A stretch of DNA of 49,467 nucleotides from a virus, in IMG/VR virus record IMGVR_UViG_3300035701_003621, positions 1 through 49,467 of that record. The stretch is one strand, 5' to 3'. Numbering within the stretch: position 1 is the stretch's first letter; each line of letters starts with the position of its first letter. Positions 1-49,467 of the stretch are shown here, one piece after another. Made by a program: the position numbers and the translations under genes. The notes beneath the pieces are model-generated. The model was not told the origin of the DNA, ran no database searches, and worked only from the letters and a program-made list of their open reading frames with translations.

Positions 1-305
1 CATTTAGCACTAGCATTTCCTGCAGCATCCGTGACCGTTGCATAAAACTTAACCTTCTTCACAGTATTGTCAGGAACAGCAATGGTAACATCCGGCATTA
101 CTAAAGCAGAAACAGGACTTGATGTAGCTGTGATAGAAGTTAAAACTACATTAGTAACAGAATCATACAGTTTGAAAGTAACAGGGAAAGATACTTCCGA
201 TGCGTCTGTCCAAGATGTAATAGTAGCTCGAATTTTGAAATCCTTTGCCGATGCTACACTAACAACCATTAATACCATTGCCAAAACTAATAGAAATTTT
301 TTCAT
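1..305 (-). CDS. Secreted Ig-like protein, N-terminal part (cut by window edge)
   Basis: The frame opens at an ATG at 303-305 behind the ribosome site AAGGAGAAAG (309-318) and is still open at position 1, so about 101 residues are visible. Residues 1-20 look like a classical signal peptide: MKK, a Leu/Val/Met-rich core, and a VASA-KD cleavage site. The rest is rich in Ser, Thr and Val with alternating hydrophobic stretches such as VSFPVTFKLYD and KVKFYATVTDAAGN, which suggests a beta-sandwich of the bacterial Ig type. A cleaved signal implies action outside the host cytoplasm, for example at the cell surface. No family is firmly recognised. Confidence 0.7.
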   Translation of the reverse strand, partial: MKKFLLVLAMVLMVVSVASAKDFKIRATITSWTDASEVSFPVTFKLYDSVTNVVLTSITATSSPVSALVMPDVTIAVPDNTVKKVKFYATVTDAAGNASAK

Positions 306-348
306 TGTCTTTCTCCTTATATAAGTTTTATGAGTTAACACCTGACGC

Positions 349-639
349 CTACCTTCTCCTCGTCTTTGAAAGAAACTCTTCTGCTACCAATGCAGCATCC
401 TCATGCATCCCACCATCTGCAAGAACCCTTTGCCTCGCCTCCTCAGCATGCTTATAGTCCTGGAGTCTCTGGTTCATTGCCTTTGTCATAGTGACCCCAA
501 TCCTACACTTCATCCTAATCTCCTCATCGTCTGTCATGTGGTATATATCACGCAGGAACTGGCAGATAGTGTAGTGATTTTCATACCTGTCACGTTCCAT
601 CTCCTCAGTGGAGGCTGGATCATGTCTCTTGTACGGCAT
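349..639 (-). CDS. Unknown phage protein, paralogue of the gene at 620-838
   Basis: A 96-residue, charged, probably helical protein of unrecognised family. Its middle (TICQFLRDIYHMTDDE, then IRMKCRIGVTMTKAM) matches the neighbouring gene at 620-838 almost residue for residue, so the two arose by tandem duplication. The C-terminus is basic (SKTRRR). Its start overlaps the end of that gene by 20 nt, which implies translation from one message. No catalytic or metal-binding pattern is visible. Confidence 0.7.
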   Translation of the reverse strand: MPYKRHDPASTEEMERDRYENHYTICQFLRDIYHMTDDEEIRMKCRIGVTMTKAMNQRLQDYKHAEEARQRVLADGGMHEDAALVAEEFLSKTRRR

Positions 640-838
640 CTTTGTACTCCCTAATGTGATTCTCCATCTTCTTTGCCATAGCCATTGCTACTCTCAACTC
701 CAATCTTATATTTTCGTCATCCGTCATATGATAAATATCCCTGAGCACCTGGCAAATCGTATTGAACCCGTCATAGAAATGTCGCTCCATCTGCCTTATC
801 GGAACAGGCTCTGGCCTTGGTCGGTTAAAGATTGTCAT
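620..838 (-). CDS. Unknown phage protein, paralogue of the gene at 349-639
   Basis: A 72-residue protein beginning MTIFNRPRPEPVPIRQMERH. Residues 26-55 repeat the block found in its downstream neighbour (TICQVLRDIYHMTDDENIR, then AMAMAKKMENHI). The Pro/Arg-rich N-terminus differs, so only the helical core is conserved between the copies. The start lies inside the 3' end of the glycosyltransferase gene at 825-2558 (14-nt overlap). Function unknown; a small oligomerising or accessory protein is possible but unsupported. Confidence 0.65.
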   Translation of the reverse strand: MTIFNRPRPEPVPIRQMERHFYDGFNTICQVLRDIYHMTDDENIRLELRVAMAMAKKMENHIREYKDAVQET

Positions 839-2558
839 TCCTCAACACCTCATCAAGGAACTCCCAGAAGCGTCCCTTGGTCTTTCCCCACATGGGTATC
901 TCGTCCGCCATCGTCCAGTCCACCACCTGGTTCCTGTACCCGCTCGGGTCGAAGATGTTCCGAGTCACCACTTGTTTGTGTCGGATATCTACATATGGTA
1001 TTTCAGACATCCATGTCTCGAAGCCATGAGGAGTCAACTGGGCATAATCATCTCGATACTTATTTCCTCCCGGCTCAAAATGTCTACGTCCTCCTATCTT
1101 CCCACTCTCTATCAAGCGAACACGATTACGATAATATTCCAACAGAATATCCCTATATGCACATAAACCCGACACCTGCTTGGCTTTGAAATGTAAAGAC
1201 TGACCGTCCTCTACACGAACTTTCCACCAGTTCAGATTGTAATAAAATACATCCTTTCTTGGAGGAATGAAATCAAAATGGCATTTTGGATAGATGATGT
1301 CATGCTCCACCATAAAGACTATGTCGGCGTCCATATTCTCAAGTCCCTTGAGCTGCTGCTTCGCCATGGTAAGATGACTTCTCCTAAGATCCATATGAAT
1401 GTTCTTACCAAGGGCTAGAGGTTTCAATGATACAGAAACCAACTCATGGCCATTGCAAATCCTTTCTAGGTTCTTGCACACAACAGATGATATTCTCTCA
1501 TCTAGCTCACTATCCGTATAGTAGAGCATTCCTATTTTGAGTTCCCTTGGCTGTGCAACAATCACCTCTGGTTTATTTTCCACAATCATCTCCGTTGGTG
1601 GAATCATCTCCATTGGAGGGACTTCCATCGGTGTCTCCTTTAATTTCTTCAGATCATCCTCTTTCCATCCAGGCACCGGCCAGAACCGCTCCAGCAGCCA
1701 TGATAGAGGACGGACCTGCTTCGGCCATTTGTTATTAAAGAAAAGATCACGAGCATAATGCTTGGCACGAGATACTTGTCTTCCTGAGCAAGGCCACGGG
1801 AATCCGAAGTCCCCTCCTTGAGTCCTGAACATATGGGCATACCATGTCTGGTGATTGATCATTACAAACCCACCTGACAACCACGTCTTCACGGCCACCT
1901 CTATCCCTTGGCTACCCCAGCTCCCAAACGCCTCGTCACATACGTCAAGCTCAATATACTTATCCCTTGTCATCATGAAGCAGGATCCCTGAAGACTCAT
2001 AGACTCTGTGATGTCACCCTTTCCTTCCGGCCTCTTCTTAAAGTCTGTGAAGTATTGGAAGTGGGGCTCTGTGTCAAAGCAGTAGGAAGTACTTTGTGGA
2101 TTATTTTTACCTATCCACTTAATGTCCATCGTCGTAGGCTTCCCACACGTGGTGCATGGACCTGTGGGACCTTGATACCTTCTATGTCCTTCCTCGCAGA
2201 CCCAATCGAAAGCATGTAGGTTACGCATAATTGGTGCCATTGTCCAATTGTCCTGCATAACAGACATCATTTTCACATCAAAGCCCTTATCAAATGAGCA
2301 GTGAGCATCCACTTTCATGATGTACCTGGCGCGGGACATAGCCACGGCCTCATTGGTAGCTGCTCTCTGTCCTACAGACTCTGAGTGATAGATCAAATGA
2401 ACTTTAGGATTGTCCTCTATGGGAGGATCAGGCCAATTCCCATCACACACCACTATGATCTCTGTATTCCCCTCAATGTTGGCAAGAATGTCCTGCACAG
2501 TTCGTGCTGTAAACATCTCATTCCTTGCGGGGATTATCACACTCAAATCAATCTTCAT
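825..2558 (-). CDS. Two-domain glycosyltransferase (GT2 plus a second GT-A-like domain)
   Basis: A 577-residue fusion. Residues 1-330 are a family 2 glycosyltransferase: LSVIIPARNE at the N-terminus, the nucleotide loop IIVVCDGNWPDPP, and a DXD-like site in YIMKVDAHCSF. After a Pro/Glu-rich linker (about 312-345), residues 346-577 form a second domain with LKIGMLYYTDSE and an acidic site MVEHDIIYP. The first half is homologous to the separate gene at 7230-8324, the second to the separate gene at 8641-9291. The ATG at 2558 is preferred over an upstream GTG because GAGG lies at a suitable distance. It probably transfers sugars from nucleotide donors in the cytoplasm; donor and acceptor are unknown. 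Confidence 0.88.
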   Translation of the reverse strand: MKIDLSVIIPARNEMFTARTVQDILANIEGNTEIIVVCDGNWPDPPIEDNPKVHLIYHSESVGQRAATNEAVAMSRARYIMKVDAHCSFDKGFDVKMMSVMQDNWTMAPIMRNLHAFDWVCEEGHRRYQGPTGPCTTCGKPTTMDIKWIGKNNPQSTSYCFDTEPHFQYFTDFKKRPEGKGDITESMSLQGSCFMMTRDKYIELDVCDEAFGSWGSQGIEVAVKTWLSGGFVMINHQTWYAHMFRTQGGDFGFPWPCSGRQVSRAKHYARDLFFNNKWPKQVRPLSWLLERFWPVPGWKEDDLKKLKETPMEVPPMEMIPPTEMIVENKPEVIVAQPRELKIGMLYYTDSELDERISSVVCKNLERICNGHELVSVSLKPLALGKNIHMDLRRSHLTMAKQQLKGLENMDADIVFMVEHDIIYPKCHFDFIPPRKDVFYYNLNWWKVRVEDGQSLHFKAKQVSGLCAYRDILLEYYRNRVRLIESGKIGGRRHFEPGGNKYRDDYAQLTPHGFETWMSEIPYVDIRHKQVVTRNIFDPSGYRNQVVDWTMADEIPMWGKTKGRFWEFLDEVLRNDNL

Positions 2559-3030
2559 AACCACGCCTCATCTCGTAATAATCAAAACCCTTATCCGAAG
2601 TCTTTTCCTCAACAATCTCAAATCCCAACGCCCGCAAGAAATGCAATGATTTCTCATTGACTGTCTTCGCTTTTGCGAAGATACTTTTCAATTTATTTGA
2701 CCTCACCAATCTTTCCATAACCTCCGTAATGATCTTCTTAATTCCATCCTTATATTTACGATCGTCCGTATACTTCAGGATCCTGCCTAACTCTGCCGTT
2801 TCCCCTTGGATTATATCATAGACACCGAACTGAGCTATGGGAAGCAAGAGATCACAGTCTATAATCATAACAGTGTGGTCATCCTCTCTTTCCATAATTG
2901 ACTCAATCCACTCCTCTGTCTCCTTTAGGGAAACCTCATGATCAGTGAAAAAACACTCATAACACCTATTCCTGTTTGTTGCCATGATCTCAGCATCCCC
3001 TATCATCACTGGTCTGTATCCTAGCTTCAT
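2548..3030 (-). CDS. GNAT-family N-acetyltransferase, amino-sugar (PseH-like) type
   Basis: A 160-residue acetyltransferase of the GNAT fold. The N-terminus (YRPVMIGDAEIMATNRNR), the IAQFGVYDII strand and the C-terminal NEKSLHFLRALGFE are the usual hallmarks, the last being the acetyl-CoA-side NxxSxxxxxxxGF motif. It is a paralogue of the gene at 30588-31085. Relatives next to sugar genes, such as PseH, acetylate the amino group of a nucleotide-linked amino-sugar, and that is the inferred role here. Its start overlaps the gene upstream by 4 nt (ATGA). Confidence 0.8.
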   Translation of the reverse strand: MKLGYRPVMIGDAEIMATNRNRCYECFFTDHEVSLKETEEWIESIMEREDDHTVMIIDCDLLLPIAQFGVYDIIQGETAELGRILKYTDDRKYKDGIKKIITEVMERLVRSNKLKSIFAKAKTVNEKSLHFLRALGFEIVEEKTSDKGFDYYEMRRGYED

Positions 3031-3920
3031 TGCAGGTACCTCATCAAGTCCTCAGCAGATCTCCTCGGGTTGTATCCCTCAAGGAAAACCTTGTGTCCAT
3101 TCTCCGCAATGGAATTAATCTTATCCTCATCCTTCAGAAGATCAGACAATTTATCCTCCATGTTCTCAAGATTGAAAGATACATAGTCAACTCCATCCGT
3201 CAGGTCAGAGTAAGGGAAGAGCTTCACTCGGTTCACCCACTCAAAACCAAACATCGCTGACTTGGCACAGAGAGAGTCAGTAGTGGCAGACCCAAGCTCT
3301 CCATCCCCAGGCACTGTCACGCATACTCTGGAGGATTTGAGAATCCACGCCCATTGCATCAGCCCATGCTTTATACGATCTCCGTTCTCACACATATTGT
3401 ATGGCTTGAAAGGAGGAAGTCTGTTACCAACTATACTCCTAATACTATGCCTAAAGCCATGACGGTTCTTCGCTCCATAGACAAGGGGTATTGTTTTCTC
3501 CTCACCATTGTACCAAAAGATACTCATGCACCTATTTGCCAGTGGAAGAATTACATTGTATTCTTTCATGAACTCAAGGCCAGGAATCAACTTTATTCTC
3601 GGTGTAGTCCTGTCTCTGAACCGAGCGAACCCGTCCTCCATCTCATAATCATAGGTATCGAGCAGGATTTTCTTCCTGGAGAATTTCATGAATCCCTCGT
3701 CGGCCTTCTCCACCATTGCCTTATCAAACTTCTGGGGATGTCTCTCATCTGAAAAGCTATTGTAGATCATGTAATCATAATCCGAATCGTCATATCCCAT
3801 ACTGTATGTCTCAATAGGAACCCTATCCACAACCATCTCGTTCGACGTGATGGTGTCCAGCATCTTCATGATGTAGGACCTTGGTCTGCACTGACCTGAG
3901 AACACGAGCAATAGCTTCAC
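3027..3920 (-). CDS. Probable GT-B glycosyltransferase
   Basis: A 297-residue protein starting at GTG; the site AGGAGGGTAT sits just upstream and the start overlaps the previous stop as GTGA. The N-terminus is a Rossmann-type strand (MKLLLVFSGQC). The C-terminal half has RVCVTVPGDGELGS, a shift in residue class to DGVDYVSFNLENMED, and the closing GHKVFLEGYNPRRSAEDLM, a pattern seen in CgeB/exostosin-like GT-B enzymes whose C-terminal domain binds the nucleotide sugar. No clear DXD is expected in this fold. The family assignment is by pattern only; it could be a degenerate member. Confidence 0.65.
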   Translation of the reverse strand: MKLLLVFSGQCRPRSYIMKMLDTITSNEMVVDRVPIETYSMGYDDSDYDYMIYNSFSDERHPQKFDKAMVEKADEGFMKFSRKKILLDTYDYEMEDGFARFRDRTTPRIKLIPGLEFMKEYNVILPLANRCMSIFWYNGEEKTIPLVYGAKNRHGFRHSIRSIVGNRLPPFKPYNMCENGDRIKHGLMQWAWILKSSRVCVTVPGDGELGSATTDSLCAKSAMFGFEWVNRVKLFPYSDLTDGVDYVSFNLENMEDKLSDLLKDEDKINSIAENGHKVFLEGYNPRRSAEDLMRYLQ

Positions 3921-4705
3921 ATACCCTCCTTCCAGAATAAATGCTCATATCGGGCACGATTGGTCAATATATATTCTGGCAGGGATTTCGTCCTGATTCT
4001 ACACTGCATCCTTCCCGGGAATCTGTTGAATGGATCGGTAAAGTTCTTTACATTTTCCTCTATGTGTTCTTTGAAGAAGTCAGTGTTCCAAGCCTGATCG
4101 GGAAATGCTTCCACCTTGTCTATCATATTCTGAACTGTTCCGAGATAGGACCAATGCCAGCCCGATCCAATCACAGGAGCACGACTTCTATAGATTCTCC
4201 GTGCATCGAACTGGACAAGGGCTCTTGACTGTTTTTGGGCATCAAACGACACCCAGTTCTTCTTCTTGAATGCCAATGTCCCTTTCCAATGAGACACCCC
4301 ACTGAACATATTCAGGTAGTAGAGGTAGAGCCTCATCCTGAAGACACCCTCCTGACCTGCATAGCCTTTGAGATTGGGTATCTCATCAACATCACTGTAC
4401 ATAATGATTTCTTCATCGTCATTGTCCACAATCCCATTTGCGATGAAGTCTCTCTGCTTTTTTACCATACTAAGAGCACCTTCAAGTGCTGTTTTATCTT
4501 GTTCGTATTCCAGCGGAGCCACGAGTGCCGTGATGTTGAAGTCCTTGAAACGATCAGCATTGTCCTGAAAATATAAAGGCTTTGGTTTGCCTGTGTGGGT
4601 GATAGGTGCTTCCACGAGAACGAACTTGTCCACATAGGGATTGAGCATGTTCAGCCTAATCTCAAGCAAGTCAAGCTCATTCCAGAATATGAAAGTGTCT
4701 ACCAT
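3917..4705 (-). CDS. Family 17 glycosyltransferase (Glyco_transf_17)
   Basis: At 262 residues it matches family 17 (beta-1,4-N-acetylglucosaminyltransferase-like). Diagnostic parts are VDTFIFWNELDLLEIRLN at the start, FVLVEAPITHTGKPKPLYF, the metal site IIMYSDVDEIPN around residue 100, and GSGWHWSYLGTVQNMIDK. In eukaryotes the family adds a bisecting GlcNAc; phage and bacterial copies act on unknown glycans. The DVDE site appears intact, so the enzyme should be active. Confidence 0.87.
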   Translation of the reverse strand: MVDTFIFWNELDLLEIRLNMLNPYVDKFVLVEAPITHTGKPKPLYFQDNADRFKDFNITALVAPLEYEQDKTALEGALSMVKKQRDFIANGIVDNDDEEIIMYSDVDEIPNLKGYAGQEGVFRMRLYLYYLNMFSGVSHWKGTLAFKKKNWVSFDAQKQSRALVQFDARRIYRSRAPVIGSGWHWSYLGTVQNMIDKVEAFPDQAWNTDFFKEHIEENVKNFTDPFNRFPGRMQCRIRTKSLPEYILTNRARYEHLFWKEGM

Positions 4706-4707
4706 GT

Positions 4708-5451
4708 TTATTCCTTCATCGGCTGTGGGACCTGCTCCAAACTGAGACTATGAAACAGCCCATATGGATTATTATCCCCATCTGTCCTAAACTTACTCGT
4801 AGGATAATGGTATATCCTGGCTCCCGTCTTCTCTCCCCCAGGTGCAAGTCCTCTATTACAAATATGAGCCCACTTGATATTGAACTTTCGCTCCTCGGAC
4901 ATATACTTTCCACCCACATGAAACCCAGATTCGCAGTACCGATGATCATAACCACCTATCATCCAGAATATCGTTGCCCTTATTGCATAAGTATTCCCAT
5001 GATAACCACATGACAATCCACGATTCCTCAGCCTCGCTGGGTTCAGTCCAAACTTCAACATGGACTTCTGATCACTCACTACATTTCCATGTCGATCAAG
5101 TATTCCAAAGTACCTTGGAAATACCATCTTATCACCATCATACAGGAGAACATCGTTTATGGCCTCATGCGTAATAATATGATCTATATCTGTAAAAAAA
5201 AGGAACTCCCCTTTTGCCTGTTTTGCACCCATGTTCCTCGCAAGTCCTTGTGTCCACGGTCTCTTGTCATTCGTGTAAAGTATTGTAAGATTCCTCAAAC
5301 CACATCCCTCATAATTCAATGGAGGATTACTCCCATCATCCACGAGAATGATCTCCACACTCCTTGGTAGATTCATCTTCTTGAAGTGCCTAAGCTGACG
5401 AATAACCACCTTATGGCTGTTCAGCACGGCTATGATGATCGAACATTTCAT
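4708..5451 (-). CDS. Family 2 glycosyltransferase
   Basis: 247 residues. CSIIIAVLNSHKVVIRQL begins the GT-A fold, EIILVDDGSNPP binds the nucleotide, GLARNMGAKQAKGEFLFFTDIDHII carries the DID metal site at about residues 90-95, and GGYDHRYCESGFHVGG resembles the acceptor-side region of polypeptide-type family 2 enzymes. The C-terminus (RIYHYPTSKFRTDGDN) is unusual. It is followed 3 nt later by the family 17 gene and overlaps the gene before it by 4 nt. Confidence 0.87.
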   Translation of the reverse strand: MKCSIIIAVLNSHKVVIRQLRHFKKMNLPRSVEIILVDDGSNPPLNYEGCGLRNLTILYTNDKRPWTQGLARNMGAKQAKGEFLFFTDIDHIITHEAINDVLLYDGDKMVFPRYFGILDRHGNVVSDQKSMLKFGLNPARLRNRGLSCGYHGNTYAIRATIFWMIGGYDHRYCESGFHVGGKYMSEERKFNIKWAHICNRGLAPGGEKTGARIYHYPTSKFRTDGDNNPYGLFHSLSLEQVPQPMKE

Positions 5452-6128
5452 GACCTGTTGAACTCCTCAAACAGTTTTCGATCATAGTCCAGATTCCGGC
5501 TCGTCGGGTATTCCTTCCCGTGGGCATACACTCTCGCACGCAAGCCGAGATCATATAAAGGATCCCCAGTCTCCATAAACAGAGTAGTTAGCCTCTCGGG
5601 AACAAATGGATCATGCGGATATTTTATTACCTGCACATAGAACCGCCTAAACACCTGGAATGCATCAGGACTATCAAAATGAGTCCCTACTATTTTCCAC
5701 TTGCGTTTCTTAATCCCCCATCCATTTCTCCTCAGATATCTATTCATCGCAAAATCATCTCTCAACACATCCTGATATGTGGCTCCCTTGTACACTGATG
5801 TTCTTAGTACACTCGCATAACCTATGTCACATCTCAGGAACGTGTCGTACAGTCCAAAGAACCACCCACACACTCCCTCGTTGCTCTCAGACTTCATCTT
5901 TCTCGTGATCATATCCACAGCATTCTCATAGAGAATAAAGTCACCATCCACCTTCATCGTCCACTCATCGTCCATTGACTGTATCCCTTTGTTAATTGCG
6001 TCAGCTTCCGGAACCACATCACTTATGTGTTTCACATTGGCGAATGGGATTGTTTGTTTATACACACTATGAACACACCTCTCAACCTGAGGCTCTCCAC
6101 ATGAGACTATGAGTGCTCCTATATTCAT
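5448..6128 (-). CDS. Family 2-like glycosyltransferase
   Basis: 226 residues with a GT-A start (IGALIVSCGEPQVERCVHSV), an N-acetyl-sugar-type loop EADAINKGIQ, and a DXD in WTMKVDGDFILYENAV at residues 54-66. After the metal site the sequence diverges from ordinary family 2 enzymes and ends in a basic tail. The classical VDDGS loop is replaced by KHISDVVPEADA, so donor binding may differ. Part of the left-end glycan operon with 4-nt overlaps on both sides. Confidence 0.78.
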   Translation of the reverse strand: MNIGALIVSCGEPQVERCVHSVYKQTIPFANVKHISDVVPEADAINKGIQSMDDEWTMKVDGDFILYENAVDMITRKMKSESNEGVCGWFFGLYDTFLRCDIGYASVLRTSVYKGATYQDVLRDDFAMNRYLRRNGWGIKKRKWKIVGTHFDSPDAFQVFRRFYVQVIKYPHDPFVPERLTTLFMETGDPLYDLGLRARVYAHGKEYPTSRNLDYDRKLFEEFNRS

Positions 6129-6640
6129 TCCTTCGCCTTCACTATGAACCCATCTATGTCATCACTCAACAGCAAGGGGATGAACTCCTTCACCTTCTCG
6201 TCATCCCAATACCACCACTGGATCTTCAACAGCTCCTCGATCTGCTCTTCCTTAAATCTATATTTTATAAGTTTAGCTGGATTTCCACCATAGACTGCGT
6301 AGGCTTCAATATCCTTTGTCACTATGGATCCGGCAGCTACCACAGCACCATCATGTATTGTCACTCCTGACATGATAATAACATTCTGTCCAATCCATAC
6401 ATCATTCCCTATTACGACCGCTCCTTTAGAAAGAGGATGTCCCTGTATGTGCTGAAATCCTTCCCACGTGGAGAATGGGAATGTGGTGACCCAGTCAATC
6501 CTATGATCCCCACCCAGGAAAATGGACACCTCATCCGCTATTGAGCAATAATTACCTATTGTCAACTTGGCATCTCCACGGAAGCGAATATGTCTCCAAT
6601 TAAAGTAGGAGTGCTTTCCTATCTCGTAGTTTCCTCTCAT
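6125..6640 (-). CDS. Left-handed beta-helix acetyltransferase (CatB/hexapeptide type)
   Basis: 171 residues from the ATG at 6640, chosen because it overlaps the upstream stop as ATGA; longer frames to 6688 run into that gene. The hexapeptide repeats are plain: LTIGNYCSIADEVSIFLGGD, then VVIGNDVWIGQNVIIMSG, VTIHDGAVVAAGSIVTKDI and the closing YGGNPAKLIKYRF. The HRIDWVTTFPFS insert with its histidine is the active-site loop of CatB-like O-acetyltransferases. It probably O-acetylates a sugar built or transferred by its neighbours. Confidence 0.88.
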   Translation of the reverse strand: MRGNYEIGKHSYFNWRHIRFRGDAKLTIGNYCSIADEVSIFLGGDHRIDWVTTFPFSTWEGFQHIQGHPLSKGAVVIGNDVWIGQNVIIMSGVTIHDGAVVAAGSIVTKDIEAYAVYGGNPAKLIKYRFKEEQIEELLKIQWWYWDDEKVKEFIPLLLSDDIDGFIVKAKE

Positions 6641-7230
6641 GGATTCACCCAGAACCAGGAAGCAAACCCCTCGTTCGTTATATACCAAGGATTGATGCTA
6701 TGTGTCTGTGTGTATGAGTTGACTGCAGGAATAACACCAAACCCATAGGAGTTGACATAGTCATGCCCGGAGACAATTCCTCCGCTTCTCACCTTTGGTG
6801 TCCACAGGATAATGTCCATCATCACACTATCAAAATCATGCAGAGCGTCTATATACACGAAGTCCAAGGATCTATCCACTATTTTCTGCGAAGCCTCAAG
6901 ACTGGACATCCTCATGACCTCAACATTACACCCAACAAGCCTGTCCATGGCATATTTATAGAGCTTGTCCTCCCTCTCCTTGGACTGCTTGTTATATGGA
7001 GCCCATGGATCCACACAATACAGCTTGACACCAGGAACCATGTCACAGATGCACCGGGAGAACAGACCCTTCTCCACTCCTATCTCTGCACCGATCTTAT
7101 ATCCAAGTTCCGAGAAAAGCTCTACCAAAGCCCTTCTGTCCTGTGCATGCCACGGATGTCCACTGTAAGGAACTATATCCCCTGCATGACACCCCAACTT
7201 ATTCCAAATAATCCGATGAATGCTTGGCAT
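6637..7230 (-). CDS. SAM-dependent methyltransferase (class I, Methyltransf_24 type)
   Basis: 197 residues. The SAM site is GAEIGVEKGLFSRCICD at about residues 48-64, the acidic strand LYCVDPW binds the ribose, and LDFVYIDALHDFDSVMMDII with GGIVSGHDY is the typical Methyltransf_24 active region. It has a close paralogue at 9288-9809. The ATG at 7230 overlaps the preceding stop by one base (TGATG), which is why it is chosen over a TTG three bases earlier. In glycan clusters such enzymes usually methylate sugars. Confidence 0.85.
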   Translation of the reverse strand: MPSIHRIIWNKLGCHAGDIVPYSGHPWHAQDRRALVELFSELGYKIGAEIGVEKGLFSRCICDMVPGVKLYCVDPWAPYNKQSKEREDKLYKYAMDRLVGCNVEVMRMSSLEASQKIVDRSLDFVYIDALHDFDSVMMDIILWTPKVRSGGIVSGHDYVNSYGFGVIPAVNSYTQTHSINPWYITNEGFASWFWVNP

Positions 7231-8324
7231 CAATATCTCCTCCTTCTTGCATATTCATCAGGATCGAATTCCTTGATCTTCAATAAGGACTCCTCATCAT
7301 TGAATGGGACTTCTTCAGTATGTATGGGAAGACCGTCTACGCCATCAGGATCAAACACCCGTGGTACATAGTTGGCTCCAAATTCTGGATTTGCTGTCTC
7401 ATACTTGATCTTCTCCTCCTCCCAATTCTCAGGCCACCCGGGCATAGGAAGGAATTTCTCAAGCAGCCATTTCATAGACTTCACTTGCTGAGGCCATTTG
7501 TCATTCATCCAGTACCACGTGCCATACTGCTCGGTGGCGTATTGTGCCGCTTTACTCATGCGTACGCCACGCTTGATCTCACTCTTGTGCCAGTGAGCGT
7601 ACCATGTCTTCTTATTGATTATCATCCTGCCTCCCGACAGCCATGTCTTGAATGTAAGCTCCTGTGGCTCCTGATGAATCAGATAACTATGAACCTCATC
7701 AAGTCCTCCTATTCTGAGGAAATGCTCTCTCGGCATAAACCAACAAGAACCCTGAATGGCAATGATGTCATCGATCAGTATGTCCTTCCTGGCTCTTTCA
7801 TAATGATACCAGGACTTGTTCCTCATTGGATTGCCTTCTTTACCTTCAGTGTCACCCAACCATTTCTTTCCATGCAGACCCATCCCAAACTGATTGTCCT
7901 TGTAGTATGGGAATGTCATGTACAAATATTCAGTAGGACCTATCCTAGATTTTCCAGGACCTCCAATCCAATTATCAGGATCATCGAAGCTCCAACGAGT
8001 TGGGATACTCATCCAATTCTCATCACAATCAGCCTGAAGGATCTCATCAAAACCCTCTCCGAATATGCAATGGTCATCACATTTCATGATATACTTACCC
8101 TTGGCAATTCTAGCAGCAGCATTTATTCCCTGCCTCATACCAAGAGGAGGAAATCTATGAATGAGAATTAAATTCTTGTGATCGGCAATAGGAGGATCTG
8201 GCCACCATCCGTCCAGCACCACGATAACTTCCAAATCTCCAGTCGCCTTTACAAATAAGTCTGCCACTGTCTGTGCAGCATATTTGCAATGATGAGAGGG
8301 AATTATAACCGAAACTTTAGCCAT
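7230..8324 (-). CDS. Family 2 glycosyltransferase, homologue of the N-terminal half of 825-2558
   Basis: 364 residues. VSVIIPSHHC opens the fold, LEVIVVLDGWWPDPPIADH binds the nucleotide and YIMKCDDHCIFGEGFDE holds the DDH metal site. Middle motifs AIQGSCWFMPREHF and TFKTWLSGGRMIINKKTWYAHW are shared with residues 1-300 of the two-domain enzyme. A hydrophilic Glu/Asp/Arg-rich tail (about residues 310-364, ending YARRRRY) replaces the second domain. Together with the gene at 8641-9291 it amounts to an unfused version of that enzyme. Confidence 0.87.
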   Translation of the reverse strand: MAKVSVIIPSHHCKYAAQTVADLFVKATGDLEVIVVLDGWWPDPPIADHKNLILIHRFPPLGMRQGINAAARIAKGKYIMKCDDHCIFGEGFDEILQADCDENWMSIPTRWSFDDPDNWIGGPGKSRIGPTEYLYMTFPYYKDNQFGMGLHGKKWLGDTEGKEGNPMRNKSWYHYERARKDILIDDIIAIQGSCWFMPREHFLRIGGLDEVHSYLIHQEPQELTFKTWLSGGRMIINKKTWYAHWHKSEIKRGVRMSKAAQYATEQYGTWYWMNDKWPQQVKSMKWLLEKFLPMPGWPENWEEEKIKYETANPEFGANYVPRVFDPDGVDGLPIHTEEVPFNDEESLLKIKEFDPDEYARRRRY

Positions 8325-8637
8325 GTTGCACGCCCTTCATATAATCTTGCCAAAAAGTTTCACACACATTTAGTAAATCTTTACTTAAATTAAGATATTT
8401 ATCTCTTCCTACCTCACATATAAGAACCTTATCTTTAAATTCTTCTGGAATTGCACCTTTAAACTTTTCCCTCATTATGATTATTTTATCCGCCCACTTA
8501 AAAAGCAGATCAAGAGTTTCTTTGCTATTATCTCTATAACCACAAGCTAAAGCATCAATACGGTATCTCTTCTTCAGTAAGTAGGCCAAAGTAACACTCC
8601 TACTATTACCACCTTGACACACTGCTAATACCTTCAT
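8317..8637 (-). CDS. Small CX5R tyrosine-phosphatase-like protein
   Basis: 106 residues. The N-terminus VLAVCQGGNSRSVTLAYLL contains the P-loop C-x5-R-S of low-molecular-weight tyrosine phosphatases. The layout (short, ACGYRDNS after the first helix, then FKWADKIIIM) fits the predicted tyrosine phosphatase group COG4551 better than classical Wzb. The distal DPY loop of Wzb is not obvious. Phosphatases of this kind control tyrosine kinases in polysaccharide export; here it lies between two glycosyltransferases, so a role in glycan control is a fair inference. It overlaps the next gene by 8 nt. Confidence 0.7.
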   Translation of the reverse strand: MKVLAVCQGGNSRSVTLAYLLKKRYRIDALACGYRDNSKETLDLLFKWADKIIIMREKFKGAIPEEFKDKVLICEVGRDKYLNLSKDLLNVCETFWQDYMKGVQHG

Positions 8638-8640
8638 ACT

Positions 8641-9291
8641 CTATCCTTGGCCAAAGTATTTCCTCCATACTTCTTTCCCATTTCCCCACGGTTCTAAATC
8701 CTCCTTCCAAGAATCACGTGCACCTCGTGAACTACGACGTCCTCCTAGTCCCCATTGGTGATTGAACACAAGCAATGGTTTGTCCGTCTGGAAAATGATC
8801 TGGTTTACGAATTCCACCCCACGGGTATACTTACCAGGTTCCCCAAGAACTGCCTCTGGATATTCCTTAAATCTTTTCTCTAAGATATCCACCATCAATT
8901 TCGTGGCTGCTAGGCACGTCCCCATTCTCGTCCTAGTCCTATGAAAATAGAAACCATCATTTGCAAACCACTGATTTGTGTTATATGCAAACACATCATC
9001 TGCAGGTTTATAATCAAAATGCTCTTCCACATAGAGCATGTCATCCTCACAACAGGCAACAAACTGAGTTTTCACCTTCCTAGCGCCCTCAAGGATTTGC
9101 TTGTAGACATTGGGCATGGAAAAGCCAATATCACCAACACAGATGTTATCCCCGAAGTCAATCGGCTTCTGGGAGACGGAGATGATTGGCTTGCCCTTAC
9201 TCGACCGAACAAGATCATCCCTAATGTTCTTAGCAAACACCTCTGGAATCCTATTCGCTGTATAGTAAAGCAATGTCACATTCATCTTCAT
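8641..9291 (-). CDS. GT-A-like glycosyltransferase, homologue of the C-terminal half of 825-2558
   Basis: 216 residues. MNVTLLYYTANRIPEVF, SVSQKPIDFGDNI and the acidic site VACCEDDMLYVEEHFDY correspond in order to the second domain of the fusion enzyme. The C-terminal part has TRTRMGTCLAATKLMVDI and FNHQWGLGGRRSS. The EDD site suggests a metal-dependent transferase, although no numbered GT family is recognised with certainty. It starts in a 4-nt ATGA overlap with the methyltransferase gene. Confidence 0.7.
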   Translation of the reverse strand: MKMNVTLLYYTANRIPEVFAKNIRDDLVRSSKGKPIISVSQKPIDFGDNICVGDIGFSMPNVYKQILEGARKVKTQFVACCEDDMLYVEEHFDYKPADDVFAYNTNQWFANDGFYFHRTRTRMGTCLAATKLMVDILEKRFKEYPEAVLGEPGKYTRGVEFVNQIIFQTDKPLLVFNHQWGLGGRRSSRGARDSWKEDLEPWGNGKEVWRKYFGQG

Positions 9292-9809
9292 CTCACCCAG
9301 AAAAAGGAAGGCCAGTCCATGGTAGTAGTAAATAGTTGGATTCCATGTGCTTGCACATAAGCATCAACAGCTATCTTGACATGCTCAGCCTTTCTGTGTG
9401 CTATATAGTCATGCCCAGAAACGACTCCTCCCAAGCGGACCTTCGGAGTCCACTTGATGATGTCCATCATGGCATAATCAAAGCTATGCAGAGCATCAAT
9501 GTACACGAAATCAAGGGTCCCATCGGGCACATCCTCGACGGCCTCCATGCTTGTCTTCCTAATGATCTCAGCACCATACTTCTTGCCCAAGTTCTCCGTA
9601 ACATGAACGAAGTACCGCTGCATCCTTCGACCAGAAGGAGTCACTCTATAGCCAAGCCACGGATCAATACACTTCAGCTTGAGTCCAGGTATCCTTTCGC
9701 AGAGTATGGTGGAAAAGACCCCTGCCTTGACGCCTATCTCGGCACCAGTCTTAAATCCCATCTCATTAAACAAGCTCGCCATATCCTCTCTTGTCAGCAC
9801 ATTCCTCAA
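9288..9809 (-). CDS. SAM-dependent methyltransferase, paralogue of 6637-7230
   Basis: 173 residues with GAEIGVKAGVFSTILCE (SAM loop), LKCIDPWLGY, LDFVYIDALHSFDYAMMDII and GGVVSGHDYIAH. It matches its paralogue through the whole core but lacks that protein's 30-residue N-terminal extension. Both lie next to glycosyltransferases, which suggests two methylation steps or two acceptors. 4-nt overlaps join it to the genes on both sides. Confidence 0.85.
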   Translation of the reverse strand: MRNVLTREDMASLFNEMGFKTGAEIGVKAGVFSTILCERIPGLKLKCIDPWLGYRVTPSGRRMQRYFVHVTENLGKKYGAEIIRKTSMEAVEDVPDGTLDFVYIDALHSFDYAMMDIIKWTPKVRLGGVVSGHDYIAHRKAEHVKIAVDAYVQAHGIQLFTTTMDWPSFFWVR

Positions 9810-10537
9810 AACATCACCTCGTCAAATATATGTTCTATACACTCACTTTTCACCTGCTCACGATCCACATTATTCCAATGACAGCCATTCCCAGCCAGTC
9901 TGTTTTGGTCACTCTGTCTGTGCATACCTCGCAATCTTCTCTCTATGCAAAAACATGGGTCAGCCATTGTCCAGTGTGTTCCTATCAGGATGTTTGTGCT
10001 GACTGTGTGCTTGTGCAGATTCCAGATACCATGTGCTCCAGGCGTCCAATGAACACGCTTTCCAGTCCTTGCAATCAGTGGCTTCGTACCATGCTTGTTA
10101 TTTCCCTTGACATGATCAGGATCTCCATGTCTTCTCTGCAACTGGATCGGTATGTTCGGATCAAGGTCCTGATCAGACACATGCCTGTACACTTGAAACA
10201 GACGGACTGCAACTATATCTGCAACCTGTTCACTCAGGAACTTGTTCATATCATCACAAAACACGAACTCATCGGCGTCCGGCACGATCACCCAATCACA
10301 TGCGGATTTCAGATAATGTTCCCTAATAGTCTCTATCTTGATCACATCATCAAACAAGTTCAGGAATGTGAATGGAACCATGTTCGTGTTGGAATACTTG
10401 GAAATAATCTCAGCACTACTATCCGTAGAGTCGGTGTCATAGAGGATCGTGATCTTGTCTGCATAGGAATAGTGATTAAGAAAGAAAGGAGCCAAAAACT
10501 CCTCATTATGCCAGAAGGAGATGATCTCTATGCTCAT
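9806..10537 (-). CDS. Glycosyltransferase, family 2_4/92-like
   Basis: 243 residues. It starts with IEIISFWHNEEFLAPFFLNHY, the entry motif of the Glyco_tranf_2_4 and family 92 group, followed by ITILYDTDSTDSSAEII and the metal site WVIVPDADEFVF at about residues 82-93. Histidines and tryptophans in the C-terminal half (KRVHWTPGAHGIWNLHKH, LAGNGCHWNN) probably shape the acceptor pocket. Confidence 0.82.
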   Translation of the reverse strand: MSIEIISFWHNEEFLAPFFLNHYSYADKITILYDTDSTDSSAEIISKYSNTNMVPFTFLNLFDDVIKIETIREHYLKSACDWVIVPDADEFVFCDDMNKFLSEQVADIVAVRLFQVYRHVSDQDLDPNIPIQLQRRHGDPDHVKGNNKHGTKPLIARTGKRVHWTPGAHGIWNLHKHTVSTNILIGTHWTMADPCFCIERRLRGMHRQSDQNRLAGNGCHWNNVDREQVKSECIEHIFDEVMF

Positions 10538-11286
10538 ACCAATCCCTTCAGCTTTTCAGTGAGGATGTCCCTCATGTCGAAGTCTGTCCTGTACATGAAA
10601 TATAACTCCTCAGCCATGTCCTCTCTTTCTTTTTCATGACTTAGGAAATAGTTCACCAACTCGTCGTACTCCGCTGCTGATTCATATTGGATCACTGGCA
10701 GAGGACAGTAGAATTTCTCAGACAACAGGAATCCCCTATTAGCAATGATGAAGCAAAGCCTGTCCCACTCGGTGTATGTCTGAGGAGTCTCATAGTAACT
10801 GTGACAGTTGAGATTGATCCTGCTCGTCTTGACCTTCTCAACCTTTTCATCATAGTCATGAACAATTATCTGCGTGAACTTGTTTACCACGGAGGCCTGG
10901 AAGTCTTGTCTCTTCCTCGTCCAGCCTCCAATGAAGCCGATGTCCGTGACATAATCACCTCCATTGACCTCTGATCGCTCTAAGCACGGATGATACCCAA
11001 GAGGAAAATATACCTCCCCAGGAGCCTCAGAATTGAAGCTCCATATCTTATCCATCATAAGTCCATCACATTTCTGTTTTATGGGAGGCTCCGTCTGCAA
11101 CAACACATATTTTTTGCCTTCCAATTTTCTTCTGTAAGGTTTCTGCACTACGATAACCAGATCAGCCTGTTCAAGATTAACGATCTCATGACCACAATCC
11201 ACCAATGCATTGGACATCAGGTTTATCATAGTACTGAAAAAAAAAGGACCACGAAAAGGAGAGCAGTCTATAAATACTTTTGCCAT
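10534..11286 (-). CDS. CgeB-like GT-B glycosyltransferase
   Basis: 250 residues. The first half is VFIDCSPFRGPFFFSTMIN, QADLVIVVQKPYRR and KYVLLQTEPPI. The second has VTDIGFIGGWTRKRQDF, INLNCHSYYETPQTYTEWD and RLCFIIANRGFLLSEKFYC, the order seen in CgeB/Glyco_trans_1_2 proteins. Its start overlaps the end of the epimerase gene by 19 nt. Donor unknown. Confidence 0.72.
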   Translation of the reverse strand: MAKVFIDCSPFRGPFFFSTMINLMSNALVDCGHEIVNLEQADLVIVVQKPYRRKLEGKKYVLLQTEPPIKQKCDGLMMDKIWSFNSEAPGEVYFPLGYHPCLERSEVNGGDYVTDIGFIGGWTRKRQDFQASVVNKFTQIIVHDYDEKVEKVKTSRINLNCHSYYETPQTYTEWDRLCFIIANRGFLLSEKFYCPLPVIQYESAAEYDELVNYFLSHEKEREDMAEELYFMYRTDFDMRDILTEKLKGLV

Positions 11287-12020
11287 TCCGACTCCAGATT
11301 GAGCACCGGTGCCCTCAAGAGATTGGTAGTGGGAATGTACCCAGGCGGTGTCCCTTCTGGAGCTTTTACAAATTTATGATCAATATCATATTTCTCGCAA
11401 AGGTCAGTCATCAGTCTGGGAACATCCGTGGCGACTCCAGTTCCCACATTGTATATGTCAGGCTCCACCTCGCCATCAAGAATCATATTGATCAACCAAG
11501 ACACATGAGCGACATGGAAGTAATCACGCCTTATGGGGAATCCGTTATAGATGATGAATGTCTCTTTCTTTTCCTTACTTCTAGCCAGAAGAGCAAAGAT
11601 AGACCTCTCGTCACCAGGACCATAAGGTGTGGCAAGTCTCAGTATCCAACATTTCTTGCAATACATCTTGACAAGCTTCTCTCCCGCCAGCTTCGTGAGA
11701 CCGTAGACAGAGATGGGCTCAAGGTTCCCATCACCATCATACACAGTGGAAGAAGAGGGAAATATAACCTTGTCAAAAGAGTTATTGGTAAGAATCTGAG
11801 CAAGAGCGGTTAGATTATTCTCCAAGTATTTCACAGGTAGCTTCACAGACTCATCAATATGAACCCACGAGGACAGATAAATCAGGGTACCAGACCTTCC
11901 TACAATATCACGATGGTCTGTACCGAGCTTCAGGTCCACTTCGTCATAGGGCCGGGTCAAGGTCTTCCTGACAATGTTTCCTATAAAACCCCTGCTCCCT
12001 GTTATGAGAATGTCATTCAT
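11268..12020 (-). CDS. NAD-dependent sugar epimerase/dehydratase (extended SDR)
   Basis: 250 residues. ILITGSRGFIG is the NAD-binding glycine motif, LIYLSSWVHIDESVK matches the GalE-like region after beta-4, SSSTVYDG holds the catalytic Ser/Thr and SVYGLTKLAGEK the YxxxK pair. IRRDYFHVAHVS and IYNVGTG complete the pattern. At 250 residues it is shorter than typical UDP-glucose 4-epimerase (about 330), the loss being between the glycine motif and beta-4. It probably epimerises, reduces or dehydrates a nucleotide sugar for the neighbouring transferases. Confidence 0.87.
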   Translation of the reverse strand: MNDILITGSRGFIGNIVRKTLTRPYDEVDLKLGTDHRDIVGRSGTLIYLSSWVHIDESVKLPVKYLENNLTALAQILTNNSFDKVIFPSSSTVYDGDGNLEPISVYGLTKLAGEKLVKMYCKKCWILRLATPYGPGDERSIFALLARSKEKKETFIIYNGFPIRRDYFHVAHVSWLINMILDGEVEPDIYNVGTGVATDVPRLMTDLCEKYDIDHKFVKAPEGTPPGYIPTTNLLRAPVLNLESEWQKYL

Positions 12021-12478
12021 CCCAAGACCTTCTTAACTGTCTCTAAGTCATCCATAACTTTCAGCTTGTGCCATGACCAATGTCCCAATGTCCTCACCAT
12101 CCCCCACTTGACCCAGGAGAATATCTTACTTACCTTGTCCAGCTTGCTGATCTCATCAAACACTGCATCAGCCTGGGACCTGTTCAATCCAACCATCTTG
12201 ATCAGGCCGGTGCTATCCCATGTGACAGAATCCTTGCGATAAATATTGTCATGAACCCAACCAGCCTCATCGCTGGACTTGAGAGGGAATGACTCTGCAT
12301 CCGCAATCATTCCCTTAGGACAGACAATGATTCGTTTGACTACAGCACTATAAACCACAAAATCCTCAGTCAGTTCATAGAGATTGGTACCAGTGATAGC
12401 CCTCTGACAAAGATCCGTCAGAAATGCAGGCTTGTTCAGACTCTTAATCTCGTATGTGGATTTTCTCACATATTCCAT
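12017..12478 (-). CDS. DUF1353 family phage protein
   Basis: 153 residues. LYELTEDFVVYS, VVKRIIVCPKGMIADAESFP and EAGWVHDNIYR, followed by LNRSQADAVFDEI, are the DUF1353 pattern, common in phage late regions with no settled role. No ribosome site precedes the ATG at 12478. The same frame stays open upstream for about 30 codons (reading WTHYTPWYLEDVRAH) without a normal start codon, so the true N-terminus is uncertain. Confidence 0.72.
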   Translation of the reverse strand: MEYVRKSTYEIKSLNKPAFLTDLCQRAITGTNLYELTEDFVVYSAVVKRIIVCPKGMIADAESFPLKSSDEAGWVHDNIYRKDSVTWDSTGLIKMVGLNRSQADAVFDEISKLDKVSKIFSWVKWGMVRTLGHWSWHKLKVMDDLETVKKVLG

Positions 12479-12551
12479 AGCTTTAAATATTCTATGAGCC
12501 CTTACATCCTCAAGGTACCAAGGCGTATAGTGTGTCCACCTCTCATGATGA

Positions 12552-12890
12552 TTACAACCATTTCGTCCAGAAGGTCAGCCAGCCGAAGATCGTACTCATG
12601 ACATTGCCAATAGGCTCGGACGCCTGAGTAGCAATCATCTCTCCGATTGCTTTGGCAACAACCTCTTCTCTCTCTTCTTTGGTAAGGAGGTCTGCTGCCT
12701 CAACCGCCACAAGTTGCTCGGGGGACAATTCCTTTCCCATGCCCGCGGCTATGGCCACAATCTTATCGGACAAAGGAGCATCTCCTCTCGCCACATTGAG
12801 AAGTTCGGCATAGGTATGCTCCTTGTCAGGTGCGGGAACCATCAATGCCATTGCCTTGAGGATGTCCAAATACTCTTTATTAATCGCCAT
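12552..12890 (-). CDS. Unknown phage protein with hydrophobic C-terminus
   Basis: 112 residues, helical and Ala/Glu-rich, with LSPEQLVAVEAADLLTKEE and an aromatic end (STIFGWLTFWTKWL) that could be an amphipathic or membrane-touching helix. It has a strong site (AAGGAGAAAGACG) before the ATG. It sits just downstream of the two-helix membrane protein at 12911-13168; a lysis-related role is possible but unproven. Confidence 0.6.
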   Translation of the reverse strand: MAINKEYLDILKAMALMVPAPDKEHTYAELLNVARGDAPLSDKIVAIAAGMGKELSPEQLVAVEAADLLTKEEREEVVAKAIGEMIATQASEPIGNVMSTIFGWLTFWTKWL

Positions 12891-12910
12891 CGTCTTTCTC
12901 CTTCTTAATG

Positions 12911-13168
12911 TTATTTCTTTTCCAACTTTTTCTCCAACACCCTTCTCTCCACAATGCCTATCCCATGCCCTGTAACCAAGCCACCCAGAATGCCGAGGGC
13001 AACGAGGACCTCCTCCTTAACAGCCGTGGTGAACATGGACGCCACTCTGCCACCGGTCACCAGGTAACTTATCGCCGTGGAGCAGATGAGGGACAGACAG
13101 CAGAATATAGACAGGCAGATGATCAGCAGCCTGATCGCATCCACATTCATAGACCGTCTCTCGCTCAT
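12911..13168 (-). CDS. Small two-helix membrane protein (holin-like candidate)
   Basis: 85 residues. Residues 12-37 (IRLLIICLSIFCCLSLIC and on) and 50-68 (LVALGILGGLVTGHGIGIV) are membrane segments, and the tail ERRVLEKKLEKK is highly charged. Size, two helices and charged tail match class II holins, but many small phage membrane proteins look alike and no endolysin is seen nearby. It overlaps the PAS gene by 4 nt. Confidence 0.6.
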   Translation of the reverse strand: MSERRSMNVDAIRLLIICLSIFCCLSLICSTAISYLVTGGRVASMFTTAVKEEVLVALGILGGLVTGHGIGIVERRVLEKKLEKK

Positions 13169-13479
13169 CTCCTATCCGCCCTTCTGTCCACAAGTCTACG
13201 CTCATGAACTTCCTTTATAGCCGATAATACATAGGTCTCGCCGTCAAGAATTATTATGGAGGAGGTTATCATAGCATGAATATCCTTCCCATTCTTTTTC
13301 ACAAAGGTGGTCTCAAAATTCACCACACAGCCTGTCAGTTTCAATTTCCTGACAAGTTCCTCTCGATCCTCCCATCTCTTCCACAGGATAGAAGTTGACT
13401 TTTCCTTGACATCCTCCTCTGAAAACCCAGACAATTCAGTGAAAACCCTATTCACTGAGTTGATCTTTCCATCTATCAC
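13165..13479 (-). CDS. Stand-alone PAS domain (second half of a split sensor)
   Basis: 104 residues from a GTG that overlaps the previous stop (GTGA). VIDGKINSVNRVFTELSGFS, EEDVKEKS and FVKKNGKDIHAMITSS form the body of a PAS domain, ending in an Arg-rich tail (ERRLVDRRADRR). The first PAS strand is missing, yet the upstream protein ends in SEEKYRKAFE, the usual residues just before such a strand. The two genes therefore look like one sensor broken in two. No kinase or cyclase domain follows. Confidence 0.75.
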   Translation of the reverse strand: MIDGKINSVNRVFTELSGFSEEDVKEKSTSILWKRWEDREELVRKLKLTGCVVNFETTFVKKNGKDIHAMITSSIIILDGETYVLSAIKEVHERRLVDRRADRR

Positions 13480-14183
13480 TCAAAAGCCTTCCTGTATTTT
13501 TCTTCGGAAGTGAGAAGGAGGGATTCTGTGTGTTTCAGATCAGTAATGTCAGTGAATACTACTACTACCGTCTTATCTTCATCAATCATATAGGCATTAC
13601 AAAGAACCCACTTGGTGTCCTTCCTATGATTGATGCCTACAACCATATTATTAAAAGGTTCTCCTGTTTTCAGTATCCTGTTGATAGGGAAATCTTCAAT
13701 GGGCAAAGCTGATCCATCTTCCTTTATATAATGCCATTCCTTATCCTGTGCAAATAAACCTTTCAATTCCTTACTGGACACCCCAAAGATCAGGGCCGCC
13801 ATCGGGTTCGAATAGATGACTGATGTGTCGGCCTTGTACACGATCACGCCGGACGGGAGGTTCCTGAGCAGCGATATGAACCTGCTCTCAGTATGCACCT
13901 TGTTTATGTCTTTGAATACTTTCGAGATGTTGTAGATGAACATTATCAAGGCAACACTGGAGAGGACAGCCAAGACCGCATAAATATCCCCCTCTGATTC
14001 TTTTAACTCCATCCCTCTCCGCAAGGTAGTTGCTACAACTGAGATCAGGAAGTAAATCCACCCATTCCTCCAAAGCCTAAGATAGAAAGCAATCCTCATC
14101 ACCCTATAAGCATAGATGCCCACACCAATATGGAGCACTATGGCAAATGATAGGAATATCCAGACTACCGAATTAAAATTCAT
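13476..14183 (-). CDS. Membrane protein with PAS domain (first half of a split sensor)
   Basis: 235 residues from the ATG at 14183, which has GGAGAATG at the right distance and overlaps the previous stop as ATGA. Three membrane helices lie at about 6-25, 42-58 and 68-88. A PAS domain follows: SLLRNLPSGVIVYKADTSVI, YSNPMAALIFGVSS and TKWVLCNAYMIDEDKTVVVV. The protein then runs into TDLKHTESLLLTSEEKY and stops where a second PAS would begin. PAS-linked membrane receptors are normal for bacterial histidine kinases and rare in phages. Confidence 0.78.
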   Translation of the reverse strand: MNFNSVVWIFLSFAIVLHIGVGIYAYRVMRIAFYLRLWRNGWIYFLISVVATTLRRGMELKESEGDIYAVLAVLSSVALIMFIYNISKVFKDINKVHTESRFISLLRNLPSGVIVYKADTSVIYSNPMAALIFGVSSKELKGLFAQDKEWHYIKEDGSALPIEDFPINRILKTGEPFNNMVVGINHRKDTKWVLCNAYMIDEDKTVVVVFTDITDLKHTESLLLTSEEKYRKAFE

Positions 14184-14644
14184 TGGCATTCTCCATTAAG
14201 CATTCCCTTGTCATAAAGGAGTTGGTCTATGTAAGCAATGGCAAGAGCATAGGCTAGAGACTTCGGTTCCTTCGTCTCCTGCAATGTGAATAATTCCTCT
14301 TTCAAAATCATTTTCAATTCCACCAATTCTTGTGTGGTTACTCCCTTTAACTGATCTTCACGTCCTGCAACCAATTTATCCATCAAATCATCTTTCCTGT
14401 AATGGATTGGTTGCTTGATGATCTTAGCCATCACACCACCCACATTAGTCCAGAACAATTCAGTCTGAGTCTCCAACCTGGTTATGCTCTTGCCTTGAAT
14501 TACCTGCTCTTTTCTTATTTCATCCATATCAGCAGTTAAATCCTTTCTAACAGAGGATATTCCAAAGAAATAAGTCCAGATCATACCAAGACCTGAAATA
14601 AGAACAGCCACACCAGCTATAACACTTGCTTGATCCAAATTCAA
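14180..14644 (-). CDS. Unknown protein with N-terminal membrane helix and coiled coil
   Basis: 154 residues. The start is TTG, supported by GGGGGAGAAAG upstream and a TTGA overlap with the previous stop. Residues 6-27 (ASVIAGVAVLISGLGMIWTY) form one membrane helix, and 30-65 a charged heptad-like region (DLTADMDEIRKEQVIQGKSI). The remainder is helical and soluble. The layout, anchor then coiled coil, resembles spanin- or holin-associated proteins, but no family is recognised. Confidence 0.65.
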   Translation of the reverse strand: MNLDQASVIAGVAVLISGLGMIWTYFFGISSVRKDLTADMDEIRKEQVIQGKSITRLETQTELFWTNVGGVMAKIIKQPIHYRKDDLMDKLVAGREDQLKGVTTQELVELKMILKEELFTLQETKEPKSLAYALAIAYIDQLLYDKGMLNGECQ

Positions 14645-14949
14645 CTACTTTCTCCCCCTACTATCTTTCTATTCTGTCGCACAGGACCTGTACTAACCTT
14701 TGGAAGGAGAACCTCCTCTGTTTCCGTTTCAGTTTTTACCACCTCAATAGATGGTCTTTCTTTTCCATCAGGGGGGAAAGCAACATACCTTCCGCTTAAA
14801 AGATATTCTTTCGCATCTATCCCATGCTGAAGAATAACTTCATTACCAGTATCTTTTTCATAAACTGGATATACTATCTTCTCGTTCACATTCTCCTCCT
14901 TACCACCAATCCCGACTTTTACCGTCTTAATAATCCTTCCTTGTATCAT
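14641..14949 (-). CDS. Unknown phage protein
   Basis: 102 residues, mostly beta (RIIKTVKVGIGGKEENV, KIVYPVYEKDTGNEVILQHG), with a Thr/Glu-rich C-terminal third. No known domain. Joined to the neighbours on both sides by 4-nt overlaps, so expressed with the SunS-like glycosyltransferase upstream. Confidence 0.6.
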   Translation of the reverse strand: MIQGRIIKTVKVGIGGKEENVNEKIVYPVYEKDTGNEVILQHGIDAKEYLLSGRYVAFPPDGKERPSIEVVKTETETEEVLLPKVSTGPVRQNRKIVGGESS

Positions 14950-16169
14950 AATTCCTCCAATTCTTTCATTAATTCTGCATTTGGTAATCCCACAGTATTA
15001 TTCTTTTCTCCATAAGAAAGAGAAACTTCGATCCCTAAAGTAGCCAATTCTTTTTTGAGATCACTAACTATAGCATCTCTATAATCAGGTGCTGCACTCA
15101 CTATTCCTTGCTCAAAAAGACTCAAGGTAAAAAATCCTTCCTTTATACAATTAACCGTATGTTGAAAAGCTGCAAAACAAAATGCTTCTGGAGTACTAGT
15201 AAAATTAAACTTACCTTGACTCATGGCTGGATTTCTTCTCATCATATCAAGGAGCTTAAAATATTTTCTTGCACCTATAAATGCTTTATCTCTATTGTTG
15301 GAGTGTAAACCAAACTCCATACAACCATAAGAAAGATCCATATCATCTCTACATTCCCTTAACCCCATTTGAAGAATTTCTTCTGCTCTCTTCATATTTC
15401 CTAAAGCTATATGGTTATGCATGATTGTGTAGTAAAGACAGGGATTAAATGTTTCCTCCATTTCATCCTTATGTGAAATGTATTTTTCTCCCCATTCTAC
15501 TGCTTCCTTTGCATTTCCTCTTGCCCCATAAAGTTCTGTCATATAAAAAAAAGCATTATAATCCTTTGGATTATCTTCAATTCTTTTCAAGAGAAGGGTT
15601 CTTGTTCTTTGTTCCTTCTTGTCCATTTGTTCTGGACTTAGATCATATCCATAGTGTCTAATATAGGCTCCTGGAAGAAATAAGCCTGTTCCTGTTACCT
15701 GTGGTTGGTTATGGACAGATCCATCATAACGAACAAAACCTTTTCTAAAGAATCTGGCTGTGTTCATTTCCATAACCACCCGACCTTTTTGTATGTCATA
15801 AAGACGAATAGCTGCTGCATTATTCTCTTTAGGCATCAAATCAAGCCATTCTTTTATTTTTTCCATAGTAACATCAGGATTAAAAACAAGCTCTTCATCC
15901 GCATCAATAATAAATATCCATTCTGAGGAACAGTATTCCATAGCTTTATTTCTTGCTGCAGAAAAATCCCAAGGATCCCAAGTATGTTCATATACTATTG
16001 CACCAAAGGATTTTGCTATTTCAATTGATTTATCTGTAGATCCCGTATCAACAACAATAATCTCGTCAACGAATGACTTAACAGAAGTTAAAGAACGAGG
16101 AAGCATAGCCTCCTCGTTCTTTATTATCAAACACGCCGAGATCTTATTAAGATTCTCGTTCCCCGACAT
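14946..16169 (-). CDS. SunS-type family 2 glycosyltransferase with TPR-like C-terminus
   Basis: 407 residues from the ATG at 16169 (AAGGAGAATAAA just upstream). ISACLIIKNEEAMLPRSL, EIIVVDTGSTDKSIEIAKS, WDFSAARNKAMEYCSSEW and the metal site IFIIDADEELVF are diagnostic of the SunS/TPR group of family 2. Residues 230-400 are helical repeats (DYNAFFYMTELYGARGN, MKRAEEILQMGL). Relatives glycosylate proteins, including bacteriocins, so a protein acceptor is plausible. The gene directly follows the two cement genes. Confidence 0.86.
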   Translation of the reverse strand: MSGNENLNKISACLIIKNEEAMLPRSLTSVKSFVDEIIVVDTGSTDKSIEIAKSFGAIVYEHTWDPWDFSAARNKAMEYCSSEWIFIIDADEELVFNPDVTMEKIKEWLDLMPKENNAAAIRLYDIQKGRVVMEMNTARFFRKGFVRYDGSVHNQPQVTGTGLFLPGAYIRHYGYDLSPEQMDKKEQRTRTLLLKRIEDNPKDYNAFFYMTELYGARGNAKEAVEWGEKYISHKDEMEETFNPCLYYTIMHNHIALGNMKRAEEILQMGLRECRDDMDLSYGCMEFGLHSNNRDKAFIGARKYFKLLDMMRRNPAMSQGKFNFTSTPEAFCFAAFQHTVNCIKEGFFTLSLFEQGIVSAAPDYRDAIVSDLKKELATLGIEVSLSYGEKNNTVGLPNAELMKELEEL

Positions 16170-16179
16170 TTTATTCTCC

Positions 16180-16683
16180 TTAAAATTTTGAAAGCCATGC
16201 TGAGTAGTTGATTCCAGTTCCACAAGTACCAAGGAATGTATGGTAACAACGTAAATACTGATACTGAGTATTATTCCATTCATTAGTAAATGGAAGGATT
16301 ATCTCAGTGGTAGTACCAGTTGCCAATGTAGCTAGTGATGTCCCTCCATGTCGAGCAGCTCCTATACTAGAAAGATTGATATGAGCTACAGCAAGAGGAT
16401 ACTCACGAACGAAGGTCTTTGTACTAGACCCTCTCAACTCAATAACTACATGCTGTCCACCTGTGGAATATGTACATTGTGCCGTTCCTGCACCCTTATC
16501 CGCATTAGCTGCTATCTGAACAACAAAAGCTCCCTGTGTCCAACCAGTGCCTATATCTAAAGTAACTACAGCACCAAGACCACCTGTTGTTCCATTTGGA
16601 GACTTGGTGGCCATCCCACTAGTTTTGACAATACTAGGAGTTTTTAAAACTAAAGCTGTATCATATACTTTCTGTCTAAACAT
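16180..16683 (-). CDS. Putative capsid cement protein, Bbp16-like, copy 2
   Basis: 167 residues. The N-terminus FRQKVYDTALVLKT, then TLDIGTGWTQGAFVVQIA, LRGSSTKTFVREYPLA, IILPFTNEWNNT and the end YLRCYHTFLGT align with the neighbour at 16721-17221. A beta-rich, Gly/Thr-rich protein of this size directly behind the capsid gene fits the Bbp16 cement family (also called decoration or stabilising proteins). Assignment rests on context and general pattern. Confidence 0.65.
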   Translation of the reverse strand: MFRQKVYDTALVLKTPSIVKTSGMATKSPNGTTGGLGAVVTLDIGTGWTQGAFVVQIAANADKGAGTAQCTYSTGGQHVVIELRGSSTKTFVREYPLAVAHINLSSIGAARHGGTSLATLATGTTTEIILPFTNEWNNTQYQYLRCYHTFLGTCGTGINYSAWLSKF

Positions 16684-16720
16684 TGTCTGTCCTCCTTATG
16701 CCTCTACCCATTCCTCCTAC

Positions 16721-17221
16721 TTACAGTTTTGAAATCCACGCTGTGTAGTTAATACCTGTTGCCCAAGTGCCCATGATAGTATGATAGCATCTGAGATACG
16801 GATAGATTGTACCATCATACTCATTGGTAAAGGGCAGTATATACTCATGTGACGTGGAAGCTAGAGTAGCGGGATTGCCTGTGGTCATTTTCCATCTTGT
16901 CATCATTTCACTAGACATAGCTACTCGTATTGCTGCAAGAGGAACTTCCCTAATGAAAGCCTTGGTTGTTCCTCCTCGTAACTCAATCATAAAAGACTGT
17001 CCTGATGCGCCAGTTCCAACTACTGCACCATTCCGGAGAGTCGTTCTTGCTAGTTGAACAACAAAAGCTCCCTGTGTCCAACCAGTACCTACATCAATAG
17101 TAACTACATTAGCAGTCCGGGCTCCTGCTACACCATCCCACTTAGTGGCCATTCCACTAGTGACAACTGTGCCTGCCGTTTTAAGAACCAAACCTGCATC
17201 ATATATTCTCTGTCTAAACAT
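16721..17221 (-). CDS. Putative capsid cement protein, Bbp16-like, copy 1
   Basis: 166 residues: FRQRIYDAGLVLKTAGTVVT, TIDVGTGWTQGAFVVQLA, ELRGGTTKAFIREVPLA, ILPFTNEYDGT and NYTAWISKL. It lies 13 nt after the capsid gene. The two copies differ by scattered substitutions and a few short gaps and keep the strand pattern, so both are probably functional and may occupy different lattice sites. Confidence 0.65.
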   Translation of the reverse strand: MFRQRIYDAGLVLKTAGTVVTSGMATKWDGVAGARTANVVTIDVGTGWTQGAFVVQLARTTLRNGAVVGTGASGQSFMIELRGGTTKAFIREVPLAAIRVAMSSEMMTRWKMTTGNPATLASTSHEYILPFTNEYDGTIYPYLRCYHTIMGTWATGINYTAWISKL

Positions 17222-17234
17222 TGTCAGTCCCCCC

Positions 17235-18173
17235 TTATGCCACTACTGCTGCGTCTTTGATGTAACGAAGACGAGCAGCGGACAATTCACGTTCAACGGC
17301 CAAGCAGATATCCCACTCAACCCTTGTCCGGAAGACAGGTTTGGACTGCATTTCACCGAGATCCTGTACCCTCATAGGAGCAGACTGAAGCATCTTCACA
17401 CCGGTAGGACCTGTGCTAATAGCATATATTGAAGTACCAACAGAAGATCCAGAAGCACAAGCCTCAGTGAAGTCCATAATTACTGCATTAGTTTCATCCT
17501 TATCAACTCCTACTATTGGGAGCCCGTTGTAATAAGCAACTCTCTGCCCAAAAGCATTCAGTTCATAAGTAATATAACCACCAACAGTAGTCAACCTAGC
17601 AGCTGCCGAAAGATACCTTTTAAGAGTCTTTGGCATAATCAAATGGGTTGGTTCTTCACAATAGTCACACAAAGCATCTAACTTGACTAACGAAAGAGCA
17701 TCGCCACTTGCAGTTGCTCCATTAGCAACTATACAAAGTGTCGTGTTTGTAATCTGTGATTGAAGACCATCAAAGGACTTCGGATCTGTATCTGAATTAC
17801 CCTTGATAATCTGTTTGCCAATATAAAGGGCCAATGCTTTAATCTTCAAAGCAACTGAATTGTCCCTTGCTGCTGGACCTGTAGTCCTAACAAAATAACT
17901 ATCCACATCAAGATCACCACCAGCGATCTTGAGTGTTACCTGCTCAACACCCACCTGCCCAGTCGACTCGGTATAAGCCTCATTGACTCCTCTAAATGCA
18001 ACACCAGGAAGAATTTTCTCACGATTATACTTATACGTGTTTCCTATAATAGTGTCAAATGGGAGAACCTGAAGCAATTCCGAAGACTTGGCAAACAGCT
18101 CCATTACGGTAGCCACATATACTTCGTCTCTACCTGCTGCTAATTTTGCAGCTTCCAAAAGAGTAAGTGCCAT
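17235..18173 (-). CDS. Major capsid protein (HK97 fold)
   Basis: 312 residues from the ATG at 18173; GGAGGA (18181-18186) is at the right spacing, and the frame open further upstream begins only with TTG. MALTLLEAAKLAAGRDEVY is a typical N-terminal helix. ILPGVAFRGVNEAYTES resembles an E-loop region, and LIMPKTLKRYLSAAARL with YYNGLPIVGVDKDE is the P-domain/A-domain signature of capsid proteins in this group. Position after portal and scaffold and before the cement genes supports it. No prohead protease is seen; the separate scaffold replaces a delta domain. Confidence 0.87.
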   Translation of the reverse strand: MALTLLEAAKLAAGRDEVYVATVMELFAKSSELLQVLPFDTIIGNTYKYNREKILPGVAFRGVNEAYTESTGQVGVEQVTLKIAGGDLDVDSYFVRTTGPAARDNSVALKIKALALYIGKQIIKGNSDTDPKSFDGLQSQITNTTLCIVANGATASGDALSLVKLDALCDYCEEPTHLIMPKTLKRYLSAAARLTTVGGYITYELNAFGQRVAYYNGLPIVGVDKDETNAVIMDFTEACASGSSVGTSIYAISTGPTGVKMLQSAPMRVQDLGEMQSKPVFRTRVEWDICLAVERELSAARLRYIKDAAVVA

Positions 18174-18182
18174 TTTTAAATC

Positions 18183-18330
18183 CTCCAATATTTTTTTTGT
18201 TATTAGGTCGAATAAAGGGAAAGTCCCAATAAGACCTAATTCTAAGCCTCACCGAGACTTTTTCTTTGATTCCATCAAAGAAAATAAACTATCCCTTATG
18301 GCTGACTACTTCTCCACCGGAGAATAGTTT
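18183..18330 (-). promoter_or_regulatory. Three stem-loops between scaffold and capsid genes
   Basis: In the leftward transcript: TTCTCC/GGAGAA (18310-18315 with 18319-18324), enclosed by AAACTAT/ATAGTTT (18286-18292 with 18324-18330); then TTTCTTTGAT/ATCAAAGAAA (18261-18270 with 18274-18283, loop of 3); then ATTAGGTC/GACCTAAT (18202-18209 with 18233-18240) enclosing GGGA/TCCC. None is followed by a T-run. They more likely protect or process the message so that capsid is made in excess over scaffold than terminate it. Confidence 0.5.
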
Positions 18331-18344
18331 AGTGCCCCAATTTC

Positions 18345-19109
18345 CTATTTTTGAGAGCCTTTCAAATGCATCACATGTAAACGCTCTTCAGCTGGAAGTT
18401 TCATTAAATCCGCTGAAGTTTTTCCTATATTAGAACCACTACTACCACCTAAACTATCTGACCCCTGAGCACCTTCAAATAAATAAGGATAATCCTGAGC
18501 CAATGATAAAGCCCACTCCTCAAAATCAATAGGCTTTTGAGGATCTTTACCAAAGATTAAATTCCCATGTTTCTTTGCTACTGGAGTTCCACCTTCTAAA
18601 ACCCAAACCTTTTTACCTAGATTTAAAATATGTTCCATAGCCCCTTTTCTAGGTTGTCCTGTTTTCAGTACTGCTTTCTGTATTTCTGAATCAATTAAGA
18701 CTGTTTCAAGTTGAGCATGTAATTCTATTTCTTTCTTTGTTGATTTCTCTAATGCTTTTGCTATTGATTCAATCTTTGAGTCATAATCTTTCTTCATTCG
18801 ATCAGTTCGTTCACTAAGAAGCTCTTCAACTTTACCTGAATCAATCTTCTTCTGATCTTCTAATCTCTGTCGTTCAGAGATAACTTTTTTAAACTCATCC
18901 GGATCAACTCCATCAAACTTCTTTTTCATTTCATCAAGTTGTTTCTGAAGTTCAATGTTATTGGAACGAAATTCTTTGACTTTATCCTGTGCTTTAAGAT
19001 CTACTCCATCAAGATCAAGATAAAATTTTCCCCCTTCTCCCTGAACATATAGTGCCTTTGTCCCTTCATCTATATCATCCAACGTTTCAATTACTGCTTT
19101 TAAAGCCAT
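18345..19109 (-). CDS. Head scaffold protein
   Basis: 254 residues from the ATG at 19109 (GGAGGTATTT before it). Residues 45-140 are a long charged coiled coil (IELQKQLDEMKKKFDGVDPD, KKDYDSKIESIAKALEK). The C-terminal part has ILNLGKKVWVLEGG, a Gly/Ser-rich stretch (GSDSLGGSSGSN) and a basic end (HLKGSQK). This order matches the Gp20-like scaffold proteins found between portal and capsid genes; a basic C-terminus contacts the capsid protein in several phages. Confidence 0.8.
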   Translation of the reverse strand: MALKAVIETLDDIDEGTKALYVQGEGGKFYLDLDGVDLKAQDKVKEFRSNNIELQKQLDEMKKKFDGVDPDEFKKVISERQRLEDQKKIDSGKVEELLSERTDRMKKDYDSKIESIAKALEKSTKKEIELHAQLETVLIDSEIQKAVLKTGQPRKGAMEHILNLGKKVWVLEGGTPVAKKHGNLIFGKDPQKPIDFEEWALSLAQDYPYLFEGAQGSDSLGGSSGSNIGKTSADLMKLPAEERLHVMHLKGSQK

Positions 19110-19141
19110 AAATACCTCCGGTATTTTTAAATTTGATATGC

Positions 19142-19170
19142 ATTCTAATTTATCTAGAACAGAAACACAA
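19142..19170 (-). promoter_or_regulatory. Candidate promoter for scaffold and capsid genes
   Basis: Read leftward: -35 TTGTGT (19170-19165), 17-nt spacer, -10 TAGAAT (19147-19142). The -10 matches five of six consensus bases, the -35 only three. It would start a message about 30 nt upstream of the scaffold gene. Confidence 0.4.
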
Positions 19171-19326
19171 GATGAAAAATACCACACTATTTAAAAGGAT
19201 TTTCAATAATGATTTCACAAGGTTAACAAAAACTTTTGAATTTACAATGAATTTTCAGTAAGTTTTGCTTCAAATCATATATATGGTGTATATATCCTAT
19301 CAGATTTCATTCAAAATGAATCTAAT

Positions 19327-19365
19327 TTTAAAAACGGCTGAGACCGTTCTAAAAAGAACGGTCTC
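19327..19365 (-). terminator. Rho-independent terminator after the portal gene
   Basis: A perfect 10-bp stem GAGACCGTTC/GAACGGTCTC (19340-19349 with 19356-19365, loop of 6) is followed on the leftward strand by AGCCGTTTTTAAAA. It lies about 100 nt past the portal stop codon. Confidence 0.75.
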
Positions 19366-19466
19366 GGAACTCCTTGTACGCATGGCACATGAGCTAATAT
19401 TTCTGAACTATAACTTGATTTGCTTGATTTGATTTAATTAATCTAATCCTATCCCTCTTGGGTGAC

Positions 19467-20957
19467 TTAGTCAGAAGCAGATCCGGCTGTCCTAGAATTT
19501 TGGGTTTTACCTTTTTGGATATTTTGGGTTCCTGTTTCACTTCCACCTCCTTTAACTTTTCCCTTCTTTCCCTTACCTGGAACTACATCAATACTTACTA
19601 TATTTTCCGTATCCTTTTCTATTAAGATTTTTTCCTGATCAATCGTCCTCTCTTCAGGAAGAATCTCACCAACCTGCAGATTATACAAGAATGTATCTAC
19701 TGATATTTTCCCTGCTTGCAAGGCCTGAATAAGAACCATAAAATCTTGTGAGTTCAATCTTGCTGAAATAAAATCTTTGTTCAACTTCAAATTTACTTCA
19801 TCAGGATCTACCTCATAATTCAACCAATAACATAAATAATGAACTATCTTTTTCAATCCTTCTTCATTTGAATTAACAATAGTAGACAATGTAGCAGAAT
19901 CACCTCTTCCTCTTAATATCAATGCTTCTGCTGACTCACCTACCCTTTTCTGTTCTTCAAGGATTCTTGCCCCCAAAATAGACATTTCCATTTTCATATC
20001 ATTTAAAGCTTCTCTAACTGATTTTAGTCCTTGTCCTGTAAATTCCATATAACCACATTTGGCATTTTCGTTAGTGGAAACTAAAGCCATTTCAGGACCA
20101 ACAGACAATCCTGATGCAAGAGAAAATCCAAAAGCAAAAGGGGTTGGAATAGCGCAATAATGCAACCCATGATAATAATCACATGAAACTTGAAAATGTT
20201 TAATATTAGCATATGCCAAATCAAGGAGAGGAGGCTTTGGTGGGTTCTTTGAATTATTTACAGCGCCTATGAAAGTACATGGAATTATATCCATTCTCTT
20301 TCCACCAAACCTTGTTGGTTCTAAAGGATCCCCAACCTTTTCCCATTCCTTTTCCCCCATTCTATATACTTGAACAATCAATCCATTTTGAGTAAGAGTA
20401 AACTCTCTAATTTGTTCTATAGAATCAAGGGTATAAGGATCATCAACATTTGGTACATGTACTATTTCACGAACAGTCAACCAAATTAATTGTTCCCTTC
20501 CACCAATTATAGCTGTCTGACAGTTAATTATATCCAAAGCAGTATAAACAGAAACATAAGGTTTTGGTTTTCCATCAACTGTTGCTTGACAATCTGCATA
20601 AAGAAGCAAGAACCCAGTGGATAAATTTTCATTGGAAACATTTGAGATAAGAACATCAAACGAAAGATCATCTATTGTAATTTGATTCATATAAGGCATT
20701 AGAACATCAGGAACAGACCAATTTGCCGGTTTTCTCATTATGGCCCCAAGGAGACCACTCCGAGTCCTATCAGTGGCATTATATAAGTAGCCTCTATTAA
20801 GATAAGACTTATAAGAAACAGCATCCTGTGTTCCTAACTGAGGCACATATTCAGTTCCTTTTCGTTTTATTGCCTCTTCCCCTGCCATTATATCCTTTAA
20901 AAGTAGCCAAGCTTTCGTCCGATTCTGATAAGGTAACCCAACACTATCTATAGGCAT
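19467..20957 (-). CDS. Portal protein (DUF4055 family)
   Basis: 496 residues, the usual length. AWLLLKDIMAGEEAIKRKG, SYKSYLNRGYLYNATDRTRS and LGAIMRKPANW are the N-terminal signature of DUF4055 portal proteins. FIGAVNNSKNPPKPPLLDLA and VGESAEALILRGRGDSATLS follow in the right order. The C-terminus is a Lys/Gly-rich tail (VPGKGKKGKVKGGGSE). Twelve copies are expected to form the DNA channel at one capsid vertex. No terminase gene precedes it, unlike most phages. Confidence 0.87.
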   Translation of the reverse strand: MPIDSVGLPYQNRTKAWLLLKDIMAGEEAIKRKGTEYVPQLGTQDAVSYKSYLNRGYLYNATDRTRSGLLGAIMRKPANWSVPDVLMPYMNQITIDDLSFDVLISNVSNENLSTGFLLLYADCQATVDGKPKPYVSVYTALDIINCQTAIIGGREQLIWLTVREIVHVPNVDDPYTLDSIEQIREFTLTQNGLIVQVYRMGEKEWEKVGDPLEPTRFGGKRMDIIPCTFIGAVNNSKNPPKPPLLDLAYANIKHFQVSCDYYHGLHYCAIPTPFAFGFSLASGLSVGPEMALVSTNENAKCGYMEFTGQGLKSVREALNDMKMEMSILGARILEEQKRVGESAEALILRGRGDSATLSTIVNSNEEGLKKIVHYLCYWLNYEVDPDEVNLKLNKDFISARLNSQDFMVLIQALQAGKISVDTFLYNLQVGEILPEERTIDQEKILIEKDTENIVSIDVVPGKGKKGKVKGGGSETGTQNIQKGKTQNSRTAGSASD

Positions 20958-20986
20958 AATTTATTCTCCTTATATCCTTTATCTCT

Positions 20987-21337
20987 TTAAACTATTTCTC
21001 CAAAGTGATGAAAATAACCAAATCCTAAAACCTTATAATCGTCAAATCTGGAATCCTCTTCACACAAAGCTAAAGTTGCCAAATTCTCAGCCAAAATAGT
21101 TTCGAATATCATCTCAGTATATTCTAATATTTGACCATCATCTAATTGACAAAAAGTTCTAGGATGAGCTTCAATTCGTTCAGGTCCTGCTCCTCTATCC
21201 TTTTTCTTTCTTAACCATGCAAACTGTTTGTAGGAATAAAAGAACTTACCCCTTAATATTTTCCCAGGGGGAAGAGCATTATATAAAATATTCCCATCTT
21301 CCTGTGCCTTTTTAATCTGCTCATCAAAGTTTGACAT
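20987..21337 (-). CDS. Unknown phage protein upstream of portal
   Basis: 116 residues with an N-terminal helix (FDEQIKKAQEDGNILYNAL), a basic middle (RKKKDRGAGPERIEAHPR) and a C-terminal end GFGYFHHFGEIV. No family recognised. Between the PHP gene (8 nt away) and the portal gene (29 nt away), so it may belong to either module. Confidence 0.6.
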   Translation of the reverse strand: MSNFDEQIKKAQEDGNILYNALPPGKILRGKFFYSYKQFAWLRKKKDRGAGPERIEAHPRTFCQLDDGQILEYTEMIFETILAENLATLALCEEDSRFDDYKVLGFGYFHHFGEIV

Positions 21338-21345
21338 TTATTACC

Positions 21346-21960
21346 TCACAAAAGAACACAATATCTTGATTCTACAGCTCGATCAAGTTCTTCCCTTGTA
21401 TGAATATCCGATCCAACTACACCTTTTTTAGACAGTTCATTGTATTCAATTAAAATAGAATACTTTCTTGCTACCAAAGCAAGCTCAGTAAACATCCCTG
21501 GATCATTTCCTTTTCTTAATGGGTGAGCCCAAACTCTTACCTGTTTTTCTTTATCGTAAGGACAAGAAAAACAAGTAGTCATAGCTGCTTTATAATGATC
21601 ATCCCATTTATTAAATCCATGATCGGCCAAAAGAATAATATCGACACATGAGGACAATACTGATGGGCAGTTCAGTCTTCCATCATACATAACCTTTGCT
21701 TCTACTCCAACAAATCCTTTTATTTCATATTTCTTACTATGATAATTAATTGAATCAACATAATCACTAAAATCATAAGACATATCATGTTCTCTTACAT
21801 GCTCTGTAAAAAATAAATATTGAATTTTACGTTTTCTTGCTTCAACAAAGTAATCTTCCACAGAAAGTTCTCCATCAGAAAACCACGTATGGAGATGAAA
21901 TAAATAGCAAAACGGGTTACTTATAATTTCTTTAAATTGATGAATGGAAAGGGACATCAT
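21346..21960 (-). CDS. PHP-domain metal-dependent phosphoesterase
   Basis: 204 residues. FHLHTWFSDGELSVEDY carries the first PHP motif (HxH...D), YLFFTEHVREHD the second, VGVEAKVMYDGR a metal glutamate, ILLADHGFN and WAHPLRKGND further histidines, and VVGSDIHTREELDRA the final SDxH. All expected metal ligands appear present. The family hydrolyses phosphoesters, as in histidinol phosphatase. Following an ATP-grasp gene in a sugar cluster, it may dephosphorylate an intermediate; the substrate is unknown. Its first 29 nt overlap the end of the endonuclease gene. Confidence 0.82.
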   Translation of the reverse strand: MMSLSIHQFKEIISNPFCYLFHLHTWFSDGELSVEDYFVEARKRKIQYLFFTEHVREHDMSYDFSDYVDSINYHSKKYEIKGFVGVEAKVMYDGRLNCPSVLSSCVDIILLADHGFNKWDDHYKAAMTTCFSCPYDKEKQVRVWAHPLRKGNDPGMFTELALVARKYSILIEYNELSKKGVVGSDIHTREELDRAVESRYCVLL

Positions 21961-22597
21961 TTTCTCCAGAAAATCGTAGGTTCATTAGTTCACTATAATA
22001 TTCTTGCCAATATTTCATTTTACTTACCTTTATTTTTGTATGACATGATCTACATAATGTAATTAAATTCATTTCATCATTATTACTAATATCATAATCT
22101 ATATGATGAACATCTTTTCCCTTTCCCCCACATTTTTGACAAGTATGATCATCCCTTATTCTTATTTTCTCTCTAATCTCATAAAATTCTTCTGGATAAG
22201 GATTTGGTCCTTTTCCATCAATATAAAAAGGAGAATTAGAACCACAGAATTTGGGATTTCCTTTTCTTGTCTTACTCATCTTATCTCTTGATTCTTTAGT
22301 GTGAGTTTTTCCATAAAAACCGTTCTTTTCTCCTATAGTTGCTTCTCTTTTTTTATCTCTTGTTTCTTGTGTATCCTTTCTTCCCTTTCTAAATTCACTT
22401 ATCTTATCTCTTGTTTCTTGTGTTCTTTTTAATCCCTTTAATTTTTTACTTAGTTTATCCCTTGTTTCTTCAGATACAATTCTTCCTTTTGATTTTTTAC
22501 TCAACTTATCTCTTGTTTCCTTACTTGGAGATTTTCCTTTTTGTTTTTCACTCATTTTCTTTCTTGATTCTTCTGTATGTTTACTTCCCTTTCTCAT
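21932..22597 (-). CDS. NUMOD3/HNH homing endonuclease
   Basis: 221 residues from the ATG at 22597 (GGAG spaced 6 nt). Residues 1-115 contain six or seven repeats of the NUMOD3 type, each close to TRDKLSKKSKG, a DNA-binding region of phage homing enzymes. Residues 145-190 are an HNH domain: CQKCGGKGKDVHHIDYD, then NLITLCRSCHTKI. Such genes are selfish elements that copy themselves by cutting DNA. It lies between the ATP-grasp and PHP genes; no intron boundary is visible, so it looks free-standing. Confidence 0.9.
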   Translation of the reverse strand: MRKGSKHTEESRKKMSEKQKGKSPSKETRDKLSKKSKGRIVSEETRDKLSKKLKGLKRTQETRDKISEFRKGRKDTQETRDKKREATIGEKNGFYGKTHTKESRDKMSKTRKGNPKFCGSNSPFYIDGKGPNPYPEEFYEIREKIRIRDDHTCQKCGGKGKDVHHIDYDISNNDEMNLITLCRSCHTKIKVSKMKYWQEYYSELMNLRFSGENDVPFHSSI

Positions 22598-22611
22598 TCT
22601 AATCTCCAAAA

Positions 22612-23733
22612 TTAAATAGAAAAACAGAACTCCCCATCCTCTGTTACTCCAATTCCTCCCCAATATCTTACAAATCTACCCCCTGCTTTATTTTTAATCA
22701 CAGGAACAAATACATCCTCTCCCAATCTTTCCAATACACAAGCCCATATCATATTAAAATTTGTTCCCACTAGTGAAGCAACCATTGTTCCTTGAATTCT
22801 TGGATTACATTCAACTAATTTAGGAACCTTATCTTCATCCTCCCTAAATTGAAAACCAAAACAATATGATAAATTTAAAACATTAGCTAAATCTAAACAT
22901 TGTTTTTCCATCTTTTTATTGGTTATGATGGTTGTATCAAATGATATTCCTGATCTTACTTCATCTCTTCTCCTTGGAATCACCAAACTTCCCTGTCTTC
23001 CCTTCCATACATCAACCGTATATTCTATTCCTGGAAGATATTCCATGGCAATCAAAGTAGGAAACTGAGGACATTTCTGCAATGTATCCAATAAAAAGGA
23101 AAGAGTACATTCTCCAACAGGTGGTTGATCTTTAAGAAAATCAGTAAGAGGATTCTCACTAACAATTCTTATCCCTCTTCCTCCATTGGAAATAGGGGGT
23201 TTGACAACAAACGGTTTATCAGGATAACCTAAATATTTTGCTGTATAAACTAAATCATTTGCATTATCAAATTCTTTATACTTTGCCATTGGAATATCTA
23301 AACTAGAAGCAATATCATATAATATCTTCTTATCATTCACAGAAGATATATCATTACAATTATTTAATGGACAAGCAAGTCTGTCTAAAATGTCCTTCGT
23401 TCCTATACTAGGAAGAATAATACTTTCATTTATTGTTTGTGGGAGAATAACATCTACACATTCTGCTTCACAGATATGTTCTATTTGTCTAATATATTCT
23501 TCACTATCATTGAATGGATGTGGGACCACATAAAATTTATCTACTAAAAATTTACCCACCGCTTTTTCATTAAGATCAGTTCCTATTATTCTCAAATTGG
23601 TACATTCACAAGCACCTTGTTTCAAAGCAAACAGAGTTCCTACAGTTCCTGGGGCACCCACCCCTGTAAGAAGAACAGTTGTAAAATTCCTTAAATGACT
23701 TTTACTTTGTGCTCTAATGTAGTTGACCTTCAT
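22612..23733 (-). CDS. ATP-grasp ligase (carbamoyl-phosphate-synthase-like)
   Basis: 373 residues from the ATG at 23733 (AGGGG upstream); an in-frame ATG at 23778 lacks a ribosome site. VLLTGVGAPGTVGTLFALK is the Rossmann-like N-terminal domain, PFVVKPPISNGGRGIRIV the ATP loop, LIAMEYLPGIEYTVDVWK the central lid, and KLVECNPRIQGTMVAS the catalytic E-x-N-P-R. The family joins a carboxylate to an amine at the cost of ATP. Copies in surface-sugar clusters are common, with substrates rarely known. An amide linkage on a sugar acid is one possibility. Confidence 0.85.
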   Translation of the reverse strand: MKVNYIRAQSKSHLRNFTTVLLTGVGAPGTVGTLFALKQGACECTNLRIIGTDLNEKAVGKFLVDKFYVVPHPFNDSEEYIRQIEHICEAECVDVILPQTINESIILPSIGTKDILDRLACPLNNCNDISSVNDKKILYDIASSLDIPMAKYKEFDNANDLVYTAKYLGYPDKPFVVKPPISNGGRGIRIVSENPLTDFLKDQPPVGECTLSFLLDTLQKCPQFPTLIAMEYLPGIEYTVDVWKGRQGSLVIPRRRDEVRSGISFDTTIITNKKMEKQCLDLANVLNLSYCFGFQFREDEDKVPKLVECNPRIQGTMVASLVGTNFNMIWACVLERLGEDVFVPVIKNKAGGRFVRYWGGIGVTEDGEFCFSI

Positions 23734-23749
23734 GACAATCCCCTTAATA

Positions 23750-23887
23750 TCATTTCCTCTTTTTTGGTTTCCATCCATGCTCTATTGCGTTTAAAACACG
23801 AAGATACTTTTTCGGATTCTTCGACTTCCCAACAACCTTACCTGTTTTCTTCAATACAACCGCATTTCCTCTAATCTTATAGGGCAT
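23750..23887 (-). CDS. Small basic phage protein, 45 residues
   Basis: A short frame with AGGATGAA before its ATG (23885-23887). It reads MPYKIRGNAVVLKKTGKVVG and ends in a Lys/Arg-rich tail with KKYLRVLNAIEHGWKPKKRK. Short proteins of the MPYK...KKYLRALN type are frequent in phages and may bind nucleic acid. The last 28 nt before the ATP-grasp start overlap nothing, so both fit one message. Confidence 0.62.
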   Translation of the reverse strand: MPYKIRGNAVVLKKTGKVVGKSKNPKKYLRVLNAIEHGWKPKKRK

Positions 23888-23898
23888 TTCATCCTACC

Positions 23899-24006
23899 TT
23901 ACATATTATCTATGTCCCCTTTCAACCAGCAAACTAATTTACCTAACCAATAAGAAAGAAAAACCCAAAAAATCAAAACAATAATAAATATTAAAACTGT
24001 CCACAA
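23899..24006 (-). CDS. Possible one-helix membrane miniprotein, 35 residues
   Basis: An open frame that starts at TTG inside the 3' end of the glycosyltransferase gene and ends 11 nt before the 45-residue gene. It reads a single membrane helix (VLIFIIVLIFWVFLSYW) then GKLVCWLKGDIDNM. The helix followed by a charged tail looks like a real miniprotein, but there is no clear ribosome site and the start is a guess. Confidence 0.35.
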   Translation of the reverse strand: MWTVLIFIIVLIFWVFLSYWLGKLVCWLKGDIDNM

Positions 24007-24962
24007 AGTAAATACACCGTTTCGTAAAGAAACTTTAATCGGTCTTCAATACTATGATTTTCCCAAACAAATCTTCTTCCTTCTTGTTTAATTTCTTGAT
24101 ACATTTCAGGATCTTCTAATACACAATCTATTACATCAAAAACAGTTTCTTTAGTTATTGGAAGATAATGCTTATCAGGGATAAATCCAGCTAAATCCAT
24201 ATCAGATACTCTATTACATATTAATAATGAACCTGCTGCTGGAATCTCAAATGCTTTTGTTATAGCATAATTATAAATCCCTGATTCTGTTACACAACAT
24301 TGAAATTTATTCAATAATTTCGCATATCTATCACCAATGAATTTAAAACTATCACGAATTGTAGGGAATGGAGGTGGAATATAAATTATTTTATTAGGAT
24401 CTCTATGTCTCACTATATATTCACGAATTGGATAAACAGCAGGATGAAGAGCCCCAGACAATAAACAAAGATTTGTTGGATTATCTAAGGTAGGAAGAGA
24501 AACAAATCGTTCATAAGGACCAAAGAAATCAGGCATGAACTCCATTTTATCAAGAAATTCAGGATGGCATTGTTTAAAATATTCAACACTGGGACTGATT
24601 ATTAAATTAAACCTTTCAAATAATTCTCTTACTTCATCACCAAACTTATTATTCACTGACACAAGCTTCTTTTGTACTTCCTCCTCTATTATTATCCCTG
24701 TCATATCATAAGGATGAACATCTCTAAGATATGAAACTACTTTTGTTCCTTTATCTAACTTCCTAATATAATCCATGAATAATCCTAGACGATCCCATTG
24801 TGGAACGGCAAATAAGAATAGAAATTCAGGATCAGTAACTAAATCCTCTGTACTATAATGAACTGTAGCTCCAATTTGATCAGCAAATCGTTCTAGTAAA
24901 AGAATATAAAAATCAGTATAACGTGTTTTATATGTTTCAGGACAAAGAATATATCTATTCAT
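23991..24962 (-). CDS. CgeB-like GT-B glycosyltransferase, paralogue of 26439-27347
   Basis: 323 residues beginning MNRYILCPETYKTRYTDFYI. VVSYLRDVHPYD, LIISPSVEYFKQCHPEFLDK and MPDFFGPYERF build the first domain. LCLLSGALHPAVYPIREYI, YNYAITKAFEIPAAGSLLIC and DPEMYQEIKQEGRRFVWENH build the C-terminal donor domain, the last part being the CgeB/Glyco_trans_1_2 ending. The paralogue shares each of these blocks. Only a weak ribosome site precedes the ATG. Confidence 0.8.
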   Translation of the reverse strand: MNRYILCPETYKTRYTDFYILLLERFADQIGATVHYSTEDLVTDPEFLFLFAVPQWDRLGLFMDYIRKLDKGTKVVSYLRDVHPYDMTGIIIEEEVQKKLVSVNNKFGDEVRELFERFNLIISPSVEYFKQCHPEFLDKMEFMPDFFGPYERFVSLPTLDNPTNLCLLSGALHPAVYPIREYIVRHRDPNKIIYIPPPFPTIRDSFKFIGDRYAKLLNKFQCCVTESGIYNYAITKAFEIPAAGSLLICNRVSDMDLAGFIPDKHYLPITKETVFDVIDCVLEDPEMYQEIKQEGRRFVWENHSIEDRLKFLYETVYLLCGQF

Positions 24963-25049
24963 ATATATTCACAATCATAAAACAAAGAAAAACACAAGAT
25001 AGAAATAAATTTTTCCATTATAGTCCTCAATTCTCAAATAATTACAACA

Positions 25050-25310
25050 CTATTCTTTTAACTTCTTCCATCCATCTTCTGTTTCATAGTAACAATAATC
25101 CCCTATTAGATCTTTTAAACATTGCTGACAAAGATCACAACGAAACCTAGTCATGTCACCAAATACAGATCCATATCCACCAACAAATCCAATTTGATAC
25201 AACTCCTGCAATTCAACAAAATCATCTGGAAATATTTTCTTTCCACACTTATCACAAACAATAGATTCGGTAATTTCTATTTCCTTGACTTCTCTTTTAA
25301 CATTTATCAA
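25050..25310 (-). CDS. Small zinc-ribbon protein, TTG start
   Basis: 86 residues. IVCDKCGKKIFPDDFVEL and FRCDLCQQCLKDL give two CxxC-type pairs that should hold one zinc. The start is decided by the ribosome site: AGGAGG at 25317-25322 fits only the TTG at 25308-25310, since the ATG seen 5 nt on is in another frame. The site overlaps the stop codon of the upstream miniprotein, so the two are translated in sequence. Function unknown. Confidence 0.7.
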   Translation of the reverse strand: MINVKREVKEIEITESIVCDKCGKKIFPDDFVELQELYQIGFVGGYGSVFGDMTRFRCDLCQQCLKDLIGDYCYYETEDGWKKLKE

Positions 25311-25321
25311 AACAAACCTCC

Positions 25322-25468
25322 TTACTGTTCCGTTGTCATGACAATCTTCTCTAACAACTTATCTGCTTCCCTAGATAAAGGACCAGGATAGGCAGAAATA
25401 AAATGATCAAAGATATCAAACAATAGAGCCCATTCTTCATCTGTTAATTCCAGAATATATTTAATCAC
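25322..25468 (-). CDS. Small acidic protein, 48 residues, GTG start
   Basis: The frame starts at GTG (25466-25468) behind a perfect site AAAAGGAGAATAAAA, directly after the GT4 glycosyltransferase gene. It reads VIKYILELTDEEWALLFDIF, then FISAYPGPLSREADKLLEKI. Helical and acidic; no family recognised. The ribosome site and the coupling to the next gene make it credible. Confidence 0.62.
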   Translation of the reverse strand: MIKYILELTDEEWALLFDIFDHFISAYPGPLSREADKLLEKIVMTTEQ

Positions 25469-25470
25469 TT

Positions 25471-26430
25471 TTATTCTCCTTTTACTTGAGATAATAAAAT
25501 GTCTATCTTCTTCATCATCAAATCATGAGAATAATTAGCAACAACAAAATTTCTATACTTATCACTAATAGGACCGGGATATATAGAACAAATGCCTTCA
25601 ACAAACTCATCTATAGTTGTCCAAATAAGTTCATCTGGATAAATATTCTTGGCTCCTGGGAAATTATGAATGGAAGGAACCATTCCAGTCAACATGCCTT
25701 CCATCAATGACAAATTCTGACTTTCAAATTCTGAAAAACAAGTAATAAAACTTTTATCTTTATACCATTCAGATATATTGTCCTGATAACCTGTATAAAA
25801 AATATTATCTTTTAATCCCATTTCACCAATCATATGATCAACATAAATAGCATCTCTCATATCATTAAATTGACCTGCAATAAATAACTTATATCTATTG
25901 TCTTTTTTAACTAAAGCTTTCATAGCATGAATCATCAACATAGGACCTTTTTTAGGAAAGATAGAACCTACCCATGCTAAATTAAAATGATCCCCTTCTC
26001 TTTTTTCATAAGGATATTTTTCAATCTCTATTCCATTTGGAATATGCCATAGTCTAAGATTCGGATTTACCTCAATTTTATTATTTGAAATCTGAGAAAA
26101 AGTTAAATCCCCAATATACTTTGCAACAAAAATAACATGATCAATAACATTCCAATTAATGTTAAGAATATACCCACACACAGATTCATAAGAATGAACA
26201 CGCATGAGAACTTTTTTATTTTTAAAAAGAGAAGAATATTCTTGTGTTAATTTAATATTTAATGGATCAGCCCATTCAAGCCAAATAATATCAGCCCAAT
26301 CTATTGCTTCCACAATCTTATCCATATCATAAGAATAAACTTCTTTAGTCTCATGAGTTTGAGCAATATGTTTTACAATAGATGGGATAAATTGTGCTTC
26401 ATCTGGTTTACAGATAAAAGTAATTTTCAT
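25471..26430 (-). CDS. GT4-type glycosyltransferase, paralogue of 38389-39453
   Basis: 319 residues. MKITFICKPDEAQFIPSIV, IDWADIIWLEWADPLNI and VLMRVHSYE form the acceptor domain. HIPNGIEIEKYPYEK, NLAWVGSIFPKKGPMLMIHA, FIAGQF and ITCFSEFESQNLSLMEGM are the family 4 donor domain; the E-x7-E motif appears as EFESQNLSLMEGM. Retaining family 4 enzymes use a nucleotide sugar without metal. The paralogue 12 kb away shares the rare phrases WADPL and FPGAK-IYP. Confidence 0.85.
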   Translation of the reverse strand: MKITFICKPDEAQFIPSIVKHIAQTHETKEVYSYDMDKIVEAIDWADIIWLEWADPLNIKLTQEYSSLFKNKKVLMRVHSYESVCGYILNINWNVIDHVIFVAKYIGDLTFSQISNNKIEVNPNLRLWHIPNGIEIEKYPYEKREGDHFNLAWVGSIFPKKGPMLMIHAMKALVKKDNRYKLFIAGQFNDMRDAIYVDHMIGEMGLKDNIFYTGYQDNISEWYKDKSFITCFSEFESQNLSLMEGMLTGMVPSIHNFPGAKNIYPDELIWTTIDEFVEGICSIYPGPISDKYRNFVVANYSHDLMMKKIDILLSQVKGE

Positions 26431-26438
26431 TGTTTACC

Positions 26439-27347
26439 TCACAAAAAAGATTTTAATATCATTTTCAAAAATTGAAACCTATTCTCTAAACTATGTGACT
26501 TAAGAACAAATTCCCTACCTTCCCTTTTTATCTTCTCATACTCACTTGGATTATCCAACACCTTGTAGATTGTCTCCAAACAATTCTCCTTAGTGATTGG
26601 AACATAATGTACATCAGGTTTAAATCCACATTTATCCATATCACTAACCTGATTGCACAGAAGAAGGGAACCAGCAGCAGGGATCTCAAAACACTTATTG
26701 AGAGCAGCCTTATACTTTCCAGTATCCGTTACACAACACTGAAATCTATTTAGTAATAATGCATACCTATCCCCAATATATGTGTGTTCAGTACCGCCAT
26801 ATGGAGGAGGAATATGAATGATTCTATCCCTATCTCCATTTGAGATTATATGATGTCTAATCTCATACACCTCTGGATTATATGCTCCCGACAAAAGACA
26901 ACGATTCAATGGTTCTGATAATATAGGAAGACGAGCATATCTCTCATAAGGACCAAAGAAATCAGGAAAGAAAACCATCTTGTAAACATGTTCTGGATAC
27001 CAATTTTCAAACTGCTCAATTGCTGCAGAGAGGATTACATCATATCTTGTAAACAACTCATCTATCTCAAACTCATAAACAGGATTGTTAAACGAATGTA
27101 AATCCCTCATATATGAAATGATCTTTGTAGATTTTGGAAGGTTCATGATCCAATCAAATAGAAATCCCTGTCTGTCATGCTGAGGAATTGCAAATAGGAA
27201 AAGAAGTTCAGGATCCTTTATATTAGGTGGTTTGTCAATGAAGAGTACCTCAAAATGAAACTCAACACGAAGAAGATGGAATAGATATAAATAGAAATCA
27301 GTCCATCTAGTTCTATAAATTTCAGGGCAAATAATATATCTATTCAT
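26439..27347 (-). CDS. CgeB-like GT-B glycosyltransferase, paralogue of 23991-24962
   Basis: 302 residues from the ATG at 27347, chosen because the protein then begins MNRYIICPEIYRTRWTDFY exactly like its paralogue; the longer GTG frame overlaps the previous gene. Shared blocks are IISYMRDLHSF, FFPDFFGPYERYARLP, LNKCFEIPAAGSLLLC and EKIKREGREFVLKSHSLE. The first domain has diverged more than the second, which suggests that acceptor choice has changed while the donor stayed similar. Confidence 0.8.
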   Translation of the reverse strand: MNRYIICPEIYRTRWTDFYLYLFHLLRVEFHFEVLFIDKPPNIKDPELLFLFAIPQHDRQGFLFDWIMNLPKSTKIISYMRDLHSFNNPVYEFEIDELFTRYDVILSAAIEQFENWYPEHVYKMVFFPDFFGPYERYARLPILSEPLNRCLLSGAYNPEVYEIRHHIISNGDRDRIIHIPPPYGGTEHTYIGDRYALLLNRFQCCVTDTGKYKAALNKCFEIPAAGSLLLCNQVSDMDKCGFKPDVHYVPITKENCLETIYKVLDNPSEYEKIKREGREFVLKSHSLENRFQFLKMILKSFL

Positions 27348-27348
27348 T

Positions 27349-28452
27349 TTAAAGTCTTGTGCAGCTCTGGTAGATCTTCTGGAACCAGTCACTCTTCAAG
27401 ATCCATTCATTATTTGGAAAATCATGATACGATCTCTTAGGGAGGTTCATTAGTCGATTGAATTCCTTTTCATCTATCCGAAATTTCTTTATGAAATAAT
27501 CCTTGTCCTGTTTTATCTGAGCAGGGGTATATTCTACTTTTCTATTCAATTCAATCAGGGCTTGTTCTCTTGTATAGATACCTGCACAGATCAAACTAGA
27601 TAAATGTGACTTTCTTTTATCTGCATTGAAACGAACAGGAAGAATATACCCTTGATAGAAACGGGTGAAGATGGACTCAAAATGTTTTGGCCCATAATCA
27701 GTCCATCCATAACTTAGCAATTGTTTCTTAGCTTCAAACTTGTTATAATCTAGATAATTGAGAATCCTAATCCACTTAACCCTCATCAGGTTGAGCAAAC
27801 CTATATAATTGAACACAGGGAAGTCAGGGAATGGACCTGTCCCATATTCATTCCAAATACTTTCCATATATTTCCAATCCCAATGTCCCTGAGACCATGA
27901 AGGTGGAATATGTGATTCTGTCCTGGCATTTGCTCCTGACAAAACAAAAGGAATTCCTCTCTTCAATGCTTCCTTGTTCACTGCAGCCAGAATGAGATGA
28001 TCGGTGGGTATCTCAAGATCAGGAATTCCTGCTTTTAAAAATGTCATCTGTATATCCCTAAAATTATTCCAATCAAACACTACTGTATAAAGATCTACAT
28101 TACAATATTTGGTAATCTTGTGAATGTTATTAACAGAAGCTTCAGTATTCCATCCATTATCCACATGAACCACCAAAGGATTCAATCCATAAGAAGCTGC
28201 AACACACACAAGCCATGAACTGTCTACCCCTCCTCCAGTTCCAATGACACAATGATACTTACTACGAATCATATGCGCTTTTATATAGTCTGCAATATAC
28301 TGTGCTTTCTTTTTCCCTTCTTCTCCAGTGATAACAAACTCTTTAATCTTTCGATCATAGGCATGACAAAAATTACATACCCCTTGTTTATCAAACGAGA
28401 TTTCCTCGACAGTCGTATCCATTAAACAGCGACGGCAAATTTGGTAAGTCAT
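27349..28452 (-). CDS. N-acetyl sugar amidotransferase (WbpG-like)
   Basis: 367 residues from the ATG at 28452 (GGGAGGAATTTA upstream). YQICRRCLMDTTVEEISFD and GVCNFCHAYDRK form the N-terminal zinc knuckle, CVIGTGGGVDSSWLVCVAA the PP-loop that binds ATP, and FVLSGANARTESHIPPSW the later substrate region. This is the full pattern of WbpG/PseA enzymes, which use ammonia delivered by a HisF-like partner to turn an acetamido group of a sugar into an acetamidino group. The HisF2 partner is encoded 0.7 kb upstream. Confidence 0.88.
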   Translation of the reverse strand: MTYQICRRCLMDTTVEEISFDKQGVCNFCHAYDRKIKEFVITGEEGKKKAQYIADYIKAHMIRSKYHCVIGTGGGVDSSWLVCVAASYGLNPLVVHVDNGWNTEASVNNIHKITKYCNVDLYTVVFDWNNFRDIQMTFLKAGIPDLEIPTDHLILAAVNKEALKRGIPFVLSGANARTESHIPPSWSQGHWDWKYMESIWNEYGTGPFPDFPVFNYIGLLNLMRVKWIRILNYLDYNKFEAKKQLLSYGWTDYGPKHFESIFTRFYQGYILPVRFNADKRKSHLSSLICAGIYTREQALIELNRKVEYTPAQIKQDKDYFIKKFRIDEKEFNRLMNLPKRSYHDFPNNEWILKSDWFQKIYQSCTRL

Positions 28453-28478
28453 TAAATTCCTCCCGAAAAAGTTGTTTG

Positions 28479-29048
28479 TCATCTCGTGTAGATTCTTTCC
28501 TCACTGGGAACTTCACCCATTTTCTTGGCAGGGTTCCCATACCATATCTCACCATTTGGAATATCCTTAGTGACTACTGATCCTGCTCCAACTACAACAT
28601 CATCCCCAATTACTACTCCTGGGAGAATCAATGCTCCAGCCCCTATACGAACACCACTACCAATACTTGGTCCTACAATTTTCTTAAGGACTGCTTGCCT
28701 ACCATGAGAGATATGTCTTGTGTTGCTCGTGATTACACAAGGACCTAAAAATGTATCATCTCCAATCACCATCCCCATGGTAAGATGGGACTGATCATGA
28801 ACAACTGTATGTCTTCCTATTGTAGTCCACCCTTCACAAACAACACCATGAGCAATAACACTCTCATTACCTACAATTGTCTTTGGGCGAAGAACACAAT
28901 GATGTCCAATGATCACATTGTCTCCAAATGAACAACCTTCTTCTATAATGCAGTACTCCCCAATCTTGACATTCTTCCCGATTAATATCCCATAATGAAT
29001 GTTTGTCTCTACAAGATGCAAATAACCATCTTCATACGGATTACTCAT
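28479..29048 (-). CDS. Left-handed beta-helix N-acetyltransferase (WbpD-like)
   Basis: 189 residues with many hexapeptide turns: ILIGKNVKIGEYCIIEEGC, NVIIGHHCVLRPKTIVGN, VCEGWTTIGRHTVVHDQSH and VRIGAGALILPGVVIGDD, closing with YGNPAKKMG. The H-containing turn DQSHLTMGMVIGDDTFLG is near the active site. WbpD acetylates a 3-amino group of a UDP-sugar acid. The next gene is the amidotransferase, supporting a 2,3-diacetamido sugar as the common substrate (inference). Confidence 0.82.
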   Translation of the reverse strand: MSNPYEDGYLHLVETNIHYGILIGKNVKIGEYCIIEEGCSFGDNVIIGHHCVLRPKTIVGNESVIAHGVVCEGWTTIGRHTVVHDQSHLTMGMVIGDDTFLGPCVITSNTRHISHGRQAVLKKIVGPSIGSGVRIGAGALILPGVVIGDDVVVGAGSVVTKDIPNGEIWYGNPAKKMGEVPSEERIYTR

Positions 29049-29062
29049 AAATCCCCCAATCT

Positions 29063-29091
29063 AAAAAACTGGGTTTTAGGGGAAACCCAGT
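29063..29091 (-). terminator. Terminator or attenuator between HisF2 and WbpD-like genes
   Basis: The leftward strand has a perfect 9-bp stem ACTGGGTTT/AAACCCAGT (29083-29091 with 29068-29076, loop of 6) followed by TTTTTTAG. It lies in a 125-nt gap inside an otherwise tightly packed cluster, 15-20 nt before the WbpD-like start. It would lower expression of the genes that follow. Confidence 0.7.
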
Positions 29092-29173
29092 GAACCCCTT
29101 CAGAATAGCTGCTGAAGTCAGCATCAAGACTGCCCTTCGTTACAATGAGCCACCGGTCTGAGCATATACCTCT

Positions 29174-29947
29174 TCATCCTTGTCTCCTTTCCCCCCGACA
29201 AAATAAGTTTACTAATTCTTTTTTACTTGGATAATTTATCATTACCGCCTTATGAGGTCCTTGAAATACAAACAGACTACCAGCAGCAGCAGCAGAAGCT
29301 CCTGCATCAACAGCCTCCTTCATGTCCTGTAAACTACCAGCACCACCACAAACAGTAACTGGAATCTTCACGCTGTCAGAAACCATCTCCACAAGATCAA
29401 GATCATAACCTTGCATCATACCATCCCTTCTCATATCCTGAATCAATATCTCACCTGCACCATTCCCTGCTGCCCTTTTACACAATTCTAATAGAGTATA
29501 TTTTGTCCTATTTCCTCGCACTACCAATTCCCAAGAATTCCACCAATTTTTTCCCACATCTAAACTAACCACCACACTCTGACTACCAATCTCACTGGCT
29601 ATGTAACAAAGATTGATTGGGGCTTGATGATACATAGAATTAATAATTACCTTCTCTGCTCCTGATTGAACTACTCTTATTGCATCATCTACTGAACGAA
29701 CTCCTCCACCATAGGCAAACGGAACAAATGCTTCATCTGATATTTGTTTGATCAGTTCAAAATTAGGACCTCTCTTTTCTTTAGTGGCTGTGATGTCCAA
29801 TAGCACAAGCTCATCTGCTTCCTTCTCACTAAACAACTTACAAATATTTATAGGATCTCCAAGATAAACAGGCTGCTTAAACTTCCTAGTCTTTACCAAG
29901 TAATTATCCATTAGGAGTAATACTGGAATGATTCTATTTCTAAACAT
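29174..29947 (-). CDS. HisF2-type acetamidino-sugar synthase subunit
   Basis: 257 residues, a (beta/alpha)8 barrel of the HisF family. RIIPVLLLMDNYLVKTRKFK replaces the catalytic first aspartate of true HisF (normally PCLDV) by Leu, the hallmark of the AglZ/HisF2 branch. PVYLGDPINICKLF, ELVLLDITATKEKRGP, VPFAYGGGVRSVDDA, EILIQDMRRDG and PVTVCGGAGSLQDM follow. It should pass ammonia to the WbpG-like enzyme rather than make histidine. The usual glutaminase partner HisH is not in this window. Confidence 0.87.
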   Translation of the reverse strand: MFRNRIIPVLLLMDNYLVKTRKFKQPVYLGDPINICKLFSEKEADELVLLDITATKEKRGPNFELIKQISDEAFVPFAYGGGVRSVDDAIRVVQSGAEKVIINSMYHQAPINLCYIASEIGSQSVVVSLDVGKNWWNSWELVVRGNRTKYTLLELCKRAAGNGAGEILIQDMRRDGMMQGYDLDLVEMVSDSVKIPVTVCGGAGSLQDMKEAVDAGASAAAAGSLFVFQGPHKAVMINYPSKKELVNLFCRGERRQG

Positions 29948-30575
29948 ATCTCCCTTCCCAATCGAAATTCATCTGTAAGTCACCTGCAATTTCTAATAGA
30001 TAGTAGATGTCCCCCACAATGAAAGTTTTCCCAAAGATACACAACTCTTCAAAATCCCATTGGCTTTTATGTATTTCATAATCATTTCCATGTTCCCCAA
30101 CACCTTGTCTACCACAATTAATTGGAATGAGAACGTAACTGACTTTTCCATGTTTCTTAAATTCTTTAAGTAATTCAACTGCTTTCCCCTTTTCAAGATG
30201 CTCCACTACATCAGCAGCAATAATCAATTCAAAACATTCTTCCATCGTTGGTAATATTTCAAAAGCATTACCTATTAAAATTTCATCATAGATCATTAAC
30301 TGAATATCAGTTACATATGGTTCAAAAATTTCTATTCCTACTAATCTAGTCCTATCCTTTCCATAAAATCTCTCACTATTATATCTATCACTATAATCAA
30401 AAAACTGTTGATCAACTTCACCATACTTATTTCCAGATCTCCAAAGATCAACATACTCTCTGACTAAAAATCCCCACTTACCATGACCTATTCCTACATC
30501 AAGTACAGATCTTGGTTTTTTATCCAACAATAAGGAACACATATAAGATAAACAACTAGGACCACCTGACCCCAT
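29940..30575 (-). CDS. SAM-dependent methyltransferase (class I)
   Basis: 211 residues. SVLDVGIGHGKWGFLVREY is the SAM loop (residues 23-41), LVGIEIFEPYV the acidic strand and FELIIAADVVEHLEKGKAVE the motif IV/helix of Methyltransf_11/23-like enzymes. The target is unknown; sugar or glycan methylation is inferred from neighbours. Its end overlaps the HisF2 gene by 8 nt. Confidence 0.82.
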   Translation of the reverse strand: MGSGGPSCLSYMCSLLLDKKPRSVLDVGIGHGKWGFLVREYVDLWRSGNKYGEVDQQFFDYSDRYNSERFYGKDRTRLVGIEIFEPYVTDIQLMIYDEILIGNAFEILPTMEECFELIIAADVVEHLEKGKAVELLKEFKKHGKVSYVLIPINCGRQGVGEHGNDYEIHKSQWDFEELCIFGKTFIVGDIYYLLEIAGDLQMNFDWEGRYV

Positions 30576-30587
30576 ATTAATTCCCCC

Positions 30588-31085
30588 TTATACCTTCTTC
30601 ACCAACTCAAAGACTGCTTTGGATGTATTCTCATTTTCTATTGTACATACATGAAACCCCAACTTTGCAAAGAACATCAGGGATGGTTTGTTCCAAGCAT
30701 AGACTTCTGCTACAAGGGTATGCAGATTATAAAGAGAGGATATGTGTTTGATGATCTCAAAACAAGAACCAACAAAATAAGAAGAATTGAGAATATAATT
30801 ATCCCTATATCGAATCACCCTTCCACATTTGGCTCTATCACCTTGCATGACATTATAAACAGAAAATTGCCCAACTGGAATGTAGTTTGTTGAAGATGCC
30901 TCATATTGCTCTTCCTCTACAATGAACATAAAGTCTTTTGAGTTCTGCAAATTTCCAATGATCCAAGTTAATGTCTGTTCCTCTGTAACTGCCCCACTAT
31001 CAAAAAAACAATGTCTATTCTCATTCCTATGTTTTGTAAGCAATGCAGCATCATTCTTTGTTACTAATCTATATCTCAGGCTCAT
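30588..31085 (-). CDS. GNAT-family N-acetyltransferase, PseH-like, paralogue of 2548-3030
   Basis: 165 residues: YRLVTKNDAALLTKHRNEN, TLTWIIGNLQNSKDFMFIV, VGQFSVYNVMQGDRAKCGR and NKPSLMFFAKLGFHV. The order and the NxxSxxFxxxLGF ending match PseH, which acetylates a 4-amino-sugar made by a DegT aminotransferase. That aminotransferase is the directly preceding gene, joined by a 4-nt overlap, so the two probably act in sequence. Confidence 0.82.
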   Translation of the reverse strand: MSLRYRLVTKNDAALLTKHRNENRHCFFDSGAVTEEQTLTWIIGNLQNSKDFMFIVEEEQYEASSTNYIPVGQFSVYNVMQGDRAKCGRVIRYRDNYILNSSYFVGSCFEIIKHISSLYNLHTLVAEVYAWNKPSLMFFAKLGFHVCTIENENTSKAVFELVKKV

Positions 31086-32278
31086 AAGTTCCCCTCATAA
31101 AATTCGTGTATTTTAGAGCAAATAAATTCTACGTCTTCACGAGTAAGTCCTGGATACAAAGGCAGTGTCAGGATGTGAGGGAAGAGTCCCTCAGCTACAG
31201 GAAGTACTGGTCTATTTCCATACACAGAATATAAATGTAGAGGCTTATAGTGAACCGAGCTCATTATTCCATTCTCTTTAAGGAAGACTGCTAAACCATC
31301 TCGATTATAACATTTAATACAGAACAAATGCCATGAAGATTGTTCAAGAGGAAGATTGAGCTTGTCACCAAGAGGAGGAAGAAATATTTTTGTTGGTATT
31401 TTGCTTTGCTTGTCAGGTAAAGATAAATCCAATAATTCTTTATGATACCAACCTACTCTTTCTCTTCTTAATCTATTAGATTCTTTTAACTTGTCCAACT
31501 GAACAAGTCCAATTGCTGCATTAATATCACACATATGAGATTTTTCGCCTATAGAATCTACAGAATATTCCCACCAGTAAGACTTATTACTGTCCGTGCG
31601 TTCCCAGGTTCCCTTGTCTATGCCAAGCCACCTGAGCTTCTTTGCCTTGTCTGCAAGTTCCTTATCTCTCACCACCAATGCTCCTCCCTCTCCCATGCTC
31701 AAGTTCTTAACTGCATGAAACGAGAAGCAACCTATGGAATCAGAAGAAATTGGTAAAGAGGAACCCTTGTAATAGGCTCCTGCTGCGTGAGCACAATCCT
31801 CAATGATCTTAATTTTTCCAGGATTAATACCAAGATCAGCACACCTCTCACTTATGGCAGTTTCCAGCATATTGACATTCACTGGTCTACCAGAATAATG
31901 AACAGGAATGATTGCTTTTGTCCTTGGAGTGATTCTACTCACGGCATCCTGGATGTCCATATTAAGTGTGATTGGGTCCACATCACAGAATATCGGTTCA
32001 GCCAGATTGTACTTGACCACATGAGCAGTAGACACAAAGGTGATTGTAGGGACAATGACTTCATCACCATGATTCACTCCTATTAACTTGAGTGCCATGT
32101 CCAATGCAGCAGTACATGAATTAAGTCCAACAACAAACTTACCCTTGCTGTATTTTTCTGCAAACTCTTTCTCGAACTGTTCTGTCTTGGGACCAAGACC
32201 TGTCCAGCCTGTACGGATCACCTCTGCTGCTGCCTCTACTTCTCGCTCATCATAAAAAGGACGGAAAACAGGGATCAT
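31082..32278 (-). CDS. DegT/DnrJ/EryC1 sugar aminotransferase (PLP)
   Basis: 398 residues. IPVFRPFYDEREVEAAAEVI, GWTGLGPKTEQFEKEFAE and VGLNSCTAALDMALKLIGV are the N-terminal signature. IIEDCAHAAGAYYKG contains the PLP-binding Asp, and SFHAVKNLSMGEGGALV the Schiff-base Lys. GIMSSVHYKPLHLY and LTLPLYPGLTREDVEFI are the C-terminal hallmarks. The enzyme puts an amino group on a keto nucleotide sugar from glutamate. The keto-sugar source (a 4,6-dehydratase) is not in this window and may come from the host. Confidence 0.92.
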   Translation of the reverse strand: MIPVFRPFYDEREVEAAAEVIRTGWTGLGPKTEQFEKEFAEKYSKGKFVVGLNSCTAALDMALKLIGVNHGDEVIVPTITFVSTAHVVKYNLAEPIFCDVDPITLNMDIQDAVSRITPRTKAIIPVHYSGRPVNVNMLETAISERCADLGINPGKIKIIEDCAHAAGAYYKGSSLPISSDSIGCFSFHAVKNLSMGEGGALVVRDKELADKAKKLRWLGIDKGTWERTDSNKSYWWEYSVDSIGEKSHMCDINAAIGLVQLDKLKESNRLRRERVGWYHKELLDLSLPDKQSKIPTKIFLPPLGDKLNLPLEQSSWHLFCIKCYNRDGLAVFLKENGIMSSVHYKPLHLYSVYGNRPVLPVAEGLFPHILTLPLYPGLTREDVEFICSKIHEFYEGNL

Positions 32279-32457
32279 TCTATTTCCCCTTCTTTTACAA
32301 TATAATGACGTACAATATTATTTTTCTGTGTTATCAATTCAAAACCTCCATCCCTCTGACAAATAGAAAGGGTTTCTCCAATATCAGTCTTAAAAAGAAT
32401 GGGATTAAAAACTTCTTCCATCACAAATAAAAAATCCGGATCTACTGAAAGTTTCAT
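32275..32457 (-). CDS. Unknown small protein, 60 residues
   Basis: Starts MKLSVDPDFLFVMEEVF, followed by beta-rich sequence (GFELITQKNNIVRHYIV). It shares ATGA overlaps with the membrane miniprotein before it and the aminotransferase after it, so it is part of the same translated chain. No family recognised. Confidence 0.6.
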   Translation of the reverse strand: MKLSVDPDFLFVMEEVFNPILFKTDIGETLSICQRDGGFELITQKNNIVRHYIVKEGEIE

Positions 32458-32606
32458 AACTTATTCCCCCTTACATATCTTTCCAATGCCCCTGAATCAA
32501 GTTGCATGAATGCCTTGATCAGCAAATCCGCAACAAACTTGGTTGAGAACAGACTGACAAAAGCCATCACCAACAATAATAAAAAAACTTTTATTCTTAG
32601 GATCAT
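32454..32606 (-). CDS. Membrane-anchored miniprotein, 50 residues
   Basis: It begins MILRIKVFLLLLVMAFVSLF, a membrane anchor or uncleaved signal, and continues with FVADLLIKAFMQLDSGALER. Start and stop each overlap a neighbour by ATGA (at 32603-32606 and 32454-32457), which makes it a real gene although short. The tail should lie outside the cytoplasm if the positive-inside rule holds. Confidence 0.62.
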   Translation of the reverse strand: MILRIKVFLLLLVMAFVSLFSTKFVADLLIKAFMQLDSGALERYVRGNKL

Positions 32607-32977
32607 TTGTCCTCCGAAAGATCAAAAGTTATGACTTCCCCATCAATATACTTTTTGATCTGTTTGACATGATTACATATGGCACAGCAAAGAACAGCTT
32701 CATGGTCCTTTGTTCTACAATAAACTCTTACATATCTATGATCACATTCATTTATCTCTTGTAATCTCTTATATGCTTCTTGCTCAGTTTCTGCCTTACA
32801 TAACTTGTCCGAGCATCCACAGTAGTTGGTGGCTCTAGTAATCCAACGAATATTGTCTTCTAGTTCGGTCAGTCTAGTGTCAAACTTGTCAATAGCATTT
32901 ACAACAGCCTGTCCAAGATCTAGTAGACTGAACCCCCCACTATTCTGAACTTGCTTCTTAAGTTTAGTATAATTCAT
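32603..32977 (-). CDS. Unknown Cys-rich protein, 124 residues
   Basis: An N-terminal helical part (KLKKQVQNSGGFSLLDLGQA, AIDKFDTRLTELEDNIRW) is followed by YCGCSDKLCKAETEQEAYKR and VLCCAICNHVKQIKKYI. Six cysteines in CxC, C and CCxxC groups suggest zinc binding. No family recognised. Confidence 0.6.
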   Translation of the reverse strand: MNYTKLKKQVQNSGGFSLLDLGQAVVNAIDKFDTRLTELEDNIRWITRATNYCGCSDKLCKAETEQEAYKRLQEINECDHRYVRVYCRTKDHEAVLCCAICNHVKQIKKYIDGEVITFDLSEDK

Positions 32978-33023
32978 TCAACCTCCCTACTAGAAACAGA
33001 ACTACCAAGTGTCTGTTTATGAA

Positions 33024-33416
33024 TCATACCACTGGTGTAACTGGAATTGCTGCTGCCAATGCTGCTGTCTGTCCCACAATCAAATCATTCTGCGTTTTAA
33101 TTGCATCTGCTGCTGCTTGAATTGCTGCAGGGTCTCCTGCTGCAATAGCATCTGCCAACTGCTGGGACAATAGAGCCTGCTGGTCTGTCAATCCCTTGAT
33201 CGCTATCACTGCTGCTGCCACTACATCACCCTCAGCCGTGACCTTGGCTATGAGTGTTTCCATATTTGCTTTCAATTCTTCTATTCCTGACATAGTATTG
33301 TTAAATCCTCCTGATATTTTTTTGGACAACACCAGAAGATTGTCCAGAATAATTCCTATGGCATCTAACTTCTGGTCCATAGCTTTCAATTTTCTCCTTA
33401 TTCCACATCCAAACAT
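33024..33416 (-). CDS. Ala-rich coiled-coil protein, 130 residues
   Basis: MFGCGIRRKLKAMDQKLDAI opens a heptad-like helix. After GIEELKANMETLIAKVTAEG comes an Ala/Ile/Gln-rich region (AAVIAIKGLTDQQALLSQQ, AIAAGDPAAIQAAADAIK). The Ala-rich repeats resemble phage tail or fibre-associated helices. Function unknown. Confidence 0.6.
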   Translation of the reverse strand: MFGCGIRRKLKAMDQKLDAIGIILDNLLVLSKKISGGFNNTMSGIEELKANMETLIAKVTAEGDVVAAAVIAIKGLTDQQALLSQQLADAIAAGDPAAIQAAADAIKTQNDLIVGQTAALAAAIPVTPVV

Positions 33417-33461
33417 TCTACACCTCGTCAGACACTTGGTAGTTCTCTTTCCGGTAATTGT

Positions 33462-33722
33462 TTATTCATATATAGGTGTTCCAATAATAATAGCAATTGC
33501 TTGTGCTGGTTGAAATCCTTCTTTAGTAAGAGCTTTATATTTTTCATGCCTCAACTTAGCATTAAAATAAATGTGTTCTACCAAATAAGGAAATAGCTTT
33601 TTAAGATCGTCCATGCTCTCTTCACATTTTTCTTTTGTAGGCATTTTGGATGCTCCTGACTTTCCTGTAACAACTCCCATAATATTTCCTACAAGATCCT
33701 TCATTTCCTTCTCATCATCCAT
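33462..33722 (-). CDS. Unknown small protein, 86 residues
   Basis: Starts at the ATG at 33722, which has GGAGAAGGACA before it; the frame open to 33755 lies within the upstream gene. Acidic N-terminus (MDDEKEMKDLVGNIMG), helical middle (EESMDDLKKLFPYLVEHIYF) and GFQPAQAIAIIIGTPIYE at the end, close to the usual small phage motif GFxxxQAxxIv. Function unknown. Confidence 0.62.
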   Translation of the reverse strand: MDDEKEMKDLVGNIMGVVTGKSGASKMPTKEKCEESMDDLKKLFPYLVEHIYFNAKLRHEKYKALTKEGFQPAQAIAIIIGTPIYE

Positions 33723-33975
33723 TGTCCTTCTCCAATAAAGCTTGATATGTCTCATCTCTCAATATCAATGTTTGTCCTGCCATATCCACAATCCAGTCTG
33801 TGGGATGGACAATACCAATCCCTTCCATCCATCCATGATCCACTGTGGGGTGCTTACAAAGTTTACAATCAGGAATCTTATTTATTCCCACAATCAATCT
33901 GTCCACACGCTTGCTGGAGCCATGGTGTAGCCATTGGAAAGCCCTGCATGGGATAGATTTTGTGATGTGCTTCAT
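33715..33975 (-). CDS. Unknown phage protein (PGDWIV-type), 86 residues
   Basis: Residues CRAFQWLHHGSSKRVD, then CKLCKHPTVDHGWMEGIG and VHPTDWIVDMAGQTLILRD, then the end ETYQALLEKDN. Many phages encode a similar small protein whose core reads as a CPGDWIV-G segment with a final F-x-x-Y; its role is unknown. A CKLC pair with a following histidine may bind zinc. Overlaps its neighbours by 4 and 8 nt. Confidence 0.65.
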   Translation of the reverse strand: MKHITKSIPCRAFQWLHHGSSKRVDRLIVGINKIPDCKLCKHPTVDHGWMEGIGIVHPTDWIVDMAGQTLILRDETYQALLEKDNG

Positions 33976-34070
33976 ATAATACCTAAGTTATGGAACACAC
34001 CAAATATTATAAATCCTGTCCCGAATACAGTCATGAGCAATTCAAACGTAGTCACTCGAATCTCTCTCAT
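33972..34070 (-). CDS. One-helix membrane miniprotein, 32 residues
   Basis: MREIRVTTFELLMTVFGTGF, then FIIFGVFHNLGII. A charged N-terminus and one membrane helix. GGGGTGAAG, which includes the previous stop, precedes the ATG, and the stop overlaps the next gene as ATGA. Confidence 0.58.
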   Translation of the reverse strand: MREIRVTTFELLMTVFGTGFIIFGVFHNLGII

Positions 34071-34074
34071 ATCT

Positions 34075-34737
34075 TCACCCCTTTGGGACTATCCTTTCCC
34101 AACCTTCTTCTTTCAAATTCTCATCTGTCAAAAATTTAAACCTAACTACTGTACAAATTTCCTTTCTATCAATGAATCCCCTTGATTTGCCCTCACTAGC
34201 CATATAAAGTTCTTTTGCTTTGAGACCAACATTCACTTGTCCTTCATACACAGAATCGATCAAATCCCTATGATGAATATCACACCACCTTAAATACTTA
34301 ATACTAACAAGCTCACACCAACCCCTAAAATTACCCATGTTAATTAATGTTAAACGTACACGAACACGAGCAGACTCACTCAAATAGGAGAAGGCTGACA
34401 CCATCCTGATTCCATACAAGAAAACATTATACTCTCGTTTTACATTCTTCATTACTACATCTTGATTAATATTTAGACTTTCCTGTTCTATAAACCAAAT
34501 CTTTCTACCAGCACCAGCCTTAAGAAAGGGCTTTTCCTCAACCGCTTCCCTAATTTCCATAGTATTCAACGCTTCACTTAGTGCTTTATTATTAGCAAAA
34601 ATAGTACCATTATAGTCCTCAACAAATTTCTTGTTTTTCCTAGTCTCCCAACCTTTCTTAGCTGCTTTAGACAACCTTTCTTCCCTACGTTTATCCATCA
34701 AAGGTTTTACAATTTCTGGAATACTTTTCTTTTTCAT
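34075..34737 (-). CDS. Unknown protein with basic N-terminus, 220 residues
   Basis: Residues 1-40 are strongly basic (MKKKSIPEIVKPLMDKRREE, then KAAKKGWETRKNKK), like a DNA-binding tail. The rest is mixed, with RKIWFIEQESLNINQD and VRVRLTLINMGNFRGWCEL. No family recognised. It shares a 4-nt overlap with the gene before it. Confidence 0.6.
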   Translation of the reverse strand: MKKKSIPEIVKPLMDKRREERLSKAAKKGWETRKNKKFVEDYNGTIFANNKALSEALNTMEIREAVEEKPFLKAGAGRKIWFIEQESLNINQDVVMKNVKREYNVFLYGIRMVSAFSYLSESARVRVRLTLINMGNFRGWCELVSIKYLRWCDIHHRDLIDSVYEGQVNVGLKAKELYMASEGKSRGFIDRKEICTVVRFKFLTDENLKEEGWERIVPKG

Positions 34738-34979
34738 GACTTTATCCTTTCATCTACAAATTCATCAAAGTACAAGACCTTACCATGACACAATTCCAAC
34801 CTGACCACAAGAGTCACTCCATCATTCTGTCCTGTCTTTGGATCATAAATTTTATCGGGCTCAGAGAAGTGAGGACACCAATCGCCACAGAAATCCTCAT
34901 GAAAAGGACAGACCTGGTCTGTAAACTTCTTTCCTCTCTTGATAAGAAGAAATCCCTTTTGATCAATACATCCTTTCAT
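34734..34979 (-). CDS. Unknown Cys-rich phage protein, 81 residues
   Basis: The ATG at 34979 is preferred since it overlaps the upstream stop as ATGA. QVCPFHEDFCGDWCPHFSEP has a dense Cys/His pattern that should bind metal. It then has VTLVVRLELCHGKVLYFDEF. Short phage proteins with CxxH...CGxWCPxF are widespread and uncharacterised. Confidence 0.62.
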   Translation of the reverse strand: MKGCIDQKGFLLIKRGKKFTDQVCPFHEDFCGDWCPHFSEPDKIYDPKTGQNDGVTLVVRLELCHGKVLYFDEFVDERIKS

Positions 34980-35185
34980 TTCCCACCTACCATGATGTCT
35001 GCCTTCTTTATAATCTCGATACACTTGATGCAGATATGGAAGTCATCATCGTCATCATGTGTGGACGCAGGGGTTAATTGATACTGCTCCCGATTTTGCA
35101 GGTCAAAACTATAGATCTCCAGGTCAGGATGTTCCTCATCATTCTTCTTGCAGATATTACACTGGAAGTATTCATGCTTGCTCAT
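34976..35185 (-). CDS. Small zinc-binding protein, 69 residues
   Basis: Starts MSKHEYFQCNICKKNDEEHP at 35185; GGGAG lies 8 nt upstream, while an ATG 6 nt earlier is too close to it. A second pair, FHICIKCIEIIKKAD, completes a CxxC-x(n)-CxxC set. The middle carries a run of five Asp residues. Function unknown. Confidence 0.63.
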   Translation of the reverse strand: MSKHEYFQCNICKKNDEEHPDLEIYSFDLQNREQYQLTPASTHDDDDDFHICIKCIEIIKKADIMVGGK

Positions 35186-35394
35186 AGACATTCTCCCTTC
35201 TTGCACATACAGTGATAACAAAAAGATGTGGTATTCCCTTCTTCATCAATCCCAACAGACTCAGACGGTCCATACGACCCACAAGAATAGCAATCAGGGT
35301 CAACGCTCACTATCAATTTACATCCAGGACACAATACAACCCCTTCCCCCAATGAATCCTTAATGCCCTTGGCTATTCTTTGCATCTCTAACAT
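35182..35394 (-). CDS. Small Cys-rich protein, 70 residues
   Basis: VVLCPGCKLIVSVDPDCYSCG and FCYHCMCKKGECL supply eight cysteines in CxxC, CxxC and CxxCxC groups, enough for two zinc ions. It overlaps the next gene by ATGA. No family recognised. Confidence 0.62.
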   Translation of the reverse strand: MLEMQRIAKGIKDSLGEGVVLCPGCKLIVSVDPDCYSCGSYGPSESVGIDEEGNTTSFCYHCMCKKGECL

Positions 35395-35410
35395 ATAGAT
35401 AATTCCTTTC

Positions 35411-35584
35411 TTAATCCATCACTATCAAACTCACCGCTGCAAAAACCAACAGACAAACTGCAATGCCTGTTAAAACATCCACGGCAGCGGGAACAACACC
35501 TTTATAATAAGCATCAACCAATAAAATGGTTAAAATAAAACCATTTATAATAAAATAACCTAAAAGTTTTTTAACCTTCATCAT
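35411..35584 (-). CDS. Small two-helix membrane protein, 57 residues
   Basis: MMKVKKLLGYFIINGFILTI starts the first membrane helix; the second is VLTGIAVCLLVFAAVSLIV. The start at 35584 overlaps the previous stop (ATGATG region). The size would suit a small holin, but there is no other lysis gene close by. Confidence 0.58.
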   Translation of the reverse strand: MMKVKKLLGYFIINGFILTILLVDAYYKGVVPAAVDVLTGIAVCLLVFAAVSLIVMD

Positions 35585-35775
35585 TCCTGCAGCCATATTT
35601 TTCTATCCTGCTCTTTCCCACAACGAAGACATTGTCGTTTCTGCCGTGGCTCCACCTGAGCAAATTGCTTCGCTAGGTCAGGGTCTTGTTTTAAGAGACT
35701 CTTCAGAACATACTCATTCTTGTATGTCTCCCACTTTTCCCAATTATGAAAGAAATAACCATGAATACAAGGCAT
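35581..35775 (-). CDS. Unknown small protein with CxxC, 64 residues
   Basis: MPCIHGYFFHNWEKWETYKN, helical middle and a C-terminal RQKRQCLRCGKEQDRKIW. The H...W...C-x-x-C-G-K layout is common in small phage proteins thought to bind zinc. GGAGGTGA precedes the ATG. Confidence 0.62.
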   Translation of the reverse strand: MPCIHGYFFHNWEKWETYKNEYVLKSLLKQDPDLAKQFAQVEPRQKRQCLRCGKEQDRKIWLQE

Positions 35776-35797
35776 TCACTCACCTCCTATTCCTTTA

Positions 35798-35902
35798 TTA
35801 TCTTATCATGAGACGTATAACATCATTGAAAAATGCTTGAACCAAGCCTATACAAAATCCAGCTACCACAGCACCAAGCATAATCAAAGCTATATCCCTC
35901 AT
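35798..35902 (-). CDS. One-helix membrane miniprotein, 34 residues
   Basis: MRDIALIMLGAVVAGFCIGL then VQAFFNDVIRLMIR. GGGAGATGAG lies before the ATG at 35900-35902. It fills a gap of 150 nt otherwise unexplained in a densely coding area. Confidence 0.55.
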   Translation of the reverse strand: MRDIALIMLGAVVAGFCIGLVQAFFNDVIRLMIR

Positions 35903-35929
35903 CACTCATCTCCCAACATGAAAAAAGGA

Positions 35930-36187
35930 TTATACCATCTCCCAATCTTCACCCATCATATCTCCAGATGACACTATCAGAGGATGCACCTTTTTATCCT
36001 CTGTCTTAATACTTAATTTCTCATCACTAAGAAATATAAAGATATCAGGATTATTCCATTCCTTTTTTGTCACCTTACTCCCGGCTTCCACCATTTTCAA
36101 TGCGTCATAAAAATTCATTTCCTTCACCATCGTTGGACTTTTCATAATCTCTCCTTTATATTCATTACCCATATATTCATTCCCCAT
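35930..36187 (-). CDS. DUF2829 / Tad2-like protein, possible anti-Thoeris factor
   Basis: 85 residues from the ATG at 36187 (AAAGGAGTAAAG upstream); a second ATG at residue 15 also has AAAGGAGAG. The core is MNFYDALKMVEAGSKVTKKE, then FIFLSDEKL, and the end is SGDMMGEDWEMV. This is the DUF2829 layout (FxxALxxLxxGxxVxRxxW ... DMxAEDWE). Tad2, which sequesters the signal molecule of the Thoeris defence, belongs to this family. The short insertion-free form here is compatible, but binding residues cannot be verified by eye. Confidence 0.72.
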   Translation of the reverse strand: MGNEYMGNEYKGEIMKSPTMVKEMNFYDALKMVEAGSKVTKKEWNNPDIFIFLSDEKLSIKTEDKKVHPLIVSSGDMMGEDWEMV

Positions 36188-36189
36188 CT

Positions 36190-36402
36190 TTACTCCTTTT
36201 CCTCCCACTCTCCACACCAATCATCAACATCCACCACGGGAAAGGCCCAATTATCATCAGCCCATACAGGAGGGAGTCTCCGACAGAAATTTGCATAAGA
36301 CTTCTTAAACATAAATCTACAATTCCAACACCCTTCCTGATCTTCAGGGATAGCCTCCATTGATGGTGAACACGATCCTCCATAATCTACAATGTCATCC
36401 AT
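36190..36402 (-). CDS. Small Cys-rich phage protein (DWCGEW type), 70 residues
   Basis: Starts MDDIVDYGGSC at 36402, with AAAGGAGCAGAAT before it. GCWNCRFMFKKSYANFCRRLP and AFPVVDVDDWCGEWEEKE place four to five cysteines and an acidic end. The gene at 45269-45469 has the same C-terminal FPVxxxDDWCGxWEEK block. Such proteins are frequent in phages and probably bind zinc. Two nt separate it from the DUF2829 gene. Confidence 0.65.
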   Translation of the reverse strand: MDDIVDYGGSCSPSMEAIPEDQEGCWNCRFMFKKSYANFCRRLPPVWADDNWAFPVVDVDDWCGEWEEKE

Positions 36403-36415
36403 ATTCTGCTCCTTT

Positions 36416-36604
36416 TTAATCTTTCCAAAAGGACCATGTAAGATCCTTAGGTTTCTCACCATACAATTCCCCCGCTTGTTTGATCCAATCTTTTATTCCT
36501 TCCGGTCCTCCACTAGTGATTGCACCTTCCCCTCTTCCTACCTTGTTCCATCTTGGATCCAAATCCGAGTGTACTGTCCATGTTCCCATCCAGACAAGTT
36601 TCAT
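36416..36604 (-). CDS. Unknown small protein, 62 residues
   Basis: MKLVWMGTWTVHSDLDPRWN, then VGRGEGAITSGGPEGIKDWI and PKDLTWSFWKD. Rich in Trp and Gly. Overlaps the methyltransferase stop by ATGA. No family recognised. Confidence 0.6.
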   Translation of the reverse strand: MKLVWMGTWTVHSDLDPRWNKVGRGEGAITSGGPEGIKDWIKQAGELYGEKPKDLTWSFWKD

Positions 36605-37239
36605 ATTTCCTTCTTATAAATATAAAAATCAGCAGAAGAGGTATCTTCACTTGCTTTTCCATTCTCTTCTGGAAAATCATTGAGGATTCTTTTTGCCAAA
36701 GACCATCCTTTTATGTTTTCCTGAATCCATTTTGTAAAATTCCTATGTCTCTGACAACCAAGCAAGGAAGAATTGTCCTTATTCGTATCATAAATTATTA
36801 CCCATTGATTGGATACGGTAAACAAATCCCAAAGAAAATGCTCCCATATATCCTGTTCTATCAAATGTAAAAGAACGTCTATTGCTAAACCCAAATCCCA
36901 ATCCCTACCATCAATAAATCCATCAAACTGACTCATCAACTTAAATGTTTTTATAGAATCATCTTTAAATAATACTTGGCATTTTTGAATTGCTATGGGA
37001 CTAACATCTAATCCCAAATATTTTGGATAGGAGGCCAATTGTAATTGGCTCCCATCACCACATCCAAATTCAATCACTGACTGAATATTCTTTACCTTTA
37101 CAAATGCATTAATTATCTGTGCCTTAAATTTTCTCAATTTCCCTTTTGAGCCAGATCCTGAATGACCTTGTTTCTCATATCGCTTAATCCAATACTCAGT
37201 AGATCCCGTATATTCAAATCCAAAAGCCTTATCTTGCAT
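36601..37239 (-). CDS. SAM-dependent methyltransferase
   Basis: 212 residues from the ATG at 37239. The SAM loop is SVIEFGCGDGSQLQLAS (residues 53-69), the acidic strand YLGLDVSPIAIQKC and motif IV WDLGLAIDVLLHLIEQD. The N-terminus STEYWIKRYEKQGHSGSGS is typical of methyltransferases near glycosyltransferases in metagenomic sugar clusters. It follows the GT-B gene and overlaps it by 11 nt. Confidence 0.82.
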   Translation of the reverse strand: MQDKAFGFEYTGSTEYWIKRYEKQGHSGSGSKGKLRKFKAQIINAFVKVKNIQSVIEFGCGDGSQLQLASYPKYLGLDVSPIAIQKCQVLFKDDSIKTFKLMSQFDGFIDGRDWDLGLAIDVLLHLIEQDIWEHFLWDLFTVSNQWVIIYDTNKDNSSLLGCQRHRNFTKWIQENIKGWSLAKRILNDFPEENGKASEDTSSADFYIYKKEI

Positions 37240-38245
37240 AAAGACCCCCATCGTTAAGAATAATCCCAATGAAACCTATTAACCGAGACAAACTATGAAA
37301 CAAAGTATGTTCTCTAAATGTTCGATCTAACGCCTTTTCAATATAAGGGAGTCTATCATCTGGATGTTTTACAAAATATTCCACTGCATCACAATATTCA
37401 CTTGGTGTACTCACGGAAACAACTTCGTCTTCTAAAAAGAAGTCAGGCAATGCTTTTGGATTATCCAATATCTGAAAACCTCCACAAGCAGGGATAATAA
37501 GTGTCCTCTCATTTACATTAAAATATCTTTCAATCTGTCCTGGTTGATGTAAATTTAAATTAATTAATGAACTAGAATAATACTTAGGGATCTCCTCTAT
37601 ACCCAATCCTTTTGTAACTATTGCAAAATTATCCCACCCATAACCAGCAACACACCCTCCTTTAATTTTATCCATAATAGGAAAAATCCATTTTTGTACC
37701 AAATTAATTTTATTACCTGATATTGTTCCACAATAAAACCAAGAATAATCACTACCCAAATCCGTGGTGTGATGAATTAGTGGATTACAACCAAATTGAA
37801 ATTGATGAATTGGAATACCTTCCCTATTCCTAGGTGCCTGTCTGTCTAAAAAGAAATCAATAATAAAATGTCTGGGTTGAATAGGAATTGGATCCGCAGC
37901 ACCTGATATGTGTCCAATTAATATTCCTCGATCTATTAATTTTTGTGCGTCAAATTGAGAAAGGTAAAATTCATCAGCACAAGTAATAAATATATTAGGT
38001 TGATACTTATCTAAATATAAATCTATCTCTTCCCAGAAAGGATATAAATGACAATCTATGCCCATAAATTCAAAAATCATACACCATGATTCCATTAGAT
38101 ATTTAATTGCTCCATTTGGAGGATAGTGAAGGAGAATACAATAAGGAGAATCAAAAAACTTCCCTTTATACTCTCTTTTTAATTTATCCTGCCAGTATAA
38201 ACTATTAAGGGCAATATCATCTGCATACTCTTTTGAATTTATCAT
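37229..38245 (-). CDS. CgeB-like GT-B glycosyltransferase
   Basis: 338 residues. YCILLHYPPNGAIKYLMES, PNIFITCADEFYLSQFD and ILIGHISGAADP are the first domain. CVAGYGWDNFAI, LINLNLHQPGQIERYFNVN and TLIIPACGGFQILDNPKALP with SEYCDAVEYFVKHPDDR are the CgeB-type C-terminal domain. The block NERT-IPACGGFQ is the most diagnostic. Not a close relative of the pair at 24-27 kb. Confidence 0.8.
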   Translation of the reverse strand: MINSKEYADDIALNSLYWQDKLKREYKGKFFDSPYCILLHYPPNGAIKYLMESWCMIFEFMGIDCHLYPFWEEIDLYLDKYQPNIFITCADEFYLSQFDAQKLIDRGILIGHISGAADPIPIQPRHFIIDFFLDRQAPRNREGIPIHQFQFGCNPLIHHTTDLGSDYSWFYCGTISGNKINLVQKWIFPIMDKIKGGCVAGYGWDNFAIVTKGLGIEEIPKYYSSSLINLNLHQPGQIERYFNVNERTLIIPACGGFQILDNPKALPDFFLEDEVVSVSTPSEYCDAVEYFVKHPDDRLPYIEKALDRTFREHTLFHSLSRLIGFIGIILNDGGLYAR

Positions 38246-38254
38246 TCTATCTCC

Positions 38255-38386
38255 TCAATCAATTGGTACATGATGCATGTTCTCTTTAAGATTATCTGAA
38301 CATTCCTGACAGATACCATGGGATATAAGAGTGTCATCTCCGTCATAAAGAATCTTACCACACCAAGCACATATTATCTTTACCAT
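38255..38386 (-). CDS. Small zinc-ribbon protein, 43 residues
   Basis: MVKIICAWCGKILYDGDDTL, then ISHGICQECSDNLKENMHH. The two CxxC pairs separated by about 20 residues with HGIC between them match the common CxWCGK...HGICxxC mini zinc ribbon. It lies in the 143-nt gap between two glycosyltransferase genes. Role unknown. Confidence 0.7.
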   Translation of the reverse strand: MVKIICAWCGKILYDGDDTLISHGICQECSDNLKENMHHVPID

Positions 38387-38388
38387 AC

Positions 38389-39453
38389 CTACCCTTTTAC
38401 CACAAAGGATTCCCCATACATTGGTGTATCTAATGAATGAACTGCTTCCTCAATATCTTTTATTCGTTCTTTAAAATCATACTTGTCCTGAATGATCTTT
38501 CTAAATGTTGTGGGACTCCAAGGCATTGTAAGAATCTTATCCACAAATTCATCTATTGTTGTCCACACAAACATCTCTGGGTATATGTCTTTTGCTCCTG
38601 GGAAATTATGCACCATGGGCATGCAACCAGTTGCCATAGCTTCCATCACACTCATATTTTGTGATTCCCAAGGGGAAGAACATACTACATAATGCATATC
38701 TTTTAAAAATGTGGGCATATCATTTACTGCACCATGTAATATAATATTATTTTCTAGTTTCATTTCTTTTGTCATATGTTCCCAATATCGCAAATACCTT
38801 AGATCATAAAAATCACCTGCCACATGGAGTTTATGATCAAGACACAAAAAAGGATTTGGATAACCTGTATCATCAACTACAGTGTGATGGCTTAACTTTT
38901 CAAAAGCATGTAACATGAGCATCGGTCCTTTTTTATCACCAATATGACCTATATAAGCAACATTCTTTCCTCTATTTTTGATCTTGTTAACTAGCCCATT
39001 ATCCCAGCCATCTTCAGTCAATGGAAATCTCTCCATGTCCACACCATTTGGAATCACATATGTTTCAAAATTCTTATTTAAATTAGTAAAACTTCTAATT
39101 TGGTTAATAGCTTCTAATCGAACATGTTCGGCGACACAAATTAATGCATCACACCTATCCCAATTAATGTCCCTTATATAACCACTAACATTCTGTAATA
39201 CCTCATATGAATGAAGCCTGATAATCACCTTTTTATAATCTAACATAGAAGGATGTCTTGTAATTGCAGCACATAACGGATCGGCCCATTCCTTCCACAC
39301 AATATCTGCCCAATGCACGGCCTGCTTTATCTCTTGTCCTTGCTCTGTATATACTTCTTTTACCTCATATTCTGATAATGTCTTAAAATGTTCTGCTACT
39401 GGTTTTACAAATGTTTCCTGCCCTGGAACACATAAAAACAATATCTTATTCAT
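38389..39453 (-). CDS. GT4-type glycosyltransferase, paralogue of 25471-26430
   Basis: 354 residues from the ATG at 39453 (GAGGAAA upstream, the upstream TTG being within that site). VHWADIVWKEWADPLCAAI, VIIRLHSYEVLQN, YVIPNGVDMERFPL, VAYIGHIGDKKGPMLMLHAF and VVCSSPWESQNMSVMEAMAT define family 4. It is longer than its paralogue by an insert of about 20 residues after KLSHHTVVDDTGY. Like that gene it sits beside a CgeB-type enzyme. Confidence 0.85.
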   Translation of the reverse strand: MNKILFLCVPGQETFVKPVAEHFKTLSEYEVKEVYTEQGQEIKQAVHWADIVWKEWADPLCAAITRHPSMLDYKKVIIRLHSYEVLQNVSGYIRDINWDRCDALICVAEHVRLEAINQIRSFTNLNKNFETYVIPNGVDMERFPLTEDGWDNGLVNKIKNRGKNVAYIGHIGDKKGPMLMLHAFEKLSHHTVVDDTGYPNPFLCLDHKLHVAGDFYDLRYLRYWEHMTKEMKLENNIILHGAVNDMPTFLKDMHYVVCSSPWESQNMSVMEAMATGCMPMVHNFPGAKDIYPEMFVWTTIDEFVDKILTMPWSPTTFRKIIQDKYDFKERIKDIEEAVHSLDTPMYGESFVVKG

Positions 39454-39667
39454 TATTTTTTTCCTCTTCAATCTCTACTAATTTATATTTCTTAAATAAT
39501 GGAACCAGTTTACCGTCAATATCCATTCGTGGATAATATTCTATATGAATTGTTACAGGCTTATCATATTCTATATGAAGATCAAGAGCTTTAACAGGGT
39601 TATTTATTCCTAAAAATTCAAGTAGTTTTTGCGCTTCCTTTGGTCCTATGATGGTTATATCTTTCAT
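39446..39667 (-). CDS. Unknown small phage protein, 73 residues
   Basis: MKDITIIGPKEAQKLLEFLG, then KALDLHIEYDKPVTIHIEYY and an acidic tail (EIEEEKNNE). Beta-rich middle, no known family. It overlaps the GT4 start by 8 nt and abuts the gene at 39668. Confidence 0.6.
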   Translation of the reverse strand: MKDITIIGPKEAQKLLEFLGINNPVKALDLHIEYDKPVTIHIEYYPRMDIDGKLVPLFKKYKLVEIEEEKNNE

Positions 39668-40090
39668 TTATTTTCTTCCTTTCTTTACAGGGTATCTAGA
39701 AGCATAGTCAGGGAGAAAGAAAGCATTCTCCATCTCCCTGACTAACCGATGAATAAATGTGTCCAACTGCCTTTCAACTTCCAAATCAATCCAATCTCTT
39801 AAATCCCCCAACCATAGTTCACATATTTCATGAAAGGCACACCAACAAATCCTATAATGATCAGGTTTAAGACCAACCCACTCAGGAGTTAGATTGACAG
39901 TAGCCAATCTATCCTCAGTAGAAAATGCAGCACAAGCATAACTATCTTCATATTTCCCATCTTTCCATTGTTCAAAGGTGTACATAATTGAATAATCTTT
40001 CAAACCAATCCTGTCTATCCAATACTGACATTCCTGTTTGAACATTTCAAAATGTTGGTTGGTACATTTATAAGCTTTTGACTTTGCCAT
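39668..40090 (-). CDS. Unknown phage protein, degenerate metallopeptidase-like, 140 residues
   Basis: TNQHFEMFKQECQYWIDRIG, then SYACAAFSTEDRLATVNLT and CAFHEICELWLGDLRDWI. The context resembles small zincin-like phage proteins, but the site reads HEIC-E instead of HExxH, so the second His is missing. It could still bind metal with Glu as third ligand, or be inactive. It begins one base inside the phosphoesterase stop (TAATG). Confidence 0.6.
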   Translation of the reverse strand: MAKSKAYKCTNQHFEMFKQECQYWIDRIGLKDYSIMYTFEQWKDGKYEDSYACAAFSTEDRLATVNLTPEWVGLKPDHYRICWCAFHEICELWLGDLRDWIDLEVERQLDTFIHRLVREMENAFFLPDYASRYPVKKGRK

Positions 40091-40944
40091 TATAATCTTA
40101 TTGCCTCCAATCCAATTACATTTCTTCCTTCACATTTGATTGAAAGGAAACCAAGATCAACTGGATCCATCTCTCCTCGTTCCGCATATCCTGAAACATT
40201 ATCCCCATACAATTTCAAGAATGATCCTGTACATCCATAATAACGATGATCAGGATGGATATAACTTTCATTCCCCTTCATTGCCCCTATATACTTTTGT
40301 TTTATTCTCTTCCCATCATCAACCATAATCAATGTGTCAACTGGTTCACAAACAAGTAATTTATGAGCATGTCCCTTAGCCATTACAATACAATCAGCAG
40401 ATTTTTGTTTCAATTGTCTTTTCAATATCAATTTCATATTAGACAATGATCTGATAGGATCATCTGCATAGGATTGAATACTTTTCCTTCCATGTGTCAA
40501 ATATACTTTATACATAACCTTTTTATCTTTATCTCTAACAATCAATTTACAAGTAAATGTACCATATTGAATCTTTGACCCAAGTTTTTGCAATTCAAAC
40601 ACTAAATCCTCAGCAAGATCCCCAAGTTTCCATAATGCATGATTATGATTGGAATCTAAAATCACCAATAATCTATCTTTTACCTTTTTTAATCGCTTCA
40701 AACAATCCCTTTGTTGAATTAGGGGATAGTTAAACCCATGGACTTTTGGATCATATCGTTTATCATCCACCATTATTCCTTCAATCTGATCACCCATATG
40801 AACCAAAAACCTATTACTTTTCTCATGAACATAATCAACACACTTGTTCCATCCTTCTTCCCAAAACAATAGATTCCCTTGTTGTTCATCACCAGCTAAA
40901 ACGATTTCATGATTATTGGGTAAGACAACGTCAATTATCTTCAT
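40090..40944 (-). CDS. Metallophosphoesterase (calcineurin-like)
   Basis: 284 residues. The order of motifs fits: EIVLAGDEQQGN where the family normally has DxH, FLVHMGDQIEG (GD...E), VILDSNHNHAL (GNHD-like), VYLTHGRKS and VMAKGHAHKLLV (GHxH). The first motif lacks the usual His, yet the other ligands appear present. Phage versions act on nucleic acids or nucleotides; the substrate here is unknown. Confidence 0.8.
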   Translation of the reverse strand: MKIIDVVLPNNHEIVLAGDEQQGNLLFWEEGWNKCVDYVHEKSNRFLVHMGDQIEGIMVDDKRYDPKVHGFNYPLIQQRDCLKRLKKVKDRLLVILDSNHNHALWKLGDLAEDLVFELQKLGSKIQYGTFTCKLIVRDKDKKVMYKVYLTHGRKSIQSYADDPIRSLSNMKLILKRQLKQKSADCIVMAKGHAHKLLVCEPVDTLIMVDDGKRIKQKYIGAMKGNESYIHPDHRYYGCTGSFLKLYGDNVSGYAERGEMDPVDLGFLSIKCEGRNVIGLEAIRL

Positions 40945-40953
40945 CCTTTCTCC

Positions 40954-41175
40954 TTATGATTTTCTCCTGACCAATGCCCTATATACCTTCTTATAGGACG
41001 AAGTATCATATGCATTATCAACGTAACAATTCTTAGGATCAAAATTCTCTATATCTACTAAAGGTATTCTTACTTCACCATTCATTGAATTAATTACCAA
41101 CCACAATATTTTTTCTAATTCCTGAATTTTATTCAATAAACTAACAGTAAATAAAGGATCATCCTCGTATTTCAA
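40954..41175 (-). CDS. Unknown small protein, 73 residues
   Basis: MKYEDDPLFTVSLLNKIQEL then ILWLVINSMNGEVRIPLVDI and a basic end (KKVYRALVRRKS). Overlaps the Cys-rich gene before it by 17 nt. No family recognised. Confidence 0.58.
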   Translation of the reverse strand: MKYEDDPLFTVSLLNKIQELEKILWLVINSMNGEVRIPLVDIENFDPKNCYVDNAYDTSSYKKVYRALVRRKS

Positions 41176-41506
41176 TTCTTTTCTCTCCTTCTCTGCTCTC
41201 CCATAATATTTTATTATGTTCCATCCTCGACTTCATTATTCCACAACTACAATTAACACATAATTTATGATCTTTATCAACTTCTGGATGCAACGGCTTC
41301 CCACAATGAACACATCTTCTCTCTTCTCTACATTTGGCTGCATATTTTTTCCTCACTTCTCTTTGTCTGAGTATACATTTAGTACAAAGTGAAATACTCC
41401 CTGGGTGCAAAGGGTTTGTGTCATAAATACAGAGCCCTTTTAGCTTATTTTCTTCCCTCCATTTTCTTTTGTTTTCTATTCGTTTGTGTCTGTCTTTATA
41501 TGGCAT
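41159..41506 (-). CDS. Zinc-finger protein, 115 residues
   Basis: Basic N-terminus (KDRHKRIENKRKWREENKLK), then GLCIYDTNPLHPGSISLCTKC and RRCVHCGKPLHPEVDKDHKL followed by CVNCSCGI. At least two CxxC pairs plus single Cys and His make one or two zinc sites. The layout, basic helix followed by a ribbon resembling CVxCGKPL-P-D-KLCxxC, is common in phage DNA- or RNA-binding proteins. Confidence 0.65.
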   Translation of the reverse strand: MPYKDRHKRIENKRKWREENKLKGLCIYDTNPLHPGSISLCTKCILRQREVRKKYAAKCREERRCVHCGKPLHPEVDKDHKLCVNCSCGIMKSRMEHNKILWESREGEKRIEIRG

Positions 41507-41511
41507 GAGAT

Positions 41512-41670
41512 TTATTCTTTCCCAACAAACACTTTTGAATTTTCAGATAACCATTTTCTTACTGCCATATGAATGATTACACTCATATTAACCCCGAGTA
41601 CTTTACTTCTTTTCTTTAATTCATCATATAAATCAAATGAAAGATTGACTGACATTTTTTTCTTTAGCAT
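41512..41670 (-). CDS. Ribbon-helix-helix DNA-binding protein, 52 residues
   Basis: MLKKKMSVNLSFDLYDELKK, then LGVNMSVIIHMAVRKWLSEN. The strand MSVNLSFD, helix YDELKKRSKVLG and second helix VIIHMAVRKWL form the full RHH fold of CopG/Arc type, which binds DNA as a dimer through the strand. GGGAGAGG precedes the ATG. A strong promoter and an inverted repeat sit directly upstream, so the protein probably controls its own expression. Confidence 0.8.
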   Translation of the reverse strand: MLKKKMSVNLSFDLYDELKKRSKVLGVNMSVIIHMAVRKWLSENSKVFVGKE

Positions 41671-41678
41671 AATAAAAA

Positions 41679-41699
41679 CCTCTCCCTTTTATGGAGAGG
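41679..41699 (-). promoter_or_regulatory. Inverted repeat at the promoter of the RHH gene
   Basis: CCTCTCC/GGAGAGG, 7 bp, with a 7-nt centre, followed on the leftward strand by TTTTTATT. It contains the ribosome site. In DNA it spans the expected start of transcription, as an operator would. In a read-through message it would fold into a terminator-like hairpin that hides the ribosome site. Confidence 0.55.
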
Positions 41700-41728
41700 A
41701 TTATATATACATTGTATTGATGATGCAA
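41700..41728 (-). promoter_or_regulatory. Promoter of the RHH gene
   Basis: Leftward -35 TTGCAT (41728-41723), a 17-nt spacer, and -10 TATAAT (41705-41700), a perfect -10 box. It lies in the largest gap of this gene block (41671-41765). Confidence 0.72.
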
Positions 41729-41765
41729 GTACAAAATTTATTTTTCCATCATTTTAACAAATTCT

Positions 41766-41963
41766 TTATTGTTTTTCAATTGTTAAAATGTCTTTTCCCT
41801 CTTTCAAAAAATTCCTGAGCACAAGGGTAATAAAAGTAGAAATTGGTATATCATACTCATCCTTCTTTATTTTCAACTCCTCAAAAAGATCAGGTGGAAC
41901 CATATATGGAAACAACCTGTTCTTTGTTTTCCTTTTCTTACTAATCGGATCAGATACACTCAT
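41766..41963 (-). CDS. Ribbon-helix-helix protein, 65 residues
   Basis: Starts MSVSDPISKKRKTKNRLFPY at the ATG at 41963 (GGGAGAAAAAC upstream). RLFPYMVPPDLFEELKIKK and YDIPISTFITLVLRNFLKEG read as strand, helix, turn, helix of the RHH fold. The N-terminus is basic. Overlaps the end of the Thg1-like gene by 14 nt. With the gene at 41512 it makes a pair of small regulators. Confidence 0.68.
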   Translation of the reverse strand: MSVSDPISKKRKTKNRLFPYMVPPDLFEELKIKKDEYDIPISTFITLVLRNFLKEGKDILTIEKQ

Positions 41964-42654
41964 TGTTTTTCTCCCTTTCATATAATGAAGTAAACTCTTC
42001 ATACTTAAAAATAGGGGCTGGTTTAATTTTCCATCCTTCTTCCTCTCTTGTGATAATAGAACCATTCTTCCATTTGTCGTCAAGATCAGCCCAGTTCAAT
42101 CCTTTATCATAAATCATATCATGCATATCAGCCTGTGTCTTCTTGTTTAATTCTTTATGTGAATACAAAGATTGAGCTAACATCTGAACTGAATTACGAA
42201 TCCAATCCTTTTGTCTCCAAATAAAGTAATTAGCAACTTCTTCAACTGGGATATTAAATGCACGAGAATCAAAGATACCTATTCCCTCATAAGACTCATT
42301 AAAAAAATCAGTAAATCGAGTGGAGGCAATCGAAGCACTTACAGATACCATTTTCTGAATATTATAATCAAACCATGCTTCTGTAGTTAAAGTATCATAA
42401 TCAGAAAGAAGAAGAGAAATTTCATCTGACTGAATATAAGCTATTTTAACTCCTTGGATTTGTTCACAAAGACCTTCAGCAGCCATGTTCATACACCAAG
42501 AAAAATCACCATCAAAAGGTTTCTTACATTTTCTTGTCAAAGTATGAAATGCTTTCCCATCAAGTCTAAGAATAACTGGAGTCCTCCTGGTCAATTTCAT
42601 TCTGTATCTATTCTCATAGTTTTCCTTCATCCTGTCACCAAGGGAATCTTTCAT
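41950..42654 (-). CDS. tRNAHis guanylyltransferase-like enzyme (Thg1/TLP)
   Basis: 234 residues. VILRLDGKAFHTLTRKCKKP has the DGKxFH metal and nucleotide motif, IAYIQSDEISLLLSDY the second acidic site, and VSASIASTRFTDFF, IFDSRAFNIPVEEVANYFIW and RQKDWIRNSVQMLAQSLYSH the Thg1 middle domain. These enzymes add nucleotides in the reverse direction (3' to 5'), either G-1 to tRNAHis or repairing truncated 5' ends of RNAs. A phage copy may mend host or phage tRNAs. No tRNA gene is visible nearby. Confidence 0.9.
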   Translation of the reverse strand: MKDSLGDRMKENYENRYRMKLTRRTPVILRLDGKAFHTLTRKCKKPFDGDFSWCMNMAAEGLCEQIQGVKIAYIQSDEISLLLSDYDTLTTEAWFDYNIQKMVSVSASIASTRFTDFFNESYEGIGIFDSRAFNIPVEEVANYFIWRQKDWIRNSVQMLAQSLYSHKELNKKTQADMHDMIYDKGLNWADLDDKWKNGSIITREEEGWKIKPAPIFKYEEFTSLYEREKNNECI

Positions 42655-43019
42655 AATTTAATTTCCTCCACTTCTATTCCTATCAACTCCAACAACTCAC
42701 CTTTATGTCTTTCACACAACACATCTACTATCTGTATCATATATTTCAATGCAGCCATCAATTCCAATCTAGTCATATCATTTAAATCTCTTCCCTTGAA
42801 TCTTTTCTGACCATCAAGTGATTGTTCTATAAAATGATCAATCACAGGCAATTTAACTATATACAAATTCTTCCTTGGTTTTTTCCTCTTCTCATATGCG
42901 TCTTTTCTTCCTGCATCTCTTTTAATCCTAGCAATCTCCTTCTCTTCCTCAGTCAGTTTTGGGCGTCCTGGACCTGGACGTTTTGGTTCTATTCTTGCTG
43001 GTCTAAATGTTTCAGTCAT
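42651..43019 (-). CDS. Basic AT-hook-like protein, 122 residues
   Basis: Starts MTETFRPARIEPKRPGPGRP at 43019, where the ATG overlaps the previous stop. The PGPGRPKLTEEEK segment is like an AT-hook, and a basic stretch (IKRDAGRKDAYEKRKKPRKN) follows. The remainder is helical (MTRLELMAALKYMIQIVDVL) and ends acidic. It may bind DNA; no family assignment. Confidence 0.6.
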   Translation of the reverse strand: MTETFRPARIEPKRPGPGRPKLTEEEKEIARIKRDAGRKDAYEKRKKPRKNLYIVKLPVIDHFIEQSLDGQKRFKGRDLNDMTRLELMAALKYMIQIVDVLCERHKGELLELIGIEVEEIKL

Positions 43020-43111
43020 TTTAAAAGCCACACAATAAGTGGACCGAAAATATCATGTCCAATTACAAAACCACAAGTGGAGTATAAAATAATCTTTTCA
43101 AACTCAGTCAT
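43016..43111 (-). CDS. One-helix membrane miniprotein, 31 residues
   Basis: MTEFEKIILYSTCGFVIGHD, then IFGPLIVWLLK. ATGA overlaps join it to the genes on both sides. The hydrophobic stretch is short for a full membrane helix and is interrupted by HD, so it may sit at the surface. Confidence 0.55.
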   Translation of the reverse strand: MTEFEKIILYSTCGFVIGHDIFGPLIVWLLK

Positions 43112-43296
43112 AGCCACTCTCCCTCAGACTTCATACCCCATACTGGAGACTCACATTTGCACAAAGCATAATGCTTGTCACAAATCCTGCAACATTTACT
43201 TGCAATGTATGGGCTCTTCATAAGATTGATAATTCTCTGTTCCTTATCTAGACAAATACAGTCCTCTAAATCCTTTTCACAACTGACACAGAACAT
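43108..43296 (-). CDS. Small Cys-rich zinc protein, 62 residues
   Basis: MFCVSCEKDLEDCICLDKEQ and SKCCRICDKHYALCKCESPV hold nine cysteines in CxxC, CxC, CCxxC and CxC groups; two zinc sites are likely. Overlaps the next gene by ATGA. No family recognised. Confidence 0.62.
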   Translation of the reverse strand: MFCVSCEKDLEDCICLDKEQRIINLMKSPYIASKCCRICDKHYALCKCESPVWGMKSEGEWL

Positions 43297-43316
43297 ATTC
43301 TTTCTCCCCCTCCCCC

Positions 43317-43706
43317 TTATGGAAATACTTTACTTACTTGGATATGTCTATCCTTAACCCTTTCATCCTGCATAACTGCTACTGGTCCTTGTTTGTATAT
43401 CATTGCTGCCAAATTAACTGCTGCTCCCCACTGAGCACCTGATAATCCTAAATCTTTTATAATTGGATTTGTCATTCCCCATTCCCAAATTTTGTCACTC
43501 AACCCATCTTCCTTCCACTTATCAAAATCATACTGCTTTTCAATTAAATGTCTCACTACCTCAGCAGTTGTTATTTGAATTGCCTGCTCATACCCTGGTC
43601 CCAATCCTCCCATCTCAATTGACCAGACTGTCTTTCCTTCATCCCATCTCCTCAACCACTCACTGCAATCTTTCCCATATAGTTCTTCTGCTATTTCCTT
43701 TTTCAT
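43317..43706 (-). CDS. Unknown phage protein, 129 residues
   Basis: ELYGKDCSEWLRRWDEGKTV, WSIEMGGLGPGYEQAIQIT, then VVRHLIEKQYDFDKWKED, LSGAQWGAAVNLAAMIY. The WSIEMGGxGPGYEQxIQ segment recurs in many phages with unknown role. No catalytic pattern is clear. Confidence 0.65.
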   Translation of the reverse strand: MKKEIAEELYGKDCSEWLRRWDEGKTVWSIEMGGLGPGYEQAIQITTAEVVRHLIEKQYDFDKWKEDGLSDKIWEWGMTNPIIKDLGLSGAQWGAAVNLAAMIYKQGPVAVMQDERVKDRHIQVSKVFP

Positions 43707-43722
43707 AAATTTAAACTCCTTT

Positions 43723-43860
43723 TTAATCTTTCACATCAAGTAAAAATAAGAAACATAAAAACCCAATGAAAGTGTTCACACTCATCCCTGGAAAGATAGT
43801 TATTTCAGGATTGATCGCCTTTGCTATGACAGTTGCTCCTAGGAATATTGCTAGTCTCAT
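43723..43860 (-). CDS. Small membrane protein, 45 residues
   Basis: MRLAIFLGATVIAKAINPEI, then MSVNTFIGFLCFLFLLDVKD. Two short hydrophobic stretches; the C-terminal one could span the membrane. The ATG overlaps the previous stop (GAATGA). Confidence 0.57.
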   Translation of the reverse strand: MRLAIFLGATVIAKAINPEITIFPGMSVNTFIGFLCFLFLLDVKD

Positions 43861-44630
43861 TCTTTCCCCTTCTTATAATACTCAAACACTGGAATCAATT
43901 GATCCCTATCTTTAATAGTATATTCCCAATCATCTTCATCTACCTGATACTGTTCCACATCAACATAAAATGTTTTGGGAACAAATGGTAATTTAATAAA
44001 CTGTCTACTTCGTTCCCCCTCTACTGTCCCTGTAAATGCTGAACCTGTTTGTGTCCTCCATACTATTGCATCCAAATAATAAGGTTTACCTTTCTTCCCT
44101 TGTTTAAACACTGCACTGCTTCTTCTATTCTGATATGTTCCCTTGCTACACTCATTCCACTCATCGTCCTTCCCTGTAATTGGACTCAATGGTTCAAATG
44201 CTGCCAACTTCGCAAACATATTTATGCAATATGGAGCAGATGATCCCGTATGGCCTTGCTTCTCAAACACATTAAGCAACTCAAACAAATTTTCTACTAT
44301 CCATTTATTTGGTCCTTCCTCAGTCTCATCCATTTTATACCCAATCAATGCAAGTTCCTGTTTGGCAAATTGAATAAGGTTATTCTCCCCTTCCTTCTCT
44401 TTCCCCTCCAATGGATAATTCCACTCAATCAATCTTCTTGTCCCTTTCTTTAAATGTTTAATCCCACCATATTCCTTAAACAGTTCAGGTTTAAGCTCAA
44501 ACATAAATGTGGAATCCCTACCTCTGTCATACCATTGCCTAAGTCCTTCCATCCCCGATAAATATGGTTCGGCTTCCTTTTTAAAAAACTCATAAAACCC
44601 ATCTTCATCTCTGCATACCCATACTTTCAT
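43857..44630 (-). CDS. Conserved phage protein of unknown function, 257 residues
   Basis: FELLNVFEKQGHTGSSAPYC, INMFAKLAAFEPLSPITGKD, DEWNECSKGTYQNRRSSAVF and FIKLPFVPKTFYVDV. The block QGHSGxSAPYxINxFxKLAxFEPLxPLTGxDDEW is found in many phages and has no assigned role. An N-terminal domain of about 110 residues (CRDEDGFYEFFKKEAEPYL) extends it beyond the usual core. No membrane segment. Confidence 0.7.
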   Translation of the reverse strand: MKVWVCRDEDGFYEFFKKEAEPYLSGMEGLRQWYDRGRDSTFMFELKPELFKEYGGIKHLKKGTRRLIEWNYPLEGKEKEGENNLIQFAKQELALIGYKMDETEEGPNKWIVENLFELLNVFEKQGHTGSSAPYCINMFAKLAAFEPLSPITGKDDEWNECSKGTYQNRRSSAVFKQGKKGKPYYLDAIVWRTQTGSAFTGTVEGERSRQFIKLPFVPKTFYVDVEQYQVDEDDWEYTIKDRDQLIPVFEYYKKGKE

Positions 44631-44642
44631 AATATTCTCCTT

Positions 44643-44816
44643 TTAAAGTTTTATTTCAAAATGAACGGATACCTCAGTTGCTATTCCTCCATAATCAGCC
44701 CTATATATTTGTAAATTACTAACATAAAGTCCCGTTTTTGTTTCAAAGTTTGTGATTATCTCCTTTATTTCTTTCTCACACTTGTCTCTTTCTTCCTTTG
44801 CTGCTTCAATAGTCAT
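44643..44816 (-). CDS. Unknown small protein, 57 residues
   Basis: Starts MTIEAAKEERDKCEKEIKEI at 44816, where the ATG overlaps the previous stop. Helical N-terminus then a strand-rich C-terminus (YVSNLQIYRADYGGIATEVS). No family recognised. Confidence 0.6.
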   Translation of the reverse strand: MTIEAAKEERDKCEKEIKEIITNFETKTGLYVSNLQIYRADYGGIATEVSVHFEIKL

Positions 44817-45256
44817 ATTCCACCTCTTCCCTTCCACACACACTTTTTTAATGTTATACTCTTGAATAATACTGTACCAACTGGAGCTACCACATGGTGT
44901 ATATTAGACCCCGCTAAAACTTCTTCCCACCATTTCTCCAAACTTTCTATATTAGAAGGAAGATAATCAAACAAACAAGGACTTATTTTTGATCTCACTC
45001 CGGTTGCTCCCCATATCTCAACATTTGTGTAGTCTTTCGGTGGTAAATATAATAATGATAAAAAGGAATGAGCATGTCTAAGTGTATCAAACCCATATAA
45101 TAAACCTACTTTGGGATATGTCGTTTTTGACTTACTATATTCCAGTCTCCTCAACCAATACTCATCACTTGATTTATATTCATTATCCCATCGTCTCGTA
45201 CTTGAGTTAATCGAAATTCTTTTCCCCTCCACCTCTTGTACTACTTTGTATAACAT
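44813..45256 (-). CDS. Unknown protein, 147 residues
   Basis: LYKVVQEVEGKRISINSSTR, then LEYSKSKTTYPKVGLLYGFD and TLRHAHSFLSLLYLPPKDYT, VEIWGATGVRSKIS and FDYLPSNIESLEKWWEEVL. Mixed alpha/beta pattern. No family recognised. Confidence 0.6.
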   Translation of the reverse strand: MLYKVVQEVEGKRISINSSTRRWDNEYKSSDEYWLRRLEYSKSKTTYPKVGLLYGFDTLRHAHSFLSLLYLPPKDYTNVEIWGATGVRSKISPCLFDYLPSNIESLEKWWEEVLAGSNIHHVVAPVGTVLFKSITLKKCVWKGRGGI

Positions 45257-45268
45257 CCGTTTCCTCCT

Positions 45269-45469
45269 TTAAAATTTCTTCTCTTCCCAACACCCACACC
45301 AATCATCAATTTCCATCACTGGGAAAGCAAACTCCACTCCATCACGCCAACTTCCGGATTCCATTAAACCTTTAGCAGGATATGATTGCGGTGGATACCT
45401 TTTACAATGACCATTCTTACTATTCAACCAAACAAAAAAGAAACATGTTTTACAACTTTTTGATTTCAT
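45269..45469 (-). CDS. Small Cys-rich phage protein (DWCGCW type), 66 residues
   Basis: Starts MKSKSCKTCFFFVWLNSKNG at 45469 (GGAG 8 nt upstream). GHCKRYPPQSYPAKG and FAFPVMEIDDWCGCWEEKKF follow. The order CxxC ... C-R-PP ... PV-x-DDWCG is shared with the gene at 36190-36402, a distant paralogue. Likely to bind one zinc. Confidence 0.66.
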   Translation of the reverse strand: MKSKSCKTCFFFVWLNSKNGHCKRYPPQSYPAKGLMESGSWRDGVEFAFPVMEIDDWCGCWEEKKF

Positions 45470-45510
45470 ATACTCATCTCCAAGCAAGATACACAGCTAA
45501 ACACTCCCTT

Positions 45511-45960
45511 TTACTTTAAAATAGTAATCACCTTTATACTGTCTTCAACAGTTAATCCCACAATAGGATTTGTCTTTACAAAATAAGGCGACTGAGAATC
45601 AAGCATGTCTATATCATCATCAATTATAACAAATTTAGTTACATCATTAGTATCTATCCATACCTGTATTTCCATTCCTCTACTCCCTCTTAATAAATCT
45701 GGAGTTGTTCCAATAATCTCACCTGGTAACTCTCTCATTTTCCACATGGTGAGCAAAGCTTCTTTACCCATACTTTTCCAAGAAGAGGATATGATTAGTT
45801 TTGCATTAGTTTGTTTTATAATATACTGCAAATTCTTTACACATCTTGGATCAAATGCATATCCATACTTGTCCGGATTGTCCTCCTCCAATAAAGAAGT
45901 AATCCTTATATGGTCAAGTGAAGCAATCACCCCATCAATATCAAGAAAGATTATTTTCAT
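45511..45960 (-). CDS. HAD-superfamily phosphatase
   Basis: 149 residues. IIFLDIDGVIASLDHI is HAD motif I (DxDGV), AKLIISSSWKSMG motif II/III and TKFVIIDDDIDML motif IV with its acidic pair. The short form without a cap matches the HAD group attached to RNA-repair proteins, and polynucleotide 3'-phosphatase activity is one possibility. Overlaps the peptidase gene by 4 nt. Confidence 0.82.
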   Translation of the reverse strand: MKIIFLDIDGVIASLDHIRITSLLEEDNPDKYGYAFDPRCVKNLQYIIKQTNAKLIISSSWKSMGKEALLTMWKMRELPGEIIGTTPDLLRGSRGMEIQVWIDTNDVTKFVIIDDDIDMLDSQSPYFVKTNPIVGLTVEDSIKVITILK

Positions 45961-46400
45961 ACAGTTTCCTCACCCCCTTGATCCGCAACCATGCCGAGAA
46001 CATGCTCGTAATGGTTCTTAGTATATTCAGGAGCCTCGTTGTAGTAGGGCCAGTCACAGAACTGGTCTATCCATTCCTGTTTGAGCCTGTTCATTTTCGG
46101 TACATCCAGTGGAATTGTTAATGTTACCTCGTCCGACCAATTAGCCATAGGTATTGCCCATCCCATGTGTCGTTGGCACAGACAGGTGAAGCGATCAGCC
46201 CATAGCCTATCATGCTCAGGGTATTTGATATGGGCTATTTCATGGAGAAGTAGGAAGATGTCATCCTTGCTGTGCTCGTCTATCCATATCTCTTTCAGGT
46301 TAATCATACACAAAGCACCACCTGACTTGGTTACAATGATCTTCCAGTCGTCATAGTGGTGCTGTTTCAAAACTTTATATGCTTTTTCTATGGCTGTCAT
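45957..46400 (-). CDS. HExxH metallopeptidase (SprT/ImmA-like)
   Basis: 147 residues. IFLLLHEIAHIKYPEHDRLW carries the HEIAH zinc site, with an additional His/Glu nearby (HDRLWADRF). GGALCMINLKEIWIDE precedes it as in many phage zincins. It is the first gene behind the promoter at 46425-46453, so it is among the first proteins made by the leftward unit. The target is unknown. Confidence 0.78.
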   Translation of the reverse strand: MTAIEKAYKVLKQHHYDDWKIIVTKSGGALCMINLKEIWIDEHSKDDIFLLLHEIAHIKYPEHDRLWADRFTCLCQRHMGWAIPMANWSDEVTLTIPLDVPKMNRLKQEWIDQFCDWPYYNEAPEYTKNHYEHVLGMVADQGGEETV

Positions 46401-46424
46401 AATGCTTTCCCCCTTATTAAAATC

Positions 46425-46453
46425 ATTATAACATACTTTTCAAACAAACTCAA
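46425..46453 (-). promoter_or_regulatory. Promoter of the leftward gene unit
   Basis: -35 TTGAGT (46453-46448), 17-nt spacer, -10 TATAAT (46430-46425). It is followed by an AAGGGGGAAAG ribosome site and the start codon at 46400. Confidence 0.75.
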
Positions 46454-46854
46454 TAAAAAATATACATTAATCATATTAATTTTCCCTAAATTCACTTTTA
46501 AATAAAAATAAAAAACGAGGATTAACCTTTCCCTATACTACAACTCAATCCCCTTACCCCCATATATAAGCATTGTAACATACATAGTGTTAGTGTGCAG
46601 AAAGAGTGTTAGTGAGTTAAGATAATATACAAACAGGATGCTCATTCATCATTCCTATCCCTAACTGTTAATACAATGCAGATGAACAAGGTTTAATCAT
46701 AGGTGTTAATGAAGTATGTTCCTTTTAAAATAAAGTGTGTTATTAAATAATCTCTTAAACAGTTAATACCTCGTGTTGAAATAACCCAACCTACCGAAAT
46801 TACACAACAATCGACACCCCCTACCCCGACACACCGAAATTATTAGTAAATTCA

Positions 46855-46872
46855 ATCGGTTACAAAACCGAT
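46855..46872. repeat. Inverted AACCGAT motif
   Basis: ATCGGTT and AACCGAT face each other across a 4-nt gap. Single direct copies of the same core occur at 46971-46980 and 47041-47050, so this looks like a double site for the same binding protein. Confidence 0.5.
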
Positions 46873-46930
46873 CAAAAAAAACATCAATAATTTCAACATG
46901 TTAAAATCAAAAAAAAATATCGGATAACAT

Positions 46931-47059
46931 ATTGTAATCATTACACATTTTTGAAAAGTATCAATTTTTGTAACCGATTGATATTATTGAAACATTACAT
47001 ATTCATTTCAAAATGAATATGTAATGTTATAAAAAAATGATAACCGATTGTAATCATTA
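46931..47059. repeat. Repeated ATTGTAATCATTA and TAACCGATTG motifs
   Basis: ATTGTAATCATTA at 46931-46943 and 47047-47059; TAACCGATTG at 46971-46980 and 47041-47050. At the right-hand site the two motifs overlap (TAACCGATTGTAATCATTA). The copies flank the 38-nt palindrome. Confidence 0.55.
46991..47028. repeat. Perfect 38-nt palindrome
   Basis: AACATTACATATTCATTT and its exact complement AAATGAATATGTAATGTT with CA at the centre. There is no T-run in the direction of either transcript, so it is not a terminator. A dimeric DNA-binding protein or an initiation hairpin is more likely. Confidence 0.7.
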
Positions 47060-47081
47060 ATGATTTTCATACATTTTTCTC

Positions 47082-47110
47082 TTGCATGTATTGTATATGT
47101 GTGATACTAT
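47082..47110 (+). promoter_or_regulatory. Promoter of the rightward unit
   Basis: -35 TTGCAT (47082-47087), 17-nt spacer, -10 TACTAT (47105-47110). The -35 is identical to that of the RHH gene promoter at 41700-41728. The GAGGAGATTTAAC site and ATG of the first gene follow about 50 nt later. Confidence 0.65.
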
Positions 47111-47169
47111 ATATTTAATGAAAAAAAGGATGCAGGCGGGCATGAAGAGCCGGTCCGAGGAGATTTAAC

Positions 47170-47583
47170 ATGGCAAAAGCAGCGAAAAAAGCATCAGCGG
47201 CGAAAAAGGAGTTTTTCGGAACTTTGGCGACAGCTCAGATATCTGTCCCGGTCGTACCAATCGACCTCAGCCCCCTGGCCGAACCGATCACCATCCCGAC
47301 CGAAACCGTCCTGGTTGACAAGCTGGTCGGGAAGCAGGGGTTGCGCAAAGTTCACAGCCTGGCCAACCTCTCCGAGAAAGCTGGCTCAGCAGCAGCGATC
47401 ATGCATCAGTTGCTCAAGGCCGGCCAGGGCACGATGAGCGCTTCCGAATGCTTGCGCAAGATCCGGGCCGCCGGCATCGAGTCAATGGCAGCCAAAACCG
47501 ATGAGCAGGTCCTAGCATACATCCGCAGCGAGCGCGCATGGATCAAGCGCACACAGAACTTCGAGGTTACGATCACAGCTTAG
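47170..47583 (+). CDS. Unknown basic protein of a duplicated family (LSEKAGS family)
   Basis: 137 residues. The first 15 are Lys/Ala-rich (MAKAAKKASAAKKEFFGTLA), then a Pro-rich stretch, then a core SLANLSEKAGSAAAIMHQLL, GTMSASECLRKIRAAG and VLAYIRSERAWIKR. The core is all helical and basic, as in small DNA-binding proteins. It is repeated in the truncated gene at 49238-49467. The gene is clearly richer in G and C than its AT-rich surroundings, which hints at a different history. Family unknown. Confidence 0.78.
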   Translation: MAKAAKKASAAKKEFFGTLATAQISVPVVPIDLSPLAEPITIPTETVLVDKLVGKQGLRKVHSLANLSEKAGSAAAIMHQLLKAGQGTMSASECLRKIRAAGIESMAAKTDEQVLAYIRSERAWIKRTQNFEVTITA

Positions 47584-47597
47584 CTGATCGGTCGATC

Positions 47598-47625
47598 AAA
47601 GAGCTCACAAGGATGTGAGCTCTTT
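47598..47625 (+). terminator. Rho-independent terminator
   Basis: AAAGAGCTCAC/GTGAGCTCTTT, 11 bp (47598-47608 with 47615-47625), loop AAGGAT, followed by CC. It begins 14 nt after the stop of the first rightward gene. Confidence 0.8.
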
Positions 47626-47786
47626 CCTTGGACCGATGAGTTTGCTCTTTTAAGATTCAGAATATTGGCGGGACGGCACGGTGGGGCTTCTTTGGAAGCA
47701 CGGAAAAGAAATTCTTTCAAAGGGACCTTCTTTTCAAGCAACCTTTTTCAGAAAATTCTTTCAAAGCAAGTTTCTGTCAAAGCAGT

Positions 47787-47917
47787 TTTTCAGCCCTTGC
47801 TGAAAATGTCAGAATTCTTCACTAGAAGAAAAACAGCCCCTGTTGAAAATGTCAGAAAAATTCTCACAAAGCAGATTTTCAGCCCCTGTTGAAAATGTCA
47901 GAAAAATTCTCACAAAG
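47787..47917 (+). repeat. Three copies of a hairpin-forming repeat
   Basis: Copies start near 47791, 47834 and 47880. Copies 2 and 3 are identical over 38 nt (beginning CAGCCCCTGTTGAAAATG and ending CTCACAAAG), copy 1 is a variant. Each makes a hairpin: TTTTCAGC/GCTGAAAA around CCTT in copy 1, with a G-U pair in copy 3 (GTTGAAAA) that keeps the RNA stem. Copies are separated by about 8 nt. Not CRISPR. Confidence 0.6.
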
Positions 47918-47960
47918 AAAAATTCTTCACCAGAAAAAATAAACAAAATAAAATCTCCTG

Positions 47961-47990
47961 TTTACAAACTGTTATGTTTTATGATATAAT
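47961..47990 (+). promoter_or_regulatory. Promoter of the 28-codon gene and structured RNA
   Basis: -35 TTTACA (47961-47966), 18-nt spacer, -10 TATAAT (47985-47990). The transcript would begin at about 47997 and run through the small gene into the structured region. Confidence 0.65.
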
Positions 47991-48018
47991 AAAAACAGAA
48001 AAAAAAGGACAAAACAAA

Positions 48019-48105
48019 ATGACAGAAAGAATGGTTGATCAACTGATCCATAAAGCTCATGGTATGAACTTTATCAGTCGGTTGAGCAACAAGTTCAATC
48101 GTTAA
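48019..48105 (+). CDS. 28-residue basic peptide
   Basis: MTERMVDQLIHKAHGMNFIS then RLSNKFNR, behind AAAAAAGGACAAAAC. It can form one amphipathic helix. Its stop comes immediately before the structured RNA region. It may be a leader peptide or a true miniprotein; nothing similar is recognised. Confidence 0.5.
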   Translation: MTERMVDQLIHKAHGMNFISRLSNKFNR

Positions 48106-48890
48106 GCTCTTTGACAATGGGGTTTAGAAGACCCCTACATAATGGCGAGTTCCAAATGGAACGCTACTTTGAGATTGGAATCTTTCTGATCTAGATGTTA
48201 TGCTGCGAGTTTATAGCAGATGTAGTCCTTGTAATCCCTATACCAGTTGATATGTATAGTCCATCGTGAGTTGAAAAGCGGACGTGCTGCGAGTTTATAG
48301 CAGATTAAATTAAATGCCAATAAAATGGTTCTTGATCAGAGTCAGTAGGGTGTAGAAAGCAGAAGGCCTTGTGAAGATCACTAAGAAGGAAGAAGGCTCA
48401 AGGTAGACAGAAAAGCCGTATGTAGAAATAATGAGACGTCCTGTTGGTGAAAGATAGTGCACTAGACGTATGTGTAGGATTGCGTGATAGGTAGGGAAAC
48501 AGATCCTGTAGCTTATCACAGTGATATGTAATGGATTGGGAATCGGTGATGTTAGTTGGGGAGAATAAACCGATTCTATTCGAAAAGCGAGTCGAGTAGC
48601 TGATGGCTGCAAGATGACAGCCCTAGAGAGGACGTAAATGGCAAGTTATATCTTAGTATCGTGTCTGTCTTCCAGCAAGAGAAATCCTATGATAGCAACA
48701 CTGTGGATAACAGAGGTAGTGTTGCGCTACAAACAACGAAGGCTGGAAACAAGACAGATCATGTCAAAAAAAGACATGAGGATGCAGAACCCATCGCAGA
48801 AAAGATATAAACTGAGCTAGGATTGCATAGTCAGTCCGCTGGGAGAAAGTGACAGGCTTCTCCCAGTCATTGGTTAGTCAATCAAAAATC
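48106..48890 (+). ncRNA. Large structured non-coding RNA (GOLLD/ROOL-like candidate)
   Basis: About 780 nt without a supported gene but full of exact stems in the rightward strand. Examples: GGGGT/ACCCC (48119-48135), GTTCC/GGAAC (48149-48162), CTATAC/GTATAG (48238-48259), ACGTC/GACGT (48436-48469), GAATCGGT/ACCGATTC (48540-48576), GGCTG/CAGCC (48605-48622), TCTGTCTT/AAGACAGA continuing as CCAGC/GCTGG (48664-48758) around GCAACACT/AGTGTTGC (48695-48725), TCATGTC/GACATGA (48759-48779), CTGGGAGAA/TTCTCCCAG (48839-48866). Loops are purine-rich with many GAAA. A 21-nt unit TGCTGCGAGTTTATAGCAGA(T) occurs twice (48201 and 48285). Length and style fit the ornate phage RNAs GOLLD and ROOL; class membership is inferred only from style and size. 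Confidence 0.72.
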
Positions 48891-48907
48891 TTTGAAAGGA
48901 GATGAAG

Positions 48908-49114
48908 ATGATAACAGTGAAAAACAGCTACTTCAAGACAAGTCCTGGTTTGATGTCAGGCTTGGACTTGAACCAGTATCATCTACAAGAGGTCTTCTTC
49001 AGCAAGTGTGACTTTCACCCATGTTGTGAAGACCTGGTCAGGAAGAACCTGACCAACTGGACCTTTGATGACTGTGACGTGCCGTTCTACATCAAAGGGT
49101 TGCAGACATTCTAG
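48908..49114 (+). CDS. Unknown small protein, 68 residues
   Basis: Starts MITVKNSYFKTSPGLMSGLD at 48908; AAAGGAG is 6 nt upstream of this ATG but too close to the one at 48902. It continues LNQYHLQEVFFSKCDFHPCC and LTNWTFDDCDVPFYIKGLQ. Four Cys and one His in a C-x3-H-x-CC pattern and a C-terminal D-D-C-D could hold metal. It is the first gene downstream of the structured RNA. Confidence 0.62.
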   Translation: MITVKNSYFKTSPGLMSGLDLNQYHLQEVFFSKCDFHPCCEDLVRKNLTNWTFDDCDVPFYIKGLQTF

Positions 49115-49127
49115 TCTTTTGAATGAT

Positions 49128-49150
49128 AGGTGGGATTGGATATCCCACCT
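49128..49150 (+). terminator. Hairpin after the 68-residue gene
   Basis: AGGTGGGAT/ATCCCACCT, 9 bp (49128-49136 with 49142-49150), loop TGGAT. No clear T-run follows, so termination would be weak; it may mainly protect the message end. Confidence 0.5.
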
Positions 49151-49237
49151 TGAATTGAGGAGATTAGTTTAATGAGTGAAATCTTGTAACGCTCATGGCA
49201 CATCATCAAAAATTCTTTTAAAGAAAGGGAGATAACA

Positions 49238-49467
49238 ATGTTTGACTTAAACGCAGCAGCAGCTTTAACAACTGGAACAGTTGGAACATCCAAGTCAGGT
49301 AAGGTCCGCTCTTTGGAAACCCTGTCAGAGAAAGCAGGCTCCGTTGCTGCTATCATGCACAAGATGCTCAAAGATGGCGATGGTGTCATGTCAGCTTCCG
49401 CTTGCTTGGCAGCAGTCCGCAAAGCCGGTCTCGCATTGCACAAGGATGACAAGCAGCTCCTCTCATA
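49238..49467 (+). CDS. Second member of the LSEKAGS family, cut by window edge
   Basis: 76 residues are visible from the ATG at 49238 (AAAGGGAGATAAC upstream); the frame is still open at the last base. SLETLSEKAGSVAAIMHKML, GDGVMSASACLAAVRKAGL and HKDDKQLLS match the core of the protein at 47170-47583. The Lys-rich N-terminus of that copy is replaced by MFDLNAAAALTTGTVGTSKS. Both copies flank the structured RNA. Confidence 0.75.
   Translation, partial: MFDLNAAAALTTGTVGTSKSGKVRSLETLSEKAGSVAAIMHKMLKDGDGVMSASACLAAVRKAGLALHKDDKQLLS

What the first reader, a model, noticed from the sequence alone, without database searches (positions are those of the whole stretch)
48106..48890. Large ornate structured RNA in a phage right-end region
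Seen directly: about 780 nt without a supported gene on either strand, preceded by a promoter and a 28-codon gene, containing at least ten exact stems of 5-9 bp, some clearly nested (TCTGTCTT/AAGACAGA and CCAGC/GCTGG around GCAACACT/AGTGTTGC), purine-rich loops and a 21-nt unit used twice. Known: phages carry giant ornate RNAs (GOLLD, ROOL), some of which assemble into multimeric cages. Inference: this is a divergent member or a new class of that kind.
Basis: partly seen in the sequence, partly recalled or inferred. Interest (0 to 1): 0.88.

Follow-up and report, generated by a model that had tools for sequence, protein, structure and literature searches.

The report
Orphan large structured phage RNA candidate
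A 785-base gene-free stretch of an uncultured phage probably makes a large, intricately folded non-coding RNA that matches no known RNA family, but with no relative found its structure rests on one sequence and its function is a guess.

Summary
48106-48890 is gene-free on both strands, lies just downstream of a strong sigma70-like promoter and a 28-codon ORF, and contains the named nested stems and an exact 21-nt repeat. Its + strand folds better than shuffles (z about -3), with a three-domain, long-range architecture. These single-sequence signals are modest, yet they exceed those of two known large RNAs run through the same test (a genuine ROOL and the ICP1 phage lncRNA).

Membership in GOLLD, ROOL, OLE, HEARO or any other Rfam family is not supported: no match even at E<=10, while the ROOL control scores 130 bits. 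No homologue turned up in phage, plasmid, IMG/VR or genome collections, nor in 100 related phage contigs, so covariation cannot be tested. There is no tRNA in the window and no terminator behind the RNA.

Best reading: an orphan, roughly 0.8-kb structured non-coding phage RNA (or structured leader), similar in kind to the ICP1 and phage K lncRNAs and GOLLD/ROOL, but not a shown member. Function and multimerisation are untested.

The parts
47961..47990 (+). sigma70-like promoter TTTACA-18-TATAAT with TG before the -10; predicted start of transcription near 47997
   Evidence: 11 of 12 matches; consensus match only, not shown to be active
48019..48105 (+). 28-codon ORF MTERMVDQLIHKAHGMNFISRLSNKFNR, AAGGA 9 nt upstream; no relatives known
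   Evidence: translation inferred
48106..48890 (+). gene-free, predicted structured RNA (about 785 nt)
48112..48880 (+). weak end-to-end closing stem UGAC (48112-48115) / GUCA (48877-48880), p 0.66; not above chance (20 of 60 shuffles as good)
48135..48425 (+). domain I, closed by CTACAT/ATGTAG, TGGC/GCCG and the 10-bp helix 48164-48173/48397-48406 (p 0.91-0.99)
48201..48221 (+). 21-nt unit copy 1: hairpin CTGC-GAGTTTATA-GCAG
48285..48305 (+). 21-nt unit copy 2, identical
48436..48635 (+). domain II, closed by ACGTCCT/AGGACGT (p 0.97); inner helices GTGATAGGT/GCTTATCAC and GGAATCGGT/ACCGATTCT
48806..48813 (+). TATAAACT, exact complement of both repeated loops (AGTTTATA at 48208-48215 and 48292-48299); overlaps a domain III helix strand, so it would be an alternative or intermolecular pairing
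   Evidence: 0.014 occurrences expected, but chosen after the fact
48820..48867 (+). two 3' hairpins GGATTG/CAGTCC and the 9-bp CTGGGAGAA/TTCTCCCAG
48902..49114 (+). 70-aa ORF with strong Shine-Dalgarno (GAAAGGAG), no terminator between it and the RNA; no relatives found

Best explanation
48106-48890 encodes a large structured non-coding RNA of an uncultured tailed phage, made as part of a transcript of about 0.9 kb or longer that starts near 47997. Shown: gene-free stretch, promoter-like site, and above-chance, strand-biased, long-range predicted folding into three domains. Inferred: that it is transcribed, folds this way in the cell, and acts as RNA, accumulating during infection like the ICP1 and phage K lncRNAs and GOLLD/ROOL. 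The most likely mode of action is as a stable RNA scaffold, possibly self-assembling through the two identical 9-nt hairpin loops, which can pair with TATAAACT in domain III of the same or another molecule; that last step is speculation.
For: No gene in any frame. Strong promoter-like site just upstream on the same strand. MFE z about -3, excess of long exact stems, and 34 pairs with p>0.9 spanning >150 nt vs 10 in shuffles on the + strand but 10 vs 10 on the reverse complement. Calibration: the same tests give MFE z -1.4 for a ROOL (verified) and -1.65 for the ICP1 lncRNA region. Base composition (A .326 C .161 G .262 T .251) is close to that ROOL (A .326 C .171 G .227 T .276). Precedent: the most abundant ICP1 transcript is an ~800-nt RNA in an ORF-less gap of a phage that has no tRNAs (PMC7567579).
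Against: No homologue anywhere searched, hence no covariation. Single-sequence folding statistics are weak evidence: six other block-strands of the 90 tested in the window have a lower z, some of them coding. The reverse complement also has MFE z about -2.2. No intrinsic terminator after the RNA, whereas the ICP1 region appears to end in one (sequence). The 5'-3' closing stem is not above chance. No expression data.
Confidence: 0.6

Rival explanations
1. Long structured 5' leader: the RNA is not an independent molecule but the leader of the 70-aa gene and the operon behind it, controlling its expression (attenuation, translational control or mRNA stability), perhaps with the 28-codon ORF as a leader peptide.
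For: No terminator-like site on the + strand between the RNA and the 70-aa ORF; that ORF has a strong Shine-Dalgarno shortly after the last structured part; the small upstream ORF resembles a leader peptide.
Against: 785 nt with three closed domains is far larger than known cis-regulators; no Rfam riboswitch or leader matches; no alternative terminator/antiterminator pair found.
Confidence: 0.2
2. Unstructured or decayed spacer: remnant of lost genes between two transcription units, whose folding signal is chance plus composition.
For: Only moderate z-scores, several other blocks as extreme; no relatives to show constraint; the neighbouring 47321-48105 block, full of repeats, folds even better.
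Against: Excess of long exact stems and of long-range high-probability pairs, the latter on one strand only; an exact 21-nt hairpin repeat; a dense phage genome rarely keeps 785 nt of idle sequence behind a strong promoter; no trace of coding on either strand.
Confidence: 0.15
3. A highly diverged GOLLD or ROOL.
For: Size (GOLLD ~800 nt), phage location, ROOL-like base composition.
Against: No CM match at E<=10 with lax filters against a 130-bit positive control; no tRNA in the window; no local similarity to ROOL.
Confidence: 0.05

Closest known systems
ICP1 gp139-gp140 intergenic lncRNA (PMC7567579)
   Same: about 800 nt, ORF-less gap in a lytic phage, no tRNA nearby, no Rfam match above threshold in the region scanned
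   Different: no sequence similarity above shuffles; the ICP1 region appears to end in an intrinsic terminator, this one does not; ICP1 expression is measured, here it is unknown
ROOL RNA (RF03087)
   Same: phage-borne, 500-700 nt, multi-domain fold, similar base composition
   Different: no CM match and no tRNA in the window; cage formation untested
GOLLD RNA (RF02032)
   Same: about 800 nt, phage or prophage, ornate multi-domain fold
   Different: no CM match, including to its universally conserved 3' region; no tRNA in the window
Phage K lnc001/lnc002 (PMC9241854)
   Same: phage lncRNAs, likened to GOLLD/ROOL by their authors
   Different: located next to tRNA genes; no similarity found by blastn over the phage collection

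Membership tests
ROOL (RF03087) | match to the family covariance model above 99.1 bits | tested here: not met
   no match even at E<=10; control ROOL of pMP118 gives 130.4 bits
ROOL (RF03087) | often near tRNA islands in phages or prophages | tested here: not met
   no tRNA in 49,467 bases, but the record is cut 577 bases downstream
ROOL (RF03087) | octameric RNA-only cage | not testable with these tools
   needs mass photometry or cryo-EM
GOLLD (RF02032) | match to the covariance model, in particular the universally conserved 3' region | tested here: not met
   no GOLLD positive control was run, the method's control was ROOL
GOLLD (RF02032) | about 800 nt, phage-borne, non-coding | tested here: met
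   (phage portal and capsid genes; no ORF in the stretch)
GOLLD (RF02032) | expression rises during lysis; 14-mer cage | not testable with these tools
   needs infected cultures and cryo-EM
OLE, HEARO and self-splicing introns (all in Rfam) | covariance model match | tested here: not met
   no match from any of these families
Large structured phage lncRNA (descriptive kind, ICP1-like) | 0.5-1 kb ORF-less stretch with own promoter in a phage | tested here: met
Large structured phage lncRNA (descriptive kind, ICP1-like) | abundant discrete transcript | not testable with these tools
   no RNA data for this uncultured phage
Large structured phage lncRNA (descriptive kind, ICP1-like) | conserved secondary structure by covariation | tested here: inconclusive
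   no homologue found

The most novel reading that the evidence does not exclude
A new class of large ornate phage RNA, unrelated to GOLLD and ROOL, whose monomers assemble through two identical hairpin loops (GAGUUUAUA) pairing with UAUAAACU in domain III of a neighbouring molecule.
Probability: 0.15. Interest if true: 0.85.

Novelty: new variant of a known kind. Interest (0 to 1): 0.5.

Why it matters
Few large structured RNAs are known in phages, and GOLLD, ROOL and the ICP1 and phage K lncRNAs have no established function. An additional, sequence-unrelated one would suggest that phages have invented such RNAs more than once, and would give another test case for whether multimeric RNA cages are general.

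Tried and rejected
Rfam at gathering and at lax thresholds: nothing. blastn in phages and plasmids: nothing at 0.01, only 22-33 nt chance pieces at E<=10. Exact 19-mer and 15-mer of the repeat in IMG/VR: the 31 loci with the 15-mer show no alignment beyond the repeat itself and look like chance, many being copies of one sequence. Two-copy spaced pattern in genome contigs and IMG/VR: unrelated tandem repeats or chance. Neighbouring proteins gave no relatives. Portal and capsid relatives were used to reach 100 phage contigs, but none holds the RNA by blastn, nor do 50 of them by a single-sequence covariance model of domain III (one hit at E 0.01 among 50 records taken as chance). Recoded gene: rejected, all three stop types occur in all + frames. 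GGTAGTGTTGC shared with ICP1: not above shuffles. The end-to-end closing stem I first took as a boundary mark is not above chance. My codon score for the 28-codon ORF was computed one base out of frame and is not used.

Full report
What is there. The window is a virus record of 49,467 bases. It is a tailed phage: portal (phrog_145), major head protein (phrog_212), scaffold (phrog_206) and many glycosyltransferases, most genes on the - strand. From 47170 on, the genes are on the + strand. 47170-47583 encodes a 137-aa protein, followed by a perfect 12-bp hairpin at 47598-47625. Then come three repeats with hairpins (47709-47935), a strong promoter-like site (47961-47990), a 28-codon ORF (48019-48105), the region in question, a 70-aa ORF (48902-49114) and a 49% identical paralogue of the 137-aa protein, cut by the end of the record.

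The observation. 48106-48890 is not coding on either strand: 9-24 stops in every frame over 48000-48902, and the codon score of the best + strand ORF is in the wrong-frame range. Folding is better than in dinucleotide shuffles (z -2.4 to -3.2 in four runs). There is a roughly twofold to threefold excess of long exact stems. Confident long-range pairs are in excess on the + strand (34 vs 10+-11.5, 3 of 60 shuffles as extreme) but not on the reverse complement (10 vs 10). Locally, in 130-nt windows, the folding is ordinary: the signal is long-range, organised as three closed domains (48135-48425, 48436-48635, 48639-48819) followed by two hairpins.

How strong is that? As a yardstick I ran the same tests on the ROOL of Ligilactobacillus salivarius pMP118, confirmed here by Rfam at 130 bits, and on the ORF-less ICP1 interval that yields that phage's most abundant transcript (PMC7567579). 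Their MFE z-scores are -1.4 and -1.65, with no excess of long stems. So single-sequence folding has little power for this kind of RNA, and the finding does better than two real ones. It is still not proof: in the window itself the block ranks 7th of 90 block-strands, and some of the better ones are coding.

Relatives. None. Rfam is silent at E<=10 apart from sub-threshold chance matches to unrelated families. blastn in 50,697 phage and 72,556 plasmid records is silent. Pattern scans of IMG/VR and of 84,980 genomes give chance matches only. Through portal and capsid alignments I reached 100 contigs of related phages (best capsid identity 58%); none carries the RNA by blastn, and a domain III covariance model found nothing credible in 50 of them. 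The neighbouring small proteins are orphans too. Covariation, the decisive test, therefore cannot be done here.

Interpretation. The best-supported reading is a large structured non-coding RNA of the phage, similar in kind to the ICP1 and phage K lncRNAs (PMC7567579, PMC9241854) and to GOLLD/ROOL (PMC12286853), but not a member of any family tested. The main rival is a long structured leader of the 70-aa gene, because no terminator separates the two. A plain spacer is less likely but not excluded. One detail worth testing: the loops of the two identical 21-nt hairpins contain AGUUUAUA, whose exact complement UAUAAACU lies at 48806-48813 (0.014 expected; noticed after the fact). That strand also forms the helix closing domain III, so the loop pairing would be alternative or intermolecular. 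This is a hypothesis, not a result.

Scores. Confidence that a functional large structured RNA is there: about 0.6 as an independent RNA, plus 0.2 as a leader. Interest 0.5: a specialist would want the homologues and a gel before being surprised.

Noticed in passing
window 46401-47169: 769-nt AT-rich gap between divergent gene blocks with several interleaved inverted and direct repeats (TAACCGATTG/CAATCGGTTA; 28-nt inverted repeat 46981-47038): candidate replication origin or control region.
   Followed up: no
window 47709-47935: Three repeats of about 46 nt, each with a TTTTCAGCCC-TGYTGAAAA-like hairpin, just upstream of the promoter; the 785-nt block holding them has the lowest folding z of the blocks tested (-5.1).
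   Followed up: partly
window 47170-47583 and 49238-49467: Two paralogous small proteins (49% identical) flanking the RNA, with no relative in any collection searched.
   Followed up: partly
window 41950-42654: Phage-encoded tRNA-His guanylyltransferase (Thg1) although the window has no tRNA gene.
   Followed up: partly
window 22612-23778, 31082-32278 and many others: Unusual load of glycosyltransferase, aminotransferase and ATP-grasp genes in a phage: probable surface sugar modification cluster.
   Followed up: no
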